This document shows positions 1 to 64,000 of a stretch of DNA of 64,000 nt, in pieces. Origin of the DNA: Halostella salina. GTDB lineage: Archaea > Halobacteriota > Halobacteria > Halobacteriales > Natronoarchaeaceae. Each line of letters starts with the position of its first letter. The first letter of the stretch is position 1. Position numbers and translations under genes: made by a program. The notes under the pieces are model-generated. The model ran no database searches. It saw only the letters and a list, made by a program, of their open reading frames with translations, and had not been told where the DNA came from. The stretch spans positions 1-64,000 of the forward strand of contig NZ_RCIH01000011.1 of the NCBI RefSeq assembly GCF_003675855.1. The letters are read 5' to 3'.

Positions 1-97
1 CACCCGTACCCATCCCGAACACGGACGTTAAGCCCGCCAGCGTTCCGGCAAGTACTGGAGTGCGCGAGCCTCTGGGACCACCGGATCGCCGCCTGCC
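1..97 (+). rRNA. rrf: 5S ribosomal RNA, 3' portion
   Basis: The window opens inside a 5S rRNA gene. Visible features are the conserved internal stretch CCCATCCCGAACACGG near position 10 and the distal stem containing TACTGGAGTGCGCGAG. The sequence ends in GCCGCCTGCC, which would pair with the missing 5' end. The order and bases match haloarchaeal 5S rRNA. It is presumably the last gene of a 16S-23S-5S operon lying to the left. The exact 3' end (97 or 98) is estimated. Confidence 0.93.
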
Positions 98-98
98 C

Positions 99-116
99 AC
101 TCATACTCATACTCAT
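99..116 (+). repeat. Three tandem ACTCAT hexamers
   Basis: ACTCAT occurs three times without a break directly after the 5S rRNA and is followed by ACTT. It lies between the mature 5S end and the terminator hairpin, so it would be in the trailer of the rRNA transcript. It could be polymerase slippage or a processing spacer. No function is claimed. Confidence 0.7.
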
Positions 117-122
117 ACTTTC

Positions 123-156
123 AGCCCACGGAGCACTGCGCTCCGTGGGCTTTCTT
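123..156 (+). terminator. Terminator-like hairpin after the rRNA operon
   Basis: A perfect 12-bp inverted repeat (AGCCCACGGAGC at 123-134 and GCTCCGTGGGCT at 140-151) with a 5-nt loop is followed by TTCTT. Archaeal termination depends mostly on T-rich stretches, so the hairpin may mainly protect or process the 3' end. Its place right after 5S rRNA and before dinB, on the same strand, supports an operon boundary. Confidence 0.7.
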
Positions 157-195
157 CATTTATTGCGTAGTGCCGACAGCGTCTCGTGGCGCGTC

Positions 196-202
196 ATTAA
201 TA
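196..202 (+). promoter_or_regulatory. TATA box of dinB
   Basis: ATTAATA is centred 28 bp before the ATG at 227. That is the spacing expected for a leaderless haloarchaeal transcript, and it supports the downstream start for dinB rather than an ATG at 170. Confidence 0.6.
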
Positions 203-226
203 CCGCTCGGCTCCGAACCACCGATA

Positions 227-1519
227 ATGGCGGACGATGGGCCGCGACTTCCGGGCGCTCCCGAGGCGGAGGGCGGCGACCGGATCGTCCTCCACGTCGA
301 TATGGACTGCTTCTACGCGGCCTGCGAGCGACTCCGGGAGCCGGAGCTACGCGGGGAGCCCCTCGTCGTCGGAATGGGGTACGAACCGGGCGACGAGGTC
401 GGTGCGGTGGCGACGGCGAGCTACGAGGCCCGGGAGTACGGCGTCGAAAGCGCGCAGGCGATCTCGACGGCGCTGGAGCGGCTCCCGCGGAAGGTCGACG
501 CACGAGAGGACCCGGACACCGATCCGACAGAGGCGGGGTACTACCGGCCGGTCGATATGGACTTCTACGAGTCGGTCAGCGGCGAGGTCAAGGATATCCT
601 GCACGACTGCGCGGACGTAGTGCGCGAGGTGAGCATCGACGAGGCGTACCTGGACGTGACCGACCGAACCGCCTGGGACGTCGCCGACGGCTTCGCGCGA
701 CACGTCAAGCACCGCATCGAGCGGGAGGTCGGCGTCGTCGCCAGCATCGGCGTCGCGCCGAACATGAGCACCGCCAAGGTCGCCAGCGACCGCGACAAGC
801 CGGACGGCCTCGTCGTGGTCGAACCGGACGAGGTCCGCGGCTTCCTCGCACCGCTCGACGTGGAGGAGATCCACGGCGTCGGTCCGGTGACGGCGCGGGA
901 ACTGCGCAGCATGGGACTGGAGACCGCGGGCGACGTGGCCGACGCGGATCCGCGGGACCTCGAAGCCGCGTTCGACAGCCGTGGTCGGGAACTGTACGAG
1001 CGTGCGCGCGGGGAGGACGACCGGGAAGTGACGCCGACCGGGCGGCCGAAGAGCCTCTCCCGCGAGTCGGCCTTCGCGGAGGCGGTGGCCGAAGCCGAGC
1101 CGAAGCGGGAGCAGGTCCGGACGCTGGCCGGCGCTGTCGCTGACCGCGCACGACGGGAGGGCGCGCTGTACCAGACCATCGGGATCAAGGCGGTGACGCC
1201 GCCGTACGACGTGAACACGCGGGCGAAGTCGCTGCCGGGGCCGGTCGACGAACCGGCCCTCGTCGAGGAGGTAGCGCTCGACTTGCTCGGGGAGTTCGCC
1301 GACGAGCCAGTCCGGAAGGTCGGCGTGCGCGTCTCGAATCTCAGTTTCGCCGCGGGCGACCAGACGAGTCTTGACGGGTGGGGGTCGGAGACGGACGCGG
1401 AGGCGGCGAAACGGGCCGATCCGTCCGAACCGGCGGATCCGGCAGGCACGAATTCCGGGGAGGGGCGGACCGACGCCGACATGCTGTCGGGACAGACGAC
1501 GCTGTGTGATTTCCGATAG
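227..1519 (+). CDS. dinB: DNA polymerase IV (Y-family translesion polymerase)
   Basis: About 430 aa. Y-family palm motifs are present: the metal-binding HVDMDCFYAACE near residues 23-34, with D25 as first catalytic aspartate, and SIDEAYLD with D138/E139. A helix-hairpin-helix segment (IHGVGPVTAREL) follows, then the little-finger domain. The protein bypasses DNA lesions using the template strand. The C-terminus ends in QTTLCDFR, which fits a PCNA-binding PIP box, and QTSLDGWG upstream may be a second one. The start at 227 is chosen because a TATA box sits 28 bp upstream and the extra N-terminus from 170 looks non-conserved. Confidence 0.93.
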   Translation: MADDGPRLPGAPEAEGGDRIVLHVDMDCFYAACERLREPELRGEPLVVGMGYEPGDEVGAVATASYEAREYGVESAQAISTALERLPRKVDAREDPDTDPTEAGYYRPVDMDFYESVSGEVKDILHDCADVVREVSIDEAYLDVTDRTAWDVADGFARHVKHRIEREVGVVASIGVAPNMSTAKVASDRDKPDGLVVVEPDEVRGFLAPLDVEEIHGVGPVTARELRSMGLETAGDVADADPRDLEAAFDSRGRELYERARGEDDREVTPTGRPKSLSRESAFAEAVAEAEPKREQVRTLAGAVADRARREGALYQTIGIKAVTPPYDVNTRAKSLPGPVDEPALVEEVALDLLGEFADEPVRKVGVRVSNLSFAAGDQTSLDGWGSETDAEAAKRADPSEPADPAGTNSGEGRTDADMLSGQTTLCDFR

Positions 1520-1581
1520 CGCCTGGATTTTTGCATTGAAAATATAAGCCCCCGGTACGTTTCCGGAACCGAACACTCTGT

Positions 1582-2748
1582 ATGACGCACGATTTCTACG
1601 ATCTCCTCGGGGTCCCCGACGACGCCTCCCAGGACGAGATCAAGGACGCGTTCAGGCAGAAGGTCCAGGAGGTGCACCCGGACCTGAACGACGACCCCCG
1701 AGCGCCCGCCCAGTTCACTGCCCTCAAGAAAGGGTACGACACGCTGAAAGACCCGGTCGAGCGGAAGGCGTACGACCGGCTTGGACACAAGGACTACGTG
1801 GCGAAGCGGCTGGAGGGACTCCCCGACCCGGAGCAGTGGAAGCCGGCCGACGCGGACGAGGGGAGCACGATAACCGACTCGACGACGGGCGGGTCGACGA
1901 CGACCGGCTCGTCGGTTGGGGGTTCGGGAGCGACATCCACGGGGACGACGTCGGCGAGCAGCGCCGGAACGACGAGTTCGACCGGGAGCGCGACCGACGG
2001 AGCCGGCTCGGCGGCGAGCGCGAGCACCGGGTCGAACACGTCGACGCGGACGAACACGGGCACCCGAACGTCGACGGGCGGGTCGACGGTCGAGGGGACG
2101 CACACGGGGACGACGAGTACGGAGACGACGGGTGCGAAAACCACGAGCGGTGGAACGACGGCCGGGAGCGATGCGAGCACCGGCGACGCGTCGACCACCA
2201 CGTCGACGGACACGTCGGCCTCGACTCCGGGGCTGGTCGAGCGACTCCGGTCGATCAACTACGGCTGGCCGGTCGTGTTCCTGACGTCGCTGATATACCT
2301 CGCTGGCGTCGGGCTGTACGCCCGGGGGAACGCCGCGGGACTTCGGGAGTTCGCGTCGGCAGTGAGTGCGGCCGGGACGGACACGGCGGCGCTCCGCGAG
2401 GCGGCGCTGACGGCCGACTACGGGCTAGGGACGGTGTTCGACTTCGTCCGGACGACGGCGGTCACCGGCGGCCGGCCCGGCGCGGGCGTCCTCGTCGCGA
2501 TCGGCACCGTGGCGCTGCCGGCGATCTTCTTCGTCGTGGTCCGGACGACCCGGCGGTCGTTCGCCTGGCAGCCGACGTATCTGTACGTCGTCGCCGTGCT
2601 GATGCCGCTGGTCGGGCTCGCCGCGAACGCCGGCGGCGTCGAGTGGCCGGCCCTGACAGTCGCCGCCTTCGGCCTGTTTCCGCTGCTTGCGGTGGTCGCC
2701 CTCCCGTTCAACGCCTTCGTCACGCCGCGGCTGAAGCGACTGTTCTGA
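1582..2748 (+). CDS. J-domain protein with Ser/Thr/Gly linker and C-terminal membrane region
   Basis: 388 aa. Residues 5-70 are a canonical J domain with the HPD tripeptide at 32-34, which stimulates the ATPase of DnaK/Hsp70. Residues about 95-225 are an extreme Ser/Thr/Gly-rich low-complexity linker. Residues about 228-388 hold four or so hydrophobic segments, so the J domain would be tethered to the membrane and face the cytoplasm. It lacks the zinc fingers and client-binding domains of DnaJ itself, so it is a specialised co-chaperone and not the housekeeping DnaJ. An AAATATAA TATA-like box lies about 38 bp before the ATG. The 3' end overlaps the convergent next gene by 29 bp. Confidence 0.85.
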   Translation: MTHDFYDLLGVPDDASQDEIKDAFRQKVQEVHPDLNDDPRAPAQFTALKKGYDTLKDPVERKAYDRLGHKDYVAKRLEGLPDPEQWKPADADEGSTITDSTTGGSTTTGSSVGGSGATSTGTTSASSAGTTSSTGSATDGAGSAASASTGSNTSTRTNTGTRTSTGGSTVEGTHTGTTSTETTGAKTTSGGTTAGSDASTGDASTTTSTDTSASTPGLVERLRSINYGWPVVFLTSLIYLAGVGLYARGNAAGLREFASAVSAAGTDTAALREAALTADYGLGTVFDFVRTTAVTGGRPGAGVLVAIGTVALPAIFFVVVRTTRRSFAWQPTYLYVVAVLMPLVGLAANAGGVEWPALTVAAFGLFPLLAVVALPFNAFVTPRLKRLF

Positions 2749-3970
2749 CCGACACCCCGTTTCTGTAGCGGTACGCCACACAGGCCGCGAGCATCAGCAC
2801 CATCCCGTACTCGATCGGCGACATGAAGGTAAACACCGGTCGGACGACCGAGAACAGGGCGGGCTGGACCGCGTCGGGGAGCAGTCGGACGACGTTCTCG
2901 GCGTTGTTGAGCGTGTACGAGATGTTCGCCACGAACGCGCCGGCGACGAACGCCGTCCGGACCGGCCGGTCGTCCATGAGATACAGCAGCGCGACGAGCG
3001 GGAAGACGAGGTAGACGTAGTAGATGAAGTAGGAGGGGAGCGCGAGCAGGGTCGCCGTCACGGTGCCGTGGATGGCGACCAGCCGGTCGACCCGGTCGTC
3101 GAGGTCGGTGTAGAGGTAGAGGACGACCGGGGCGAGCAGGAGGAAGGGGAGCGCGACGAGCAGGGTGGGGTCCATCTCGGGGAACGCGACCGAGAGCGGG
3201 CGACGGAGCGTGATGTACGCGCTGTTGGGGTCGAGACCCCCCTGGAACATATCAGCGCGGTTCCGCGGGAACAGCGCCTCGCGGAAGTACGTCCGGGTGG
3301 TTTCGACGCCGAAGACGGGGACGCCGAGCGCGAGCAGGCCGACGCCCGTCCCGACCGCAGCGCCGACGGCGCGCCACGCCCGGCGGCGGAGGAACCAGAC
3401 GCCGAACAGCGCCGGAAACACCTTGATGAACGCGACCAGCGCGAACGCGACCCCCGACAGCTCCTCGCGGCCGCGGTCCAGCGCGACGAACCCGACGACG
3501 GTGAGGGCCGCCAGCTGGACGTTGACGTTGCCGTAGAACACCGACGGGACGGAGTGGATGGAGGCGACGAGGAAGGCGGCGACGAGCGCGTAGTCGATGC
3601 GGGAGAGCGACCGCCCGGAGCGCTCGACGTACCGGCAGAGCAGGACGCCGCCGGCCGCGCCGATCACGACCGCGCCGGCCGTGTGGACGACGAACCCCGG
3701 CAGCCAGCCCCCCGGGATCGCCGCAGGGTAGAACGCGAGGACGGACAGCGGCGGGTAGAGGTATCGGTATGCGGGCCAGTCCGGCGGCGTCGCCGCGTAG
3801 AAGTCGCCGCCGGCCAGCGCGGTCTCGGCGGCGTAGTAGTACACCTTGAAGTTGAGCGCGAACATGTCGGCGCGCCCGAGCCGCATCAGCGCGGCCGTGC
3901 GGACGCCAAGGAGGACGCCCGTGACGAGGACGAACCACGCCCCGAGCGGGTAGCCGCGAAACCGGTTCAT
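2720..3970 (-). CDS. Membrane glycosyltransferase, GT87/DUF2029-like
   Basis: About 416 aa and strongly hydrophobic, with roughly ten predicted membrane helices. After the first helix comes an extracytoplasmic loop with acidic and aromatic residues (FKVYYYAAETAL, then YLYPPL), as in GT-C fold mannosyltransferases of the GT87/DUF2029 group. These use polyprenyl-phosphate sugars outside the membrane. Neither substrate nor acceptor can be told from sequence. The start at 3970 is preferred over 3991 because a TATA box (TATA at 3993-3998 on the minus strand) would otherwise overlap the coding sequence. Its end overlaps the convergent J-domain gene. Confidence 0.75.
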   Translation of the reverse strand: MNRFRGYPLGAWFVLVTGVLLGVRTAALMRLGRADMFALNFKVYYYAAETALAGGDFYAATPPDWPAYRYLYPPLSVLAFYPAAIPGGWLPGFVVHTAGAVVIGAAGGVLLCRYVERSGRSLSRIDYALVAAFLVASIHSVPSVFYGNVNVQLAALTVVGFVALDRGREELSGVAFALVAFIKVFPALFGVWFLRRRAWRAVGAAVGTGVGLLALGVPVFGVETTRTYFREALFPRNRADMFQGGLDPNSAYITLRRPLSVAFPEMDPTLLVALPFLLLAPVVLYLYTDLDDRVDRLVAIHGTVTATLLALPSYFIYYVYLVFPLVALLYLMDDRPVRTAFVAGAFVANISYTLNNAENVVRLLPDAVQPALFSVVRPVFTFMSPIEYGMVLMLAACVAYRYRNGVSVRTVASAAA

Positions 3971-4065
3971 ACCAGGTGGCTCCGTCGGCACCTATACGTG
4001 TTTTGTGGAATCGTCGGGGGCCGCCGGGGGCGTTCGATCGGGATCCGGGAGTCGGACCGCCTGGC

Positions 4066-4740
4066 TCACCGGACACGGTACGGTTCGTCGCCGGGCAGGA
4101 ACCGGCCGAGGTCGCTCTCCTGGCGGTAGTCAGAGCCGAGGATCGCCTCCAGCCGTGCGAGCAGTCGGTCGGCGTCCGTGTCATCCCACTCGCCGGGGTC
4201 GCGGACGGGGACGACGAGATACCCTCGGCCGCGGACCTCGGAGGCGTGGATCGCCGGCATCTCCGTCCCGACCCGGTCGGCCTTCGCGGTGAACTCCGCG
4301 AGGACGTGGGCGGTCGCCCGCTCCCCGACGGGGAGGATGACGTGGGCGTTGATCGCGCGGAACTCGGCGTCGAAGAAGGGTTCGAGGCGGGCGTACGACT
4401 CGGCGTCGGGCGTCTCGCCCTCGGGGGGACAGCAGGTGTGGAGGTAGCTCAGAAACAGGTTCTCGGCCGTCGGTTCGTCGGCGTAGGGCGCGTCGAGAAA
4501 CCCGGCGTCGTGGAGCACCGACTGAAGGGGGCCGGCCCCCTCGGTGCCGGTGAAGGGGACGCCGGTCGAGCGACCGCCGTGGACGCCGGGGTGGTCGCCG
4601 ACGACGTGGAAGTCGGCGTTGGCGTCGCCGTAGCCGTGGACGACGTCGTACTCGGCCGAGCAGGCCGCCTCGCACGGCGGCGACATGCCGAACGGGTTCC
4701 GCGTCCGGTCCGTGACGTTCTGCACGGCGACCGGTAGCAC
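4066..4740 (-). CDS. Uracil-DNA glycosylase superfamily protein with altered motifs
   Basis: 224 aa. The N-terminal half has the family-4/5 UDG layout: VVGDHPG followed by GVPFTG (the water-activating and uracil-pocket region), then LFLSYLHTCCPPEG, equivalent to the cysteine-containing strand of family 4 enzymes. Family 4 uses four cysteines for a [4Fe-4S] cluster; here C-x3-C and the TCC are visible, but the fourth cysteine position appears lost. The usual second catalytic motif HP(S/T) is not found; the matching strand reads PVRDPGEW. It may therefore have changed substrate or activity. A role in base excision repair is inferred from fold only. Confidence 0.72.
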   Translation of the reverse strand: MLPVAVQNVTDRTRNPFGMSPPCEAACSAEYDVVHGYGDANADFHVVGDHPGVHGGRSTGVPFTGTEGAGPLQSVLHDAGFLDAPYADEPTAENLFLSYLHTCCPPEGETPDAESYARLEPFFDAEFRAINAHVILPVGERATAHVLAEFTAKADRVGTEMPAIHASEVRGRGYLVVPVRDPGEWDDTDADRLLARLEAILGSDYRQESDLGRFLPGDEPYRVR

Positions 4741-4798
4741 GGAGACGCCTAAAACGGCCGCGGTTTCGACGACGTTTGCGGAGCGTGTACGCGCCGCG

Positions 4799-4996
4799 CT
4801 ACGTCGACGGCTCGTAGCCGGCCATCTCGACTTTTTCGGCCAGCGTCTCCACGTCGGCGTCGCCCTCGACTTCGGCGACGCTTTCGTACCGGTCGGCCTC
4901 GGCGTCGTCGACGCCGTCGGCCATCTCCAGCGCCGTCTCGACGACCGATTCGCAGCCCTGGCAAGTCATTCCATCGACCGTGAGTTCCGTCGCCAT
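4799..4996 (-). CDS. Heavy-metal-associated domain protein (CopZ-like copper chaperone)
   Basis: 65 aa, essentially one HMA ferredoxin-like domain. The metal site GMTCQGC is at residues 9-15 with C12 and C15; the domain ends with the typical MAGYEP. Such proteins carry Cu(I) in the cytoplasm and hand it to P1B ATPases or regulators. It sits just downstream of the Lrp-TRASH regulator gene on the same strand (87 bp gap), so a copper-homeostasis pair is likely. No copper ATPase is adjacent; the P1B ATPase in this window lies 21 kb away and has a Zn/Cd-type membrane motif. Confidence 0.9.
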   Translation of the reverse strand: MATELTVDGMTCQGCESVVETALEMADGVDDAEADRYESVAEVEGDADVETLAEKVEMAGYEPST

Positions 4997-5083
4997 ACCG
5001 GATCGATCGGCACGTTCCTATAGAATAGTTACGGTCAGGGCTCGAACCGACGGAACAGCGGACGGTCGGCCGGGACCACCCGG

Positions 5084-5674
5084 TCAGGCGGACTCCGTCA
5101 TCGACCGGTATCGCTCCTCGAAGTTGTGCCGACAGGACGAACTGCAGAAGTGGTGGACCCGGTCGTCGATCCGGACCGACTCGCCCTCCGTCGTCACGGT
5201 GGTGCCACACTCGTCGCAGTCCGGCGCGAACTCGGCGGCGTCGACCTCGGGGCTCCACTCCGAATCCGCGAGCAGGCGAACGTCGTAGCCGCGCACGCGG
5301 TCGGTGTCGACGACGTCGGCGAGCAGCGCCCCTACCTCGTCGGGTCGTATCGTCGCTTTCACCACGACGCCCGCGTCCGCAGTGGCGAACACGTGTTCGA
5401 TCGGGTCGGCCTCGGCGAGGCGGCGCTTCACGTCGGCGACGTTCCCCGGCCGGAGTTCGACGTCGACGAGTACGGCGACGCCGTCGTGCAGTTTCGACCG
5501 GTCGATGTCGAGCGTGAACCGCTCGATGACGCCGAGCGATTCGAGTCGGTCGACGCGGTCCGACACCGTCGGCGGCGAGACGCCGACCTGGTCGGCGATC
5601 TCGCTGTACGGTCGGCGGGCGTCGGCCGCGAGGAGCCGAAGAATGTCGAGGTCAGTGTCGTCGAGTTCGCGCAT
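5084..5674 (-). CDS. Lrp/AsnC-type metalloregulator with C-terminal TRASH domain
   Basis: 196 aa. Residues 1-60 are an AsnC-type winged helix (LDDTDLDILRLLAADAR, then the recognition helix around SPPTVSDRVDRL). A RAM-like ligand or oligomerisation domain follows, and the C-terminus is a TRASH metal-binding knuckle with CDECG and HFCSSSC. The same architecture in Halobacterium (VNG1179C) is a copper-responsive regulator of a copper exporter. The neighbouring HMA chaperone gene supports copper sensing. The start at 5674 is chosen because the upstream in-frame ATG at 5722 lies inside the AT-rich promoter. Confidence 0.88.
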   Translation of the reverse strand: MRELDDTDLDILRLLAADARRPYSEIADQVGVSPPTVSDRVDRLESLGVIERFTLDIDRSKLHDGVAVLVDVELRPGNVADVKRRLAEADPIEHVFATADAGVVVKATIRPDEVGALLADVVDTDRVRGYDVRLLADSEWSPEVDAAEFAPDCDECGTTVTTEGESVRIDDRVHHFCSSSCRHNFEERYRSMTESA

Positions 5675-5685
5675 GGCGTGGCGTT

Positions 5686-5732
5686 GCACCGGTGCCAGTA
5701 AACGCTTTTCGACACGACACAATTAATTTAAC
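5686..5732 (-). promoter_or_regulatory. Promoter and possible operator of the Lrp-TRASH gene
   Basis: The AT-rich tract at 5721-5732 contains a minus-strand TATA-like box about 50 bp before the start codon. The perfect 10-bp palindrome GCACCGGTGC at 5686-5695 lies where transcription would begin, 12 bp before the start codon. This is a plausible autoregulatory site for the metalloregulator. It is inferred from position and symmetry only. Confidence 0.45.
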
Positions 5733-5766
5733 ATATCTTTGAGGTCGTCACTCGCCGGCGCGGCGG

Positions 5767-6339
5767 CTATCGGCCCATCGTGTGGAACTCCTCGTTCGGC
5801 CGCATATCCGCGAGCTGTGCCATCCGGTTCGAGAGGTTGAAGAACGCGGCGACGGCCCCGATGTCCCATATCTCCTGCCGGCTGAAGCCGGCCGCCTCCA
5901 GCCGCTCGAAGTCGTCCTCGTCGACCGCGGCCTGGTTCTCGGTGAGCTTCACCGCCAGGTCGAGCATCCGACGGTGGCGGTCGCTCACGTCGGCGTTCCG
6001 GTAGTTCGAGACGAGCTGGTCCGCGAGCAGCGGGTCCTCGGCGTAGATCCGAACCAGCGCGCCGTGTGCGACGTTGCAGTAGTAGCAGTCGTTCGCGCCG
6101 CTGACGGCGACGATGATCATCTCTATCTCCTCGCGGGTCAGGTCGCTCTCCTCGACCAGCGCGTCGTAGTACTGGAAGAACGCCCGGAACTGTGACGGTC
6201 GGTAGGCGTACGCCAGGAACACGTTCGGCGTGAATCCGGTGCGTTCCGTCTCCGCCTCGATGCGCTCCTGCAGGTCCTCGGGCAGGTCCTCGACGTCCGG
6301 TACGGGGAACCGCGTCATGGCTTCCACATCGTCTGCCAT
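5767..6339 (-). CDS. AhpD-like / peroxidase-related carboxymuconolactone decarboxylase family protein
   Basis: 190 aa, all-helical. The AhpD redox centre is visible as DCYYCNVAHG, with C85 and C88 as the CxxC pair and H92. An acidic EEIEMI segment precedes it. Members reduce peroxides through the CxxC disulfide or act as thiol-dependent antioxidants. The length and the N-terminal ETERTGFTPNVF segment fit the 'uncharacterised peroxidase-related enzyme' subgroup. It is transcribed toward the copper regulator, so oxidative and metal stress genes are side by side. An in-frame ATG at 6318 is an alternative start. Confidence 0.82.
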   Translation of the reverse strand: MADDVEAMTRFPVPDVEDLPEDLQERIEAETERTGFTPNVFLAYAYRPSQFRAFFQYYDALVEESDLTREEIEMIIVAVSGANDCYYCNVAHGALVRIYAEDPLLADQLVSNYRNADVSDRHRRMLDLAVKLTENQAAVDEDDFERLEAAGFSRQEIWDIGAVAAFFNLSNRMAQLADMRPNEEFHTMGR

Positions 6340-6424
6340 GGCTGGCCGTTCACGGCTATCGATTATGACGGTTGTGCTCCGCGGGGACCGAAAGGGTTGG
6401 GAGCGTCCGCCTCGAACTGGGGCC

Positions 6425-6916
6425 GTGTACCAGCTCGGCCACTGCGGGATCGCCCTGCTCGTCTACGCGCCGATAGGGGCGGCGCTCGTCCTCGCCGGGC
6501 ACGGCTTCGCGGCGTACGTCGGCGGCGCGGTGATGGTCGCCACGGCGACGCTCCCCGACTGCGACCACCGTCTCCCACTGGTCGAGCACCGCGGCCCGAC
6601 CCACTCGGTGCCGTTCGCGCTGCTGGTCGGTGCGGGGTTCGGCGTCGTCGGATCGGTCGTCGCGCCGGCCGTCGACGGCGCGCTCGGCGTCGACCCCGCG
6701 GCGTTCGGCTTCGCGATCGGGTGTCTCTCGGTGGCGACACACCTGCTCGGCGACGTGCTGACGCCGATGGGGATCCGGCCGCTGTGGCCGGTGTCGGACC
6801 GGCGCTACACGCTGAACCTGACGCACGCGAAGAACCCGCTCGCGAACTACGGGCTGTTCGCGCTGGGCGTGCTGGCCACGGCGGTGACGCTGGTCGGTCT
6901 CGCTCGCGTGGTCTGA
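6425..6916 (+). CDS. YdjM-like membrane-bound metal-dependent hydrolase family protein
   Basis: About 163 aa with four or five hydrophobic helices. The family motifs are a starting GH (LGHCGIALL), then PDCDHRLP and HRGPTHS, and later ATHLLGDVLTPMG, which place conserved His and Asp residues near the membrane. The family (DUF457/YdjM) is called metal-dependent hydrolase on the basis of these residues, but its reaction is not firmly known. The GTG at 6425 is chosen over an ATG at 6365 because family members begin just before the GH motif and the divergent gene starts at 6339, leaving room for promoters. Confidence 0.78.
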   Translation: MYQLGHCGIALLVYAPIGAALVLAGHGFAAYVGGAVMVATATLPDCDHRLPLVEHRGPTHSVPFALLVGAGFGVVGSVVAPAVDGALGVDPAAFGFAIGCLSVATHLLGDVLTPMGIRPLWPVSDRRYTLNLTHAKNPLANYGLFALGVLATAVTLVGLARVV

Positions 6917-6966
6917 CGCGGGCCGGGGCCGTACCGACTAAGTACCGTCGTGTGTTACTGTTTACC

Positions 6967-7257
6967 ATGAGCGCGATCGTCACCGCGGTCCTGTACGCGG
7001 GGGTCGTCGTCCTCGTCCCGCTGCTCGTCGTACTCCCCATCCTCCTGCTGGAGCGCCGTCGGGAGGACGGCGGTGCGGGACTCACGGACACCTCGTCGGG
7101 GGCGGTGTTCCGGGGAGGGGCTGACGACCGTTCGAACGGCTCGGACCACGGGGAGTCCGAAGCGTCGGACGCCGTCGCCTGCCGCACCTGCGGGGAACTC
7201 AACGGTGCCGACTACACGTTCTGTCGCGAGTGCGCTGAACCCCTCGCCGGCCGCTGA
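6967..7257 (+). CDS. Small membrane protein with C-terminal zinc ribbon
   Basis: 96 aa. One N-terminal hydrophobic helix (VLYAGVVVLVPLLVVLPILL) is followed by a charged, Gly/Asp/Ser-rich linker and a C-terminal zinc ribbon with CRTCGELN and FCRECAEPL (two CxxC pairs). The topology suggests a cytoplasmic zinc ribbon held at the membrane. Similar one-helix ribbon proteins are common in haloarchaea but have no known role. It follows the YdjM-like gene by 50 bp and may be cotranscribed. Confidence 0.78.
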   Translation: MSAIVTAVLYAGVVVLVPLLVVLPILLLERRREDGGAGLTDTSSGAVFRGGADDRSNGSDHGESEASDAVACRTCGELNGADYTFCRECAEPLAGR

Positions 7258-7299
7258 GGCTCGCGACTGACGCGGTCGGCTCGTTCGTCGCCGGGGGCT

Positions 7300-8277
7300 T
7301 CAGTCGAGCGCCACGGGCGCATCGGTCGCCGCGCTCTCCCTGATCGCGTCGATGACGGCGAGCGTCGCCGCGGCGTCCGCGGCGTCGGTCAGGGGCGTCC
7401 GCCCCTCGGCGACGCAGTCCGCGAAGTGGTCGGCCTCCAGCGCGTACTGGTCGACCGGGTCGAACGTCTCGGTGACGGTCCGGCCGTCGACCTCGTAGGA
7501 GAGCGTGGGCGTCGACACGCCGGAGGTGTTGAACGCGTCGGGGACCTCCAGCCAGCCGTCGGTCGTCTCGACGCGGTAGTACTGTGATTCGGGCGTCTCG
7601 AACCCGGAGGAGACCTGCGCGGTCGCCCCGTCGTCGTACGCCAGGGTCGCCGCGGCCTCGGTCTCGACGCCCACGCCGCGCGCGTCGTTCGTCGTTCCGA
7701 GCACGCGGTCTGGTTCCCCGAGGAACTGTCGGGTGGCGTGGATCGCGTAACAGCCCACGTCCATCAGACTCCCGCCCGCCAAGTCCGGCGAAAGGCGGAT
7801 GTCGTCGGGCGTATCGCCCATGCGGAACGAGAACCGGGACTGGACCGACCGAACCTCCCCTAGCTCCGTCTCGACGATTTCGATCGCGCGCTCGGTTCGG
7901 GGGTTGTACCGGTACATGAACGCCTCCATCAGCGTCACGCCGCGGTCGTCGCAGTACTCGCCCATCGCGCGGGCCTCCGCGGCGTCGACGCCGAGGGGTT
8001 TCTCGCAGAGGACGTGCAGGCCCGCGTCGGCCGCCCGCTTCGTCCACTCCGCGTGCAGCGCGTTCGGGAGCGGGTTGTACACCGCGTCCACATCCTTGTC
8101 TTCCAGCAGGGCCTCGTAGCTCGCGTACGACCGCGGGATCCCGTGGTCCGCCGCGGCGTCGGCCGCCCGGTCCCCGTCCCGTGACGCGACCGCGACCACG
8201 TCGTGGTCGGTGTCGTCGAGCGCGGGGATGAACGCGGTGCGAGCGATGTGTGCCGTGCTGAGAACGCCGAAGTTCAT
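7300..8277 (-). CDS. Gfo/Idh/MocA family NAD(P)-dependent oxidoreductase
   Basis: 325 aa. An N-terminal Rossmann domain starts at the first residues (NFGVLSTAHIAR). The family catalytic lysine lies in CEKPLG, and the second signature GGSLMDVGCYAIH is in the C-terminal alpha/beta domain. Such enzymes oxidise or reduce sugars and their derivatives. Haloarchaeal D-xylose dehydrogenase belongs to this family, but no xylose-pathway genes are nearby, so the substrate is open. The start at 8277 is used because the family begins a few residues before the nucleotide-binding strand; an upstream ATG at 8334 adds a non-conserved tail. Confidence 0.86.
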   Translation of the reverse strand: MNFGVLSTAHIARTAFIPALDDTDHDVVAVASRDGDRAADAAADHGIPRSYASYEALLEDKDVDAVYNPLPNALHAEWTKRAADAGLHVLCEKPLGVDAAEARAMGEYCDDRGVTLMEAFMYRYNPRTERAIEIVETELGEVRSVQSRFSFRMGDTPDDIRLSPDLAGGSLMDVGCYAIHATRQFLGEPDRVLGTTNDARGVGVETEAAATLAYDDGATAQVSSGFETPESQYYRVETTDGWLEVPDAFNTSGVSTPTLSYEVDGRTVTETFDPVDQYALEADHFADCVAEGRTPLTDAADAAATLAVIDAIRESAATDAPVALD

Positions 8278-8394
8278 GATCCACGGTTCGGCAGCGCCCG
8301 GTAAAAAGCCGTGACAAATCGACCTGTCAGCCACGGCAACGGTCCCTCACCAAGATTTAAGCCGAGACGGGTGGTAAGTAAGACCAATCAGCTC

Positions 8395-8871
8395 ATGACG
8401 ACAGACGGGGGAACGGTCGACCGGGGAACGGGGGTAACGACGATAAGCGACGGCGGCGTGTTCCGTGACGACCGGGACGAGGTGCAGGACACGACGGCGG
8501 GCGAACTGTTCGCTGAACTACAGGCGGAGAACGGAACCGACGGCCCGGACGCCGAGTTCGGGGACTCGGCCGAGGCGATCGTCGACGGGGCCGAGGGCCA
8601 CAGCCACGAGCGGTTCACCGACGGCGGCCAGGCCATCGCGGCCGGGAAGGAGGTCGAGAACCTCCTGATCCCCGACCGCGAGGAGGGCGACGAGTTCCAC
8701 TGGGTGAACACCGGCGACGGGGACGGCGACGAGTCGGCCCGGACCGCGACGGCGGTCGACGACGAGACAGCCACCGGCGACGCGAAGGGGTCACCCGACT
8801 CCGAGACGGAGGGGGCCGACGAGTCGGGCGGACTTCTCGGCAAGGTGCGGTCGCTGTTCGGCGGGCGCTGA
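8395..8871 (+). CDS. Hypothetical acidic protein with amphipathic C-terminus
   Basis: 158 aa, not recognised. It is very rich in Asp, Glu, Gly and Thr. The middle part (around ELFAELQ and ENLLIPDREEGDEFHWV) looks folded, the rest disordered. The last 14 residues (GGLLGKVRSLFGGR) could form a short amphipathic, basic helix that touches membrane or a partner. A TATA-like GATTTAA at about 8353 and codon use typical of the region support expression. The start at 8395 is preferred over 8311, which would place the TATA inside the gene. Confidence 0.65.
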   Translation: MTTDGGTVDRGTGVTTISDGGVFRDDRDEVQDTTAGELFAELQAENGTDGPDAEFGDSAEAIVDGAEGHSHERFTDGGQAIAAGKEVENLLIPDREEGDEFHWVNTGDGDGDESARTATAVDDETATGDAKGSPDSETEGADESGGLLGKVRSLFGGR

Positions 8872-8949
8872 CCACTCGACTGCTCGGTGGGGGGAGCCGA
8901 CCCGCCCGAGTCCCGAAAGTCCCTACTCCCGCGCGACCGTAGCGCCGAC

Positions 8950-9405
8950 ATGGTCGACCGCGAGGCGCTGCTTCTCGGACTGGTGCCCCCGCTTGCGTGT
9001 CTGTTGCTCGCCGTCTCCGTACGCGTGCCGGGGTCGGTTCAGGTCCCGGCAGCCGTCGTGCTCCTGCTGGCCGGCGCAGCCGGTGGCTACGTCGCCGGCA
9101 CGTTCGCCGGCGGTAGCCGACGGCGGCGCGTCCGCCATGGCTTCCTGAGCGGCGGCGTTGCCGGCCTGCTGTTCGGCGGGACGCTCGCGTACGCCATCCA
9201 CGAGAGCGCCGCGCCGCGGGAGACGCTGTACTGGTGGCTCCACTACGCCGTCGCCACGAGCACGCCGCCGGACGTGGTCGCCGCGTACGGGTACTACGTC
9301 CTCGCGGGCGTCGGGGCCGCCGCCGCGCTCGCCTACGCGGCGGGCGGGGCGGTCGCCGCCGCGGCGACGAAGACGGCAGGCTCCCGGGGGATCCGCTACA
9401 GTTAA
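8950..9405 (+). CDS. Four-helix small membrane protein (DUF5518-like)
   Basis: 151 aa with four hydrophobic segments separated by a basic loop (GGSRRRRVRHGF). Glycine-rich helices (AGAAGGYVAGTFAGG, SGGVAGLLFGG) resemble haloarchaeal DUF5518-type proteins. No catalytic residues are seen and no function is proposed. The ATG at 8950 begins just before the first helix; an earlier in-frame ATG at 8887 would add a polar leader. It lies 78 bp after the hypothetical acidic gene and before the aldo/keto reductase on the same strand. Confidence 0.65.
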   Translation: MVDREALLLGLVPPLACLLLAVSVRVPGSVQVPAAVVLLLAGAAGGYVAGTFAGGSRRRRVRHGFLSGGVAGLLFGGTLAYAIHESAAPRETLYWWLHYAVATSTPPDVVAAYGYYVLAGVGAAAALAYAAGGAVAAAATKTAGSRGIRYS

Positions 9406-9433
9406 CGGCGTCGGCTGCCGCCTTCCACCCGGT

Positions 9434-10273
9434 ATGACTGTCCCGACAAGGACGCTCCCCAGTGGCGACGAACTGCCCGCGGTCGGCGTCGGCACGTGGA
9501 ACATCTCCGGCGACACCGTCCGCGAGGCCGTCCGCGCCGGGCTGGACGCCGGCTACGCACACGTCGACACCGCCGAGGGGTACAGAAACGAGGACGCGGT
9601 CGGCGACGCCATCGCCGACTACGACCGCGAGGACGTGTTCCTCACCTCGAAGGTGCTCCCGAAGAACCTCGGCTACGAGTCCGTGCTCCAGTCCTGCGAG
9701 GCGTCGCTGGAGCGGCTCGGTACCGACTACCTCGACCTCTATCTGATCCACTGGCCGAACCCGGCGATCTCGCTCCGCGAGACGCTGGACGCGATGGCGA
9801 CGCTCCACGACGAGGGGAAGGTGCGAAACGTCGGCGTCTCGAACTTCAGCGCCTACCAGCTCTCCTGTGCACAGCACGTCTCGGACGTGCCGATCGCCGT
9901 CAACCAGATCGAGTTCCACCCGTGGTTCCAGCGGCCGGATCTCGTGGAGTACTGCCGCGAGACGGACACCGTTATCGAGGCCGCCGCGCCGCTCGCCCGC
10001 ACGGATATCTTCGGGAGCGAGGTCGTGCAGGACCTCGCCGAAACCTACGACAAATCGCCCGCGCAGGTGGTCCTCCGGTGGGCCGTCGAGAACGACGTGG
10101 TGCCGCTGCCGAAGTCCTCCTCCCCCGAGCACGTCCGCGAGAACCTCGAACTGTTCGACTGGGAACTCGACGACGCGGACCGGCAGCGCCTCGACGCGGC
10201 CGACCGCGACGAGCCGGTGTACGACTACCCCTCGCGGGACTGGACCGGCGACGTGTACGGCATCTCGGAGTAG
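9434..10273 (+). CDS. Aldo/keto reductase
   Basis: 279 aa TIM-barrel reductase. The catalytic tetrad is visible: Asp and Tyr in HVDTAEGYRNE, Lys in TSKVLPKN, and His in LIHWPNP. The NADPH-binding C-terminal part includes LPKSSSPEHVRENL. It reduces aldehydes or ketones to alcohols with NADPH; the substrate is not predictable. Length is normal for the family. It starts 28 bp after the membrane protein gene, so the two may share a transcript. Confidence 0.92.
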   Translation: MTVPTRTLPSGDELPAVGVGTWNISGDTVREAVRAGLDAGYAHVDTAEGYRNEDAVGDAIADYDREDVFLTSKVLPKNLGYESVLQSCEASLERLGTDYLDLYLIHWPNPAISLRETLDAMATLHDEGKVRNVGVSNFSAYQLSCAQHVSDVPIAVNQIEFHPWFQRPDLVEYCRETDTVIEAAAPLARTDIFGSEVVQDLAETYDKSPAQVVLRWAVENDVVPLPKSSSPEHVRENLELFDWELDDADRQRLDAADRDEPVYDYPSRDWTGDVYGISE

Positions 10274-10304
10274 CGCCGTCGGCGAGGCGTCGGTGCCGGC
10301 CGCG

Positions 10305-10616
10305 CTACTCCACGCGCTCCAGCACGATCCGGTCCTCGAACCGCCCACGCCGCTCGGCTTTCTCCGCGCGGATCGCGTCGAGTTCGTCCGCCGTCAGCCC
10401 TTCCAGTTCCCGGAGGGCGTGGACTACTTCGAGCACGTCCGCCAGTTCCCCGGGGTCGCTGTCCTCGCGATACTCCCGGACCTCCTCGTCGAGTTTCTCG
10501 CGGAGGCGGCGCGCGTACTCCGCGTCGTCCGCGACGTGGGTAACGGGGCGCTCGCCGGTTTCCTCGATCACCGCGGGGATCCGGTCCCGGACGAGCTTGT
10601 CGTACTCGCGTGTCAT
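10305..10616 (-). CDS. MazG-like nucleotide pyrophosphohydrolase (all-alpha NTP-PPase)
   Basis: 103 aa. It begins with YDKLVRDRIP, the hallmark of a small house-cleaning NTP pyrophosphatase subgroup, and carries the metal-binding acidic helices KLDEEVREY and ELADVLEVVHAL (ExxE and ExxD pattern). Such enzymes hydrolyse non-canonical nucleoside triphosphates to monophosphates. It is transcribed away from sucD, whose end is 60 bp upstream, and converges with the aldo/keto reductase. Confidence 0.85.
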   Translation of the reverse strand: MTREYDKLVRDRIPAVIEETGERPVTHVADDAEYARRLREKLDEEVREYREDSDPGELADVLEVVHALRELEGLTADELDAIRAEKAERRGRFEDRIVLERVE

Positions 10617-10675
10617 GCCCGTGGCTTGCAGGGAGGCGCGGCAAAAAAGCGGTGAGTGACGCGGTCGGTGACGGC

Positions 10676-11545
10676 CTACAGCAGGTCCTCGACGGCGTCG
10701 GCGACCTCCTCGGGGGTGTCGCCGACGGGGACGCCCGCGTCGTTCAGGGCGTTGATCTTCGACTCGGCGGTGCCGGTGCCGCTGCCGGAGACGATGGCCC
10801 CCGCGTGGCCCATGCGCTTGCCCGGCGGCGCGGTGCGGCCGGCGATGAAGCCGGCGACCGGCGTGTCCATGTACTCGGCGATGTACTTGGCGGCCTGCTC
10901 CTCGTCCTCGCCGCCGATCTCGCCGCACATGACGACGGCCTCGGTGTCCTCGTCGGCCTCGAACAGCTCGAGGGCGTCGACGAAGTCCGTGCCGATGATC
11001 GGGTCGCCGCCGATGCCGATGGCGGTCGTCTGGCCGAGCCCGCGGTCGGTGAGGTTGTCGACGACCTGGTAGGTCAGCGTGCCCGACCGGGAGACGAGTC
11101 CGACGTTGCCCGAGGAGAAGATGTTGCCGGGCAGGATGCCCAGTTTCGCCTCGCCGGGCGTGATGATGCCGGGGCAGTTCGGCCCGATGAGGCGGGTGTC
11201 GACCTCCTGCAGACGCTTGTTCACGCGGGCCATGTCCTGCGTCGGGATGCCCTCCGTGATGGCGACCGCGAGGTCGATCGGCGCGTCGAGCGCCTCGAAG
11301 ACGGCGTCGCCGGCGAAGGCCGGCGGGACGAAGATCACCGATGCGTCGGCGTCCTCCTCGCGGGCCGCGCCCTCGACGGTGTCGTAGACGGGGACGCCGT
11401 GGACCTCCTGACCGCCCTTGCCCGGCACCGCGCCGGCCACGACGTTGGTGCCGTACTCGATCATCTGCTCGGCGTGGAAGTTGCCCTCCCCGCCGGTGAT
11501 ACCCTGCACGATGACTCGGGTGTCGTCGTCGACTAGAACACTCAT
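10676..11545 (-). CDS. sucD: Succinyl-CoA synthetase (ADP-forming) alpha subunit
   Basis: 289 aa. The CoA-binding Rossmann domain starts at residue 1 ([19 protein letters not shown]). The phosphorylated histidine is in the family motif around [13 protein letters not shown], and [13 protein letters not shown] is the CoA/phosphate loop. With SucC it converts succinyl-CoA, ADP and phosphate to succinate, CoA and ATP in the citric acid cycle. Its start overlaps the sucC stop by 4 bp (ATGA), so the two subunits are translationally coupled. Confidence 0.97.
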
Positions 11546-12687
11546 GCTTCCACCTCCGCGTAGTCGACCGCACGCTGGACCGCGTCCTCCAGCGTCTGTT
11601 CGACGGTGACCAGATCCTCGTTCAGGATCTCGAGTCCCTCCTCCCAGTTGGTGCCCGCGAGGCGCACGACGACGGGCTTCGGGATCTCGTCGAACTGCTC
11701 CAGGGCCTCGTTGATGCCGCGTGCGACCTCGTCGCCGCGGGTGATGCCGCCGAAGATGTTGAACACGACGCTGTCGACGTTGTCGTCGGAGAACACCATG
11801 TCCAGCGCGTTCGCGATGCGCTCGGCCTTCGCGCCGCCGCCCACGTCGAGGAAGTTGGCGGGCGCGCCGCCGTAGTAGTCCACGAGGTCGAGCGTCGTCA
11901 TCACGAGGCCCGCGCCGTTGCCGATGATGCCGACGTTGCCGTCGAGCCGGACGTAGTCGAAGCCGTACTCGTCGGCCTTCTCCTCCAGTTCGTCGCCGCT
12001 CGCGGACTCGTCCTCCATCTCCGCGATCTCGGGCTGACGGAACAGGGCGTCCTCGTCGATGTTCATGACCGCGTCGGCCGCGATGACCTCGTCGTCGCTC
12101 GTGACCATCAGCGGGTTGATCTCGGCGTCAGCGCCGTCCTTGTCGTCCCACAGCTGGTACAGCGTCCGGAGGACGCTCGCCACGTCGTTGGCGACGGCGC
12201 GGTCGACGCCGGCCTCGTAGACGGCCTTCCGGGCCTGGTAGGGGTGCATCCCGAACGCGGGGTCGACGTGCTCGCGCACGATGGCGTCGGGGTCCTCCTC
12301 GGCGACCTCCTCGATGTTGACGCCGCCGCGGGTCGACACCATGGCCACGGGCTTGCCCTCGCCGCGGTCCATCGTGACGCCGACGTACAGCTCGTTGACG
12401 AAGTCGACGGCTTCCTCGACGAGCACCTGGTCGACGTGGATCCCTTTGAGGTCCATTCCGAGGATCGACTCGGCGGCCTCGCGGGCCTCCTCGTCGCTCT
12501 CGACCAGCTTGATCCCGCCTGCTTTGCCGCGTCCGCCGACCTGTACCTGCGCCTTGACGGCCACCGGGTAGCCGATCTCCCCCGCCGCTGCCAGGACCCC
12601 GTCGACGCTGTCCGCCAGTTCGGAGGCGGGCGTCGGGATCCCGGCGTCGGCGAAGACTCCCTTCGCCTGGTACTCGTGCAGTTTCAT
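11542..12687 (-). CDS. sucC: Succinyl-CoA synthetase (ADP-forming) beta subunit
   Basis: 381 aa. An ATP-grasp domain begins with [16 protein letters not shown] and contains [15 protein letters not shown] (nucleotide binding). The C-terminal CoA-ligase domain has FLDVGGGA and [13 protein letters not shown]. It forms the heteromer with SucD, which overlaps its 3' end by 4 bp. The start at 12687 matches the universal MKLHEYQ beginning; an earlier ATG at 12741 would add 18 unrelated residues. Confidence 0.97.
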
Positions 12688-12798
12688 TATTGGCTCGGTC
12701 GGTACTTCCGAGGACGGCGAGTTAGTTGTGTCGAAAGTCACAGGCGCGGCCGCAGCCGCGGCCGACGGTCGTCCTGACGCGGCCCGAGACTGACACGC

Positions 12799-14457
12799 TC
12801 ACGCCGCGTCGACGGTCCGCTCGAACTCCGCGATCCCCGCGTCACTGCCCGCGACGAACACCTCGTCGTCGGCCCGGACCGTCTCCCGCTCGCCGGTGTG
12901 GACGACCCCGTCACGCAGGACGCCGGCGACGGTCCAGCCCCGTTCCGCGTTCTGCCTGACAGCCCGGATCGACTCGCCGGCGAACGGGTCCCCGTCGGCC
13001 CGGACGACGCGGATCTGGCTCGCCGGGTCGACGACGCGCTCGCCGTGGACCTCCGAGGCCACGAGCCGGGCGCAGACGCGCTGGATCGACAGCACGTAGT
13101 CCGCGCCCGCCCGGAACGCCGCCGACGCCTTCTCGTCGTCGGTCACCCGGGCCAGTATCTCCACGTCGTCGGACAGCGAGCGGGCCATCGCGACGGTCAG
13201 CAGCGCCGTCGCGTCGTCGTCGACGGTGACGACCAGCGCCGTCGCGTCCTCGATGCCGGCTTCCCGGAGCGTCTCGGGTTCCGTCACGTCGCCCACCACG
13301 TCCGGGTTCGTCGCCGCCGACTCGTCGACGGTCGTCGCCGACACGTCCGCCGGGAGCGCGTCGACAGCCGCTTCCCCGCCCTCCCCACAGCCCGCGACGA
13401 CGACCCGGGAGTGGTCGGCGACCCGCGAGACGCGCACGCCGCCCAGGTCGTTCACCACGTCGTCGATCTCGTCGACGGGCCCCGCGACGACCAGCACCGC
13501 GTTCGGCGTGAGCCGCTCGTCGGGCGAGGGCGGCAGGCGGAACTCCCCGTCGAACCACCCCGCGACGAGCGTCAGGTTCGGGTGCCCCGCCAGCGGCGAG
13601 TTCCGCACCTCCACGCCGTGGAGCGGGCTGTTCCGGCGGACGAGTATCTCCCGGATCGCCACGGCGTCGTCGTCGTTCACCCCGTTTCGCGCGACCGGCG
13701 TCGTCGCCTTCTCGGCGAGTCGCTGGCCGATGAGGGCGTTCGGCGCGATCCCCCGGTCCACGCCGACCTCGGTGAGCGCCGCCTTCCGCCGCGTCGAGGG
13801 GAGGAAGCTGATCACCCGAAGCTCATCGTTTGCCTCCAGCGCCGTCAGCACGATGCTTGCGGTGCCCTCGCCGGCGTCGGTGATGAGGAGGTTCGCCCGC
13901 TCGACGGTGGCGCGGTCGAGGTCCGCCCGGGTCTCGGGGTCGCCGTGTATCGCCTGGTACCCGTCATCGGAGAGCCGCTTTGCATCCTCCCGGTCGGACT
14001 CGATGAGGACGTAGTCCACGTCGAGCGCTTCGAGTTCCTCCAGCAGGAGTTCGGCGTTGCGCTGGTACTCCGCGACGACGACGTGCTCGTCTTTCGTCGT
14101 GAGCCGGTCGTCGAGGTTCAGCGGCGTCCGTTCGAACAGCGGAATGACCAGCACGCGCAGGGTGACGAAGCCGATGATGACGCCGGTGAGCTGGATCGTC
14201 ACCATCAGCACGTTCATCGCCGGCGTGTCCCACGGCGCGTCCGCGCCGTATCCGGTCGTCGTCATCGTCTCGACGACCGTCTGGAACGACCGGAAGACCG
14301 ACTGCGGGCGACGTTCGAGCGCCAACATCCCCCAGTTGTAGACGAACGTGAACAGGAGAACGACGGTGCCGAGCCCGACGACGAACTTGAGCAGCAGCCG
14401 CTGGCGCTGTGAGAGGTCCCGTGGCCGAAGCCCCCTGATGTCCCGGAGTTCGCGCAT
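12799..14457 (-). CDS. Ion-channel protein with two RCK (TrkA-N/TrkA-C) units, probably a K+ channel
   Basis: 552 aa. Two N-terminal helices flank the K+ selectivity filter TTTGYGA at residues 66-72, so this is a two-TM pore. RCK1 follows from about residue 126; its first strand reads HVVVAEYQRNAELL and lacks the usual GxGxxG. A TrkA-C domain comes next, then RCK2, which begins SRVVVAGCGEGGEA with glycines kept, and a second TrkA-C at the end. The fused tandem RCK layout would give a gating ring, as in MthK and BK channels, controlled by nucleotides or ions. It lies upstream of sucC on the same strand (111 bp gap). Confidence 0.9.
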   Translation of the reverse strand: MRELRDIRGLRPRDLSQRQRLLLKFVVGLGTVVLLFTFVYNWGMLALERRPQSVFRSFQTVVETMTTTGYGADAPWDTPAMNVLMVTIQLTGVIIGFVTLRVLVIPLFERTPLNLDDRLTTKDEHVVVAEYQRNAELLLEELEALDVDYVLIESDREDAKRLSDDGYQAIHGDPETRADLDRATVERANLLITDAGEGTASIVLTALEANDELRVISFLPSTRRKAALTEVGVDRGIAPNALIGQRLAEKATTPVARNGVNDDDAVAIREILVRRNSPLHGVEVRNSPLAGHPNLTLVAGWFDGEFRLPPSPDERLTPNAVLVVAGPVDEIDDVVNDLGGVRVSRVADHSRVVVAGCGEGGEAAVDALPADVSATTVDESAATNPDVVGDVTEPETLREAGIEDATALVVTVDDDATALLTVAMARSLSDDVEILARVTDDEKASAAFRAGADYVLSIQRVCARLVASEVHGERVVDPASQIRVVRADGDPFAGESIRAVRQNAERGWTVAGVLRDGVVHTGERETVRADDEVFVAGSDAGIAEFERTVDAA

Positions 14458-14549
14458 TCTGGTGTCAGTCGATATGACTGCGCTCCGGGTATAAACTCTG
14501 TCACGCCATCCCGTCGGCGCGGCTCCGGGGCCGGAGCAGTGTGACGCGC

Positions 14550-14825
14550 CTACGCCAGGATGCGGTCGGCCAGTTCCCGAGCCCGCTGGATCCGATCGTC
14601 GGCCTCGGGGTGGCCGCTCCCGTCGACTTCGGCGAGCAGGTCCCGGACGTGACCGACGCGCTCCTCGACGGTCGACACCGGCAGATCACTCTCGGCGAGG
14701 TCAGCCGCGACGGCCTCCGCCTCCCCGATCCACCGCGCCGCATTGCGCTCGACGGGCAGTTCGGCGGTCGCAGCCAGCGCGTCGTGGAGGGCCGCGAGGC
14801 GTCGGTCGCGCTCGGCGTCGTCCAT
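14550..14825 (-). CDS. Small helical hypothetical protein
   Basis: 91 aa, unrecognised. It is predicted all-helical with charged heptad-like stretches (ERDRRLAALHDALAATAELP, VEERVGHVRDLLAEVD, DRIQRARELADRILA). No cysteines, signal peptide or membrane segment are present. It starts divergently from the F420-dependent oxidoreductase gene and is followed by the K+ channel gene (93 bp). Its acidic composition and GC-rich third positions indicate a real gene. Confidence 0.62.
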   Translation of the reverse strand: MDDAERDRRLAALHDALAATAELPVERNAARWIGEAEAVAADLAESDLPVSTVEERVGHVRDLLAEVDGSGHPEADDRIQRARELADRILA

Positions 14826-14927
14826 GCGCGGCTCCAGGCGGCCCGGCGTCGTGACCCTTTCGCCCCGCCGGTGACAGGTCGTCGGCACCACACCGATGCT
14901 TAACCGCGTCGTCGTGGGAGGGCGACC

Positions 14928-15881
14928 ATGCCCGAGTTCGGCTTCGCGCTGTCGAGCGAACTGCACGGTCCGAACGAACTCGTCGACCACGCCGTCCGCG
15001 CCGAGGAGCTGGGGTTCGACTACCTGACCGTCTCGGACCACTACCACCCGTGGATCCCCGCCCAGGGCGAGAGTCCGTTCGTCTGGACGACGCTCGGCGG
15101 CGTCGCCCGCGCGGTCGATGGGATCCCGATCGACACCGGCGTCACGTGCCCGATCATGCGGATCCACCCGGCGATCGTCGCACAGGCCGCAGCGACGGCG
15201 GCGACGATGCATCCGGGAACGTTCTCGCTGGGCGTCGGCACCGGCGAGGCGCTGAACGAGCACGTCACCGGGGAGCACTGGCCCGAACAGCCAGTCCGTC
15301 TGGAGATGCTGGAGGAGGCCGTCGCGGTGATCCGGAAGCTCTGGTCCGGCGAGCAGGTGAGCCACCACGGGACCCACTTCGACGTGCAGAACGCGCGCCT
15401 GTTCACGCTCCCGGAGTCGGAGCCGGCGATCCACGTCTCGGCGTACGGCGAACGCGCCGCCCGGACGGCCGCTGCGATCGGCGACGGGCTCGTCTCGGTC
15501 GGCCCGCAGGCGACCGTCGCCGACGCCTTCGCGGACGCCGGGGGCGAGGGGCCGAAGTACGCACAGCTGACGCTCTCCTACGCCGAAACCGAGGACGAGG
15601 CCGTCGACGCCGCGTACGAACGCTGGCCGAACACCGCGCTCGCCGGCGAGCTAAGCTCCCTGCTTCCCACGCCGGTCCACTTCGACCAGGCCTGCGAGAT
15701 GGTCGCCCCTGGGGACATCGCCGAGGGGAGCACCGTCACGGACCCGGACCCGGACGCGCATATCGAGACCGTCGAGCAGTTCGTGGACGCGGGCTACGAC
15801 CACGTCACCCTCCATCAGGTCGCGCCGGACGTGGAGGGGCTGCTGGAGTTCTACGCCGAGGAAGTGATGCCGTCGTTCTGA
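14928..15881 (+). CDS. F420-dependent LLM-class oxidoreductase (TIGR03557-like)
   Basis: 317 aa luciferase-like TIM barrel. It starts EFGFALSSELHGPNELVDHA. The motif TVSDHYHPW and the HPAIVAQAAAT segment are typical of F420-dependent glucose-6-phosphate-dehydrogenase-like enzymes of the TIGR03557 group, followed by GVGTGEALNEH, which contacts the F420 phosphate. It probably transfers hydride between coenzyme F420 and an unknown alcohol or sugar phosphate. Haloarchaea make F420, so the cofactor is plausible. Confidence 0.88.
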   Translation: MPEFGFALSSELHGPNELVDHAVRAEELGFDYLTVSDHYHPWIPAQGESPFVWTTLGGVARAVDGIPIDTGVTCPIMRIHPAIVAQAAATAATMHPGTFSLGVGTGEALNEHVTGEHWPEQPVRLEMLEEAVAVIRKLWSGEQVSHHGTHFDVQNARLFTLPESEPAIHVSAYGERAARTAAAIGDGLVSVGPQATVADAFADAGGEGPKYAQLTLSYAETEDEAVDAAYERWPNTALAGELSSLLPTPVHFDQACEMVAPGDIAEGSTVTDPDPDAHIETVEQFVDAGYDHVTLHQVAPDVEGLLEFYAEEVMPSF

Positions 15882-15902
15882 CCGTCCTCGCCGACACCGG
15901 CC

Positions 15903-16361
15903 TCACAGGGCGTTCCCGTGTTCGTCTATCTCCCCGCGGACGACCCGTGTCGACGAGATCCGTTCCCCGTCGTCGGCCAGTACATGCGGGACCACGACCT
16001 GCTCCAGCGGCTCGAACCCGCGGTCCGTCCGCCGCCGGTTGATCTCGGCCACCCGGTCGTCCGTCTCGGGCGAGACGACGATGGCGTCGAGCGTCGGGTC
16101 GTCGTCCGCGAAGCCGTACTCGTCCTCGATCCGCCGGATCTCGATGTCGCGGCCGTGTTCGTCGAGGCGGTCGACCTCGGTCGCCACCCGTTCGCGGCGC
16201 TGTTCGAACGGCGGCACCGGGCGGTCCCGCGAGGACCGGGCCAACTCGTCGCTCGTGAGGCCGACGACGACCCCCTCATCGCCCCGCTCCAGCGCCGCCT
16301 CGAACAGGGCGCGGTGGCCGTCGTGGACCGGGCCGAACGTGCCGGCGACGACGACGCGCAT
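15903..16361 (-). CDS. coaD: Phosphopantetheine adenylyltransferase, archaeal type
   Basis: 152 aa nucleotidyltransferase. The HxGH motif lies in GTFGPVHDGH near residues 7-16, and ISSTRVV near the C-terminus is the second signature. It makes dephospho-CoA from 4'-phosphopantetheine and ATP, the fourth step of CoA synthesis. The sequence fits the archaeal group (COG1019), which differs from bacterial CoaD. It converges with the F420-dependent enzyme with a 21-bp gap. Confidence 0.9.
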   Translation of the reverse strand: MRVVVAGTFGPVHDGHRALFEAALERGDEGVVVGLTSDELARSSRDRPVPPFEQRRERVATEVDRLDEHGRDIEIRRIEDEYGFADDDPTLDAIVVSPETDDRVAEINRRRTDRGFEPLEQVVVPHVLADDGERISSTRVVRGEIDEHGNAL

Positions 16362-16385
16362 ACTGGCCGTTTGACGCGGACTCGC

Positions 16386-17159
16386 TTAGTCGGACTGGTC
16401 GTCGAGCGTCATGACGCCCTCGCCGGCCGCGAAGTTGACCCGCTTTTCCGTCCCGACGGTCAGGCTCACCGTCGCCCCGTCCAGGGTTTCCGGGCGGTCG
16501 AAGCGCACAGCGACCGTCCGGGACGTGAGATCGGCCGTGAACACGCAGGGGCGAGTGTGACAGCCGAAAGCACGGATCCCGTCGTCGGTTTCCTCGACGC
16601 GTTTGACGTGGGGCGTGATCGACCCGGATCCCCACCCGGTCTGGACGACCAGCACCGCCTCGCTGTCGAAATCCGTGCCCTCGACGAACTCCGACCCTGC
16701 GGCGTCGTCGCGGACCCGTTCCAGGTCCGACTCGTCGGTCAACAGCGTCGCGTAGTACTGGTCGCCCTCGTCGGCGTCGTCCAGCCGGAGCCCCTCGTCC
16801 GCGAGGGCGGGGCCGCGCTCGTTTGCCTGCTCGAAGGACAGCGACGGCTCGGCTGGCATGTTCTCGCACAGCCAGAGCGGGTCGCGGCCGTCCTCGGGCG
16901 GGTCGCACTCGGGTTCGGTTATCTCGTACGGCGGCTTGTCCACACGTTCAAGACTGTCGGGTAGAGCGCTGCCGTCGCTGTCGTCGCCGCTTCCTTCGTC
17001 CGTCCCGTCGTCGTCAGTCGTGCCGTTGTCGCTGTCGTCGTCGGTCGTCTCCTCCCGCGCCGTCCCGGGCTGTGGGTTCCCTTCCGACAGACAGCCGGTC
17101 AGTGCCGTTCCGGCGGCGGAGACCCCCGCCAGCAGCGCTCGCCTGCGGTTCAGTTCCAT
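16386..17159 (-). CDS. Predicted Tat-exported lipoprotein, unknown function
   Basis: 257 aa. The N-terminus NRRRALLAGVSAAGTALTGC combines a twin-arginine signal and a lipobox, with Cys as lipid anchor. An Asp/Thr/Ser-rich tether of about 50 residues comes next, as in many haloarchaeal lipoproteins, then a folded domain of about 180 residues with mostly beta character. A CDPPEDGRDPLWLCENMPAEP segment and a later CHTRPC suggest a disulfide-bonded domain. No family is recognised. A second lipoprotein gene follows upstream on the same strand. Confidence 0.75.
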   Translation of the reverse strand: MELNRRRALLAGVSAAGTALTGCLSEGNPQPGTAREETTDDDSDNGTTDDDGTDEGSGDDSDGSALPDSLERVDKPPYEITEPECDPPEDGRDPLWLCENMPAEPSLSFEQANERGPALADEGLRLDDADEGDQYYATLLTDESDLERVRDDAAGSEFVEGTDFDSEAVLVVQTGWGSGSITPHVKRVEETDDGIRAFGCHTRPCVFTADLTSRTVAVRFDRPETLDGATVSLTVGTEKRVNFAAGEGVMTLDDQSD

Positions 17160-17231
17160 AGCCGACCGGTCGACCCTTCGGGATGAATCCTTTCGGGTAG
17201 CTCAAACGCCCGGTTGACATATGCTGGTCGA

Positions 17232-17771
17232 CTACGAACCGCTGCTGATGGCGTAGACGTACCAGCCGCCCTGGTACGTGCGGACCTGATACACCGTTTC
17301 GACGGTCCTCGTCTGCTCCTCGCCGTCCTGCGTTCTCGTCACCTCGAACTCCACGGTGACTGAGGCCTGCGTGTCGGACTCGTTGCTCGTGGTCATGGAC
17401 AGTACAGTTATCTCCGTATCCGAACCGCCACCGCTCTCCGGCGACGTGGTCGCGGAGCCGTCCGGATGGACGATCGCAGCCATGGTTTCGGCGTCGTTCT
17501 CCTGCCCGGCCTCGACGTACGTCTCGACGGCGGCCTGCGGACTCGCCGCACCGCCGCTGCTTCCCTCGCTGGTGGGCTGCGCTGTCCCGGTAGTGTCGGT
17601 CTCGGGGGCGCTCGTCCCGGTGCTGGTGTCAGTTTCGTCCCCGTCGTCCTCGTTGCTGTCGGTCGGGTTGCCCCCGCCATCCGAACTGTCGTCACCGTTC
17701 CCCGAACAGCCCGCGATACTCGCCGCCACAGCCGTCCCCGTCGCGCTCGCGATAAACTGTCGTCGGTGCAT
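17232..17771 (-). CDS. Predicted Tat-exported lipoprotein, NTF2-like C-terminal domain
   Basis: 179 aa. The signal MHRRQFIASATGTAVAASIAGC shows twin arginines and a lipobox. A long Ser/Thr/Asp-rich tether covers roughly residues 23-75. The rest (AAVETYVEAGQENDAETMAAI, then TVYQVRTYQGGWYVYAI) reads like a small alpha+beta cone of the DUF4878/NTF2-like lipoprotein type. It is 72 bp upstream of the other lipoprotein gene on the same strand; whether they act together is unknown. Confidence 0.75.
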   Translation of the reverse strand: MHRRQFIASATGTAVAASIAGCSGNGDDSSDGGGNPTDSNEDDGDETDTSTGTSAPETDTTGTAQPTSEGSSGGAASPQAAVETYVEAGQENDAETMAAIVHPDGSATTSPESGGGSDTEITVLSMTTSNESDTQASVTVEFEVTRTQDGEEQTRTVETVYQVRTYQGGWYVYAISSGS

Positions 17772-17867
17772 CGTGTTCCCGTAGGGGTTTTATTTCGCTT
17801 TTCTTAACTGCATCGTACGACCGCTCCGCGTAGTCGTGGGTCTCGTCACGATGTTCGCCCAGAAGAG

Positions 17868-17946
17868 TGCACCGTCCGGGGTTTGAACCCGATGCGAATT
17901 CTCGCTTGGCTCGGATTTCCGTGGTTCGAATCCCGCCCCTGCGCGC
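17868..17946. pseudogene. tRNA-like 3'-half fragments beside tRNA-Glu
   Basis: Two T-arm-like pieces face each other here. On the minus strand 17868-17894 reads as a pairing T-stem with loop TTCAAAC followed by an acceptor-like tail. On the plus strand 17921-17946 has GGTTCGAATCCC followed by a GC-rich tail. Neither has a matching 5' half, D-arm or anticodon arm in the right place, so they are not complete tRNAs. They may be remnants of tRNA genes or of integration next to tRNA-Glu. This is interpretation from short motifs. Confidence 0.35.
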
Positions 17947-17969
17947 TTCGCTCACTGCGTTCGCTGTAG

Positions 17970-18044
17970 TGCTCCGTCTGGGATTTGAACCCAGGTCATC
18001 GGCTCGAAAGGCCGAAATGATTGGCCGGACTACACCAACGGAGC
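17970..18044 (-). tRNA. tRNA-Glu (anticodon UUC)
   Basis: A full cloverleaf can be drawn on the minus strand. The acceptor stem GCTCCGT pairs with ACGGAGC, and A is the discriminator base. The anticodon stem TCGGC/GCCGA encloses loop CTTTCGA with anticodon TTC. The T-stem CTGGG/CCCAG encloses TTCAAAT. There is no intron and CCA is not encoded. A minus-strand TATA-like ATTTAAGC at 18073-18080 lies about 32 bp upstream, at the right distance for its promoter. Confidence 0.95.
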
Positions 18045-18171
18045 TGACTGCATCGAAGCGTACCGGGTTTTTGCTTAAATGCCCATCGGATCAGTCTCGA
18101 CGGCCGCCGCCGTACCGTAGCCGGCTACCGCTTTCACAAAGGCTTAGCCGGGGACGAGCGACCCCACGCAC

Positions 18172-18903
18172 ATGCGACGTGTACGCTTTCGCGACCCGGC
18201 CGGCGCGGTTCGAACGGGCGAGTGGACCGACGACGGGATCGAGTTCGGCGGCGAAACGTACGACCCGGACGCCGTCGACGTGCTCCCGCCGTCCGAGCCG
18301 TCCAAGGTCGTCTGTATCGGCCGCAACTACGCGAAACACGCCGAGGAGCGCGACGAGGAGGTACCGGACCGCCCGCTGCTGTTCCTGAAGCCGCCGAACG
18401 CCGTCGCGGGCCACGGGGACGAGATCCGACTCCCGGCGGGGAAAGACCGGATCGAGCACGAGGCCGAACTCGCCGTCGTGATCGGCGAGCAGTGCCGGAA
18501 CGTCCCCGAAAGCGAGGCGATGGCCGTGGTGGCGGGCTACACCTGCATGAACGACGTGTCGAACCGCGACGACCAGTCGCGGGAGCAAAACTGGGTCCGC
18601 GGGAAGGCGTTCGACGGGGCCGCCCCGCTCGGTCCTGTCGTCGCGCCGCCCGAGTCGGTGCCAGAGGACGCAAGCATCGAACTGCGCGTCAACGGCGAGA
18701 CGCGGCAGGACTCCTCGCTGGAACACCTCATCTTCTCCGTCCCGGAGCTGATCGCCGAGATCACGACGTACATGACGCTGGAACCCGGCGACGTGGTCGC
18801 CACCGGAACGCCGGCCGGCGTCGGTCCGCTGACCGACGGCGACCGCGTCGAGGTCGAGGTCGAGGGCGTCGGCACGCTCGCCCACACCGCGGTGCAGGAC
18901 TGA
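18172..18903 (+). CDS. Fumarylacetoacetate hydrolase family protein
   Basis: 243 aa. The family core is clear: CIGRNYAKHAEER, then the metal-binding EHEAELAVVIG (Glu ligands), GYTCMNDVSNRD with the Asp ligand, and the C-terminal GDVVATGTPAGVG. Members bind Mg2+ and cleave or decarboxylate beta-diketo acids, for example in aromatic catabolism or oxaloacetate decarboxylation. No aromatic-degradation genes are beside it, so the exact substrate is unknown. It diverges from tRNA-Glu. Confidence 0.92.
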   Translation: MRRVRFRDPAGAVRTGEWTDDGIEFGGETYDPDAVDVLPPSEPSKVVCIGRNYAKHAEERDEEVPDRPLLFLKPPNAVAGHGDEIRLPAGKDRIEHEAELAVVIGEQCRNVPESEAMAVVAGYTCMNDVSNRDDQSREQNWVRGKAFDGAAPLGPVVAPPESVPEDASIELRVNGETRQDSSLEHLIFSVPELIAEITTYMTLEPGDVVATGTPAGVGPLTDGDRVEVEVEGVGTLAHTAVQD

Positions 18904-18956
18904 TAGTGTTTGCTCTCGCCTACCGGTGATCGCCGGTGCAGTACTGGCGATACCCG

Positions 18957-19088
18957 GTGAACAGTGAGAGCAGTCACTACGATCCTGATGGCGACTCCGT
19001 GTTCGTCACCGGCGGCGCGCTGAACCCGAGGCTCAGCATCGCGGCGCTCGCGCTGAAGGCGGTTGACCACGTCGACGCGGCGCTGTGA
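18957..19088 (+). CDS. Possible small ORF of 43 codons
   Basis: The 284-bp gap between the FAH-family gene and the next gene contains a GTG-initiated frame. It encodes about 43 residues including HYDPDGDSVFVTGG, LNPRLSIAALALKAVDHV and a stop after AAL. Codon use (GC-rich third positions) looks coding. No family is recognised and no clear promoter is seen; it could also be a remnant of a longer gene. Confidence 0.3.
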   Translation: MNSESSHYDPDGDSVFVTGGALNPRLSIAALALKAVDHVDAAL

Positions 19089-19187
19089 TCAGCCGTCCCG
19101 GGCAGGTAGAGGCCCTTTTGCCGGCAGGGCACGAGCGACGGAGCACCGGACATCGAGACGACAGGCCAACTCCCGCCCGGGGTCCGC

Positions 19188-19880
19188 CTACCCCTGTCCG
19201 AAGTTGTTCTCGATGAACCGTCGCCACGGTGGAAACGGCGAGTCGATATCGGCGCCGTCGAGCACGTCCGCGGCATTCTCGGCTGGGTCGTCCGCGTCCT
19301 CGGCTTGCTCGCCGTCGGTCCCGTCACCCCCGCCACAGGCCGCACAGGTGCGACCCTCGTTGAACGCCCGCAGGTCGTCCCGGACCGGTTCGCCGTCGAC
19401 GCCGCGGGCGTCCTCCCACGACCAGGTGAGGCCGTACTCATCGGGAGCGGCGGCGTAGGCCCATCGGTCGTCAGCCGTTCCGTCCGACCGGGCCAGCCAC
19501 GTGAGCGCGTCGCCGATCCGCGGTTTGATCGCGGTCGCCGCCTCGTGACACGCGCCGCCGTCGCCGACCCGGATGGCGGCGACGTTCGCCTGCGCGGCGA
19601 CCGCCTGCTGGGCTAGCTGGAGCGCCCTGTCGGCCCCCGGCGACTCCCGGAGCAGCGCGTACGTCGTCTCCCTGTCGTACCGCGCTTCGCTCCGGTCGAG
19701 CCGGAAGCTCGTTCGGGTGTCGTTGAACGCCGCCGGGTGGTTTTCCCACCACCGGACCGGCCGCGGGCAGTCCAGCGTCGCCGCTGCGGTGCCCGACAGC
19801 CCGGCTGCACCGACCGCCAGCCCGCCGGTCGCGGCGGCGGTCCGTCGGAGGAGCGCCCGCCGCGTCACTGTATCTGTCAT
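19188..19880 (-). CDS. Predicted Tat-secreted protein, unknown function
   Basis: 230 aa. The start TRRALLRRTAAATGGLAVGA is a twin-arginine signal, probably cut after the AAA before TLDC rather than lipidated. The mature part begins CPRPVRWWENHP and includes an Ala-rich helical segment (ALQLAQQAVAAQANVAAIR), a CAACGGG pair and a Asp/Glu-rich stretch before a terminal FPPWRRFIENNFG. This fits an exported, perhaps metal-binding protein. I do not recognise a family. Confidence 0.68.
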   Translation of the reverse strand: MTDTVTRRALLRRTAAATGGLAVGAAGLSGTAAATLDCPRPVRWWENHPAAFNDTRTSFRLDRSEARYDRETTYALLRESPGADRALQLAQQAVAAQANVAAIRVGDGGACHEAATAIKPRIGDALTWLARSDGTADDRWAYAAAPDEYGLTWSWEDARGVDGEPVRDDLRAFNEGRTCAACGGGDGTDGEQAEDADDPAENAADVLDGADIDSPFPPWRRFIENNFGQG

Positions 19881-20071
19881 CGTTACCGATCTGTCCGACC
19901 CCGGATCGTTTCGTAATGACCGTCATTACGGCTGTGCGACTCGAATAAGCTGTTTGTACCGCCAGCGTAGCAACGGCTTACTGCCGGCACCATGGCGCGT
20001 CCGTCGCGGCCGCCGCGACCGCACGACGCGGCTTGAGTAGCCTTAAGCCCCGCCACCCACTTCCTCCGACC

Positions 20072-21193
20072 ATGCAACCGCGAGACCTGTCGGCCCACGT
20101 CCCCTACGAGGCGGGCCGCGGGATAGAGGAGGTCGCCCGCGAGCTCGGGCGGGACCCCGACGAGTTCGTCAAGTTGGCGTCGAACGAGAACCCGTTAGGA
20201 CCGAGTCCCGCCGCATCGGAGGCGATCCGCGAGGCGGCGGGGCGGGCCAACTCGTATCCGACGGCGGCTCACACGGACCTGACCGCCGCCGTGGCGGACG
20301 CGTGGCGCGTCGACGACGAGCAGGTGTGGCTCGGCAACGGCGGCGACGGCGCGCTCGACTATCTCGCCCGTGCGACGCTGTCGCCGGGCGACGACGTACT
20401 GGTGCCCGACCCCGGCTTCTCCTACTACGCGATGAGCGCCCGGTACCACCACGGCGAGGTGGCGGAGTACCCGCTTCCCGCGGCGGACGACTTCGCGATG
20501 GACGCCGACACGGTGCTCGACCACTACGACGGCGAGCGCGTCGTCTACGTCACCTCGCCCCACAACCCGACCGGCCGCGTGATGGCGCTCGACGAGGTAG
20601 AGCGCGTCGCCCGCGAGACAGACGAGGAGACGCTCGTCGTCGTCGACGAGGCGTACGGCGAGTACGCCGACGAGCCCTCGGCCGTCTCGATCGTCGGCGG
20701 CGCGGCGAGCAAGGATGCCGGACTCTCGGAGGCGACCGAGGACCGCGAGACACGGGACGACGTGGCCGTCCTCCGGACGTTCTCGAAGGCGTACGGGCTC
20801 GCGGGCGTTCGGCTGGGCTACGCGGTCGTCCCGGCGGACTGGGGCGACGCGTACGCGCGAGTGAACACGCCGTTCGCGGCCAGCGAGATCGCCTGCCGCG
20901 CCGGGATCGCCGCGATGGGTGACCGCGAGCACGTTCAGGACTCGGTCGAGACCGCGGCATGGGCCCGGGAGTACATCCACGAGAACGTGGATGCCCCGAC
21001 GCTCCCGAGTTCGGGGAACTTCGTGCTGGTCCGGGTCGGCGACGGGACGGAGACGTACGAGGCGCTGAAGCGCCGCGGCGTCATCGTCCGGGACACGTCG
21101 AGCTACGGCCTGCTCGAGTACGTCCGGGTCACCTGCGGCACGCGCGAGGAAACCCGCCGGGCGGTCGAGGAACTGAACGAGGTGCTCGCATGA
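20072..21193 (+). CDS. hisC: Histidinol-phosphate aminotransferase
   Basis: 373 aa fold-type I PLP aminotransferase. The start is RDLSAHVPYEAGRGIEEV and KLASNENPLGPSP is the HisC signature. The PLP lysine is in RTFSKAYGLAGVRLGY, and SPHNPTG and VDEAYGEY bind the cofactor. It converts imidazole acetol phosphate and glutamate to histidinol phosphate in histidine synthesis. It is the first gene of a three-gene cluster with two 4-bp overlaps. The ATG at 20072 follows a TTAAG TATA-like element at about 20043. Confidence 0.95.
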   Translation: MQPRDLSAHVPYEAGRGIEEVARELGRDPDEFVKLASNENPLGPSPAASEAIREAAGRANSYPTAAHTDLTAAVADAWRVDDEQVWLGNGGDGALDYLARATLSPGDDVLVPDPGFSYYAMSARYHHGEVAEYPLPAADDFAMDADTVLDHYDGERVVYVTSPHNPTGRVMALDEVERVARETDEETLVVVDEAYGEYADEPSAVSIVGGAASKDAGLSEATEDRETRDDVAVLRTFSKAYGLAGVRLGYAVVPADWGDAYARVNTPFAASEIACRAGIAAMGDREHVQDSVETAAWAREYIHENVDAPTLPSSGNFVLVRVGDGTETYEALKRRGVIVRDTSSYGLLEYVRVTCGTREETRRAVEELNEVLA

Positions 21194-21696
21194 GAGTCGC
21201 CGTCACCGGCACGCCCGGCACGGGCAAGACGACCGCGACCGACCGGCTGGACACGGCCCTCGACGTGGTCCACCTCAACGACGTGGTTCGGGAGGAAGGG
21301 CTGTACGACGACGTGGACGAGGAGCGCGACAGCGTGATCGTCGACATCGACGCCGTCGCCGACTGGCTCGGGGACCGCGACGACGTGGTGGTCGACTCCC
21401 ACCTCGCACACCACCTCGACGCTGACCGCGTGGTCGTGCTGCGCTGTCACCCCGAGGAACTGGAGCGCCGCCTCCGCGACCGCGGCGAACCGCCGGCGAA
21501 GGCCGAGGAGAACGCCGAGAGCGAGGCACTCGACGTGATACTCGCCGAGGCGGTCGACGCCCACGGCGAGGCGAACGTCTACGAGATAGACGCGACCGAC
21601 CGCGACCCCGACGCGGTGGCCGCCGCCATCGAGGCCGTCGTCGCGGGCGAGCGCGAACCGAGCGCCGGCACCGTCTCCTTCGTCGACTACCTATGA
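21190..21696 (+). CDS. Adenylate kinase-like NTPase (AK6/Fap7 type)
   Basis: 168 aa. A P-loop is at residues 7-15 (GTPGTGKTT), with HLNDVVREEGLYDD as NMP-binding region and VVLRCHPEELERRLRDRG as lid-side helix. This matches the archaeal adenylate kinase/Fap7 family (COG1936). Its homologues act as adenylate kinases and in small-subunit ribosome maturation. The start overlaps hisC by 4 bp and its end overlaps the next gene by 4 bp. Confidence 0.9.
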   Translation: MRVAVTGTPGTGKTTATDRLDTALDVVHLNDVVREEGLYDDVDEERDSVIVDIDAVADWLGDRDDVVVDSHLAHHLDADRVVVLRCHPEELERRLRDRGEPPAKAEENAESEALDVILAEAVDAHGEANVYEIDATDRDPDAVAAAIEAVVAGEREPSAGTVSFVDYL

Positions 21697-22301
21697 CGCT
21701 GGACCAGTTGCGCCCCTACGTCGACGGGCTGCTCGACCCGTGGGTGCGCGCGGCCGACCGCGTCGGCCTCACGCCGAACGGCGTCAGCGCGGTCGCCGGC
21801 CTCGTCGCCGTCGCCGCCGGCGTCGCCTACTACCTCGCCGGCACCGACCCGGTCTGGTACGCCGCCGGGTCGACGCTGGTCGTCCTCAACGGCTGGTTCG
21901 ACGTGATCGACGGCGCGCTCGCCCGCCGGCAGGAAGTCGACTCCGAGGCGGGCGACCTGCTCGACCACGTCCTGGACCGCTACGCCGACATCGTCATCAT
22001 CGCCGGCGTCGCGGCCGGCGTCGGGCGCTACGACCTCGGTCTCGCCGCCGTCACGGGCGTCCTGATGACCTCCTATCTCGGCACGCAGGCACAGGCAGTC
22101 GGGCTCGACCGCCTCTACGCCGGGCTGGTCGGTCGCGCTGACCGGCTCGTCATCATCGCGGGCGTCGGCTACGTCGCGGCCGTCGTCGACCCGACGGCGT
22201 ACGGGCTCTCGCTCGCCGGCTGGCTGCTCGTGTTCCTCGCCGTCGTCGGTCACCTCACCGCCGTCCAGCGGTTCCACGAGGCGTGGGGGCGGCTCGACTG
22301 A
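21693..22301 (+). CDS. CDP-alcohol phosphatidyltransferase, archaetidylinositol-phosphate-synthase-like
   Basis: 202 aa with about six membrane helices. The CDP-alcohol transferase signature D-G-x2-A-R-x8-G-x3-D-x3-D is complete in the segment DGALARRQ ... GDLLDHVLD near residues 72-94. Such enzymes swap the CMP of CDP-archaeol for a sugar or polyol phosphate to make polar lipids. The archaeal relatives most often make archaetidylinositol phosphate; other head groups remain possible. Its start overlaps the kinase gene by 4 bp, so the three genes are likely cotranscribed. Confidence 0.88.
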   Translation: MTLDQLRPYVDGLLDPWVRAADRVGLTPNGVSAVAGLVAVAAGVAYYLAGTDPVWYAAGSTLVVLNGWFDVIDGALARRQEVDSEAGDLLDHVLDRYADIVIIAGVAAGVGRYDLGLAAVTGVLMTSYLGTQAQAVGLDRLYAGLVGRADRLVIIAGVGYVAAVVDPTAYGLSLAGWLLVFLAVVGHLTAVQRFHEAWGRLD

Positions 22302-22344
22302 CCGCGGCGCATCATTTATACAGCGGCGCGATATACCCTCACGC

Positions 22345-22884
22345 ATGGTTCAGTGTGAGATGTGCGGCGCGGAGACTTCGTCGCCGAAGAAAGTGAAGGT
22401 CGAAGGCGCTGAGCTGGACGTGTGTAGCGACTGCGCCGACTTCGGGACGGAGGTCAAGACCCAGTCCACGTCCGGCGACACCTCGACAAAGTACTCCACG
22501 TCGTCGGACGGGTCGAGTTCGTCGTCCAGCGCCTCGGGCGGGACCTCGACGACGAGTTCCACGGGCGGCGGCTCCCGGAGCCGGTCGGACATGTTCGACG
22601 ACATGGACGAACTCGCACAGGACTACGACGACCGGATCCGGAACGCCCGCGAGGACCGCGGGCTCTCCCAGGCCGACCTCGCGAACGAGCTAAACGAGAA
22701 GGCCAGCCTCATCCGGAAGCTCGAACGCGGCGAGACGCTCCCCAGCGACGACGTGCAGGCCGCGCTTGAAGGCCACCTCGACATCGACCTGAGCGGGAGC
22801 GGCGGCGGCGAGGACACCGAATGGGAGGGCGGCTCCTCGACCGGCGAGTACACGCTCGGCGACGTGGTAAAGCGGAAGGACTGA
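22345..22884 (+). CDS. mbf1: Multiprotein bridging factor 1 homologue
   Basis: 179 aa. The archaeal MBF1 layout is an N-terminal zinc ribbon (CEMCG, then CSDCADFG), a Ser/Gly/Thr-rich linker and a Cro/cI-type helix-turn-helix ([19 protein letters not shown], then [15 protein letters not shown]). It is linked to transcription and translation. TATTTATAC-like AT-rich DNA at 22313-22322 lies about 27 bp before the start, so the transcript is probably leaderless. Confidence 0.95.
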
Positions 22885-22951
22885 CCGGCCGACTCGCGCG
22901 ACGCCTGCCGTTCTCGCAACCTATTTGTCCCGCGGCCGCCGGGGTACTGGT

Positions 22952-23596
22952 ATGTTCGTTCTCGTCAACCTGAAGGCGTACCCGTGTGACCCCGTCGCCG
23001 TCGCGGAGGCCGCGGCGGAGGTAAACGACGACACCGACGCGGAGATCGTCATCGCGCCGCAGGCCGCCCACCTGCCGGCGGTGGCCGATACCGGCGTCGA
23101 AACGTGGGCACAGCACGTCAGTCCCGTCGAACACGGCAGCCACACCGGGAGCACGCTCGCGGAGGCGGCCGCCGACGCCGGCGCGACCGGCACGCTGCTC
23201 AACCACTCGGAGAACCGGCTGAAACTCGCCGACATCGACGGCTCGCTCGACGCGGCCGGGCGCGTCGGCTTCGACACCTGCGTCTGTGCGAACAACGCCG
23301 AGCAGATCGCCGCCGCGGCCGCGCTCGGCCCGGACAGCGTCGCGGTCGAACCGCCGGAGCTGATCGGCACCGGCACGCCGGTCAGCAAGGCCGACCCCGA
23401 CATCGTGCGCGACGCCGTCGATGCGGCGGCCGCGGTCGACGAGAGCGTCGACGTGTACTGCGGCGCGGGGATCAGCACCGGCGAGGACCTCGTCGCCGCC
23501 CGCGACCTGGGTGCCGACGGCGTCCTGCTGGCAAGCGGCGTCGCGAAGGCCGACGACCCGGCCGCCGCGCTTGCCGACCTCGTCGCCCCGCTGTAG
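22952..23596 (+). CDS. tpiA: Triosephosphate isomerase
   Basis: 214 aa, the short archaeal form. Substrate residues N6 and K8 are in VNLKAYP, the catalytic His in LLNHSENR, the catalytic Glu in [12 protein letters not shown], and the phosphate-binding loop in [11 protein letters not shown] and [11 protein letters not shown]. It interconverts dihydroxyacetone phosphate and glyceraldehyde 3-phosphate. The start at 22952 matches the family; an upstream ATG at 22925 adds unrelated basic residues. CTATTTGT upstream may be its TATA box. Confidence 0.95.
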
Positions 23597-23617
23597 CGCC
23601 GACTGCGGAGCCGTCGG

Positions 23618-24010
23618 CTACTCCTTCAGCAACACCATCGCGTGGCCGTCGTCGAGAGTGACGGGACCGCCGTCGGCGTCGTCGCGGTCCGCAACGGCGC
23701 GGCGGGCGACGTCGTTGTGGACCGACAGCACCCCCTCGAACTCGTCGTCGGTCATGTCGTGGTGGTCGGCGAACTGCCGCCAGATTCGTCGCGGCAGCGC
23801 GAGGTAGTACGCTGCTTCGTCGGCGAAGACGAGCGGGTCGTCGCGCAGCGACGTCCGCCACTCGTAGACGAGTCCGTCGACCCCGGGCAGGTCACGCATG
23901 CCTTGCTGGTGCGTTTCGAGGAGCGTCCGGAGGCGGTCCGGGCCGATGCCCGCGTCGGCCGCAGCGCTCTCGACCGCTCCGTCCGCGAACAATGCGGCGC
24001 TGTCGCTCAT
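23618..24010 (-). CDS. Hypothetical protein
   Basis: 130 aa, acidic, unrecognised. It appears mainly helical (DRLRTLLETHQQGMRDLPGV, YYLALPRRIWRQFADHH, FEGVLSVHNDVARRAV). It has no signal peptide or membrane helix. It ends 22 bp from the convergent tpiA gene and lies 51 bp downstream of the padR-like gene on the same strand, so the two may be cotranscribed. Confidence 0.65.
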   Translation of the reverse strand: MSDSAALFADGAVESAAADAGIGPDRLRTLLETHQQGMRDLPGVDGLVYEWRTSLRDDPLVFADEAAYYLALPRRIWRQFADHHDMTDDEFEGVLSVHNDVARRAVADRDDADGGPVTLDDGHAMVLLKE

Positions 24011-24061
24011 GGAGATCCCTGTGCGCTCGACGAACTCGTATCGTTCGCTTCGGCGGGTGGC

Positions 24062-24361
24062 CTATGAGACCGCCGCCGACTCCGAGTCCGTTTCGAGGTA
24101 CTGCTCCTCCCACTCGCGGCGGGCCTCGATCTCGCGTTTCCCCCGCTGGGTGAGCGCGTAGTAGTTGGTCCGTCGGTCGAGCTCCCCCTTCTCGACGAGT
24201 CCCTTGTCGACGAGGGTGTCGAGGTTCGGGTACAGCCGACCGTGGTGTATCTCCGTCTCGTAGTACTTCTCGAGTTCGTCCTTGATAGCGAGTCCGTGCG
24301 GGTCGTCGAGACCGGCGATGACCGTCAGCAGGTCCCGCTGGAACCCTGTTAGATCGTGCAT
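24062..24361 (-). CDS. PadR family transcriptional regulator
   Basis: 99 aa. The winged helix is typical of PadR: LTGFQRDLLTVIAGLDDPHG, then EIHHGRLYPNLDTLVDKGLVEKG and YYALTQRGKREIEA. The C-terminal dimerisation helix is short, as in small haloarchaeal members. It represses genes in response to an unknown small molecule. The ATG at 24361 fits the family; a second ATG at 24373 would add four residues. Confidence 0.9.
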   Translation of the reverse strand: MHDLTGFQRDLLTVIAGLDDPHGLAIKDELEKYYETEIHHGRLYPNLDTLVDKGLVEKGELDRRTNYYALTQRGKREIEARREWEEQYLETDSESAAVS

Positions 24362-24365
24362 CGTT

Positions 24366-24411
24366 CCCCCCACCGTACTGTAATATCACGTTCGGCATAA
24401 ACGTATGGGGG
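24366..24411. promoter_or_regulatory. Imperfect dyad over the padR-like promoter
   Basis: CCCCCA near 24367-24372 and TGGGGG at 24406-24411 form inverted arms, with CGTAC/ACGTA continuing the symmetry imperfectly. Between them on the minus strand are two TATA-like stretches (GATATTAC and TTTATG). The arrangement would let a dimeric regulator such as the PadR protein cover its own promoter. It is inferred from position only. Confidence 0.35.
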
Positions 24412-24485
24412 TAGCCTGCATTCCACACCCGAGCACGGACGGCAGTTGGGGAGGGTTTAAGCCTCGACCGGCGCAGTGGTAGCGT

Positions 24486-25100
24486 ATGAGCGACGAGCGA
24501 GTGTTCGTCTCGCACGCGCCGGGGGACAGGGGGCTCGTCGAGGGGGTGTTTCGCTCGGTCCGAAACCTCCCGCTCCACGTCCACATCGCCGGCGAGGAGG
24601 TCGACGACGGCCGCGACCGGACCGGGCTGCGCGGCCGGATCGACGAGAGCGACGCGGCCGTGGCGATGCTAACCGAGGATGGCGCGACGAACCAGTGGGT
24701 GAACCGCGAGGTCGGCTACGCAGTGGCGCGCGACGTTCCGGTGGTGCCGGTCGCCCCCCGGACGGAGCTCATCGGCGGCTATCTGGAGGACCGGCCGCCG
24801 GTGGAACTCCACGACGAAGCGATCCACCGCACGGTGTTCGAAGTGTTCTCGGCGCTCCGACGGGAGCTGACGCCGCTTGGCGGCCTCGACACGCCGAAGT
24901 GGTACCTCCCCTTCCGCTGTACGACGGACGGCTGCTCGGAGCCCGTGACCCTGAAGATCGACCGCGACCAGTCGGACCTCTGGCGGCTGCACGACCACGG
25001 CCGGACGATCCACGCCGACTGCGAGGCGTGTGCGACCCGCTACCACTTCGAGCCGGCGACGCTCGGACTCATCCGCCGCGAAGAGACAGGGTCCGAGTAA
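24486..25100 (+). CDS. TIR-like domain protein with C-terminal zinc-binding module
   Basis: 204 aa. Residues 5-130 look like a TIR/SEFIR-type domain: VFVSHAPGDRGLVEGV as box 1, and AAVAMLTEDG ... QWVNREVGYA, where E75 sits where NAD-cleaving TIR domains have their catalytic glutamate. The chain then runs DVPVVPVAPRT. Residues 140-190 hold C145, C150, C179 and C182 (FRCTTDGC and CEACATRYHF), a likely zinc ribbon. It stands alone, with no SLOG, SMODS or macro-domain partner beside it. An antiviral NADase or a plain protein-interaction TIR are both possible. Confidence 0.75.
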   Translation: MSDERVFVSHAPGDRGLVEGVFRSVRNLPLHVHIAGEEVDDGRDRTGLRGRIDESDAAVAMLTEDGATNQWVNREVGYAVARDVPVVPVAPRTELIGGYLEDRPPVELHDEAIHRTVFEVFSALRRELTPLGGLDTPKWYLPFRCTTDGCSEPVTLKIDRDQSDLWRLHDHGRTIHADCEACATRYHFEPATLGLIRREETGSE

Positions 25101-25112
25101 CCGCGGGCGAGG

Positions 25113-25847
25113 TCACTCGGCGAGCCGGTCGTATGCGCGTTTGACCGCCTTGAACTCCGACCGGTCGCCGTCGGTGCGGTCGGGATGGGCCTCCTTGACC
25201 TTCTCCAGGTACGCGTCCCGGATCGTCTCCTGATCGGCCTCCCCGTCGACCTCCAGCGTGGCGTAGGCCTCGGACCGCCGCATGCGGACGGCCTTGACGA
25301 CCCCTTCCTCCAGCCCTTCCTCCTTGCACTCCGGGCAGAACGACTGCGTCCGGCCGTCGACCGTCTCGACCCGGTACAGTTCGACGGTGAACGTCTCGCG
25401 GCAGTCGTCGCACCGGTTGGTGGTGACGGCCGTCTCGTCGGCACCCGTCGACCCGTCGCCGGACTCGCGGTCGGCGGTTCCGCTGTCGGTGGGTCCACCG
25501 GAATCCGTCCTCCCGGCGGCCCCGGACGACCGATCCCGGGAGTCGGCCGTCCCGTCGTCGTCCCGACCGGGGACGTGGCGCTCGCAGTCGTCACAGCAAA
25601 GCACCGACGTGCCGTCCGACAGCGTGACGCTCGTCAGGTCCGCGACCCGATGTTCGGTGCCACAGCCGTCGCAGGCCCGCCGCCGCTGGTCAAGGCCGGC
25701 CTGCTTCTCGGCGGCGGTCTCGGCGTACTCGCGGCACTCGGGACAGCAGACGGCGGTGTGGCCGTCCGGCATCGTGACAGAGTGGAGGTCCTCGACCGGC
25801 AGGGTCCGCCCGCAGCCGTCACAGCCCCGCCTGTCGGTTACTGCCAT
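25113..25847 (-). CDS. J-domain protein with three zinc ribbons
   Basis: 244 aa. Three copies of one zinc unit are seen: CDGCGRTLPVEDL ... CCPEC, CDGCGTEHRVADL ... CCDDC and CDDCRETFTVELY ... FCPEC. Each has two paired-cysteine knuckles around a strand with a central DG. An Asp/Ser/Gly linker separates copies two and three. The last 60 residues form a J domain with HPD in EAHPDRTDG. This order (ribbons first, J domain last) is opposite to classical DnaJ. It probably recruits an Hsp70 to specific clients. It converges on the TIR gene, 12 bp apart. Confidence 0.85.
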   Translation of the reverse strand: MAVTDRRGCDGCGRTLPVEDLHSVTMPDGHTAVCCPECREYAETAAEKQAGLDQRRRACDGCGTEHRVADLTSVTLSDGTSVLCCDDCERHVPGRDDDGTADSRDRSSGAAGRTDSGGPTDSGTADRESGDGSTGADETAVTTNRCDDCRETFTVELYRVETVDGRTQSFCPECKEEGLEEGVVKAVRMRRSEAYATLEVDGEADQETIRDAYLEKVKEAHPDRTDGDRSEFKAVKRAYDRLAE

Positions 25848-25871
25848 CGTCGGCCGTATTATTCCTCGCCG

Positions 25872-25878
25872 TATATAT
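25872..25878 (-). promoter_or_regulatory. TATA box of the zinc-ribbon J-domain gene
   Basis: TATATAT is centred 28 bp before the ATG at 25847 on the minus strand, the spacing expected for a leaderless haloarchaeal transcript. Confidence 0.6.
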
Positions 25879-25942
25879 GCCTTGCACGTGGTACGTGTTC
25901 GGGAGCGAGACCGCCTCCCCGCCTCGAGTTAATAGACTCACC

Positions 25943-26000
25943 GAATTCATTTATTACAAAATGCGAATTCCCGCGCCGGATGTAGCAGCAGAATTAATAA
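25943..26000 (+). promoter_or_regulatory. Promoter and dyad operator candidate of the P1B ATPase gene
   Basis: GAATTC occurs at 25943-25948 and 25965-25970. The inner bases ATTT and AAATGC extend an imperfect dyad of 28 bp. TTAATAA at 25994-26000 lies 25-31 bp before the ATG at 26025, so a leaderless transcript is likely and the dyad would sit just upstream of TATA. A metal-sensing regulator could bind there; none is encoded immediately next to it except the Bat-like gene downstream. Confidence 0.45.
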
Positions 26001-26024
26001 CGGGCTGTCGCGTAGCCTCCGGTA

Positions 26025-28331
26025 ATGAGTCACGGCGACACGAACCGGGAGTCGGTGACGCTCTCGGTCCCCGAGATGGACTGCTCGTCCTGTGCGTCGA
26101 AGGTCGAGGGGAGCGTCAGTGAGGTCGACGGCGTCGCGTCCGTCGATCCGACGCCGACGACCGGCAAGGTGGACGTGACGTTCGACCCGGCGAAGGCGGA
26201 CGCGACCGACGTGACGGCCGCCGTCGAGGCGGCGGGCTACGAGGTCGCCGCGGGCGGTCCCGCCGACGCCGAGGACGACCCCGGGTCGGTGTGGCGGAGC
26301 GGGCGGGCGCTGAAGACGTGGGCCGCCGGGGGGTTCCTCGTGCTCGCGCTTCTCTCGGAACTCGTCGTGCCGAACGGGAACCCGACGCTGGTGACGGCGC
26401 TCGGCACCGAGTGGGGGCTGGCCGACGCCCTCCTCCTCGGGGCCGTCGTCGTGGGCGGCGAGGTGATCGTCCGCAACGGCTACTACTCCGCGCGGAACCT
26501 GAGCCTCGACATCGACTTCCTGATGACCGTGGCGATACTGGCTGCCACGGGGCTGTCTGTCGCCGTCCCCGGTGAGAACTTCCTCGTCGAGGCGGCGTCG
26601 CTGGCGGTGCTGTTCAACCTCGCGGAGGTGCTCGAACGCTACTCCGTGACGCAGGCGCGCGAGTCCCTGGAGGAGCTGTTCTCGCTGGCCCCCGACACCG
26701 CCGTCGTCCTGCGTGACGGCGACCACCTCGAGGTGCCGGTCGACGCCGTCGACGTGGGCGAGACCGTCATCGTGGAGCCGGGCGAAAAGGTGCCGATGGA
26801 CGGCACGGTCACGGACGGCGAGAGCGCGGTCAACGAGGCCCCGATCACCGGCGAGAGCGTCCCCGTGGACAAGCGCGAGGGCGACGAGGTGTACGCCGGG
26901 ACGATCAACCAGCAGGGGTATCTGGAGGTGGAGGTGACGTCGGTGGCCGACGACAGCACGCTCGCGCGGATCATCGACCTCGTGGAGAGCGCGGGGGAGA
27001 ACCGCACCGACCGCGAGCAGTTCGTCGACCGCTTCGCCGGCTACTACACCCCGGTCGTGACGGCCGCGGCGATACTGACGGCGACCGTGCCGCCGCTGCT
27101 GGTCGGCGACTGGGTGACGTGGGCGGTCCGGGGGATCGCGCTGCTGGTGATCGCCTGCCCCTGCGCGTTCGTCATCTCGACGCCCGTCTCGGTGGTCTCC
27201 GGGATCACCAGCGCCGCGCGCAACGGCGTCCTGATCAAAGGCGGGAACCACCTGGAGACGACGGGCGAGGTCGACGCTGTCGCACTCGACAAGACGGGGA
27301 CGCTCACGACCGGCGAGCTGTCGGTCACCGACGTGGTGCCGCTGAACGACAACGACGCCGCCGACGTGCTGGCCTGCGCCCGCGGCGTCGAGTCCCGGAG
27401 CGAACACCCCATCGGCGACGCCATCGTCGACCACGCCGAGACCGAGGGGGCCGAGGCGGCCGACGTGTCCGACTTCGAGGCGATCACGGGCAAGGGCGTC
27501 CGCGCGGACCTCGACGGGACGACCCACTACGCCGGCAAACCGGCGTTCTTCGAGGACATGGGCTTCGACCTGGACCACGTCCACGTCCGGACGGACGGCG
27601 GGGCGGTCGCCGCGGGCGGTGCAGGGGCGACGCCGGCGGCCGGCGCTGTCGACGGCGACCTCCGGGCGCAGTGCGAGCGACAGGGCTGTCTCGACCTGCT
27701 GGAGGAGACGATCCCGCGGCTTCGGGGCGAGGGGAAGACCGTCATCCTCGTCGGCACCGAGGACGCCCTGGAGGGCGTCATCGCCGTCGCCGACACGGTC
27801 CGGCCGGACGCGAAAGCCGCCGTCGCGGCCCTCCGTGAGGCTGGCGTCGAGCCGGTCATGCTCACCGGTGACAACGCGGGTACCGCCGAGGCCATCGCCG
27901 CCGAGGTGGGGATCGACCGCTACGAGGCGGGCCTGCTCCCCGAGGAGAAGGTCGCGGCGGTCGAGGACCTCCGCGAGGAGTTCGGGACCGTCGCGATGGT
28001 CGGTGACGGGATCAACGACGCGCCCGCGCTCGCCGCCGCGGACGTGGGGATCGCCATGGGCGCGGCCGGCACCGACACCGCAATCGAGACGGCCGACGTG
28101 GCGCTGATGGCCGACGACCTCTCGAAGCTCCCCTACCTCGTCGACCTCTCCCGGACCGCGAACGGCGTCATCCGGCAGAACATCTGGGCCAGCCTCGGCG
28201 TGAAGGCGCTGCTCGCCGTCGGCATCCCGCTCGGCTACGTCTCGCTGGTCGTCGCGGTGCTGGCGGGCGACGTGGGGATGACGACGGCCGTCACCGGCAA
28301 CGCGATGCGGCTCTCGCGGGTTCGCCCGTAG
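26025..28331 (+). CDS. Heavy-metal P1B-type ATPase, probably Zn2+/Cd2+ exporting
   Basis: 768 aa. An N-terminal HMA domain has MDCSSC at residues 18-23. Membrane helices follow, with the A domain ITGES motif and the CPC metal site at C378-C380 directly followed by AFVISTPVSV, the pattern of Zn/Cd/Pb pumps (ZntA/CadA) rather than copper pumps. The phosphorylated D422 is in DKTGTLT, and the hinge GDGINDAPAL is present. It exports divalent metals using ATP. A run of Gly/Ala-rich residues between the P- and N-domain elements (around GGAVAAGGAGATPAAG) is an insertion. Confidence 0.92.
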   Translation: MSHGDTNRESVTLSVPEMDCSSCASKVEGSVSEVDGVASVDPTPTTGKVDVTFDPAKADATDVTAAVEAAGYEVAAGGPADAEDDPGSVWRSGRALKTWAAGGFLVLALLSELVVPNGNPTLVTALGTEWGLADALLLGAVVVGGEVIVRNGYYSARNLSLDIDFLMTVAILAATGLSVAVPGENFLVEAASLAVLFNLAEVLERYSVTQARESLEELFSLAPDTAVVLRDGDHLEVPVDAVDVGETVIVEPGEKVPMDGTVTDGESAVNEAPITGESVPVDKREGDEVYAGTINQQGYLEVEVTSVADDSTLARIIDLVESAGENRTDREQFVDRFAGYYTPVVTAAAILTATVPPLLVGDWVTWAVRGIALLVIACPCAFVISTPVSVVSGITSAARNGVLIKGGNHLETTGEVDAVALDKTGTLTTGELSVTDVVPLNDNDAADVLACARGVESRSEHPIGDAIVDHAETEGAEAADVSDFEAITGKGVRADLDGTTHYAGKPAFFEDMGFDLDHVHVRTDGGAVAAGGAGATPAAGAVDGDLRAQCERQGCLDLLEETIPRLRGEGKTVILVGTEDALEGVIAVADTVRPDAKAAVAALREAGVEPVMLTGDNAGTAEAIAAEVGIDRYEAGLLPEEKVAAVEDLREEFGTVAMVGDGINDAPALAAADVGIAMGAAGTDTAIETADVALMADDLSKLPYLVDLSRTANGVIRQNIWASLGVKALLAVGIPLGYVSLVVAVLAGDVGMTTAVTGNAMRLSRVRP

Positions 28332-28380
28332 CCGCCGTCCGCCGATAAGCCTAACACCTCCGGCAGTGGTAGTTTTTCAC

Positions 28381-29085
28381 ATGCCCGGAACCGTCGCCGA
28401 CGAGCGGACCGCCCCCGTCGTCGAGGTCGAGTTCACGGTCCGAGACCCGGAGTACCCGTTCGTGTACGTGTCCGACACCGAGGACTGCGTCTTCGAACTC
28501 GCCGAGATGGTCCCCCGCGACGGCGGTCGATACGCCGAGTTCTTCAACGTCACCGACGTCGACCCCGGGCGGATACTGGAGCTGGCGGCGGAGCGGGAGA
28601 CGGTCGGCGTCTCACTGCTCAGGGAGTACGAGGACGGCGGCCTCTTCGAGTTCCTCGTCTCCGGGGACTGTCCGGCCTTCTCGCTGGCGAAGCTGGGTGC
28701 CCTCCCGCGCGAGGTGTACGCCGCGGACGGCGAGGGCCGGATCGTCGCGGAGATACCGCCCCGGTACGACCCGCCCGACGTGATCGACCGGTTCCTCGAC
28801 GAGAACGCGGACACCGATATTGTCAGGAAACGCGAGAAGGAAGCCGTCACGCCGCTGTTCTCCCGATCAGCGCTGCCCGAGGTGCTTGCCGACCGTCTCA
28901 CCGACAGGCAGCGCGACGTTCTCCGCGCCGCCTACGACGCGGGCTACTACGACTGGCCGCGCGACTGCACGGGCGCGGACGTGGCCGACTCCCTCGGCAT
29001 CTCCTCGGCGACGTTCTCGGAACACATCCACGCGGCGGAGCGGAAGATCCTCGCGGCGCTGTTCGATCGCGCCGGGAGCGGCTGA
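28381..29085 (+). CDS. Bat-like transcriptional regulator with C-terminal HTH-10 domain
   Basis: 234 aa. The C-terminal third is the haloarchaeal bacterio-opsin-activator HTH (LTDRQRDVLRAAYDAGYYDWP, then GADVADSLGISSATFSEHI). The N-terminal part (VEVEFTVRDPEYPFVYVS and onward) is a typical sensor-like domain of this family with no PAS or GAF motif. It starts 49 bp after the metal ATPase on the same strand, so it may be cotranscribed with it. Whether it controls the pump is not known. Confidence 0.87.
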   Translation: MPGTVADERTAPVVEVEFTVRDPEYPFVYVSDTEDCVFELAEMVPRDGGRYAEFFNVTDVDPGRILELAAERETVGVSLLREYEDGGLFEFLVSGDCPAFSLAKLGALPREVYAADGEGRIVAEIPPRYDPPDVIDRFLDENADTDIVRKREKEAVTPLFSRSALPEVLADRLTDRQRDVLRAAYDAGYYDWPRDCTGADVADSLGISSATFSEHIHAAERKILAALFDRAGSG

Positions 29086-29111
29086 CCGGGGCAGCCATGG
29101 ATGCCGGGCGT

Positions 29112-29411
29112 TCACTCCCCGTCCGGCGACACGACCGTCCGGCCGTCCCCCTGGACGGTTACCGTACATCCCTCGAACCGGAAGGTGATACCGGCCCCCG
29201 TGCTACGGTCCCCTCCGTGGTCCGGGCCGACCAGTCGGTCCAGCGTGCGTGGGTCGACCGCCTCGTAGAGCGGGTCCAGTGCGACGGGGTCGCTATCGGT
29301 CGCCGCGGCGACCGTCTCGACGACGCTGTGGACCGGCTTCCGGGGACCCTCCCCGGCACACCGTGCGGTGTACGTCCCGGCTTCCGGGTCGTACCGAACT
29401 GAGTTATCCAT
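29112..29411 (-). CDS. HalOD1 domain protein
   Basis: 99 aa. It matches the haloarchaeal output domain HalOD1: SVVETVAAATDSDPVALDPL, YEAVDPRTLDRLV, then FRFEGCTVTVQGDGRTVV. Such small proteins are thought to act as output modules in signalling. It is convergent with the Bat-like gene and lies upstream of corA, separated by 98 bp. No partner kinase is nearby. Confidence 0.88.
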   Translation of the reverse strand: MDNSVRYDPEAGTYTARCAGEGPRKPVHSVVETVAAATDSDPVALDPLYEAVDPRTLDRLVGPDHGGDRSTGAGITFRFEGCTVTVQGDGRTVVSPDGE

Positions 29412-29509
29412 ACGAGTCCCTCGGTACGACTGTCGGATCCGGCGGGCTTAGTTCGGGTCCCTACATCTCAAGGGCCACACGGGAGAACGGACGCCGGAAT
29501 CCGACGGGT

Positions 29510-30490
29510 CTACAGCCACCCCTCGCGCCGGAAGTACGCCGCCATCGCGAGGGCCATCAGGAGCATCCCGACGAGCACCGCCGGGTAGCCGTACGCCCAC
29601 TCCAGTTCGGGCATGTTGTACGGGCTGCCCGAGAAGTTCATCCCGTACACGCCGGCGACGAACGTCAGCGGGAGAACGATGGTGGCGACGACGGTGAGCT
29701 TCTTCATCACCTCGTTGGTCGAGACGGACAGCGAGTTCAGGTAGATGTCCCGCGCGCCGCTGGCCAGGTCGCGGTACGTCTCCACGAGGTCGACCAGCTG
29801 GACGACGTGGTCGTACACGTCGCGGAAGTACTTCTCGGCGTCCTCGCTCACCTGATCCGGGTCGCCCCGGGCGAGGATCCCGGCGGCCTCCCGGAGCGGC
29901 CACACGAGGCGGCGCACCGCGAGCAGTTCCCGGCGGATGCTCTGGATCCGCTCCAGCAGCCCAACGTCGGGGTCGTCGATCACCGCGTCCTCGACGAGTT
30001 CGATGTCGTCCTCGATCCCGTCGAGGAGGGCGAAGTAGTCGTCGATGATCCCGTCCAGGATCCGGTAGGCGGCGAAGTCCGCGCCGCGGGCGACCAGCCG
30101 CGCGTCGCCGCGCCCGACGGCCTCCCAGGCGCGCCCCACGGCGTCGGTCCGATTCGGTGCCAGCGTGACGACCCAGCCGTCGCCGAAGAACACCCCGAGC
30201 GGGTCCTCGACCAGTTCCCCCTCGAACGTCGTCTCCCCGCGGGCGAGTTCGGCCTCCTTGACCAGCACGAACGCGTGGTCGTCGAACAGTTCCACCTTCG
30301 GGCGGACGCCGTTCTCCACGTCCTCCGTCTCCAGCGGGTGGATCCCGAAGGTGTCCCGGATCGCCGTCAGTTCGGACTCGGTGGGGCCGACGACGCGAAC
30401 CCACGTCGTCCCGGCGGCGTCCCGCGCCGCCGCGATATCGTCGTACGGCGACGCGCCGTCCTCGTCGTAGACGATCGTCTCGACGGTCAC
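29510..30490 (-). CDS. corA: CorA family Mg2+/divalent-cation transporter
   Basis: 326 aa. A large cytoplasmic N-terminal domain of about 260 residues is followed by two C-terminal helices. The first helix ends in the diagnostic YGMNF loop (FVAGVYGMNF), and the last ends RREGWL. The pentamer imports Mg2+ or Co2+, or possibly exports Zn2+ as in ZntB relatives. The distance between GMN and the C-terminus is normal. It is preceded by the DUF2391 protein gene on the same strand (100-bp gap). Confidence 0.94.
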   Translation of the reverse strand: MTVETIVYDEDGASPYDDIAAARDAAGTTWVRVVGPTESELTAIRDTFGIHPLETEDVENGVRPKVELFDDHAFVLVKEAELARGETTFEGELVEDPLGVFFGDGWVVTLAPNRTDAVGRAWEAVGRGDARLVARGADFAAYRILDGIIDDYFALLDGIEDDIELVEDAVIDDPDVGLLERIQSIRRELLAVRRLVWPLREAAGILARGDPDQVSEDAEKYFRDVYDHVVQLVDLVETYRDLASGARDIYLNSLSVSTNEVMKKLTVVATIVLPLTFVAGVYGMNFSGSPYNMPELEWAYGYPAVLVGMLLMALAMAAYFRREGWL

Positions 30491-30590
30491 GCGGTCCCGC
30501 CCCCCGACCGCCCGCGCGCCGCGAGTCGCGTCCGGTTCATACCCCCGTCATCGGCGGAGCGACACAAAAACCCCTGCGGCGACCCCGCCG

Positions 30591-31154
30591 TCACTCCGGG
30601 AGGATGTCGCCGAGCGCGGCCCCGATGGCCATCACGACGCCCGTCACGGTGGTCTGGCACGTCGCGACCCACGGCTCGGCCCAGTCGACGCGCCCCCAGG
30701 CGGTCATCAGCAGGAGGGCCGCCCCGCCGGAAACGACCAGAATGCCGAGGAGCCGCCGCGGCACCACCCCGAACAGGAGGTCGCTCTCCACGTCCGCGAA
30801 GCCGACGGCGTGGAGGATGCCGACCGTGACGACCAGCCCGATCCCGACGGTCACGACGAACGACGCCGGATTGGCCGCGAGGTGGTCCCCGACTTCCTGG
30901 GTGCCGCCCTCGACCAGCATCGGGACGCCGAAGATGAGGCTGCCGACCAGCGCCTCGCCGGCGTCGCGAACGTCGAAGCTCGACCGGATCCGGCCGAACA
31001 GGCGCGGGTTCTCGGCCTTGCGGAGCGTCCGCATCGTCTCGCGAACCTGCTCGCGCTCGTCCTCGGAGTCGACGATCCCCTCTAGCTCCTCCAGTTCGTC
31101 CATCGCGTCGTCGATGCCGGGACGGTCCGGCGGTCCGTCGTCGGCCTGAGACAT
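30591..31154 (-). CDS. DUF2391 / TIGR02587-like integral membrane protein
   Basis: 187 aa. A charged N-terminal helix-rich part (DDAMDELEELEGIVDSEDER) is followed by four or five membrane helices, the first with a LIFGVPMLVEGGTQEVG stretch, as in the DUF2391 (TIGR02587) family. The function of the family is not known. It starts before the methyltransferase gene in the opposite direction, and an AT-rich promoter is not obvious in the 73-bp gap. Confidence 0.75.
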   Translation of the reverse strand: MSQADDGPPDRPGIDDAMDELEELEGIVDSEDEREQVRETMRTLRKAENPRLFGRIRSSFDVRDAGEALVGSLIFGVPMLVEGGTQEVGDHLAANPASFVVTVGIGLVVTVGILHAVGFADVESDLLFGVVPRRLLGILVVSGGAALLLMTAWGRVDWAEPWVATCQTTVTGVVMAIGAALGDILPE

Positions 31155-31227
31155 ACGTCGGCCGACGGGTCGCCGGCGGATAAAGCTGCCCGCAAAAGGC
31201 AACCGTCCGGGCGAAGACGTTGGAACC

Positions 31228-31803
31228 GTGCCGAGCGACGTGCGACCGTTCCACCGCTTCGCACGGTGGTACGACCTGGCGATGCCCGGCGTCGACGCCG
31301 ACGCGCTGCGGAGCGCGCTCGACCTCGCGGAGCGCCCCGTCCGCCGTGGACTGGACGTTGCGGGCGGCACGGGCCGCGCGTCCCGGGGGCTACCGGGGAT
31401 CGAGTGGACAGTCGTGGACGCCGCCCGCGGGATGCTCGACCGCGCGAGCGCCGCCGGGACCGCGGCCGTGCAGGGCGACGCTGCTCGGCTCCCGGTCGAC
31501 GACGCGGCCGTCGACGCCGTCGTTATCGTCGACGCGCTCCACCACGTCGGCGATCCGGCGGCGGCGGTGCGCGAGGCGTCCCGCGTCCTGCGGCCCGGCG
31601 GCGTGCTCGCCGTGGCGGACTTCGACCCCGGGACGGTTCGGGGCCGCGCGCTCGTCGCCGGCGAGCGCCTCGTCGGCTTCGAGTCGACGTTCCACGGGCC
31701 GACCGACCTCTCGGCCGACCTGCGCCGGGCCGGGTTCTCGACGCTGGTCCCGGAGCCGGGCTTTGCCTACGTCGTGGCCGGCGTGAAACCGTCGGAACGA
31801 TAA
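31228..31803 (+). CDS. Class I SAM-dependent methyltransferase
   Basis: 191 aa with a GTG start. Motif I is LDVAGGTGRASR, motif II VVDAARGMLDRA, and the post-motif AVVIVDALHHVGDP is typical of methyltransferase-11/UbiE-like enzymes. The C-terminal part lies around DADLRRAGFSTLVPEPGF-like residues. It transfers methyl from SAM to an unknown acceptor; ubiquinone/menaquinone methylation is one option but cannot be proved. The start is before the family motif WYDLAMPG. The next gene follows after 23 bp. Confidence 0.85.
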   Translation: MPSDVRPFHRFARWYDLAMPGVDADALRSALDLAERPVRRGLDVAGGTGRASRGLPGIEWTVVDAARGMLDRASAAGTAAVQGDAARLPVDDAAVDAVVIVDALHHVGDPAAAVREASRVLRPGGVLAVADFDPGTVRGRALVAGERLVGFESTFHGPTDLSADLRRAGFSTLVPEPGFAYVVAGVKPSER

Positions 31804-31826
31804 CCGACGAGTCCACAGTGTCGGGT

Positions 31827-32237
31827 ATGGCCTCACACGACGCCGGAACCCGGACGGCCGGGGACGACCCCTCCGGCGCTATCGTCGCGGGCGACGTCGC
31901 GGTCGTGTTCGCCCTCCTGATCGTCGGCGAGTTGAGCCACGGCATCGACCCCGTCGCCCAGCCGCTCCACGTCCTCGAAACGATCGCGCCGTTCCTCGTC
32001 GGCTGGGTCGTCGCCGCGCCGCTCGTCGGCCTGTACGACGAGGGGGCGCTGGCGACGCCGGTCCTGTCGGCGCGGCTGACGGCCGCGGCGTGGCTCGGCG
32101 CAGCGAACGTCGGCCTCCTGCTCCGCGGGTCGCCGTACTTCGTCGGCGGCACGACGTGGCCGTTCCCGCTGGTGATCACCGGGATCGGCCTGCTGTTTCT
32201 CGTGACGTGGCGGGTCGCCGCCAGCCGGTTCCTGTAG
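31827..32237 (+). CDS. DUF3054 family membrane protein
   Basis: 136 aa with four hydrophobic segments. The D in AGDVAVVFALLIVGELSHG, the PFLVGWVVAAPLVGLY stretch and the final VTWRVAASRFL match the DUF3054 pattern of small membrane proteins. The function is unknown. It is likely cotranscribed with the methyltransferase, which ends 23 bp upstream, and it converges with the MFS gene 12 bp away. Confidence 0.8.
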   Translation: MASHDAGTRTAGDDPSGAIVAGDVAVVFALLIVGELSHGIDPVAQPLHVLETIAPFLVGWVVAAPLVGLYDEGALATPVLSARLTAAAWLGAANVGLLLRGSPYFVGGTTWPFPLVITGIGLLFLVTWRVAASRFL

Positions 32238-32249
32238 GGCGTCGTTCGG

Positions 32250-33464
32250 TCAGTACGCCCGGGCGTACAGGGCTGCTCCTGTCACCGCCGCGAGCGTCGC
32301 CACGCCGGCGAGCGCCAGGAACAGCGCGGTCGGCGTGCCGTACGTCAGCACCGCCCCGGCGAGCGCGCCGCCGAACGCGCCGACGCCGAACGTGCCGAGG
32401 TACGTGAACCCGTAGGAGAGTCCCCGGGTGCCGGCGGGCGTGTACTCCGCGACGGTCGCCTGATACAGCGGCTGGACCGCAAAGAGCGTGAAGCCGAGCG
32501 CCGCGCCGAGCGCGAGCAGCGGCAGCAGTCCGGCGTCCGCCGCCGGAACGAAGAGGACCGCAAGCACCGCCAGCGCGGCGAACGCGGCGGCGATGCCGGC
32601 CTCCGTCCGGATCCGGTCGGTGAGCCGCCCGCCGACGTACTGGCCGGCCATCCCGACGGTCAGGAGGCCGACGTACGCGTAGCGCGCCGGTTCGAGGTCG
32701 GTGCCGGCGAGCGAGACGGGGGCGAAGGCGTCGAAGTCCGCGAGCAGTTCCGGCAGGAAGGTGAGGACGCCGCGGTAGTACAGCCCCGACATGACGACGA
32801 CGGCGAACACGCCGACGAACGCGCCGGCGAACAGCGACCTGCTCCCAGCCAGGAACTCCGAGAGCGATGAGACCGGGTCCGCACGCCCGTCGCCGTCGGC
32901 TGCCACCGCGGCGTCCTCCTCGAACTCCGTGCGGAGCGCGTACACGCCGCCGAGCGCCGCGGGGATCGCGAGCAGGCCGACGACGGTTCGCCAGTCGAAC
33001 GGAATTAGCAGCAGCGTGGTGGCGAGCGGCCCGAGCGCGATGCCGGCGTTGCCCGCCATCCCGTGGTACGCGAAGGCGCTGCCGCGCTCGTCGACGCCGG
33101 TGCTGATGAGCGAGAGGCCGGAGGGATGGTAGACGCTCGCTGCGGTCCCCCACAGCAGGAGTGCGACCGTGATCACCGGGATGGAGGGGGCGACGCTCAG
33201 GACGAGAAAGGAGCCGCTCATCCCGAGCAGGCAGGCGGCGATCACCCGTCTGGAGCCGACGGCGTCCGCCAGCACGCCGCCGGGAAGCGCCCCGATGCCG
33301 AACAGCGCGTAGCCCGCGGTGACGACCAGTCCGATCGCCGCCTCGGTGACGGGGAACTCGACGAGCCACACCGACACGAGGATCGGGATCGAGAGTTCGT
33401 ACGTGTGCACCATCGCGTGGCCGACCATCACGAGTCCGACGATCGCCCTGTCGTTGCCGTTCAC
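32250..33464 (-). CDS. Major facilitator superfamily transporter
   Basis: About 404 aa with twelve predicted helices. The A-motif-like loop after helix 2 reads GGVLADAVGSRRV, and repeats of GxLxDR type occur in the second half (GGRLTDRIRTEAG). Substrate unknown; drug or sugar efflux are both possible. A GTG at 33464 begins just before the first helix (NGNDRAIVGLVMVGHAMVH) and is preferred over an ATG at 33563, which would add a basic leader with proline-rich text. Confidence 0.85.
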   Translation of the reverse strand: MNGNDRAIVGLVMVGHAMVHTYELSIPILVSVWLVEFPVTEAAIGLVVTAGYALFGIGALPGGVLADAVGSRRVIAACLLGMSGSFLVLSVAPSIPVITVALLLWGTAASVYHPSGLSLISTGVDERGSAFAYHGMAGNAGIALGPLATTLLLIPFDWRTVVGLLAIPAALGGVYALRTEFEEDAAVAADGDGRADPVSSLSEFLAGSRSLFAGAFVGVFAVVVMSGLYYRGVLTFLPELLADFDAFAPVSLAGTDLEPARYAYVGLLTVGMAGQYVGGRLTDRIRTEAGIAAAFAALAVLAVLFVPAADAGLLPLLALGAALGFTLFAVQPLYQATVAEYTPAGTRGLSYGFTYLGTFGVGAFGGALAGAVLTYGTPTALFLALAGVATLAAVTGAALYARAY

Positions 33465-33869
33465 GCTCCCCGAGCGTACGGCTCCCCCCGGTTTGATACT
33501 GTCGAAAGGTGGGATGACAGCCAGGCCCCGGCGGGCCCTCTGTGCGCCCGGACGGTTCCCCACGTCCCCGTCGTGCGCAGTATGTCGTATGCTATGCAGG
33601 CACTAATAGGCGCTCGATGGCCCAAATAATGCCGAACGATCGAACGGTTCCGGGGTTTGTTGTTCAAAGACGGGTAACTGCCGAGCCGTCAAAATCGATT
33701 CCGTGCGTAATCGATGCGATCGAGGGTTCTATGGGCCGTTCTGGGGTCCAGAACCACTGCATAACTTATAGAAATTCTACTCACTGACCATGGATTTCTA
33801 ACCTATGAAATACTCGATGCCTATGGGGAACACTTATATGCGTATCCTTCATACTATGTAATAGAAATC
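33465..33869. other. Gene-free 405-bp intergenic region with two dyads
   Basis: No convincing gene. Composition shifts to higher AT from about 33600. A 7-bp inverted repeat (GTTCTGG at 33738-33744, CCAGAAC at 33748-33754) and the palindrome TAGAAATTCTA at 33769-33779 are seen. A TATA-like TTATAT at 33834-33839 precedes the next gene by about 33 bp. The region probably carries the promoter and control sites of the small membrane protein gene. The left side near 33470-33560 may hold the promoter of the MFS gene. Confidence 0.5.
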
Positions 33870-34088
33870 ATGACTGGATACTACGACCTCGTTCTCGGCC
33901 TCATCCCGGTCGCACTGCTCGGTTTCACTGGCGCGCTCACCGTCGCCGGCCTGAACCTGACCACCGCCGTCCCGATCGCAGCCAGCGTCCCCGTCGCGCT
34001 CATGGGCCACGCGATGTTCGTCAACGGCCCGACCGACGAGCCGGCACCGTCGACGAACACGAACGTCGGCCCGGTCAACGCCGACTGA
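33870..34088 (+). CDS. Small two-helix membrane protein
   Basis: 72 aa. Two hydrophobic helices (LVLGLIPVALLGFTGALTVA and VPIAASVPVALMGHAMF) are joined by a short loop and followed by a polar tail ending in GPVNAD. Similar very small proteins are widespread in haloarchaea; the function is unknown. A strong TATA box 33 bp upstream and an upstream region with dyads suggest regulated, possibly high expression. Confidence 0.78.
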   Translation: MTGYYDLVLGLIPVALLGFTGALTVAGLNLTTAVPIAASVPVALMGHAMFVNGPTDEPAPSTNTNVGPVNAD

Positions 34089-34188
34089 ACGCGGTCCGTT
34101 CGACGCTTCGGTCTTCTTTCCTCTCTCCCGCTTCCTTCTCCTCCCGTTCCTGCCAACGTTTTTGCCGACCCTGACCGTTGGTGCTCGC

Positions 34189-35187
34189 ATGACGAGCACA
34201 CGGTTTCTGACGAGCGACGACGTGGCGGACCTTGCGACGCCCGGCGACTACGTCGACGCGGTCCGCGACGGGTACCGACAGCGCGGCGAGGGCGCGCCCG
34301 CCGAACCGCGGACGAAGCACCTGAACGCCGACCCGCCGGGGATGCTGACCGGCTACTCCGCAGTGCTCCCCGAAACCGGGGCGATGGGCGGCTACATGTA
34401 CGCGGCCGGGTTCGGCGCTGAGGACGCGTGGTTCGTCACGCCGCTGTTCGACGCCGAGAGCGGCGAGCCGCTGGCGGTCCTCGACGGGGCGAGCATGAAC
34501 CCGTTCAAGACCGGCGCGGCCGGAGCGGTCGGCGTCGACGCGCTCGCCCGGGCGGACGCGAACCACGTCGCACTGATCGGCAGCGGCGCGCAGGCCCGCG
34601 GCCAGCTTCGGGCGACGGTGACGGTGCGGGACGTGGAGACGGTCGACGTGTACTCGCCGACGAAGGAGCACCGCGAGTCGTTCGCCGCGGAGATGAACGA
34701 GTCGCTCGACGCCTCCGTCGCCGCCGTCGCCAGTAGTTCCGCCGCCGTCGAGGAGGCCGACGTCGTGATCACCGCAACGACCGCCAGCGAGCCGGTGTTC
34801 GACGGCGACCTGCTGGCCGACGGCGCGCACGTCACGGCGATGGGGCAGTACGACCCCGAGAAGCGCGAACTCGACGCGACGACCATCGAGCGCGCCACCT
34901 ACGTCCCGGACCTGCGCGAGCGCGCCACGCAGGACGCCGGCTCGTTCATCCACGCGGTCGAGGAGGGCGTCGTGACCGAGGACCACGTCCACGCCGAACT
35001 GGGCGAGGTGGTCGCGGGCGAGGCTCCGGGCCGCGAGTCGCCCGACGAGGTGACCGTGTTCGACAGCGGCGGCACCGGGATCGAGACGGTCGCCGCCGCC
35101 CACATGCTGTACGAGCGCGCCGCCGAGCGCGACCTGGGGACCGAGATCGATTTCGCGCCCGCGAGCGAGGCGCTGACGGGGCGGTAG
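34189..35187 (+). CDS. Ornithine cyclodeaminase / alanine dehydrogenase (mu-crystallin) family protein
   Basis: 332 aa. The Rossmann motif is LIGSGAQARGQLRAT; the N-terminal substrate part has the AEPRTKHLN segment (catalytic Lys), and TAMGQYDPEKREL and the terminal GTGIETVAAAHMLYERA complete the family pattern. NAD(H)-dependent. Archaeal members can act as alanine dehydrogenase (AF1665 type), whereas others make proline from ornithine; sequence alone does not decide. The start at 34189 is used because the earlier ATG (34162) is outside the conserved part. Confidence 0.9.
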   Translation: MTSTRFLTSDDVADLATPGDYVDAVRDGYRQRGEGAPAEPRTKHLNADPPGMLTGYSAVLPETGAMGGYMYAAGFGAEDAWFVTPLFDAESGEPLAVLDGASMNPFKTGAAGAVGVDALARADANHVALIGSGAQARGQLRATVTVRDVETVDVYSPTKEHRESFAAEMNESLDASVAAVASSSAAVEEADVVITATTASEPVFDGDLLADGAHVTAMGQYDPEKRELDATTIERATYVPDLRERATQDAGSFIHAVEEGVVTEDHVHAELGEVVAGEAPGRESPDEVTVFDSGGTGIETVAAAHMLYERAAERDLGTEIDFAPASEALTGR

Positions 35188-35234
35188 TGGGGTAGCTATA
35201 ACACCCGACGGGATGAAGCAACCGACAGCGCGCG

Positions 35235-36080
35235 ATGAGTTCCGCCACCGACTCCGAGCCGTCGGGCGCGACCCTCTCCTACCGGCGCATTCTGGAACGC
35301 GAGATGGAGAACGCGCTCAAGGAGATCAATCGCCCGCCCGAGGGGGTGTTCCTCTCCGGGCTGACGGCGGGACTCAACCTGAGCTTCGGGGCGCTGTTCA
35401 TGGCGATGGCCCTGACGTTCTCCGGCGGCTTCGGCTCGAAGCTCGTCCAGCAGGTCACCCTGGGCGGCGTCTCCTCCATCGCCTTCCTCTTCGTCGTCGT
35501 CGGGCAGACCGAACTGTTCACCGCCCACTCGACGATGGCCGTCCTCCCGGTTCTCGACGGCCGCGCGTCCCTCCGGGAACTGGGACGCGTGTGGGGCGTG
35601 ACGTACGCCTCGAACCTCTTTGGCTGTGCGCTGTTCGCCGGGCTGATCGCGGCCGTCGGACCGCGGCTTGGCGTGGTCGACCCGGCGGCGTTCGGGACGC
35701 TCGCGTCCTCGCTCGTCCCGCTCCCGTGGTGGGTGATCCTGGCGAGCGGTGTGATCGCAGGCTGGCTGATGGGGCTGGTGACGTGGCTGTCGGCCGCGAG
35801 TCGCGACACGATCGGCCGCATCGTGTTCGTGATCGTCGGGACGGCCGTCATCGGGTTCGGGCCGTTCCACCACTGCATCCTCGGCACGACAGAACTGCTC
35901 ACCGCCCTGGCGCTCGGGCAGGGAGTCACGGTCGGCGATTACGGGGTCTTCATCGTCTGGACGACGCTGGGGAACGTCGTCGGCGGCGGGGTGTTCGTCG
36001 GCCTCCTGAACTACGGCCACGTCGCGCTCGCGGGCGAGAAACAGGACGTGGAGTTCGAGGCGACGGACCGCGAGGGCTGA
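35235..36080 (+). CDS. Formate/nitrite transporter (FNT/FocA-NirC) family channel
   Basis: 281 aa with six helices in the FNT arrangement. The start is YRRILEREMENALKEINRP; the first helix motif is GLTAGLNLSFGALFM, and the middle ELFTAHSTMAVLPVL and GNVVGGGVFVGLLNYGHV fit FNT channels, which are pentamers that pass formate, nitrite or hydrosulfide. Given the formate dehydrogenase genes at 47.6-55.1 kb, formate uptake is plausible, but they are not linked in one operon. Confidence 0.9.
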   Translation: MSSATDSEPSGATLSYRRILEREMENALKEINRPPEGVFLSGLTAGLNLSFGALFMAMALTFSGGFGSKLVQQVTLGGVSSIAFLFVVVGQTELFTAHSTMAVLPVLDGRASLRELGRVWGVTYASNLFGCALFAGLIAAVGPRLGVVDPAAFGTLASSLVPLPWWVILASGVIAGWLMGLVTWLSAASRDTIGRIVFVIVGTAVIGFGPFHHCILGTTELLTALALGQGVTVGDYGVFIVWTTLGNVVGGGVFVGLLNYGHVALAGEKQDVEFEATDREG

Positions 36081-36095
36081 ACTGCGGGCGACCGC

Positions 36096-37154
36096 TTACA
36101 GCCCGAGCGCCTGCACGAGCGTCAGCCCGCTCGCCATCGCGCCGAGGAGGTAGCCGCCGATCGCGCCGCCGTTGAGCAGCGGCAGGCCGGCGTGGGCGCG
36201 ACCTTTCAGCACCATCGTCATCAGCGCGAGCAGGCCGATGGTCGTCCCGACCATCGCCGACAGCGCCGCGAGGTTGAGCGCGATCCCGGGCACCGCGATG
36301 GCCCCGGCGTCGACGAAGAAGGCGGCGCTGGCGACGATGATCGTCGGCATCACGGCGTCGCCGAGGCCGATGAACAGCGCGTCGCGCTCCATCGGTCCCT
36401 CGTCGGTGACGGCGGGTTCCTCGTCACCGTCGTCGGTCGTCGAGTCGTCGGCGGCCTCGCTGGGGTCGCCGTCAGCCGGTTCGCCGCCGTTCGGCGCGGC
36501 GTCGGCCGCGTCGTCACCCCCCTCGGCGCGCTCCTGCGCGTCGAGGAAGGAGTACGGCAGCGTCGTCGGGATCACGAACATGATGGGGACGTTCAGGTCC
36601 ATCACGCCCTCCGCCAGCGTCAGCATGTGCTCGGTGCCGTAGACGCTGATCGCGTCGTAGACGGCCAGCGCCGACAGGAGCACGATGGCGGGGAGGATGC
36701 CGAAGCTGATCCCGAAGATGCCCGCCGCGCCAGCGCCCATGATGATCCCGGCCGTGTCGATGACGTACCACTCCGGGTGGACGAGCAGGCCGGCGACGAT
36801 GGCCAGCGCGCCGGCCGCGGCGAGGACGTTGACGGCGACGCCGCCCGCCGGAACGGTGACCACCGGCGGCACGACGACGTTCAGCACGTACCACGACAGC
36901 AGGCCGCTGGTGAAGATTATCAGCCCGCGGATGAACCACCGGACGTCGAACTTGATCGCCCCCAGCATCACCACGGTCGCGACGAGGATCGCCCCGAGGT
37001 AGGCGAAGCTGTTGGTCGTGTCGCCGGGGTCCTCGGTCGCCTGGTAGCCGGCCGACTGGAACGGTTCGACCAGCGCGAGCGCGCCGACCTGTACGAGGAG
37101 GAAGATGCCGACGGTCGCGGCGACCGCGGCGTACGCGCGATGTCGCTGTTCCAT
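36096..37154 (-). CDS. Presenilin/signal-peptide-peptidase-like (A22) intramembrane protease
   Basis: 352 aa with about nine membrane helices. The two catalytic aspartates of GxGD proteases are visible: ALAVYDAISVYG (YD motif) and FIGLGDAVMP (GLGD motif). The C-terminal PAL motif is degenerate (LPLLNGG). A large acidic Asp/Glu-rich loop of about 60 residues lies between the two. Such enzymes cleave transmembrane segments, perhaps of signal peptides or regulators. It follows gar1 on the same strand, 96 bp apart. Confidence 0.9.
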   Translation of the reverse strand: MEQRHRAYAAVAATVGIFLLVQVGALALVEPFQSAGYQATEDPGDTTNSFAYLGAILVATVVMLGAIKFDVRWFIRGLIIFTSGLLSWYVLNVVVPPVVTVPAGGVAVNVLAAAGALAIVAGLLVHPEWYVIDTAGIIMGAGAAGIFGISFGILPAIVLLSALAVYDAISVYGTEHMLTLAEGVMDLNVPIMFVIPTTLPYSFLDAQERAEGGDDAADAAPNGGEPADGDPSEAADDSTTDDGDEEPAVTDEGPMERDALFIGLGDAVMPTIIVASAAFFVDAGAIAVPGIALNLAALSAMVGTTIGLLALMTMVLKGRAHAGLPLLNGGAIGGYLLGAMASGLTLVQALGL

Positions 37155-37250
37155 GTGCGCGCCGGTTGGGACGCCCGCGGTATTGCAGTTGCGTTCCGGC
37201 CGCCCGCGGCGTCGCTCGCTCGGCGGCCGCCGACGCACCGCCGAACGGTG

Positions 37251-37481
37251 CTACCGCGCGTACAGCTTCTCGCCGAGCATGAGCGCCAGCCGCCGGTCGT
37301 CGTCCGGGGAGACGGCGACGTACGGCCGGGAGACCGGGCCGAACACGTCCACGACGCGGCCGACCCTGTCGAGGGACTCGTCGACCGCCTCGGTGCCGAT
37401 ATCGGGCGTCTCGTCGTCCGGGACCCGCAGGATAAGGAGGCCCTGTGCCGTCCGGACGACTTCGCCGAGGCGCTCCATCAC
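37251..37481 (-). CDS. gar1: H/ACA RNA-protein complex component Gar1
   Basis: 76 aa single beta-barrel. [14 protein letters not shown], the [20 protein letters not shown] core and the end MLGEKLYAR match archaeal Gar1, which binds Cbf5 and guides pseudouridylation by H/ACA RNAs. The start overlaps the srp19 stop by 4 bp (ATGA), so both are made from one transcript. The second Met at residue 2 is an alternative start. Confidence 0.92.
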
Positions 37482-37759
37482 TCCCGGAGGGCGGCGACGT
37501 ACGCGGCGACCGCCTGAACGATGTCGTTTTTCGCGTCGTCGTCGGCGTTCTTGATGAGGATCCGGCCGCGTTCCTCGTACCCCTCGCGGGGGTACGCAAC
37601 GTCGCGCTCGATCACGGCGTCGTAGCCGACCTGTCCGGCGGCCTCGGCTATCTCGTCGACCGTCGGCTCGGGGACGGCCACGTCCGCCGGGACCCGGCGG
37701 CCCTCGTTGCGGCTCAGGTCCGCGTCGAGATACGCGGGCCAGATGACGTTTTCGACCAT
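37478..37759 (-). CDS. srp19: Signal recognition particle 19 kDa protein
   Basis: 93 aa. [21 protein letters not shown] is the conserved opening of SRP19, followed by [22 protein letters not shown] and GRILIKN. It binds the SRP RNA and lets SRP54 assemble, for co-translational protein targeting. The start at 37759 matches the family; an upstream ATG at 37789 adds 10 residues. It is followed by gar1 with a 4-bp overlap. The btuF gene ends 39 bp upstream on the same strand. Confidence 0.95.
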
Positions 37760-37798
37760 ACTCCCCGGTCGTTCCGCCCCGGTTAACAACCTTTCCAG

Positions 37799-38983
37799 TC
37801 AGCGACGGGCCAGCAGGGCGAGCGTCGCTACCAGTGCGGCGACGGCGGCCCCGATGCCCATGCCGGGCTGGCCGCCGCTGTCCGAGCTTTCGGTGGTGTC
37901 GTCGCCGTCGCCGCCGGAGTCGCTATCCGACTCGCCGTCCGACCCGCCGTCGGCGGCCGTCGTGCCGGACTCCATCCCGGCGTCGCCGCGGACGCTCGCG
38001 TTCGCCTCGGCGTACGCCTCGGGGTGGATCGACTGCGCGACCTGACTGATCGGGATCACGACGCGCGGTCCCGGCTGGTTGAGGTAGTTGGCGTTCACCT
38101 CGATGATCTGGTCTTCCTGCACCGCGGTCGTCTCGGACAGCGCCTCGGTCCCCTGGAGTCCGTACTGCTCCTGAACGAGTATCCACTCGGGGTCCTGCGC
38201 GACGATGATCTCGTTCGAGAGCTGGTCGTAGCCGGTGACGTTGGCCCCGACGGCGATGTTCTCGCCGCCGCCGAGTTCGATGATGCGGTTGATGAACGTC
38301 CCCTCGCCAGCGGTGAAGCCGCCGGTCATCTGGTAGTACACCGTGCCGCGCTCCTCGCCGCTGACGGCCGCCTGCACGACTTCGATGTCGGTCCGCATCT
38401 CGCTCACCGCCTCGGCCGCGCCCTCGCAGTTACCGGTGAGGCGACCGGTGGTGTTGGTCTTCTCGTAGATGTCCTCGATCGACTCCGCCATGCGGAACTC
38501 GTACACCGGCATCCCGACCTCGCGGAGCTGGCTGATCGTCGAGTCGCGCGTGCTGTTGGGCGCGAGGACGAGGTCCGCCTGCGTGGCGACGGTCGTCTCG
38601 ATGCTGACGGAGACGCCGTCGTCCTGGCTGATGTCGGTCTTGCCCTCGCGGCCCTCGAGGTAGTCGGTGTACTGGCTGATCGGCAGGCCGGTCACCTGCC
38701 CCTGTGCGCCGATCTCCCACATCGTCTGGGCGGCGCTGGGCTGGAGCGTCACGACCGACTCGGGCCGTTCCTCCAGCGTGATCTCGTGTCCCTTCGCGTC
38801 GGTCAGCGTGACTGGGAACGAACAGTCCTCCTGTGCGGCCGCGGCACCGTCGACGCTCGCGGGCGCGTCGGTCCCCGTCGGCGCGGCAACCGCCGCGCCG
38901 GCGGCCGCCGGCGTGGCGAGGGCGACGACGCTTGCCGCGACGACTAGCAGTGCGACCATCGATCGAACTCCGTCTCGTGCCAT
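37799..38983 (-). CDS. btuF: Periplasmic-type cobalamin-binding protein of ABC importer, with C-terminal sorting tail
   Basis: 394 aa. A Sec-type signal peptide covers about residues 1-30. The class III substrate-binding core has the [19 protein letters not shown] start and [11 protein letters not shown] near its end. The C-terminus is an Asp/Ser/Gly-rich stretch, then [19 protein letters not shown] and RR. This is a PGF-CTERM-like tail for archaeosortase processing, with Met replacing the usual Phe. It delivers vitamin B12 (or a related corrinoid) to BtuC. It is divergent from btuC and shares one promoter region with it. Confidence 0.88.
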
Positions 38984-39010
38984 CGTGCAACCCTTCCCGA
39001 CGGAGTCAAT

Positions 39011-39018
39011 AAATATTT
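39011..39018. promoter_or_regulatory. Symmetric TATA box shared by btuF and btuC
   Basis: AAATATTT is a perfect palindrome. Its centre is 31 bp from the first base of btuF (38983) and 30 bp from the first base of btuC (39045). Both genes would be transcribed leaderless from one TATA element in opposite directions. The total intergenic gap is only 61 bp. This is inferred from spacing and symmetry. Confidence 0.6.
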
Positions 39019-39044
39019 ACCTAACCCAACTCAGATTGTGCAGT

Positions 39045-40151
39045 ATGCGAACCGGCGCTCGGACGGCCGTCTGGACCGCCGCCCTCACCGCGCTACTCGG
39101 GGTTGTCGTGGTGGTGAGCGCCGCTATCGGGCCGGTGCCGCTCGACCACGTCGTCGTGGCGAAGGCGGCGGCGAATGCGATAGCCGTGCCCGCCTCGCTC
39201 GGCGTGACAGTCTCGTGGGCCGCCCTCCCCGTCCTGCCGGTGTCGGTCCCGGTGCCGGGACTCGACGTGAGCTACGTCCACCCGTTCTCGTTCGCGGTGC
39301 CCGAGACGTCCCAGCGGATCGTCGGCCAGTTGCGGCTGCCGCGGATCGCCCTCGGCGCGGTCGTCGGCTTCGCGCTCGGCGCGGCCGGCACGGTGATGCA
39401 GGGCTTCTTCCGGAACCCGATGGCCGACCCGTCGATCATCGGCGTCTCCTCGGGCGCGGCCGTCGGCGCGGTCGCCGCCATCGCCGTGCCCGGCGTTCTC
39501 CCCGTCGGTCCCCGCACCGCGGCGTTCTCCGGCGCGCTGGCGACCGCCTTCCTCGTGTACGCCATCGCCACCGAGGGCGGGCGCACGCCGGTGGCGACGC
39601 TGCTGCTCGCCGGCGTCGCGGTCCAGACGTTCCTCGGCGCGGTCATCTCCTACCTGCTCGTCATGAGCGGCGAACAGCTCCGCGAGGCGGTGTACTGGCT
39701 GATGGGCAACCTGCGCGCGTCGACGTGGGGCGAGGTCGAGTTCGCCCTGCCCGTCGCCCTGCTCGGCTTCCTCGTCCTGCTCGCCTTCGCGCGGGACCTC
39801 AACGTCCTCCTGCTCGGGGAGACCGACGCCACCCACCTCGGCGTCGAGGTCGAGCGCACGAAGCGCCTGCTGCTCGCGCTGGCGAGCGTCGTCACCGCCG
39901 CGTCGGTCGCCGTCGCCGGCGTCGTCGGCTTCGTCGGGCTCATCGTCCCCCACATGATGCGGCTGGTCGTCGGCCCGGACCACCGCATCCTGCTCCCGAC
40001 GAGCGCGCTCGCCGGGGCGTCCTTCCTCGTCGCCACCGACACCCTCGCCCGCTCCGGCCCGGCCGAGGTGCCGGTCGGCATCGTCACCGCGGCGCTGGGC
40101 GCGCCCTTCTTCCTCTTCCTGCTCCGCCGCCGGGAGGTGACCGCGTTGTGA
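39045..40151 (+). CDS. btuC: Cobalamin ABC importer permease
   Basis: 368 aa with about ten helices of the FecCD/BtuC family. Diagnostic segments are [20 protein letters not shown], the [16 protein letters not shown] motif, [18 protein letters not shown] (coupling helix) and [16 protein letters not shown]. It forms the membrane channel for B12 with BtuD. The ATG at 39045 follows the shared TATA by the right distance. Its stop overlaps the btuD start (GTGA). Confidence 0.93.
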
Positions 40152-41389
40152 TCGAGGTCGATGGGGTCGCCGTCTCGCTCGGCGGGGCGGAGGTCCTCTC
40201 CGGCGTCGACGCGACCGTCGACCGCGGCTCCTTCGTCGGGCTCGTCGGGCCGAACGGCGCGGGCAAGACCACGCTCCTCCGGACGATGAGCGGCGCGCTC
40301 GCCCCCGACGCGGGCGAGGTCCGGATCGGCGGCGACGCTGTCGGCGACCTCCCGTCGAAGGCCGCCAGCCGCCGGGTCGCGGTCGTTCCGCAGGAAACCC
40401 ACCTCGCCTTCGACTTCGACGTGGAGACCGTCGTGGGGATGGGCCGCCATCCCCACCGATCGCGGTTCGGCGGCCCCTCGGAACGCGACCGCGAGGCCGT
40501 CGCCGACGCGATGGAGCGGGCCGGCGTCGCCCGCTTCGCGGACCGGTCGGTCGGCGCGGTCAGCGGCGGCGAGCGCCAGCGCGTCCTGCTGGCCCGCGCG
40601 CTCGCTCAGGACGCGCCGGCGCTCCTGCTCGACGAACCGACCGCCAGCCTCGACGTGAACCACCAGGTGGAGACCCTGGAACTGGTCGCGGACCTGGTCG
40701 CGGACGGGAAGACCGCCGTCGCCGCCATCCACGACCTCGACCTCGCGGCGCGCTACTGCGACGAACTCGTCATGCTGTCGGACGGCGGCGTCCTCGCGGC
40801 CGGCCCGCCGGCCGAGGTCGTCTCCGAGGCGAACCTCGCCGACGCGTTCGACGCGAACGCCGTCGTCTCGCGGGACGGCGCGACGGGGAGCCTCTCCGTT
40901 ACTGCGCTCCCTGACCGCCCCAGCACCGACGCGACGGTCCACGTCGTCGGCGGCGGCGAGGCCGGCGCGCGCGCCGTGGACGCGCTCGGTGCGGCGGGGT
41001 TCGACCGGACCGTCGGGCCGCTCCCCGAGGGCGACGCCGCCGCCGAGACCGCCCGGTCGCAGGGCGTCGACGTGGTGACGACGCCGCCACACGCCCCCGT
41101 CGACGACGGAACGGTCGAGACGGTCCGCGACCGCGTCGCGGCGGCGGACGTGACGGTGCTCGCGGACCTGGTGGTGACGTCCGGGAACCGTGCGGTCCTC
41201 GACGCCGTCGCCGACGCCGACCGCCTCGTGGTCGTGGAGACCCGGCCGTTCGAGGAACGGAATCGCGCGGCCGGCAGCGCGCGCGACCGCTATGAGCGCC
41301 TGCGGCGACGCGCGACGGTCGTCGCCGACGACGTGGCCGCCGCTGCCCGGGAGCTACGCGGGACGGTGCCCGCCGAACTGGCGGACTAA
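40148..41389 (+). CDS. btuD: Cobalamin ABC importer ATPase with C-terminal extension
   Basis: 413 aa from a GTG that overlaps the btuC stop by 4 bp. Residues 1-250 are a standard ABC ATPase: Walker [11 protein letters not shown]-loop VVPQETHL, signature SGGERQR, Walker [14 protein letters not shown]-loop AIHDLDL. The last 150 residues form a separate Rossmann-like domain ([18 protein letters not shown], then [13 protein letters not shown]). This extra domain is also known from the Halobacterium BtuD and may sense a ligand or regulate uptake. Confidence 0.93.
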
Positions 41390-41399
41390 AAGGGGTCGG

Positions 41400-42425
41400 T
41401 CAGTCGCTCCGGGCAGCCGCGCGGACGGCCCGCTCCGCGAGCGCGCTCCCGGCCGCCGCCGTCCGCAGGAGCGTCTCGGAGACGAGTGCGACCGCGGCCG
41501 GGTTGTCGCTCCTGTCGGCGTCGGCCAGCGGGTCGACGGCTCCCTCGAACCGGTCGTGTTCGGCGAGCACCTCGTACGCCCGCTGCCGGTCCGCCGACGG
41601 GTCCTCGTCGACTGCGATGCCGACGGCGTCCTCGACGAGCCGTTCGGCCGTCCGCGCCCGGTCGTCGAGCGTCGCCGCGGTGTCGTCGTCGATCGGGTCG
41701 TCCAGATCGAACGCGACCCTGGCGATCCGCTCGGCGTTGTCCGCCACGCGCCGCAGGTGGTTCGCGGCGGCGTAGTGGTCGAACGCGACCGGCCGGGGGC
41801 CCTCGCTGGCGTCCGGGCGGTCGAACCCGTCCAGCGCGCGCTCGAACTGCCGGGCGACGAGCAGGAACTGCCGGTCCACGCCGGGGCCGTCCAGGACGGC
41901 GGTGGCGAGGTCGGCGTCCGCGTCGGTCACCGCCCGGACCGCGTCCCGGTGCATCGACAGGGCGACGTGCTGGAGGTTCAGCACGGTCTGGGAGAGCGAC
42001 ACCTTCGACGGGTTGAGGACGTTCCGGAACCCGACCTCGTCGGTCGATCTGTCGTCGACCTCCAGCCCGGTCAGGTCCGTGCCGGCGTCCGTCAGCGCCC
42101 GGCACTGGTCGGCGTCGAGTTCGTCGGTCTCGTCCGCGACGACCCGGAAGCGGTCCTCGCCCGCGGCGTACAGTTGCCGGACCGTCCGGGTCAGGTTCGT
42201 CGGGGACAGGTCGTCCCCGGGGACGACGCGCTCGCCGCCGTCCTCCTCCCGCGGCCCGACGCGGACGACGAGCGACCCGTCGTCGCTCGGGTAGAGGTTC
42301 ACCTCCCGCCCCGTCTCCAGCCCGTGAGCCGTCGCCCACTCCTTCGGGAGCGACACGGTGAACGTCGAACTGCCGGCGAGCTGGACCTTTCGCGTGACCG
42401 GCGACTCGTCGGTGGAACTGGTCAC
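41400..42425 (-). CDS. phoU: PhoU-type regulator with N-terminal AbrB-like domain
   Basis: 341 aa. Residues 10-55 form an AbrB/SpoVT swapped-hairpin domain (KVQLAGSSTFTVSLPKEWA, then GREVNLYPSDDGSLVV). The remainder is helical, with repeated PhoU-like bundles (HYAAANHLRRVADNAERIARV). It is the last gene of the pst operon. By analogy with PhoU it restrains phosphate uptake and signals phosphate status; the DNA-binding domain suggests it can act directly on promoters. Confidence 0.88.
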   Translation of the reverse strand: MTSSTDESPVTRKVQLAGSSTFTVSLPKEWATAHGLETGREVNLYPSDDGSLVVRVGPREEDGGERVVPGDDLSPTNLTRTVRQLYAAGEDRFRVVADETDELDADQCRALTDAGTDLTGLEVDDRSTDEVGFRNVLNPSKVSLSQTVLNLQHVALSMHRDAVRAVTDADADLATAVLDGPGVDRQFLLVARQFERALDGFDRPDASEGPRPVAFDHYAAANHLRRVADNAERIARVAFDLDDPIDDDTAATLDDRARTAERLVEDAVGIAVDEDPSADRQRAYEVLAEHDRFEGAVDPLADADRSDNPAAVALVSETLLRTAAAGSALAERAVRAAARSD

Positions 42426-42479
42426 GGCGCGACCACCCCGTGCCGGCGAGGTGCCGGCGCGCTGTGTGGCGTCATCGGC

Positions 42480-43379
42480 TCACCCGAACTTGCCGGTGAT
42501 GTAGTCCTCGACGCGCTGGCTCCGCGGGTCCTCGAATATCTGGTCGGTGTCGCCGTACTCGACCAGCTGGCCGCCGGTGAGGAACACGGCGGTCTGGTCG
42601 GAGATGCGCGACGCCTGCTGCATGTTGTGGGTGACGACGACGACGGTGTACTCCTCGGCCAGGTCCTCGATGAGGTCCTCGATCTTCGCGGTCGCGATGG
42701 GGTCAAGCGCCGACGCCGGCTCGTCCATCAGGATGACCTCGGGGTCGGTCGCGAGACAGCGGGCGATGCAGAGCCGCTGCTGCTGCCCGCCGGAGAGGCC
42801 GACTGCGTTGTCGTCGAGCCGGTCCTTGACCTCGTCCCACAGCGCGGCGCGGCGGAGTGAGTCCTCGACGATCTGCTCTTCCAGTTCCCTGTCGTCCTCG
42901 CCCAGCAGGCGCGCGACGAGACCGCGGTCGATCTCGCCGTGCTTGCGCGGGCCGTAGGAGACGTTGTCGCGGATCGACTTCGGGAACGGGTTCGGCGCCT
43001 GAAACACCATGCCGACGCGCTTGCGCAGCTCGACGAGGTTGATGCCCGACTGGTAGATCTCCTCGCCGTCGAGCTCGACCGAGCCGTCGACGCTCGCCGT
43101 CTTGATCCGGTCGTTCATCCGGTTGAGACACCGCAGGAACGTCGACTTCCCGCAGCCGGACGGCCCGATGAGCGCGGTGACGCTCTCCTCGGGGATGTCC
43201 ATCGAAACGCTCTGGAGCGCGTGATCGTCGCCGTAATACACGTCGAGGTCGGAGACCGAGAGCTGTGGCTCGCCCTCGAACTCGTACTCGCGCCACTCCT
43301 CGCGGACCGCCTCCTCGGTCTCGCCGGTCGTCGTGCTGTCCTCCTGCGTCCGCTTCGTGGGTGATACGTTCTGACTCAT
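42480..43379 (-). CDS. pstB: Phosphate ABC importer ATPase
   Basis: 299 aa. Walker [13 protein letters not shown] with the LNRMND segment, typical of PstB, signature [13 protein letters not shown], Walker [17 protein letters not shown] and the H-loop [10 protein letters not shown]. The N-terminal 35 residues are an acidic haloarchaeal extension. It energises phosphate uptake through PstC/PstA. The ATG overlaps the pstA stop by 4 bp; phoU follows after 54 bp. Confidence 0.97.
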
Positions 43380-45007
43380 TGCTGTAGTTGCCTCCGGAAG
43401 TAGATCCGCGTGCCGATGCCGACCGCGTAGAACGACAGGACGACGAGCAGCAGGACGAAGGCCGTCGCCCAGCCGAACGCCTGCGCGTTCTCGCCGGTCA
43501 CGCCCGCCGTGATGGCGGCGTAGAGCTGGTAGGGGAGGTTCGGCGCAGCCTGAAGCAGTTCGGGATTGGTGACGAACGGCGGCGACGCCGAGAACTGGAA
43601 CGACCCGAGCACGTCCGGGGCCGGGTCGCGCAGGCCGCCGGCCATCACCAGCAGGATCGGTGCCGTCTCGCCGGCGATCCGGCCGACGCCGAGGATGACG
43701 CCGGTCATCACGCCCGGCATCGCCGCGGGCAGGACGACGCTCTTTATCGTCTCCCACTGGCTGACGCCGAGCGCGGCGCTGGCGTCGCGGTACTCGTCGG
43801 GGACCGCCAGGATCGCCTCTCGACTGGTGATGAGCACCAGCGGGATGAGCATGAACCCGAGCGTGATCATCCCCGCCAGCAGCGAGAACTGGTTGCCGAG
43901 TCGCGGGACGAGGAAGGCGTAGCCGAACAGGCCGAACACGACGCTCGGCGTCGACCACAGCCCGTTGGTCGCCACCTCGACGACCTGGACGAACCGGCCC
44001 TGCTCGGCGTACTCCGTGAGGAAGACGGCCGCGGCGACGGCCAGCGGTACGCCGAGGACCACCGCGCCCGCGACCACGTAGAACGTCCCCATCACGGCCG
44101 GGAACACGCCGTTTATCACGTCCGGTCGGAACGAGTAGCCGTTCTCGACGAACGGCCAGTCCACGTCGATGAAGGGGATGAACACCTCGTCGGCGAAGGG
44201 GTACAGGTCGCTCAGGATCGGGATCGTCGCCGGGCCGATGCCCACCTCGAACCCGCGGGTCGCGGGCTCGAACCCCTGCCGGACGATGAAGGCGATGAGG
44301 ATGCCGAGGATCGCGAGCATCAGCGCGGCACAGAGCCCGATGAGCACGAACGCCCCGGTCTGCCGGCCGCGGCTCCCGAACCCGTCGTACGCCCGGGCCG
44401 ACGCCCAGGCACCGACGAGGCCGGTTATCCCGACCAGTCCCGGCGCGACGAGGTAGCCGGGGAACGTCACGTCGAACCCGACCGGCGACCACGTCCAGGC
44501 CGCGTCTATCGTCCCGCTGGCGATGACCCAGGCGACGCCGACGCCGAGGATGCCGACCGGTATCGCCGTCCCGAGGTCCTCGGGCGCGACGACGACCGCG
44601 CCCCCGACCACGAGGGCGGCGAACAGCGCTGCGCCGCCCCACTGCCACGTCGCGCCGAACCCGAGCGTCTGCGAGACGACCAGTCCGGCGGCGACGAAGG
44701 CGATCAGGCCGAAGCCGACGCCGGTCAGCGTCCCGGCGCGCTCGTCGGGTGTCGTCTCGAACGCGCCGGTCCAGGAGCCGACGCCGACCGCGACGACGCC
44801 CAGCCCGACCGCCGCCGACAGCACGGCGAGCCAGTCGAAGAAGGCGACTCCGGCGAACGACTGCGCTTCGGTCGTCTCGCGCAGCCAGGTGGTCGCGGTG
44901 AGCGCCACGCAGACGACGCCGAGACCGGCGACCACCCCCGAAATCCGTTCCAGCGTGGTGGTCCCGGAGGAGGCAAGCGGCGTCGCGTGTGCCTGCCGGT
45001 CGCTCAT
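43376..45007 (-). CDS. pstA: Phosphate ABC importer permease PstA with long N-terminal membrane extension
   Basis: 543 aa, far longer than bacterial PstA (about 290). The last 320 residues form the usual permease core, with the coupling motif [28 protein letters not shown] and [14 protein letters not shown]. The first 220 residues hold about six more helices with no ABC motif. The extra part may modulate the permease or be a fused membrane domain. It overlaps pstC by 4 bp at its start and pstB by 4 bp at its end. Confidence 0.94.
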
Positions 45008-46101
45008 CGTTCACCCCGGAGCTTCCGCTCCATGCGCTCCTCGATCCGCTGGGAGGCGATGCTGATGACGAGCACGGTGATGAACAGCACCACCCCGGCA
45101 GCGAACAGCGCCTGCAGGTGCGTGCCGTCGGCGTTGCCGTACTGGCTGGCGATGAGGCTCGTCAGCGTCTCCGTGTTGCCAAAGACGTTGTACAGCGGTT
45201 CGGGCAGTTCCTGATTGTGGCCGATGATCACCGTCGCGGCCATCGTCTCGCCGATGGCCCGGCCGACCCCGAGCAGCACCGCGGCCGACACGCCGGAGAA
45301 GCCGGCGGGGATGGTGATGCTTTTCATCGTCTGCCAGTCGGTGACGCCCATCGCCAGCGACCCGTCCTTCATCGGGTCGGGGACGGTCGACAGCGCGTCC
45401 TCGGCGACGGAGACGACCGTCGGCAGCGCCATCAGCCCGATCATCAGCCCGACCAGGAACAGGCTCCCGAACGACGGCAGCCCGAGGTTCTGCATCATGT
45501 AGCTGTTCAGCGTCACGAAGCCGAGGTAGCCGTAGACGATGGAGGGGATACCCGCCAGGATCTCGATCGCGGGCTTGACGACCTCCCGGACGGCGTCCGG
45601 CGCGATCTCACTGATGAACAGCGCGCCGGCGATGCCGAGCGGGGCGGCCACGCACATCGCGATCAGCGTCGTGGTCAGCGTTCCCCAGATCATCGGCGTC
45701 AGCGAGTAGACGTGTGCGCTCGTGTCCCAGTACGACTCGACGGGCGGGATCAGCGTCACGCCGAACAGCGTCAGCGGGTCGTCGAAGGCGACGATCCGGA
45801 TCCCCATCGCCCGGAAGACCGGGAACGCCTCGGCGAAGAGGTAGAACGTGATAAGCGAGAGTATCAGTACCGTCGAGACGGTCGCCAGAAGCGTCAGGCC
45901 CCGCGCCGTTGCAGCCTGATGTTCGTACCACCCATACGCGGTCACGGCCAGAAACCCGATCGCCGGCACGGCCGTTAGCTCGGCACCCGTGACGAAGCCG
46001 ACGAAGGTCGCGACGAGGCACCCTACTCCCGCCGCGAGCGTCAGCCCGGCCCCGGCGTTCACGCCCTCGTTCGTGTCGGATACTAATGTCGTATTTGACA
46101 T
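45004..46101 (-). CDS. pstC: Phosphate ABC importer permease PstC
   Basis: 365 aa. A short hydrophobic N-terminal part is followed by the permease core with [16 protein letters not shown] and the EAA-like loop [20 protein letters not shown]. PstC pairs with PstA to form the channel. The gene begins 56 bp after pstS; its 3' end overlaps pstA by 4 bp. Confidence 0.95.
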
Positions 46102-46157
46102 CTGTCAGTGGTTCAGTCCGTTCGAAAAACGGTGCGTCGGCGGGCGATTCGCCCGGG

Positions 46158-47309
46158 TCAGTTCGACGGGTCAGGGAGCTTGTCGATCTGCTCCTGCCGG
46201 AACTCCTCCTCCAGTGGGAGGTAGTCCGCCGTCTCGACGAACATCGCCTGCCCGTACTTGCTGAGGAGCATGTTGATGAACGCGGCCTCCTTGTCGGAGG
46301 TTCCATCCCACGTGTAGCAGTGCAGCGCGCGCGAGAGCGGGTAGTCGAGCGTTCCGAGGTTCTCGCCGTAGGTGTACGTCGTGCCCTCGATCGTCAGGGA
46401 GACCGGCGGCACCGCGCCGTCGGGCTGGAGGAAGGCGAGCGCGATGTACGCGATCGCGTTGTTGGAGTTTGCGACCAGCGTCTGGACCTGCTGGTTCTGC
46501 CCGCGGCGGACGTCGGTGCCCGACATGCTCGCGTCGGGGTCACCGAGGACGTTCGCGCGGAACGAGGTGTCCGTTCCGGAGCCCTCGGCGCGGCCGACCG
46601 CCTGGATCTCGCGGTTCGGACCGCCCAGTTCGGACCAGTTGGTGATCCGACCCTGGTAGATGTCCTGCACTTCCGTCAGCGTCAGTTCGGTGACGCCGGC
46701 GTCGTAGATCTCGCGGGAGACGACGATCGGCTGGGCGTCGACGCCGACGACGTGGTCCGTGAACGGCTCCAGTTCGGACTCGCTGCGGTCCGGGAACTCG
46801 GCTGAGACGGGCGCGGACGCGTCGCCGATGTCGACCTGGCCGTTCTCCAGCTTGTTCAGGCCGACGCCGGTGTGGTTGAGGCCGACGCTGACGAAGAACG
46901 GCGGCGTCCCTTCCTCGCCGCTGGGCTCGAAGCCATACAGGCCCGCCCAGTAGTCGGCCATGTTCTTGTCGGTCTGGATCTCCTCCCATCCGGGGACCGT
47001 GTTCTCCTCGGTACTGCCCCAGTACTCGCCGTCGTCAGCCGGGGCGTTCCCGTTCCATAGCGAGCCGCCGCGGCTCGTGATCGGGTACACCGTCGAGGAG
47101 CCGTCGGCCGTCAGCGGCTGGACGTTCGATGACCCGCCGCCACCGCTGTTCCCGTTCCCGCCACCGCCGCCACCGTCGCCGTCGGTGCTGTTCCCGTCGT
47201 CGCTGCTGCTCGTACAGCCGGCGAGTCCGACCGCCGCCGCCGAACCGGACGCCAGCAGGAGTTTCCGCCGTGATACCGAGTCGACCGGACGCGCTGAGTC
47301 GGGCGTCAT
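46158..47309 (-). CDS. pstS: Phosphate-binding lipoprotein of the Pst importer
   Basis: 383 aa. The signal SRRKLLLASGSAAAVGLAGC is a twin-arginine type with a lipobox. A Gly/Asn/Ser-rich tether follows, then the PBP-like fold with ADGSSTVYPIT (phosphate-binding Ser/Thr), VDIGDASAPVS and AEGSGTDTSFR. It captures phosphate and delivers it to PstC/PstA. It is the first gene of pstSCAB-phoU. The ATG at 47309 lies 38 bp after a TATA-like box; an upstream ATG at 47465 would extend through the promoter. Confidence 0.96.
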   Translation of the reverse strand: MTPDSARPVDSVSRRKLLLASGSAAAVGLAGCTSSSDDGNSTDGDGGGGGGNGNSGGGGSSNVQPLTADGSSTVYPITSRGGSLWNGNAPADDGEYWGSTEENTVPGWEEIQTDKNMADYWAGLYGFEPSGEEGTPPFFVSVGLNHTGVGLNKLENGQVDIGDASAPVSAEFPDRSESELEPFTDHVVGVDAQPIVVSREIYDAGVTELTLTEVQDIYQGRITNWSELGGPNREIQAVGRAEGSGTDTSFRANVLGDPDASMSGTDVRRGQNQQVQTLVANSNNAIAYIALAFLQPDGAVPPVSLTIEGTTYTYGENLGTLDYPLSRALHCYTWDGTSDKEAAFINMLLSKYGQAMFVETADYLPLEEEFRQEQIDKLPDPSN

Positions 47310-47343
47310 CAACTGGGACGGGGTTGCAGTAGATAAAGTAGTC

Positions 47344-47421
47344 TTATATGAGGTGTACGACCCGCTACCCGCCGGTATAGAGCGATCGTACGCGGTACGT
47401 ACGATATATACCGATACGTAT
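47344..47421. promoter_or_regulatory. pst promoter and palindrome cluster between pst and fdh operons
   Basis: On the minus strand ATATAA (47344-47349) lies 38 bp before pstS. A perfect inverted repeat with 8-bp arms, ATCGTACG at 47385-47392 and CGTACGAT at 47398-47405, has a 5-nt centre. A half-site GTACGA is at 47355-47360, and the palindrome ATACGTAT is at 47414-47421. The cluster is about 50 bp upstream of the pst TATA and could bind a phosphate regulator such as PhoU. Confidence 0.55.
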
Positions 47422-47595
47422 TCCTCATGATAATTCGCGGCCCGCCATCCGTTCGCGCGCGACACGGACCGGAGCCCGGCAGAACCCTGCGTTCGGTTCG
47501 TCGAACCGGAGGTCGGGTTGAAATTACAGCCGACCCACGCGTTCTAACCGGAATCGGTTACGGCTCGACGCCACGGGTCTGCCGCGACCACCGGA

Positions 47596-47604
47596 ATTTA
47601 TTAT
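47596..47604 (+). promoter_or_regulatory. TATA box of the formate dehydrogenase operon
   Basis: ATTTATTAT is centred 40 bp before the ATG at 47640, so the transcript would carry a leader of about 10-15 nt. It lies about 180 bp from the palindrome cluster that serves the divergent pst operon. Confidence 0.5.
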
Positions 47605-47639
47605 GTGGAATGGGTTGTCCAACACGGACACGGTAGTAG

Positions 47640-49136
47640 ATGACACACACCATAACGGGAGAGACCCCGGTCGTTCGGATCGCCGACAGCGGTCCGACGG
47701 AGGCGCTACGTGAGACCGTACCGAACACGGACACAACGGTCGCGGCGGTCGGGTCGACCGGCGTCCCGGCGGTCGAGCCGCTCGTGCTGGCGACACGGGA
47801 CGGAGCGACGGCCGTCCACACGAACTGCACGCCCGAGCGTGTCGAGGCGGTCGTCACCCGACTCACCGACGACTCGGCCGACGTCGCCGACGACGCCGAC
47901 GCGGTCGTCGAACACGACGCCGACCGGGCGACGCTCCCGTCGCTCGGCCTGCCGGGGCTGGACGGTGACCAGCGGCGGACGCTCGGCGCGTGCGGGTGGC
48001 GACGGCCGACGCACCCCGCGGACCACGAGGCCGCCGGCGGGTTCGCCGAGACCGACCCGGAAGCCGCTCGCGACGCCGCCTCGGACCTCCACGGCAGGGG
48101 CTGGGGGGACTGGTGTCAGGACACGCCGGTCGCGGCGGCGTGGGAGACCGCCCGCGAGGCGGACGGCGACCCGAGCGTGGTCGTCAACGGCCACGGCAAC
48201 CCGGTCGACGCGCTCCTGCTCGCCAGCGCGCCGTTCGAGGTGCTCGACGGCGCGCGGGCAACGGCCGACGCCGTCGGGAGCGATCAGGTCGTCGTATACG
48301 CATCGAGCGCGGACGAGCGCGCGGTCGAGACCGTCCGCGAGGCCGCCGCGAACTACCCGGAGCCGTCGCCCGCGGTCGACGTGGTCGCCGGGCCGCCGGA
48401 GTACCGGGCGGCCGAGCCGACGATGGCGCTCGAAGCGATCGAGGGGAACCACCGGCTCGAAGCCCGGCTCCGGCCCCCCGGACCCGACGAGACGGGGCTG
48501 CACGGCCGGCCGACGCTGGTCCACACGCCGCGGACGCTGGCCCACCTCGCGGTCGCGCTCCGCGAGGGCGGCTCCGCGGGCACGCGTGCGGTCACGGTAC
48601 GCGGCGACGTGGCCGCGCCCGCGACGGTCGAACTGCCCGAGACTGCGACGCTCGGCGACGCGGCCGACGCCGTCGACGTCGACGGCGAGGTCAAGGCCGC
48701 CTGCGTCGGCGGGCGGTTCGGCGGGATCACGCGATCGCTCGACGCGGCGCTCTCGCCCGACGCCCTCGCCGAGGCGGGCCTCGGCACGGAGGGGGTCGTC
48801 GAACTGCTCGCCGAGGACCGCTGCCTCGTCGAGTTCGTCGGGAAGCGCGCGCAGTTCGCGGCCGACGAGAACTGCGGGCGCTGTGTCCCCTGCCGCGAGG
48901 GGACGGCCCAGCTGGCGAACAAGCTCCGGGCCGTGTACGACCGGAGCTACGACCCGGAGGGGATCGCGGAGCTGGTCGGCGTGATGGAGTCGTCGAGTAT
49001 CTGTACGTTCGGCGTCGACGCCGGCCGGCCGGCTCGCACCGCGATGCAGGCGTTCGAATCGGAGTTCGAGGCACACGCCCGCGGGCAGTGCCCGGCGGGG
49101 AGCTGTCTCGACGCGGCGGAGGAGGTGACACCATGA
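47640..49136 (+). CDS. NuoF-like iron-sulfur subunit with eroded FMN/NADH domain
   Basis: 498 aa. The C-terminal part is a clear NuoF [4Fe-4S] domain: C412-G-R-C415-V-P-C418 with REGTAQL, and C455 in SSICTFG. The upstream SLBB-like and Rossmann parts align in outline: GRGWGDW at 152 stands where NuoF has GRGGAGF, NGHGNPVDALL where it has NADEGEPG, and TMALEAIEG where it has ETALLNSLEG. The glycines and acidic residues that hold FMN and NADH are mostly gone. A further C-x4-C (CPAGSC) is near the end. It probably passes electrons inside a formate dehydrogenase, but flavin binding is uncertain. Confidence 0.85.
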   Translation: MTHTITGETPVVRIADSGPTEALRETVPNTDTTVAAVGSTGVPAVEPLVLATRDGATAVHTNCTPERVEAVVTRLTDDSADVADDADAVVEHDADRATLPSLGLPGLDGDQRRTLGACGWRRPTHPADHEAAGGFAETDPEAARDAASDLHGRGWGDWCQDTPVAAAWETAREADGDPSVVVNGHGNPVDALLLASAPFEVLDGARATADAVGSDQVVVYASSADERAVETVREAAANYPEPSPAVDVVAGPPEYRAAEPTMALEAIEGNHRLEARLRPPGPDETGLHGRPTLVHTPRTLAHLAVALREGGSAGTRAVTVRGDVAAPATVELPETATLGDAADAVDVDGEVKAACVGGRFGGITRSLDAALSPDALAEAGLGTEGVVELLAEDRCLVEFVGKRAQFAADENCGRCVPCREGTAQLANKLRAVYDRSYDPEGIAELVGVMESSSICTFGVDAGRPARTAMQAFESEFEAHARGQCPAGSCLDAAEEVTP

Positions 49137-50137
49137 GTTCGGAACACACTGACGGGGCGGACGTACCGCCGCTGACGGAGGGGATCGCACCGGGGACAGC
49201 GGACGACCCGGAGATCGGGGGCGACGAAGCGGCCGTCGTGACGGTCGACGGGATCGAGGTGTCGCTCGACGCGGGCGACACGCTGATCGACGCCGTCGAG
49301 GCCGTCGAGACTGACGACTACGTGCCCGCGCTGTGTAACTACGACCGGCAGGAGATCGGCCCGCGGAGCGAGTGCCGGACCTGCATGGTCGAGACCGACG
49401 AGCACGGCGTCGTCCCGGCCTGTAGCTTCCCGGCAGAGGACGGGATGACGATCAGCACCGACGCCAGCGCCGCGGCGGAGGCGCGCGACGTGAACCTGGA
49501 CCTGGTCCTCTCGGACCACAACCTGCGGTGTACGACCTGCGGGAAGAACGGCCGCTGCGAACTGCAGGACGCCGCCATCGAGCAGGAGGTCGAGGAGCCG
49601 CGGTACGGCGTGCTGGACGACCGCGACGAGTACGAACCGATCGACGACTCCTCGTCGTTCATTCAGATCGACCGCAACAAGTGCATCCTCTGTAACCGCT
49701 GCGTCGAGGCGTGCAACGACGTGCAGGTCGAGGGCGTCCTCCGGATGGAGGGGTCCGGTCAGGACACTCGCATCGGTTTCCAGAACGACGCCGAGACGAT
49801 GGAGGACTCCACCTGCGTCTCCTGTGGCCACTGCGTCACGGTCTGTCCGACCGGCTCGCTGGTCGAGAAGGGGATCGAGGACGCGACGACCATCCCGCTG
49901 CCGGGGTTCACCCAGAAGAACAGCGTCGGCAAGACCTACGAGAACTCCGGGGAGACGAAAGGTCCGATGACCGCAAAGAAACGTCCCGAAAACCGGGATA
50001 CGACCGAGGACGCACAGCCTGACGGGGGCGAACCGGTCGCGGCGACCGACGGCGAAACTCCGGGCGGCCGAACGGCCTCGGACGACGAGACCAACCCCGG
50101 TGGCGTCTGGAGCGACGACGGGGGTGAGTGGCCGTGA
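49133..50137 (+). CDS. NuoG-like multi-iron-sulfur protein
   Basis: 334 aa. Cysteine patterns are complete: [2Fe-2S] C68, C81, C84, C97; His-Cys3 [4Fe-4S] H129, C133, C136, C142; and two ferredoxin clusters C184/C187/C190/C194 and C228/C231/C234/C238. These equal the N-terminal electron wire of NuoG and of NAD-dependent formate dehydrogenases, where the wire is normally fused to the molybdenum subunit. Here it is a separate gene. The C-terminal 80 residues are acidic and disordered. It overlaps its neighbours on both sides by 4 bp. Confidence 0.92.
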   Translation: MSSEHTDGADVPPLTEGIAPGTADDPEIGGDEAAVVTVDGIEVSLDAGDTLIDAVEAVETDDYVPALCNYDRQEIGPRSECRTCMVETDEHGVVPACSFPAEDGMTISTDASAAAEARDVNLDLVLSDHNLRCTTCGKNGRCELQDAAIEQEVEEPRYGVLDDRDEYEPIDDSSSFIQIDRNKCILCNRCVEACNDVQVEGVLRMEGSGQDTRIGFQNDAETMEDSTCVSCGHCVTVCPTGSLVEKGIEDATTIPLPGFTQKNSVGKTYENSGETKGPMTAKKRPENRDTTEDAQPDGGEPVAATDGETPGGRTASDDETNPGGVWSDDGGEWP

Positions 50138-52404
50138 GCGACGACCTGGACGGCGTCGCCGGCTACATGGCGGGGGCGAAGGAGCAGGCCCTTGAGAACG
50201 TCGAGAACGTCGCCGAGGGCGTCGCCGCCGAGACGTTGCCGGAGGGCAAACTGTTCGAGATCGCCCAGTCCATCGGCGACAAGCGCCTGGAGGAGCTGAA
50301 CGTCGCGGACACGACGTGTGGCTACTGCGCGGTCGGCTGTCGCTTCGACCTGTACTCCGACGGCGAGGAGATACTCGCCGCGCGGCCGACCGACGAGGAG
50401 GACGCGCCGGTCAACGGCATCTCGACGTGCGTGAAGGGGAAGTTCGGCTACGACTTCGTCAACTCCGACGACCGGCTCACGTCGCCGCTCGTCCGCGACG
50501 AGGCGGGCGAGTTCCGCGAGGCGACGTGGGACGAGGCGCTTTCGCGCGTCGTCGAGGGCCTCGGCGGGATCAAGGAGGAACACGGGGGCGACGCGCTGTC
50601 CGTGATCGCCTCCTCGAAGGCGACAAACGAGGAGAACTACCTGATGGGCAAGTTCGCCCGGCAGGTGCTCGGCACCAACAGCGTCGACAACTGCAACCGG
50701 CTCTGTCACTCCTCGACGGTCGCCGGGCTGGCCCAGACGTACGGCTACGGCGCGGCGTCGATCAGCACGGAGGACCTCGAACTCGCCGACTGCATCCTCC
50801 TGACGGGGTCGAACACCACGGAGGCCCACCCGGTGCTGGCGACCCGGATCAAGCAGAACGTCCGGGACGGCGCGGACCTGCTCGTCTTCGACCCGCGGGA
50901 GGTCCAGATCGCCGAGTACGCCACCCAGTACAGCCAGGTCAACCCCGGCTACGACGCCGTCTGGATCAACGCCGTCACCCGGCACATCGTCAACAACGAC
51001 CTCCACGACGAGGCGTTCGTCGAGGAACGCACGACCGGCTTCGAGGACGTGAAGGAGTCGGTCCAGGAGTTCACGCCCGAGCGCGTCAAGGAGGTCACCG
51101 GCATCCCGCACGAGGAGATCGTCTCGGCCGCCGAGACGATCGCCGAGGCCGACCGCTGCGTGTTCGGGTGGACGCTCGGCCTCACCGAGCACTCCCACGG
51201 CACCGAGAACGTGCTGGCGATGGCGAACCTCGCGGCGGTCACCGGCAACCTCGGCAAGCCCGGGACCGGCGTCTCGCCGTTCCGCGGGCAGAACAACGTC
51301 CAGGGCGGCGGCGGCGACATGGGGCCGCTCCCGGACAACTTCCCCGGCTATCAGGACATCGCCGACGACGAGATCCGCGCGAAGTTCGAGGACGCGTGGG
51401 ACTGCGACATCTCGTCGGAGTACGGCTACTACACGACCCAGATGTTCCTCGCCGCGGACGACGACGACCTCCGGGGGATGTACATCATCGGCGAGAACGC
51501 CGCGCTGTCCGAACCCGGCGTCAACCACGCCGAGGCGGTGCTGGAGGACCTTGACTTCCTCGTCGTGCAGGACCTCTTCGTCAACGAGACCGCACAGTAC
51601 GCCGACGTGGTGCTCCCGGCCTGCTCGTTCGTCGAGAAGACCGGGACGTTCACCAACACCGACCGCACCGTCCAGAAGGTCAACCAGGTGATGGAGCCGA
51701 AGGGCGACTCGCGCCCGGACTGGAAGATCCTGCAGGACCTCGCGAACCGGATGGGTCGGGGCTGGGACTACGACTCCACCGCCGAGATCATGGACGAGGT
51801 GAACTCGCTGACGCCGCTGTACGGCGGCGTCTCCCACGAGCGCGTGGAGGAAGAGGGCGGCCTCCAGTGGCCCTGCTGGGACATGGACCATCCCGGCACC
51901 GAGCGGCTGTACACGGAGGAGTTCAACACCGACGACGGGAAGGCTCACCTGCAGGGCGTCGGCTACAGCGAACCGGCCGAGACGCCCGACGAGGAGTACC
52001 CCTTCACCCTGACGACCGGGCGGGTGCTGTACCAGTACCACACGGGAACGATGACCCACCGCGAGGAGGGGATCATGCAGTACACGCCGAGCGACTTCGT
52101 GGAGATCCACCCGGACACCGCCGTCAACCACGGGATCGAGAGCGGCGACATGGTGCGGATCGCCTCGCGCCGCGGCGAGATCACCGTCCCGGCGCAGGTC
52201 ACCGACCGCGTCGGCCCGGACAACGTGTTCGTCCCGATCCACTTCGCGGAGAGCGCGGTGAACCGCCTGACCGACGAGGAGCATCTCGACCCGGCCGCGG
52301 CGACGCCCGAATTCAAGGTGTCGGCCGTCCGGATCGCGCCCGCCGAGGGCGAGTCCGAGCCGGTCGGTGCGACCGACGCCGGAGCGGGAACGGGGGACGA
52401 CTGA
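50134..52404 (+). CDS. fdhF: Formate dehydrogenase alpha subunit (molybdopterin enzyme)
   Basis: 756 aa. The N-terminal [4Fe-4S] site has C62, C65, C69 and a Cys in STCVKGK. The molybdenum ligand is C191 followed by H192 (NRLCHSS), a Cys variant of the selenocysteine site. Typical FDH motifs are GSNTTEAHP and PFRGQNNVQGGGDMG, with the conserved Arg beside formate. It oxidises formate to CO2. The GTG at 50134 gives a 4-bp overlap with the previous gene; another GTG at 50128 would add two residues. Confidence 0.93.
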   Translation: MSDDLDGVAGYMAGAKEQALENVENVAEGVAAETLPEGKLFEIAQSIGDKRLEELNVADTTCGYCAVGCRFDLYSDGEEILAARPTDEEDAPVNGISTCVKGKFGYDFVNSDDRLTSPLVRDEAGEFREATWDEALSRVVEGLGGIKEEHGGDALSVIASSKATNEENYLMGKFARQVLGTNSVDNCNRLCHSSTVAGLAQTYGYGAASISTEDLELADCILLTGSNTTEAHPVLATRIKQNVRDGADLLVFDPREVQIAEYATQYSQVNPGYDAVWINAVTRHIVNNDLHDEAFVEERTTGFEDVKESVQEFTPERVKEVTGIPHEEIVSAAETIAEADRCVFGWTLGLTEHSHGTENVLAMANLAAVTGNLGKPGTGVSPFRGQNNVQGGGGDMGPLPDNFPGYQDIADDEIRAKFEDAWDCDISSEYGYYTTQMFLAADDDDLRGMYIIGENAALSEPGVNHAEAVLEDLDFLVVQDLFVNETAQYADVVLPACSFVEKTGTFTNTDRTVQKVNQVMEPKGDSRPDWKILQDLANRMGRGWDYDSTAEIMDEVNSLTPLYGGVSHERVEEEGGLQWPCWDMDHPGTERLYTEEFNTDDGKAHLQGVGYSEPAETPDEEYPFTLTTGRVLYQYHTGTMTHREEGIMQYTPSDFVEIHPDTAVNHGIESGDMVRIASRRGEITVPAQVTDRVGPDNVFVPIHFAESAVNRLTDEEHLDPAAATPEFKVSAVRIAPAEGESEPVGATDAGAGTGDD

Positions 52405-52406
52405 CC

Positions 52407-53141
52407 ATGGCGAACCCGAGCAACTCCTATCCGGAGACCGCGACGAAGGGCGGCCGGGAGGACAAGGGAAGCGCCGAGGGCGAGGCCGCGCTCCGCGCGG
52501 CGCTGGCCGAACACGGTGAGGAACTCGCAGGCGTCGTCGAGACGACGGACGAGCTGGACGACCTCCTCACGACTGCGATACTGGTGATCGCGAGCGCCGA
52601 CGACGAGGAGGTCCAGCACATCACCGACTCGACCGCCAACCTGGTCCGGGCCGCGGACGGCCTGTCGACCGACGAAGCGGCCGACCTGGCCGAGGACCTC
52701 GGCGAGGACGCCGACGACCTGTCGCTGACGCTCGACACGGTGCTGGAACTCCAGCGGGCGGGCCACCTCGACGACCTCGTCCGGCTTGCGACTGCGTTTT
52801 CGGAGTCGCTGTCGCCCGAGGAGGTCGAGGAGCTGGCGACCACGCTTGAGGAGAACGGCAACGACCTCGTCGGCGCACTCGACGTGGTACTGAAGCTGCA
52901 GCGCGAGGACCAGCTCGACGACCTCGTGAACCTGGCACAGGCGTTCTCGGCGCTGGACGTCGACGACGACACCGTCACGGGGCTGAACAACGTCCTCGCC
53001 GCCGTCGGGGAGGCCGAGCGCGAGTCCGAGCCGGTCGGGATCTTCGGCTTCCTCAAGCAGCTCCGGACGAAGGACGCCCGGGCCGGCCTCGGCTACCTCG
53101 TCTCGCTCCTGAAAGCACAGGGCCGGCGGGAGCGTGAGTAG
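52407..53141 (+). CDS. DUF1641 protein linked to formate dehydrogenase
   Basis: 244 aa, very acidic and helical. Two copies of a 24-residue unit are present at 109-132 and 158-181 (LDTVLELQRAGHLDDLV and LDVVLKLQREDQLDDLV), 17 of 24 positions being identical, 49 residues apart. The C-terminal FGFLKQLRTKDARAGLGYLVSLLK is the family core. DUF1641 genes accompany formate dehydrogenase in Bacillus (the yrhD-yrhE arrangement), so the protein is probably an accessory or assembly factor. It starts 2 bp after the alpha subunit gene. Confidence 0.85.
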   Translation: MANPSNSYPETATKGGREDKGSAEGEAALRAALAEHGEELAGVVETTDELDDLLTTAILVIASADDEEVQHITDSTANLVRAADGLSTDEAADLAEDLGEDADDLSLTLDTVLELQRAGHLDDLVRLATAFSESLSPEEVEELATTLEENGNDLVGALDVVLKLQREDQLDDLVNLAQAFSALDVDDDTVTGLNNVLAAVGEAERESEPVGIFGFLKQLRTKDARAGLGYLVSLLKAQGRRERE

Positions 53142-53153
53142 CGTGGCACCGCC

Positions 53154-55106
53154 GTGACTGACCCCACGCCGTCGCCCGGAACGGTCTGCCCGCGCTGTGC
53201 CGTCGGCTGTCACCTCGAACGTGCGGACGACGGCAGTCGGGCGAAGGGACGAACCGGCCCGGCGAACCCCGAGGGCCGCCTCTGTCCGGACGGTATCGCC
53301 GCCTTCGAACCCCGAGACGACCGGCTCACGCGCCCCCGAATCCGTCGGGACGGCGAGGCCGTCGCCGTCGACTGGGACACAGCTATCGACCGCGTCGTCG
53401 CGGAGTTCAAGGCCATCGTCGACGAGCACGGCCCCGACGCGCTGGCGTTTCTCGGCGCGCCCCACTGTACGAACGAGGAGAACTACCTCCTCGGCAAGCT
53501 GGCACGCACGCTCGGCACGAACAACGTCGACAACCGCGCCCGGCTCTGCCACGACTCGACCGCACGCACGCTGTCCGACCGCCTCGGCTATCCGGCGACC
53601 ACGAACGGGCTGGACGACCTGGGAGACGCGGACGTCATCGTCGTCGCGGGCGCGAACCCGGCCGAGCGCCAGCCGGTGGCGTTCAACTCCTTCGTCCGGC
53701 CGGCGGTCGCCGACGGGACGACGCTCGTCCACGTCGACCCGGTCGGCAACCGGACGACGCGGCTCGCCGACCACCACCTCGCCCCGAAACCCGGCACCGA
53801 CGCGACGGTGTTCGACCTGCTGTGTGCGGCCGTCGTCGACGCCGGCGGCGTCGACCGGGCGTTCGTCGCCGAACGCACTCGGAACGACACGGCGTTCACG
53901 GCGGCGCTACAGTCGTTCGACCGCGACGCGGCGCTGGCCGCCACCGGAGTCGACGCCGACACGCTCGACCGCGTCGCGGCCGAGGTTGCGTCGGCCGACC
54001 GGGTGGCCGCGATGGTCGGCACCGGCGTCGAGGGCGGCGACGGCGACGCGCCGGCGTCGCTGCTCAACCTGCTGACGGCGACGGGTAACCTCGGCCGCCG
54101 CGGGACCGGGGTCCACGTGCTCCGCGGGCTGGTCAACGAGCAGGGCGCAACCGACGCCGGGTGCGTCCCGGACCGGCTCCCCGGACACCAGCCGGTTACC
54201 GACCCCGACGCCCGCGGCCGGGTCGCTGAGTCGTGGGGCGTCGAACCGCCTGCGGACCCCGGGCTGACGGCGACGGAACTGCTCGGCGCGTTCGGCGACG
54301 GCGTCCGCGGCGCGCTCGTCGTCGGGGAGAACCCGGCCGTCTCGAAGCGCGAGGCCGACTGGGTGCGCGGGCGGCTGGACGCACTGGACCTCCTCGTCGT
54401 TCTCGACATCGCCCCCACCGAGACCACGGCACACGCCGACGTCGTCCTCCCGGCGGCGGCGGGCGTCGAGAAGGAGGGGACCGTCACCAACCTCGACAGA
54501 CACGTGCAGCGGCTCCGCCCGACGGCCGCGCCGCCGGGAGCGGCACGGCCCGACGTGGCGGTCCTCCGAGAGCTCGGGGGCCGGCTGGTCGGCGACGGCC
54601 AGTTCGACCACGGGACGGTCGGCGAGGTGTTCGACGAACTGACTCGCGTCGCGCCGACACACGCCGGCGTCATCTACGACGATATCGGCGAGTCCCCGCG
54701 ACGCTGGCCGGTCGACCGCGACGGCGTGCTGTACCGCGACCGGTTCGACACCGGCGACGGCCTCACTGGCTTTGCCCCGCCGGGCCGGATCCCGGAGACG
54801 GACCGGGAACCCGGACTCACCCTCGTAACGGGCGGCCGAGCGAGCGATATCGAGGCACCGCGGCCTGACGAGGAGCGAACGCTGCGGATCCATCCCGACG
54901 ACGCCGGCGACCGGGGAATCGAACCGGGAGCCAGAGCCGTCGTCTCGGACGGCGACACGATCATCGAGGCGACGGCCACCGTCGACGACGGGGTTCGCGA
55001 GGGCACGGTGTACGTCCACGCGGCCGACGCCGACCCGTTCCTCCGGTGTGGCACGTCGACGGTCACTGTCGAACCCGCCACGTCTGCGACGGAATCAGCC
55101 GAGTAA
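53154..55106 (+). CDS. Second, divergent molybdopterin oxidoreductase
   Basis: 650 aa with a GTG start. It repeats the fold of the formate dehydrogenase alpha subunit: [4Fe-4S] C12, C15, C19, C44; molybdenum ligand C132 followed by His (RLCHDST); and LRGLVNEQGATDAG where the first copy has FRGQNNVQG. Differences include GANPAERQPVAF in place of GSNTTEAHP and a shorter C-terminus. It could be a second formate dehydrogenase, an enzyme with another substrate, or a chaperone-like paralogue. It begins 12 bp after the DUF1641 gene. Confidence 0.88.
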   Translation: MTDPTPSPGTVCPRCAVGCHLERADDGSRAKGRTGPANPEGRLCPDGIAAFEPRDDRLTRPRIRRDGEAVAVDWDTAIDRVVAEFKAIVDEHGPDALAFLGAPHCTNEENYLLGKLARTLGTNNVDNRARLCHDSTARTLSDRLGYPATTNGLDDLGDADVIVVAGANPAERQPVAFNSFVRPAVADGTTLVHVDPVGNRTTRLADHHLAPKPGTDATVFDLLCAAVVDAGGVDRAFVAERTRNDTAFTAALQSFDRDAALAATGVDADTLDRVAAEVASADRVAAMVGTGVEGGDGDAPASLLNLLTATGNLGRRGTGVHVLRGLVNEQGATDAGCVPDRLPGHQPVTDPDARGRVAESWGVEPPADPGLTATELLGAFGDGVRGALVVGENPAVSKREADWVRGRLDALDLLVVLDIAPTETTAHADVVLPAAAGVEKEGTVTNLDRHVQRLRPTAAPPGAARPDVAVLRELGGRLVGDGQFDHGTVGEVFDELTRVAPTHAGVIYDDIGESPRRWPVDRDGVLYRDRFDTGDGLTGFAPPGRIPETDREPGLTLVTGGRASDIEAPRPDEERTLRIHPDDAGDRGIEPGARAVVSDGDTIIEATATVDDGVREGTVYVHAADADPFLRCGTSTVTVEPATSATESAE

Positions 55107-55200
55107 CCGCCGCTTACTGCCAATACGCGATGCAGGGGCGGCGGCTCCGTGGAACTGCACCCTCTCAATTCAATATAGCGAGATAAGATTCATGAGTCGG

Positions 55201-56268
55201 TCAGGCGTCGTCCGCCAGCAACTGGTACACGTTCGATTCGTACGTCTCGCGGACTCTATCGCCCCAGTTGTGGGTGTACGTGTCGATCACGTCCTGGGCC
55301 ACGTCGCCGCGCAGGTACTTGACCACCCCACGGTCGCCGGTCCGGTCCCGGAGATGCGTCGTGAAGAAGTGCCGGAAGTAATGCGGCGTGACGTTTACCG
55401 CCGCGCCGCCACCCGTCCGGTACCAGCCGCGGTCCCGGGCGTGAGTTTCGACGGCGTGGTGGACCATGTCCGGCGTCAGTCGCTGACCCCAGTCGCCGCT
55501 GGTGCTGGTGAACAGCGGGTTCGCCTGCGACGGCGTATCGGGACGGATCGCCAGCCAGCGACCGAGCACCCGACGCAGTTCGTCGTCGACCGGGACCACC
55601 GTCGCCCGCTTGCGCTTGTTCGAGGCGGTGCGTTCCTCACCGTTGACGACCGCCCCGCGGGCCGGTTCGGCGGCGACGTAGATCGAATCCGGACGTTCTG
55701 CGATCTGCGGTCGGACAGCGGCCGCTTCGTCGTCGAGCGGCACGGAGGAGAGATGCAGATCCCGCCGGTCGAAGTTGCAGAGTTCGCCGACGCGCATCCC
55801 GGTTTTCAGCAGCGTCACGACGACCGCACGCTCCAGCGGATGCGTGATGTCCGCGACGAACCGACGCATGTCGGGGAGCGGCACGTCCCGCCGTGCGGGG
55901 TCGGTGTCTATCGTCTCGTCCATCTCCTCGACGACCAGGGTCATCGGGTTGGCGTCGAACGCCCCGACCTGGGTCATGTAGGCGTAGAACCGATGGAGGT
56001 AGGAGGCGTACGTCGCCACGGTGCTCTCGGCGACGTCGCCGCGGATCTCGTGGACCCAGGCCATGCAGTCCCGGTGTGTCGCCCCGGCCAGCGTCGTCTC
56101 GGTGCCGGCAGGGTTGCGGTCGGCGTCGGCGAGGAACCGCTCGAACCGCCGCAGCACGCGCTCGTAGGCGTCCCGCGTCCGGTCGCTTTTCCCGTGGTAG
56201 GCGACGTCCTGGAGGAAGTACGCCACCGGATCGTCGACCTCCTCGGGTGTGGGGCCAGCCGTGCTCAT
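55201..56268 (-). CDS. Tyrosine recombinase / phage-type integrase
   Basis: 355 aa. The N-terminal SAM-like domain (residues 10-115) is followed by the catalytic domain. The active-site residues are R159 in KTGMRVGEL, a lysine in the KRKRATVV beta turn, H296 and R299 in TPHYFRHFF, and nucleophile Y331 in DTYTHNW. The third-box His is replaced by Asp (RGD), as is common in haloarchaeal integrases. It joins or excises DNA at att sites. It starts where the DUF5805 gene ends (4-bp overlap). Confidence 0.93.
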   Translation of the reverse strand: MSTAGPTPEEVDDPVAYFLQDVAYHGKSDRTRDAYERVLRRFERFLADADRNPAGTETTLAGATHRDCMAWVHEIRGDVAESTVATYASYLHRFYAYMTQVGAFDANPMTLVVEEMDETIDTDPARRDVPLPDMRRFVADITHPLERAVVVTLLKTGMRVGELCNFDRRDLHLSSVPLDDEAAAVRPQIAERPDSIYVAAEPARGAVVNGEERTASNKRKRATVVPVDDELRRVLGRWLAIRPDTPSQANPLFTSTSGDWGQRLTPDMVHHAVETHARDRGWYRTGGGAAVNVTPHYFRHFFTTHLRDRTGDRGVVKYLRGDVAQDVIDTYTHNWGDRVRETYESNVYQLLADDA

Positions 56269-56681
56269 CCGTCCACCTTCGTGTACCCGCCGTGGCGACC
56301 GCTGTACCGGACCTCGTCCGCCGACTGGAGATCTTGCAGTGCATCTTCCAGCCGACTCTCGATGTCGCCGGTGAGCGCCTCAACAAGCTCGTCCCAGTCG
56401 CGATATGCCCCCGAATCGAGCACCGAGAGGATCCGGTCTTCGAGGGCGCTACCCCTGGGGTTCGACCCCGGAGAACCGGGTTCCTCGGAGGCGGGCTCGT
56501 CGCCGTTCGACGGCGTGTCGTCGGGGTCGAAGCCGCGGCGGCCGGCCTGAACCATCGTCCGGACGAACTCGCTCTGGCTCATGTCGAGGTCGTCCGCGTG
56601 GTCGGTCCACTGCTCTTTCTGGTGTCGCGGGACGTAGGTCTTCACCACGGTTCGCTCCGTCTCGTCTCCCTCGGCAGCCAT
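56265..56681 (-). CDS. DUF5805 protein, ribbon-helix-helix-like N-terminus
   Basis: 138 aa. The N-terminal 45 residues (VVKTYVPRHQKEQWTDHA, then SQSEFVRTMVQAGRR) have the spacing of a CopG/Arc-type ribbon-helix-helix DNA-binding domain. A Pro/Gly/Ser linker and a C-terminal winged-helix-like part (ILSVLDSGAYRDWDELVEAL, then LQSADEVRYSGRHGGYTKV) follow. Genes of this type are often next to haloarchaeal integrases and may act as excision or regulatory factor. The ATG at 56681 fits a TATA box near 56734; an ATG at 56723 is too close to it. Confidence 0.8.
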   Translation of the reverse strand: MAAEGDETERTVVKTYVPRHQKEQWTDHADDLDMSQSEFVRTMVQAGRRGFDPDDTPSNGDEPASEEPGSPGSNPRGSALEDRILSVLDSGAYRDWDELVEALTGDIESRLEDALQDLQSADEVRYSGRHGGYTKVDG

Positions 56682-57629
56682 GTTCGGCCCCTCGCAGGGC
56701 CGGTACTTCAACTTGTCCCACATAACCGAATAAATAACCTTATTGGGGATATTGGTACTGTCTTTCGGCGCGCTAAACTACTATATCCTTGAAAGTGGTA
56801 CTAAAATAGCCACTACTAGTACTACCCACACGGCTAAAATATTAGGAATTCTGCCACCGGAGGAACGACACGTTTCGGAGTGGCCCGCGCACGATTCGAT
56901 CGTGGACGCCTGTTCCACACCAGTCCGATCACGATCTGAGCGTGCGAACTCGTTCAACGGGTGACCGCTTCAGTTGATAGCTCTCTATCTACCCCTGTGC
57001 CAGCCATGAAGCTATCCGAACTGGCTGGGTTACTCGACTGAGACTCGTCGTCCAAGGCGTCAGTGCGGTTTCACCGCGTTGCGGCCGTCTCTGTCCCCGG
57101 ACTGTATGAACAAGAGCCGACGGCGACGAACGCCGTCACAGCGGCTTCAACAGCGAACGAACCACGGCTGTCCGGTAGCGGGTCGCGGGCCAACTCTACT
57201 GTGGTCAGGTTGGTACACTAACTGGCGGTGACGGAGTTGGTCCGATATCGTTGGGAGTTGAATCGGGCATCCCCGGATGGGCTACTGTTCCGGTAATCCG
57301 ATTGCGGTTCTCAGCAGGCGACAGATGGGACAGATAGCTGCGTGGCTTCGTCCGATCCCACACCTGTAAACCACATTTCGCGATACTCAACACCGGCCCC
57401 GATGGCCGAGGGGAGGATCAGTAGTGGTTCTTCGCGGCGGGAATTCAAAAAGTATCGGTTCCACGAACAGCCTAAGCCCGGCTTAGCGGCATTCGTACCG
57501 TTCAGCCGCCATGACACGCGTTTTCACGGTTCATCCCATCAGCCGGGAACGCGTCGAGTGCCGGTTCAGCCCGGCCTGTCGACCGGCAAGCCGTGGATAA
57601 CAAAGCGGCCGGCGTGGGAGCGAGCCGAT
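56682..57629. other. AT-richer gene-poor region beside the integrase, with short inverted repeats
   Basis: About 950 bp without a convincing gene. The left part (56720-56860) is clearly richer in A+T than the genome average here. Inverted repeats are CACGAT/ATCGTG at 56890-56904 and CTAAGCC/GGCTTAG at 57472-57486. A short frame near 57006 reads KLSELAGLLD and stops at once, which may be the start of a broken gene. The region probably contains promoters and the remains of an integrated element, and the 57.4-57.6 kb part feeds the next gene. Confidence 0.45.
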
Positions 57630-58463
57630 ATGCGTCGACCGAGAACCGCGGCACTGTTGCCACGCATCGCCGTACTGAGCGTCATCGTCCTGATCGCCGT
57701 AAGCGGACTAGGGGCTGCCCCCGGAATGGGAGACGCAGGAGGCCTTGACTCCCAGCAGGCAGCAGGAGCGCAGGCCGAGACCGAGACGGATGCCGAAAAC
57801 GGATCGGGAACCGCGGTCGAGCGGCTGACCCCCACGAGCGGGAACGTGACGGTTGCGCCCGGCAGCGAGATGCTGTTCGAGGCGGCCGCGACGGACTACG
57901 GCGGCGACTACGTGCTCGCCGAGTGGACCGTCGACGGCGAACTCGCCGCGTCCGTGGCCGGCTTCGGAAGCGAATACGGTCGGGAGGGAGAAGTGTTCCT
58001 CCAGCAGTCGTTCGAGGAGACCGGACCACACACCGTGACCGCCACCGTCGTCGACGCGAACGGGGACCGCGTCGGCACGGTTGAGTGGGCGGTTACGGTA
58101 GCGCCGAACGGGAACACAGCACCCGAAATCACGGGGTCGCCCGCCGCCGGAAACGATAGTTTACGTAGTTCCGAGGGAAGCGGCGGGGCGCTCTCGGCGA
58201 CCGGGACGGCGAACCTCTCGGTCGACGTGGCCGACCCTGACGGCGACCTGCACCGGGTGGTCTGGTTGCTCGGCGTGGCCGACGCCCGGCTCGGCACGAG
58301 TTCGGTGAACGGATCGACGGATACGGCACGGGTATCCGTCGACGACGTCTGTGACTCCTGTCCCGTCTTCGTCTGGGTCGTCGACGAGTCCGGCGCTGTG
58401 ACCGAGCGCACGGTCGGCGGGCCCCCGGCCGATGATGGCACCAACGAGACTGCGACTCACTGA
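57630..58463 (+). CDS. Secreted protein with Ig-like/PKD-like beta domains
   Basis: 277 aa. A Sec signal peptide (residues 1-32: RTAALLPRIAVLSVIVLIAV) is followed by an Asp/Glu/Gly linker. Two beta-sandwich-like units come next, one with ATDYGGDYVLAEWTVDGE and HTVTATVVDANGDRVGTVEWAVTV (PKD-like), the other with NLSVDVADPDGDLHRVVWLLG and CDSCPVFVWVVDESG. No anchor or catalytic site is seen. It is likely an extracellular binding protein. The start at 57630 gives a good signal peptide; the gene end overlaps the convergent HisG-like gene by 7 bp. Confidence 0.8.
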   Translation: MRRPRTAALLPRIAVLSVIVLIAVSGLGAAPGMGDAGGLDSQQAAGAQAETETDAENGSGTAVERLTPTSGNVTVAPGSEMLFEAAATDYGGDYVLAEWTVDGELAASVAGFGSEYGREGEVFLQQSFEETGPHTVTATVVDANGDRVGTVEWAVTVAPNGNTAPEITGSPAAGNDSLRSSEGSGGALSATGTANLSVDVADPDGDLHRVVWLLGVADARLGTSSVNGSTDTARVSVDDVCDSCPVFVWVVDESGAVTERTVGGPPADDGTNETATH

Positions 58464-59362
58464 ACGGCGAGCGCCGTCTCGAACTCGCCGGGGGCGAACA
58501 GGTCGGTGACGACGCCCGACCGGTCGGTCGTCTCGACGGCGTTCTCCATGAGCACCGTCTCGCTGGGAAACAGCTGCTCGCCGAGTTCCAGCCCGTGCGA
58601 GCGGGCGGTCGAGCCGGTCATCGTGAGGTAGACGCCGAGTCCCACGTCGGCGATCGTCGCCTCCTCCTCGTCGCCCTCGTCCGGGTAGCAAAAGTCCACG
58701 CCGGTCATCGCCTCGGTCCCGAGCACCGCCCGGACGAGCCGTTCGTAGCGCGGCGAGATACAGAGCGGCCCCTCGTAGTCGGCGATGAACTCCCTGGTGA
58801 GCTTCTCGCCGGGGCCGCGGCGGCGAACGTCCGGGGTTCCCATCAGCGTGTGGTAGACGGTGTCACCGAGCCCGTTGACGACGCGAACGTCGGTGTCCCG
58901 CGGGTCGATCCGGGCGTTCACGTCGGCGATGGATTCGAGGGGGTCCTCGCGGAGCTGGACGACCTCTTCGAGCACCAGGTCGGCGCTGTCGAAGCCGAGC
59001 GCGAACTCGTGGGTCCGGACCGCGCGGAACGGCTCCTCGCGGCCGACCAGTTGCACGGGGACGCCGTCGGCCTCGACGGTGACGCTGTCGAAGACGATCC
59101 GGCGAGGCATGCCGGCGCGGTCGTCGCGAAGGAGCGTGTAGTCGGGCATCGAGGGGTCCGAGACCCCGCTGTACGCCGCGAGGCGCTCGTAGGCGTCGCG
59201 CTCGTCGTGCTGATTTCCCTTCGTGACCGCCTTCTCGTAGCGGAGCGTCGAGACGATGTCGTCGGCGAGGTCGGCGTCCCCGGTTCGATCGGCGAGTCGG
59301 TCGAGAACGGCCTCCAGCGGACGTCCCTTCCGCGGGACGGCGACGCGTATCGTCTCGGTCAT
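58457..59362 (-). CDS. HisG-like protein (orphan ATP phosphoribosyltransferase homologue)
   Basis: 301 aa. The opening IRVAVPRKGRPLEAVLDRL mirrors HisG (which begins RIAVPNKGRL) and the later IADVGLGVYLTMTGSTARSHGLEL resembles the HisG strand carrying the PRPP/ATP phosphate loop. It has no regulatory ACT-like domain and is not next to other his genes; hisC is 38 kb away. It may be a true HisG or a paralogue with a different substrate. It lies 64 bp downstream of the long coiled-coil gene on the same strand. Confidence 0.7.
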   Translation of the reverse strand: MTETIRVAVPRKGRPLEAVLDRLADRTGDADLADDIVSTLRYEKAVTKGNQHDERDAYERLAAYSGVSDPSMPDYTLLRDDRAGMPRRIVFDSVTVEADGVPVQLVGREEPFRAVRTHEFALGFDSADLVLEEVVQLREDPLESIADVNARIDPRDTDVRVVNGLGDTVYHTLMGTPDVRRRGPGEKLTREFIADYEGPLCISPRYERLVRAVLGTEAMTGVDFCYPDEGDEEEATIADVGLGVYLTMTGSTARSHGLELGEQLFPSETVLMENAVETTDRSGVVTDLFAPGEFETALAVQ

Positions 59363-59426
59363 TGTACTGTGTCAGGCCGCGGGACGGTAAACGAGTTGCG
59401 TTTCGGGAAAAGAGCGGCTCGCGAGG

Positions 59427-61970
59427 TCAGCCCGAGAACATCTCGCCGAGCTGGTCGCGCCACGCCTGGATCTCCTCGACGGTCTCGCGGAGGTCGGCGA
59501 GTTCCTCGTCGAGTTCCGAGACATCCGCCGAGACGCCCTCCACCTCGTCCTCGACCGCGGAGAGGTCGTCGTCGACGTCGGCGACCGTGTCGTCCAGGGC
59601 GTCGAGTTCGGCCTCGACGACCTGCACGTTGTCCACCACGCCGTCGACTGCGGTTTCGAGGGCCTCGACCTGCATCTCCGTTTCCTCGACGCGGTCGGCG
59701 ACGTCGTCCACGTCGGACTGCAGGTCCGAGCGAGCCTCGTCGATCTCCTCGCGCACGTCCGCGACCTCGGATTCGAGGTCGTCACGAGTCTCGTCGATCT
59801 CCGATTCGACCTCCTCGCGGGCGTCCGCAACCTCGCTCCGGAGGTCCTCACGCGCAGCCTCGATCTCCGACTGGAGGTCGTCGCGTGCGTCGTCGATCGC
59901 CGCCTCCACGTCCGACCGGACCTCGCCGACCCTGTCGTCGACTGCGTCGACCCGGTCGTTCGTTTCGGCGAGCGACCCGCCCAGTTCGTCGAGTTCCGCG
60001 GCGTTGTCGTCCGCCGTCGCGGCGAGGTCGTCGAGTTCGGTGCGCATCTCCTCGACCTGCTCCTGGAACCCGTCGATGATCTCCTCGCCGGTCCCCTCCT
60101 CGTCGAGGAACTCCTCCAGGGCGTCGGTGTACGCCGCGAGGTCGTCGACCTGCGACCGGAGGTGGTCGATCCGCGCGGCGTCGGCGCTGGAAAGCTCCGC
60201 GTCGAGTTCCTCGCGGAGCACGGCCTTGTCGTCCTCTGAGACCCGGCCTTCGCGGAGTTCGGTCGCCAGCGCGGCCGCGACGCCGCCCTCGGCCGCCGCG
60301 GCGGTCGCGTCCGCCGTTGCGTCGTCGGTCGGCTCCGCGTCGGCGTCGGCCGTCACTGCAACGTTGTCGGCCGTTTCCTCGTCCGCATCCTCGTCGGCGT
60401 CCTCGACGGACGCATCCGCCTCCGCTACCGGTTCCTCGGGTGCGGAATCGTCCGCCACGGCTTCGTCCGCGTCGGACACGTCGGCCGCTGGCTCGTCCGC
60501 GTCCGCTTCCGTCGCCGGTTCGGTCTCGGGTTCGTCGGCCTCGGCCGGCTCCTCGACTGCGGGCTCCGTGTCCGTCCCGTCGTCCGCCGGCACGTCGGCC
60601 TCGGACTCCGGTTCGTCCGTCTCGGCCGTTTCGGACTCTGGCTCGTCCGTCTCGGCTGCCGCAGCGGTCGCATCTGCCTCGGCTGCCGGCTCGACGGGTT
60701 CGGCGTCGACCGCCGATTCGGCCGGTTCGTCGTCGGTCGCTTCGGCGGGTTCGGCCGCGACCGGCTCCGCCTCGGTCGCCGGTTCGGACTCGTCGGCGGC
60801 CGGTTCGTCGGCTTCGTCTTCGTCCACGTCGTCGTCGGCTTCGGCGGCGAACGCGTCGTCGGCGTCCGCATCTGTCGTCTCGGCTGCGTCCGCCTCGGCC
60901 GCGTCGGCGGCAACCGTCTCGGCCGTGTCGGCTTCCGCAGCGTCGGTCGCGTCGTCCGTCTCCGCCTCGGCTGCGTCGGCTGCAACCGGCTCGTCCGAAT
61001 CGGCCGTCTCGGCCTCGACTTCGTCGGACTCGTCCTCGACGGCCGGGGTCTCGGGCTCGTCGGCGGCCGTCGTGGCGTCTGACTCGGTTGCGTCGTCGTC
61101 CGAGTCGCCGATGTCGACCTCCTCGGCGGCCGCTTCGAGGTCGAGGTCGATGCTCTCCTCGGCGTCGTCGTCCGCCGCCTCGGGCTCGTCCTCGGCCCCG
61201 ACGGTCACCGCGTCGTCCTCGTCCTCGCTTTCGTCCCCGAGCGCCAGGTCGATCTCGGGGCTATCGTCGGCCACGTCGGGGTCGGACTCCTCGTCCGGGA
61301 TCTCCTCGTCGCCGAAGCCGAGGTCGATCTCCGGTTCGTCGTCGCCGTCGTCCGCCTCGGTGGCGTCGGCTTCGTCGCCCGTGTCGGGGTCCGGATCGGT
61401 GTCGACGTCGCCCAGGTCGAGGTCGAGTCCGCCTGAGTCGTCGCCGTCGTCCGCGTCGGCCTCGTCGTCCGCAGCCTCGGCGTCCGTATCGTCGAGGCCG
61501 GGAACGCTGTCGTCCTCGCCGGCGATCATGTTCTTGACCGCCTGGTCGCTCTCCTCGTCGGTTATCTCGTCGATGTCCGCCGTCCCGTCGGCCGCGCCGT
61601 CCGCCGAGCGCACGTCGGCGATCGTCGGTTCGGTGAGGAACGGTTCGACCTCGTCGGCGCTGTCCACGCGGATGCCGTAGACCGTGACGATCTCCTCGCC
61701 GGGCTCCAGCGTTCGCTCGAACTCGACGCGGTGGTCCTCGTAGGCCGTCCAGTTCTCGTCCTCGAAGTTCGGGTGAAAGCCCACGCCGTCCATGGGGAAC
61801 TCCTCGGGGATGTCCTCCGAGAGACGAACTGTGACCGGGGTGTCACGGTCGGATGCGACGGCAAACCGGATCGCGGGAACCGGGAACTCGTCCGCCTCGA
61901 ACGCCTTGCGGACGGTCACGCCGTCGGCGGCGACCGCTATCTCTTCGTCCGTGTCGACCTGGCTACTCAT
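59427..61970 (-). CDS. Very acidic coiled-coil protein of 847 residues
   Basis: Three parts. Residues 1-115 form a beta-rich domain (VTVRKAFEADEFPVPAIRFA, then VEFERTLEPGEEIVTVYGIR). Residues about 116-555 are low-complexity Asp/Glu/Ala/Thr with little else. Residues about 556-847 are a long coiled coil with hendecad-like repeats such as DDLQSEIEAAREDLRSEVAD, ending in a QAWRDQLGEMFSG tail. No membrane segment or signal peptide. It may act as a scaffold or chromosome/cell-shape factor; nothing more can be said from sequence. Confidence 0.75.
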   Translation of the reverse strand: MSSQVDTDEEIAVAADGVTVRKAFEADEFPVPAIRFAVASDRDTPVTVRLSEDIPEEFPMDGVGFHPNFEDENWTAYEDHRVEFERTLEPGEEIVTVYGIRVDSADEVEPFLTEPTIADVRSADGAADGTADIDEITDEESDQAVKNMIAGEDDSVPGLDDTDAEAADDEADADDGDDSGGLDLDLGDVDTDPDPDTGDEADATEADDGDDEPEIDLGFGDEEIPDEESDPDVADDSPEIDLALGDESEDEDDAVTVGAEDEPEAADDDAEESIDLDLEAAAEEVDIGDSDDDATESDATTAADEPETPAVEDESDEVEAETADSDEPVAADAAEAETDDATDAAEADTAETVAADAAEADAAETTDADADDAFAAEADDDVDEDEADEPAADESEPATEAEPVAAEPAEATDDEPAESAVDAEPVEPAAEADATAAAAETDEPESETAETDEPESEADVPADDGTDTEPAVEEPAEADEPETEPATEADADEPAADVSDADEAVADDSAPEEPVAEADASVEDADEDADEETADNVAVTADADAEPTDDATADATAAAAEGGVAAALATELREGRVSEDDKAVLREELDAELSSADAARIDHLRSQVDDLAAYTDALEEFLDEEGTGEEIIDGFQEQVEEMRTELDDLAATADDNAAELDELGGSLAETNDRVDAVDDRVGEVRSDVEAAIDDARDDLQSEIEAAREDLRSEVADAREEVESEIDETRDDLESEVADVREEIDEARSDLQSDVDDVADRVEETEMQVEALETAVDGVVDNVQVVEAELDALDDTVADVDDDLSAVEDEVEGVSADVSELDEELADLRETVEEIQAWRDQLGEMFSG

Positions 61971-62104
61971 AGGGTTCCGTACCGGTAGCACGACCTTAAA
62001 TGGAACGGCGCGGATACGTTCCCGGCCCGAACGCGGACGGAGCGTCGCCGTGTGGCGGTCCGTCGAGTCGACGGTGTCGACAGCAACCTGAGATGGCAGT
62101 AATC

Positions 62105-62938
62105 CTACAGGTCGATCCGGTCGCCGATCTCGACGATCTCGAGGTCGGTCGGGTAGTCGAAGCTATTGGCGTGGTGGTGGAGCGCCGTCGGGTCCGCGGT
62201 GAGCCCCTTCCACATGTCCCAGTGGCTCGGCACCAGCCGGTCGATCCGGAGGTCGCTCGCGGCCTCGATGATTTGGTTCTCGTCGTTGTACCAGCGCGTT
62301 CGGACCGGCTCGCGGGTCTCCTTGTCCGGCACGTTGCCGACCGTCCCGAACGCGAGGATCCCCAGGTCGATATCGTGCGTCTCGCCGATCCGGGCGAACT
62401 CGTCGCTGGGCTTGGTGTCGCCGCCGTGGAACAGCGTGCCGGCGTCGTGTTCGAACACGTAGCTCACGGGGTGAGTCGCGTCGGGGTCGTGAGCCGGCTC
62501 GACGTGAACCGTGAACTCGCCGATCTCGACGGTGTCGCCCGCCGCGACTTCGGCGAACTGGTCGTCGTCGATGTCGTGGTCGGCCTGCCAGTCCTCGTCC
62601 TCGCGCGCGACGGCGAGGCTGTCGTCGGGGGCGTACAGCGTTGCGCCGGTCGTTTCGAGAATGGGGGCCTGGCTCGGTCCGTGAACGTGGTCGGTGTGTT
62701 CGTGCGTGGCGAGGACGGCGTCGGCCTCGGTCACGTCAGCCGGGTCGAACGGCACCGGGATCATCCGGATCGTCCGGGGCGGGTCGCCGAGACCGACGTA
62801 CGGGTCGACGAACAGGGTCGTCCCCTCGCTGCCTTTCAGGACGAAGCCGTTGCAGCCGAGATACCAGACGGCGACGGTGTCAGGGTCGGCGTCCTCCACA
62901 GCACGGGGCAGCCAGTCGCCCCAGTCGCTCACTGTCAT
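62105..62938 (-). CDS. MBL-fold metallo-hydrolase (UlaG-like)
   Basis: 277 aa. The metal-binding motif THEHTDHVHG (HxHxDH) is followed by the HDPDATHPVSYV strand (third His), GTLFHGGDTKPSD with Asp ligand, and VPSHWDMW near the C-terminus. These fit the UlaG/L-ascorbate-6-phosphate lactonase branch of the metallo-beta-lactamase fold. Substrate not known. The start at 62938 is preferred because the ATG at 62947 only adds three residues. Confidence 0.9.
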   Translation of the reverse strand: MTVSDWGDWLPRAVEDADPDTVAVWYLGCNGFVLKGSEGTTLFVDPYVGLGDPPRTIRMIPVPFDPADVTEADAVLATHEHTDHVHGPSQAPILETTGATLYAPDDSLAVAREDEDWQADHDIDDDQFAEVAAGDTVEIGEFTVHVEPAHDPDATHPVSYVFEHDAGTLFHGGDTKPSDEFARIGETHDIDLGILAFGTVGNVPDKETREPVRTRWYNDENQIIEAASDLRIDRLVPSHWDMWKGLTADPTALHHHANSFDYPTDLEIVEIGDRIDL

Positions 62939-63007
62939 GTCTCTCACTCCCCACAGTACTCGCCTAAGCCTTGCGTTCGCGGCGGGACCGACCGTCCGCC
63001 GGCCGCG

Positions 63008-63601
63008 CTAGCTGTACCGCTCCTCGTTCCAGGGGTTCGCGGTGTCGGAGTAGCCGCGCTTCTCCCAGTAGCCTCGCTCCGGTTCAGTGAGGAACTCGAC
63101 GCCGTTCACCCACTTCGACCCCTTGTAGGCGTACCGGTGTGGCGTGACGACGCGGAGCGGTCCGCCGTGCTCCCGCGGCAGGTCGTCGCCGTCGTACCCC
63201 CAGGCGAACAGCACCTCCTCGCGCATGCAGTCGTCGAGCGGGAGGTCCGTCGTGTAGTTGTCCATCCCGTGGAACATGACGTGGACGGCGTCGTCGCGGA
63301 CGCCGGCGCGCTCGGCCAGCTCCGGGAACGTCACGCCGGTGAAGGCACAGTCGAACTTGCTCCAGCCGGTGACACAGTGGAAGTCCTGCCGCTGGGTCAC
63401 GCTCGGCAGCTCGCGGAACTCCTCCCAGGAGAACGTCAGTTCCTCGTCGACGGCCCCGGTGACGGAAAACTCCCACGTCGCGGGGTCGAACTCGGGGGTA
63501 CCGCTCTTCGAGAGCACCGGGAACTTCTCGGTCTTGCGCTGTCCCGGCGGCAGGCGGTCGTCGCCGAACTCCTCGTAGAGGTCCGTCACGTCGCTGGTCA
63601 T
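63008..63601 (-). CDS. Sulfite-oxidase-fold molybdopterin oxidoreductase
   Basis: 197 aa. The fold's molybdenum-ligand Cys is in DFHCVTGWSKFD. Other family marks are the NYTTDLPLDDCM stretch and the basic RVVTPHRYAYKGSKWVNGVEF at the end. It resembles the MsrP (YedY) catalytic subunit but has no Tat signal, so it is probably cytoplasmic. The substrate could be sulfite or an oxidised sulfur or nitrogen compound. It is transcribed toward the MBL-fold gene (69-bp gap). Confidence 0.88.
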   Translation of the reverse strand: MTSDVTDLYEEFGDDRLPPGQRKTEKFPVLSKSGTPEFDPATWEFSVTGAVDEELTFSWEEFRELPSVTQRQDFHCVTGWSKFDCAFTGVTFPELAERAGVRDDAVHVMFHGMDNYTTDLPLDDCMREEVLFAWGYDGDDLPREHGGPLRVVTPHRYAYKGSKWVNGVEFLTEPERGYWEKRGYSDTANPWNEERYS

Positions 63602-63790
63602 ACGCGGTCGATCGGTCGGGACGGTAGTAGGCGTGTCGACTCCGACGCGAGTAACGACGGATTACCGCCGGGGGCAGCCGGTTCCACCGTCTGAAACGCC
63701 GAGGAAGCGTTTCCTCGCTGCGCTAACCGCGGGATACCGTCGGACACGCGCTCAATAACAAAGTGCCGACTGGGCCTCGGTACAGAGGCG

Positions 63791-64000
63791 ATGCTAGAGG
63801 AACAACGAGACCAGGAGGAGCGAACGGAACGGGTCGCCGAGGGAGCCGAGAGTACGGGCATGAGTCCGCTATCGTGGGCTGCGATCGGGTCGATAGGGCT
63901 GTCGTGGTACTACTTCTTCGCGCGTGACGACAAGCAGATGGGGCTGTTCGTCGGGCTGTGGCCGCCGACGTTTCTCGCGCTCGGGAGCTACTTCAAAATA
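63791..64000 (+). CDS. Small membrane protein, 3' end beyond the window
   Basis: The first 70 codons are visible. A charged N-terminal part (EEQRDQEERTERVAEGAE) precedes two hydrophobic segments (SPLSWAAIGSIGLSWYYFF, then QMGLFVGLWPPTFLALGSYF). The two helices sit on either side of a short ARDDK loop. Similar N-terminally charged two-helix proteins are common in haloarchaea with no known role. The stop codon lies outside. Confidence 0.72.
   Translation, partial: MLEEQRDQEERTERVAEGAESTGMSPLSWAAIGSIGLSWYYFFARDDKQMGLFVGLWPPTFLALGSYFKI

Follow-up and report, generated by a model that had tools for sequence, protein, structure and literature searches.

The 64-kb stretch of Halostella salina DNA analysed here (the window) contains a 61-bp divergent intergenic region (38984–39044, assigned to neither strand) between a btuF-like gene on the minus strand (37799–38983) and btuC on the plus strand (39045–40151); its limits are set by the btuF start codon at 38981–38983 (minus strand) and the btuC start codon at 39045 (plus strand). 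The btuC product (P0002) is a vitamin B12 ABC permease (PF01032, NF007081) that is above the cut-off for the NCBIfam BtuC model (589 bits vs 461). The btuF-like product (P0001; PF01497, TIGR04281) is above the cut-off for TIGR04281, the PGF-CTERM-anchored ABC substrate-binding model (412.8 vs 325), and under the cut-off for the BtuF model (71 vs 234). A btuD-like ATPase gene follows btuC (40145–41389, plus strand, start codon approximate), and its best NCBIfam model is NF007082, "corrinoid ABC transporter ATPase" (479 bits, under the cut-off of 537). We note that this ATPase has a long C-terminal extension past its ABC domain (ABC_tran covers residues 18–167 of 414), and that the minus strand beyond btuF encodes SRP19 (37478–37786) and then the presenilin-family protease PSH (36096–37151). 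An Rfam scan of 38500–39600 gave no cobalamin riboswitch match at E values up to 1, and a riboswitch reading of the gap was rejected for that reason. CobN (PF02514) and CbtB (PF09489) were not found by search of the H. salina genome, and given this the organism may depend on corrinoid salvage via btuFCD.

The palindromic TATA element and its distance to both start codons

The gap holds the core AAATATTT at 39011–39018 within a longer perfect palindrome, TAAATATTTA (39010–39019, neither strand; consensus YAARTAYTTR), which is centred at 39014.5 and is proposed as a TBP site shared by both directions. Measured from this centre to the A of the ATG, the distance is 31.5 nt for btuF and 30.5 nt for btuC; TATTTA and TAAATA overlap inside the palindrome, and the 20 bp at 39004–39023 have a G+C content of 20%, vs 70% for the window. 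AAATATTT occurs once in the window and has a count of zero in 100 dinucleotide shuffles. These observations bear out the earlier note in its description of one palindromic TATA box in the 61-bp gap, about 30 and 31 bp from the two starts. The box has company among the conserved features of the gap, which also contains a conserved CTA triplet and a second conserved site, op2 (see below). The TATA element is bordered by conserved but unlike sequences, CAA at one end and CTA at the other, and neither is the CGAAA motif quoted for haloarchaea.

BtuC was searched for in 195 genomes of the same order and matched in 183, and the btuC upstream region was compared in 150 of these 183. A conserved block, with the consensus CAAYAARTAYTTRNCTAMNSMAA followed by NYNNRNTTK, is present in 149 of the 150 regions, and in the sole exception (L150) the retrieved sequence ended 3 bp before a perfect copy at G085:C96:70553. 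A separate observation concerns genome G001 (78% complete), which has a btuC match without a block copy and is also without a match to DUF7839, a domain discussed below. The symmetric sequence YAARTAYTTR is met in 137 of the 149 gaps, whereas no more than 71 of them have an 8-bp core that is exactly palindromic (AAGTATTT, found in 51, is the second commonest form), so that the idea of a self-complementary box serving both genes keeps its symmetry of consensus but not its exactness. Median distances from the palindrome centre to the start codon are 29.5 nt for btuC and 30.5 nt for btuF, and of the 144 gaps that could be measured, those in which both starts were found by rule (btuF starts by open frame and a preference for ATG), 120 have both start codons 27–34 nt from the centre. 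The start codons are 62 bp apart in the window and mostly 59–62 bp apart across the gaps. Comparison with other haloarchaeal btuF-btuC gaps, which the earlier note had proposed as a check, thus comes out in its favour, and in these alignments one near-palindromic, putative TATA element about 30 nt from each divergent start is kept in most genomes compared.

The sequence supports a reading of the gap as a predicted shared two-way promoter that is leaderless or nearly so in both directions. Leaderless transcripts, defined as those with leaders of 0–5 nt, make up 72% of protein-coding transcripts in Haloferax volcanii (PMC4983044). In Pyrococcus furiosus the TATA-to-start distance is about 25 nt, and at shared-TATA promoters the two transcripts begin about 50 bp from each other (49 bp in the case that was tested there; PMC6640164). 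Since the btuF and btuC start codons are 62 bp apart, a start spacing like that of Pyrococcus would predict leaders of about 6 nt, not zero, and "nearly leaderless" is therefore the safe wording.

Haloarchaeal TATA boxes lie about 25–27 nt from the transcript start, and at that distance strictly leaderless starts 62 bp apart want box centres on either side of the palindrome centre; with TATTTA and TAAATA overlapping in the palindrome, the element could be two separately oriented boxes a few bases apart, one for each gene. We consider this unlikely, as the symmetric consensus in 137 of 149 gaps fits one symmetric site, and the bases at positions 4 and 13 complement each other in 111 gaps vs 82 from shuffling (raw counts over related genomes), with no excess at positions 7 and 10 (79 vs 86). 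Only a few bases distinguish the one-box from the two-box model, and sequence does not allow a choice between them. The claim that a shared box would fix btuF and btuC expression at 1:1 is not supported, because a TBP-TFB complex can point in only one direction at any moment and the flanking sequences are unlike (CAA vs CTA). Bacterial two-way promoters are likewise described, in PMC12825309, as working in one direction at a time.

The conserved block as a tandem of half-site pairs

The conserved block is about 32 bp long and is made up of two 12-bp half-site pairs at a 20-bp spacing, none of its parts being assigned to a strand. The first pair, op1 (39007–39018), is a CAA-N6-TTT pair fused with the TATA element, and its CAA is present in 92 of 92 dereplicated gaps. 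The second, op2 (39027–39038), has the sequence CAACTCAGATTG, an imperfect dyad MAANYNNRNTTK (CAA-NYNNRN-TTG) spaced 20 bp from op1 and separated by 6 nt from the start codon of btuC, and the triplet CTA (39021–39023) is a spacer between the two that is conserved in 143 of 149 gaps. Among the same 149 gaps, MAANYNNRNTTK is found at op2 in 135, with its inner AA/TT complementary in 98–99%, CAAN6TTK is found at op1 in 123, and the two pairs occur together at 20 bp in 118; both pairs, even with MAA allowed, are absent from all 73,819 positions in the flanks of these sequences. The block scoring matrix was trained on these same gaps, and plain counts were for that reason relied on instead. Invariant block columns carry 1.6–2.5 bits of information and columns outside the block mostly 0.0–0.3 bits (a few weak columns at its borders reach 0.9), so the block is not accounted for by relatedness alone. 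As far as the compared sequences go, then, the exact palindrome is not what has been conserved; the larger tandem element is the conserved unit.

Relative to the strict tandem, the window site (39007–39038) has two mismatches, both in the TATA-fused op1, where the inner Y and R are A and T. When up to three mismatches are allowed the window has four matches (two unrelated), a number that 4 of 100 shuffles of it also reach; the tandem pattern alone would not be exceptional in the window, and its apparent standing comes from conservation. The CAA...TTT of op1, built as it is on the TATA element, could be promoter sequence alone. Across the H. salina genome the 23-bp block has one copy at up to three mismatches (a looser pattern counts two), the strict tandem is absent in a genome-wide pattern search, and a 17-bp pattern at up to three mismatches gives 29 matches vs 62 for the control, which is no excess. 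The dyad GCAA-NYNNRN-TTGCA alone is not enriched in 21 genomes (81 vs 91 control matches). With no strict tandem, no further listed block and neither CobN nor CbtB in its own genome, the evidence for a regulon comes from relatives only.

Tandem sites at cobalamin genes of related haloarchaea

The 20-bp tandem without TATA fusion is found in 116 of the 195 genomes, vs 5 for the reversed control, and as a spacing control a 21-bp tandem is found in 17 genomes, vs 16 for its reversed control. In these relatives the tandem precedes genes for B12 synthesis, cobalt uptake and B12-using enzymes, among them cbtB, cbiX, cobN, mcmA2 and eutB. Fifty tandem sites were examined, 30 at loci picked automatically and 20 hand-picked for variety. 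Forty-four of them (27 of 30 automatic, 17 of 20 hand-picked) have one of 14 tested genes within 200 nt downstream, or 42 when two at class I-type ribonucleotide reductase are left out, a count to be read as a description and not as an unbiased rate, since the gene list was drawn up after viewing the same loci, 20 of the 27 automatic sites are mcmA2 in related genomes, and the 20 hand-picked sites were chosen for variety; six of the 50 sites are near none of the 14. Gene names rest on Pfam and NCBIfam matches of one representative each, and cbiX, cobA, cbiE and one of two cobT fall below the NCBIfam cut-offs.

Two candidate B12-dependent reductases were rejected at these sites, the L335 protein because it passes the class I NrdE/NrdA model and not NrdJ, and that of L351 because it is an anaerobic, B12-independent NrdD. 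The L351 tandem (2505–2536) lies 32 nt before this NrdD-type reductase and would fit B12 repression of an isozyme; a further tandem, at L354 (2483–2514), precedes by 33 nt the gene of an NMT1-like ABC substrate-binding protein (PF13379), which may belong to a different uptake system.

The cobalt transporter subunit gene cbtB is present in 62 of 195 genomes, and upstream of it the tandem adjoins a separate TATA-like stretch; the best spacing is 20 bp at 26 of 30 cbtB loci (21 of these without mismatch) and 21 bp at the other four, ties being assigned to 20. Control matches are common when the block is searched at up to three mismatches, and only named copies with 0–3 mismatches are used here. 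Six genomes of genus g27 (L215–L220) have a second block copy, with 0–1 mismatch, between a second btuF-like gene and a divergent cobB-cobA-cbiP group (cobB and cbiP confirmed by NCBIfam/Pfam in one genome, the other genes named by eye). Further copies lie before a cbiE-like gene at L280 and before cobT in G101 (two mismatches); G190, whose copy at btuC has three mismatches, carries one some 0.8 kb ahead of a cobA-like gene.

The recurrence of the tandem bears on a simpler account of the gap, in which a palindromic TATA box and its BREs are kept for core-promoter reasons and the remainder is spacing for two leaderless genes. The symmetric start-codon geometry fits such a plain shared promoter, and shared-TATA promoters with a BRE-TATA-BRE motif are documented in P. 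furiosus (PMC6640164). But conservation extends beyond the TATA element to CTA, CAA and TTG, op2 has a dyad of its own, and the tandem recurs without TATA fusion, at the same 20-bp spacing, at cbtB, cbiX, cobN, mcmA2 and eutB. The TATA element alone was rejected as the cause of the conservation, given that the block exceeds the box and the tandem recurs without it, and we regard the plain-promoter account as unlikely. Our preferred reading, which we hold to be probable on these comparative grounds, is that the gap is a B12-regulon operator fused with a bidirectional TATA box, and that both genes are regulated together.

The position of the operator differs among the genes that it precedes. Its edge lies 48–50 nt from the start codon at mcmA2, 50 and 54 nt at eutB and 52 nt at pduC, as against 6–23 nt at cbiX, 10 nt at cobN and 0–3 nt (by eye) at cbtB; the corresponding values for btuC and btuF are 6 and 23 nt. 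The supply gene cbiT (30–31 nt) and the DUF7839 gene (78–88 nt) fit neither position class. Six mcmA2 promoters (L307, L314, L315, L317, L319, L322) share the stretch TTTCCGTWA between operator and gene, which may lead into the mcmA2 TATA box. In archaea, sites upstream of the promoter suit activation and sites over the TATA element and start suit repression, and we infer by this analogy that the two classes agree with how B12-using enzymes and B12 supply genes, respectively, would be expected to respond.

On the operator-fusion reading, TBP would bind the btuF-btuC palindrome in either orientation, TFB would fix the direction, and leaderless or nearly leaderless mRNAs would be made from both genes. 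A dimeric winged-helix regulator would occupy both op1 and op2 from one side of the helix, their 20-bp spacing being about two turns. When corrinoid is plentiful this protein would cover the TATA element and the btuC start region and so shut both directions at once; when corrinoid is scarce it would leave, and both genes would be made. At mcmA2, eutB and pduC, with the operator about 50 nt from the start and upstream of the expected BRE and TATA box, it would probably activate.

The candidate regulator and comparison with known systems

Genes with DUF7839 homology are found in 193 of 195 genomes (157 of the 157 good ones), with a single match in all but 16. Five of the 50 tandem sites are flanked by cbiT on one side and on the other by a divergent gene for a winged-helix protein that carries DUF7839 at its C terminus (L331, L337, L339, L344, L349), and a tandem with at most one mismatch is present upstream of the cbi-type DUF7839 gene at 33 of 55 loci (L356–L410, some genomes twice). 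At the 11 loci of the other DUF7839 form (L411–L413, L415–L419, L421–L423) none has an upstream tandem closer than four mismatches. In G013 and G028 no more than about 2.4 kb separates the DUF7839 gene from btuC, and in G004 the gene lies between cbtB and cbiT (cbiT by eye). H. salina has its own DUF7839 gene at G000:C5:182704–183480 (L411:5205–5987), whose product matches DUF7839 at 128.9 bits and MarR_2 at 34.8 bits (both cut-offs 27); this protein is 47% identical to the cbi-type, and its gene has no tandem upstream and no B12 gene nearby by eye. G023 and G070 have tandem sites, yet only the 46–47% form of the DUF7839 protein.

In the predicted structure of the DUF7839 protein the winged helix resembles that of MarR proteins, and the CggR DNA-binding domain aligns with it at Z 13.2 (rmsd 2.0 over 88 residues). 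The last domain of the protein, modelled alone with the first 66 residues below pLDDT 50, gives siroheme synthase, SUMT and CbiL at Z 9.3–10.5 (93–103 residues, rmsd 2.7–5.1), and non-tetrapyrrole methyltransferases come next in the same list at Z of about 9; the 50 rows of this VIA-align list are tetrapyrrole methylases and other methyltransferases (among them diphthine synthase, RsmI and borosin enzymes). Foldseek with this effector domain alone gave no match below 0.001, and a sequence search of the PDB gave five weak matches, four of which are regulators. The shared methylase fold does not show ligand binding.

From its genomic linkage we take the DUF7839 winged-helix protein, with moderate confidence, to be the most likely regulator of the operator. 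It is a real possibility, on the other hand, that the regulator is another factor, such as RosR, a metal-responsive DtxR-type protein or a TFB paralogue, and that DUF7839 is tied to cbi clusters for some different reason: the H. salina DUF7839 gene has no visible B12 neighbour, and in Halobacterium salinarum RosR is reported to affect cobalamin synthesis genes under peroxide (PMC3443676). Against this are the near-universal presence of the DUF7839 gene, which in some genomes adjoins cbiT, btuC or cbtB, the tandem upstream of many cbi-type copies, and the tetrapyrrole-methylase-like domain of the protein. We therefore keep DUF7839 as the candidate and put forward, tentatively, a fuller scheme in which haloarchaea would sense corrinoids by a DUF7839 winged-helix protein with a ligand domain derived from a tetrapyrrole methylase; it would bind tandem CAA-N6-TTG sites, and would repress supply genes and activate B12-using enzymes according to site position. 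At btuF-btuC its operator would be merged with the palindromic TATA element, so that one complex closes both directions.

Archaeal control of B12 uptake and synthesis is, to our knowledge, poorly understood, and some haloarchaea, possibly H. salina among them, depend on salvage. An operator with position classes and a named candidate regulator makes the question testable in genetically tractable haloarchaea, and the btuF-btuC gap, if read correctly, would be a case in which core promoter element and operator are one sequence for two genes, a simple joint switch for a transporter.

Bacterial cobalamin riboswitches also put B12 supply genes under B12 control, but do so with an RNA element. Nearer to the present case is the CBL-box, which Rodionov et al. 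2003 reportedly predicted in some archaea as the signal of a hypothetical B12 regulator; it too is said to be a predicted transcription-factor site before archaeal B12 genes, and the likeness drawn here is one of description and not of sequence. The CBL-box may be a related signal, and the regulon is therefore not claimed as wholly new; a literature search of partial coverage found no paper describing the present operator. For the promoter itself, Warman et al. 2021 are said to have described bidirectional promoters of bacteria and archaea in which DNA symmetry gives divergent transcription, and we know of no fused ligand-responsive operator from that work. The closest parallel is the shared-TATA promoters of P. 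furiosus, which have a near-symmetric TATA between divergent starts, BREs on either side and a direction set by TFB (PMC6640164). The work on them deals mainly with antisense transcription at head-to-tail genes, from transcript starts about 50 bp apart, whereas at btuF-btuC the two genes are functionally linked, their start codons are mostly 59–62 bp apart, and the box is conserved across an order and has an operator-like fusion.
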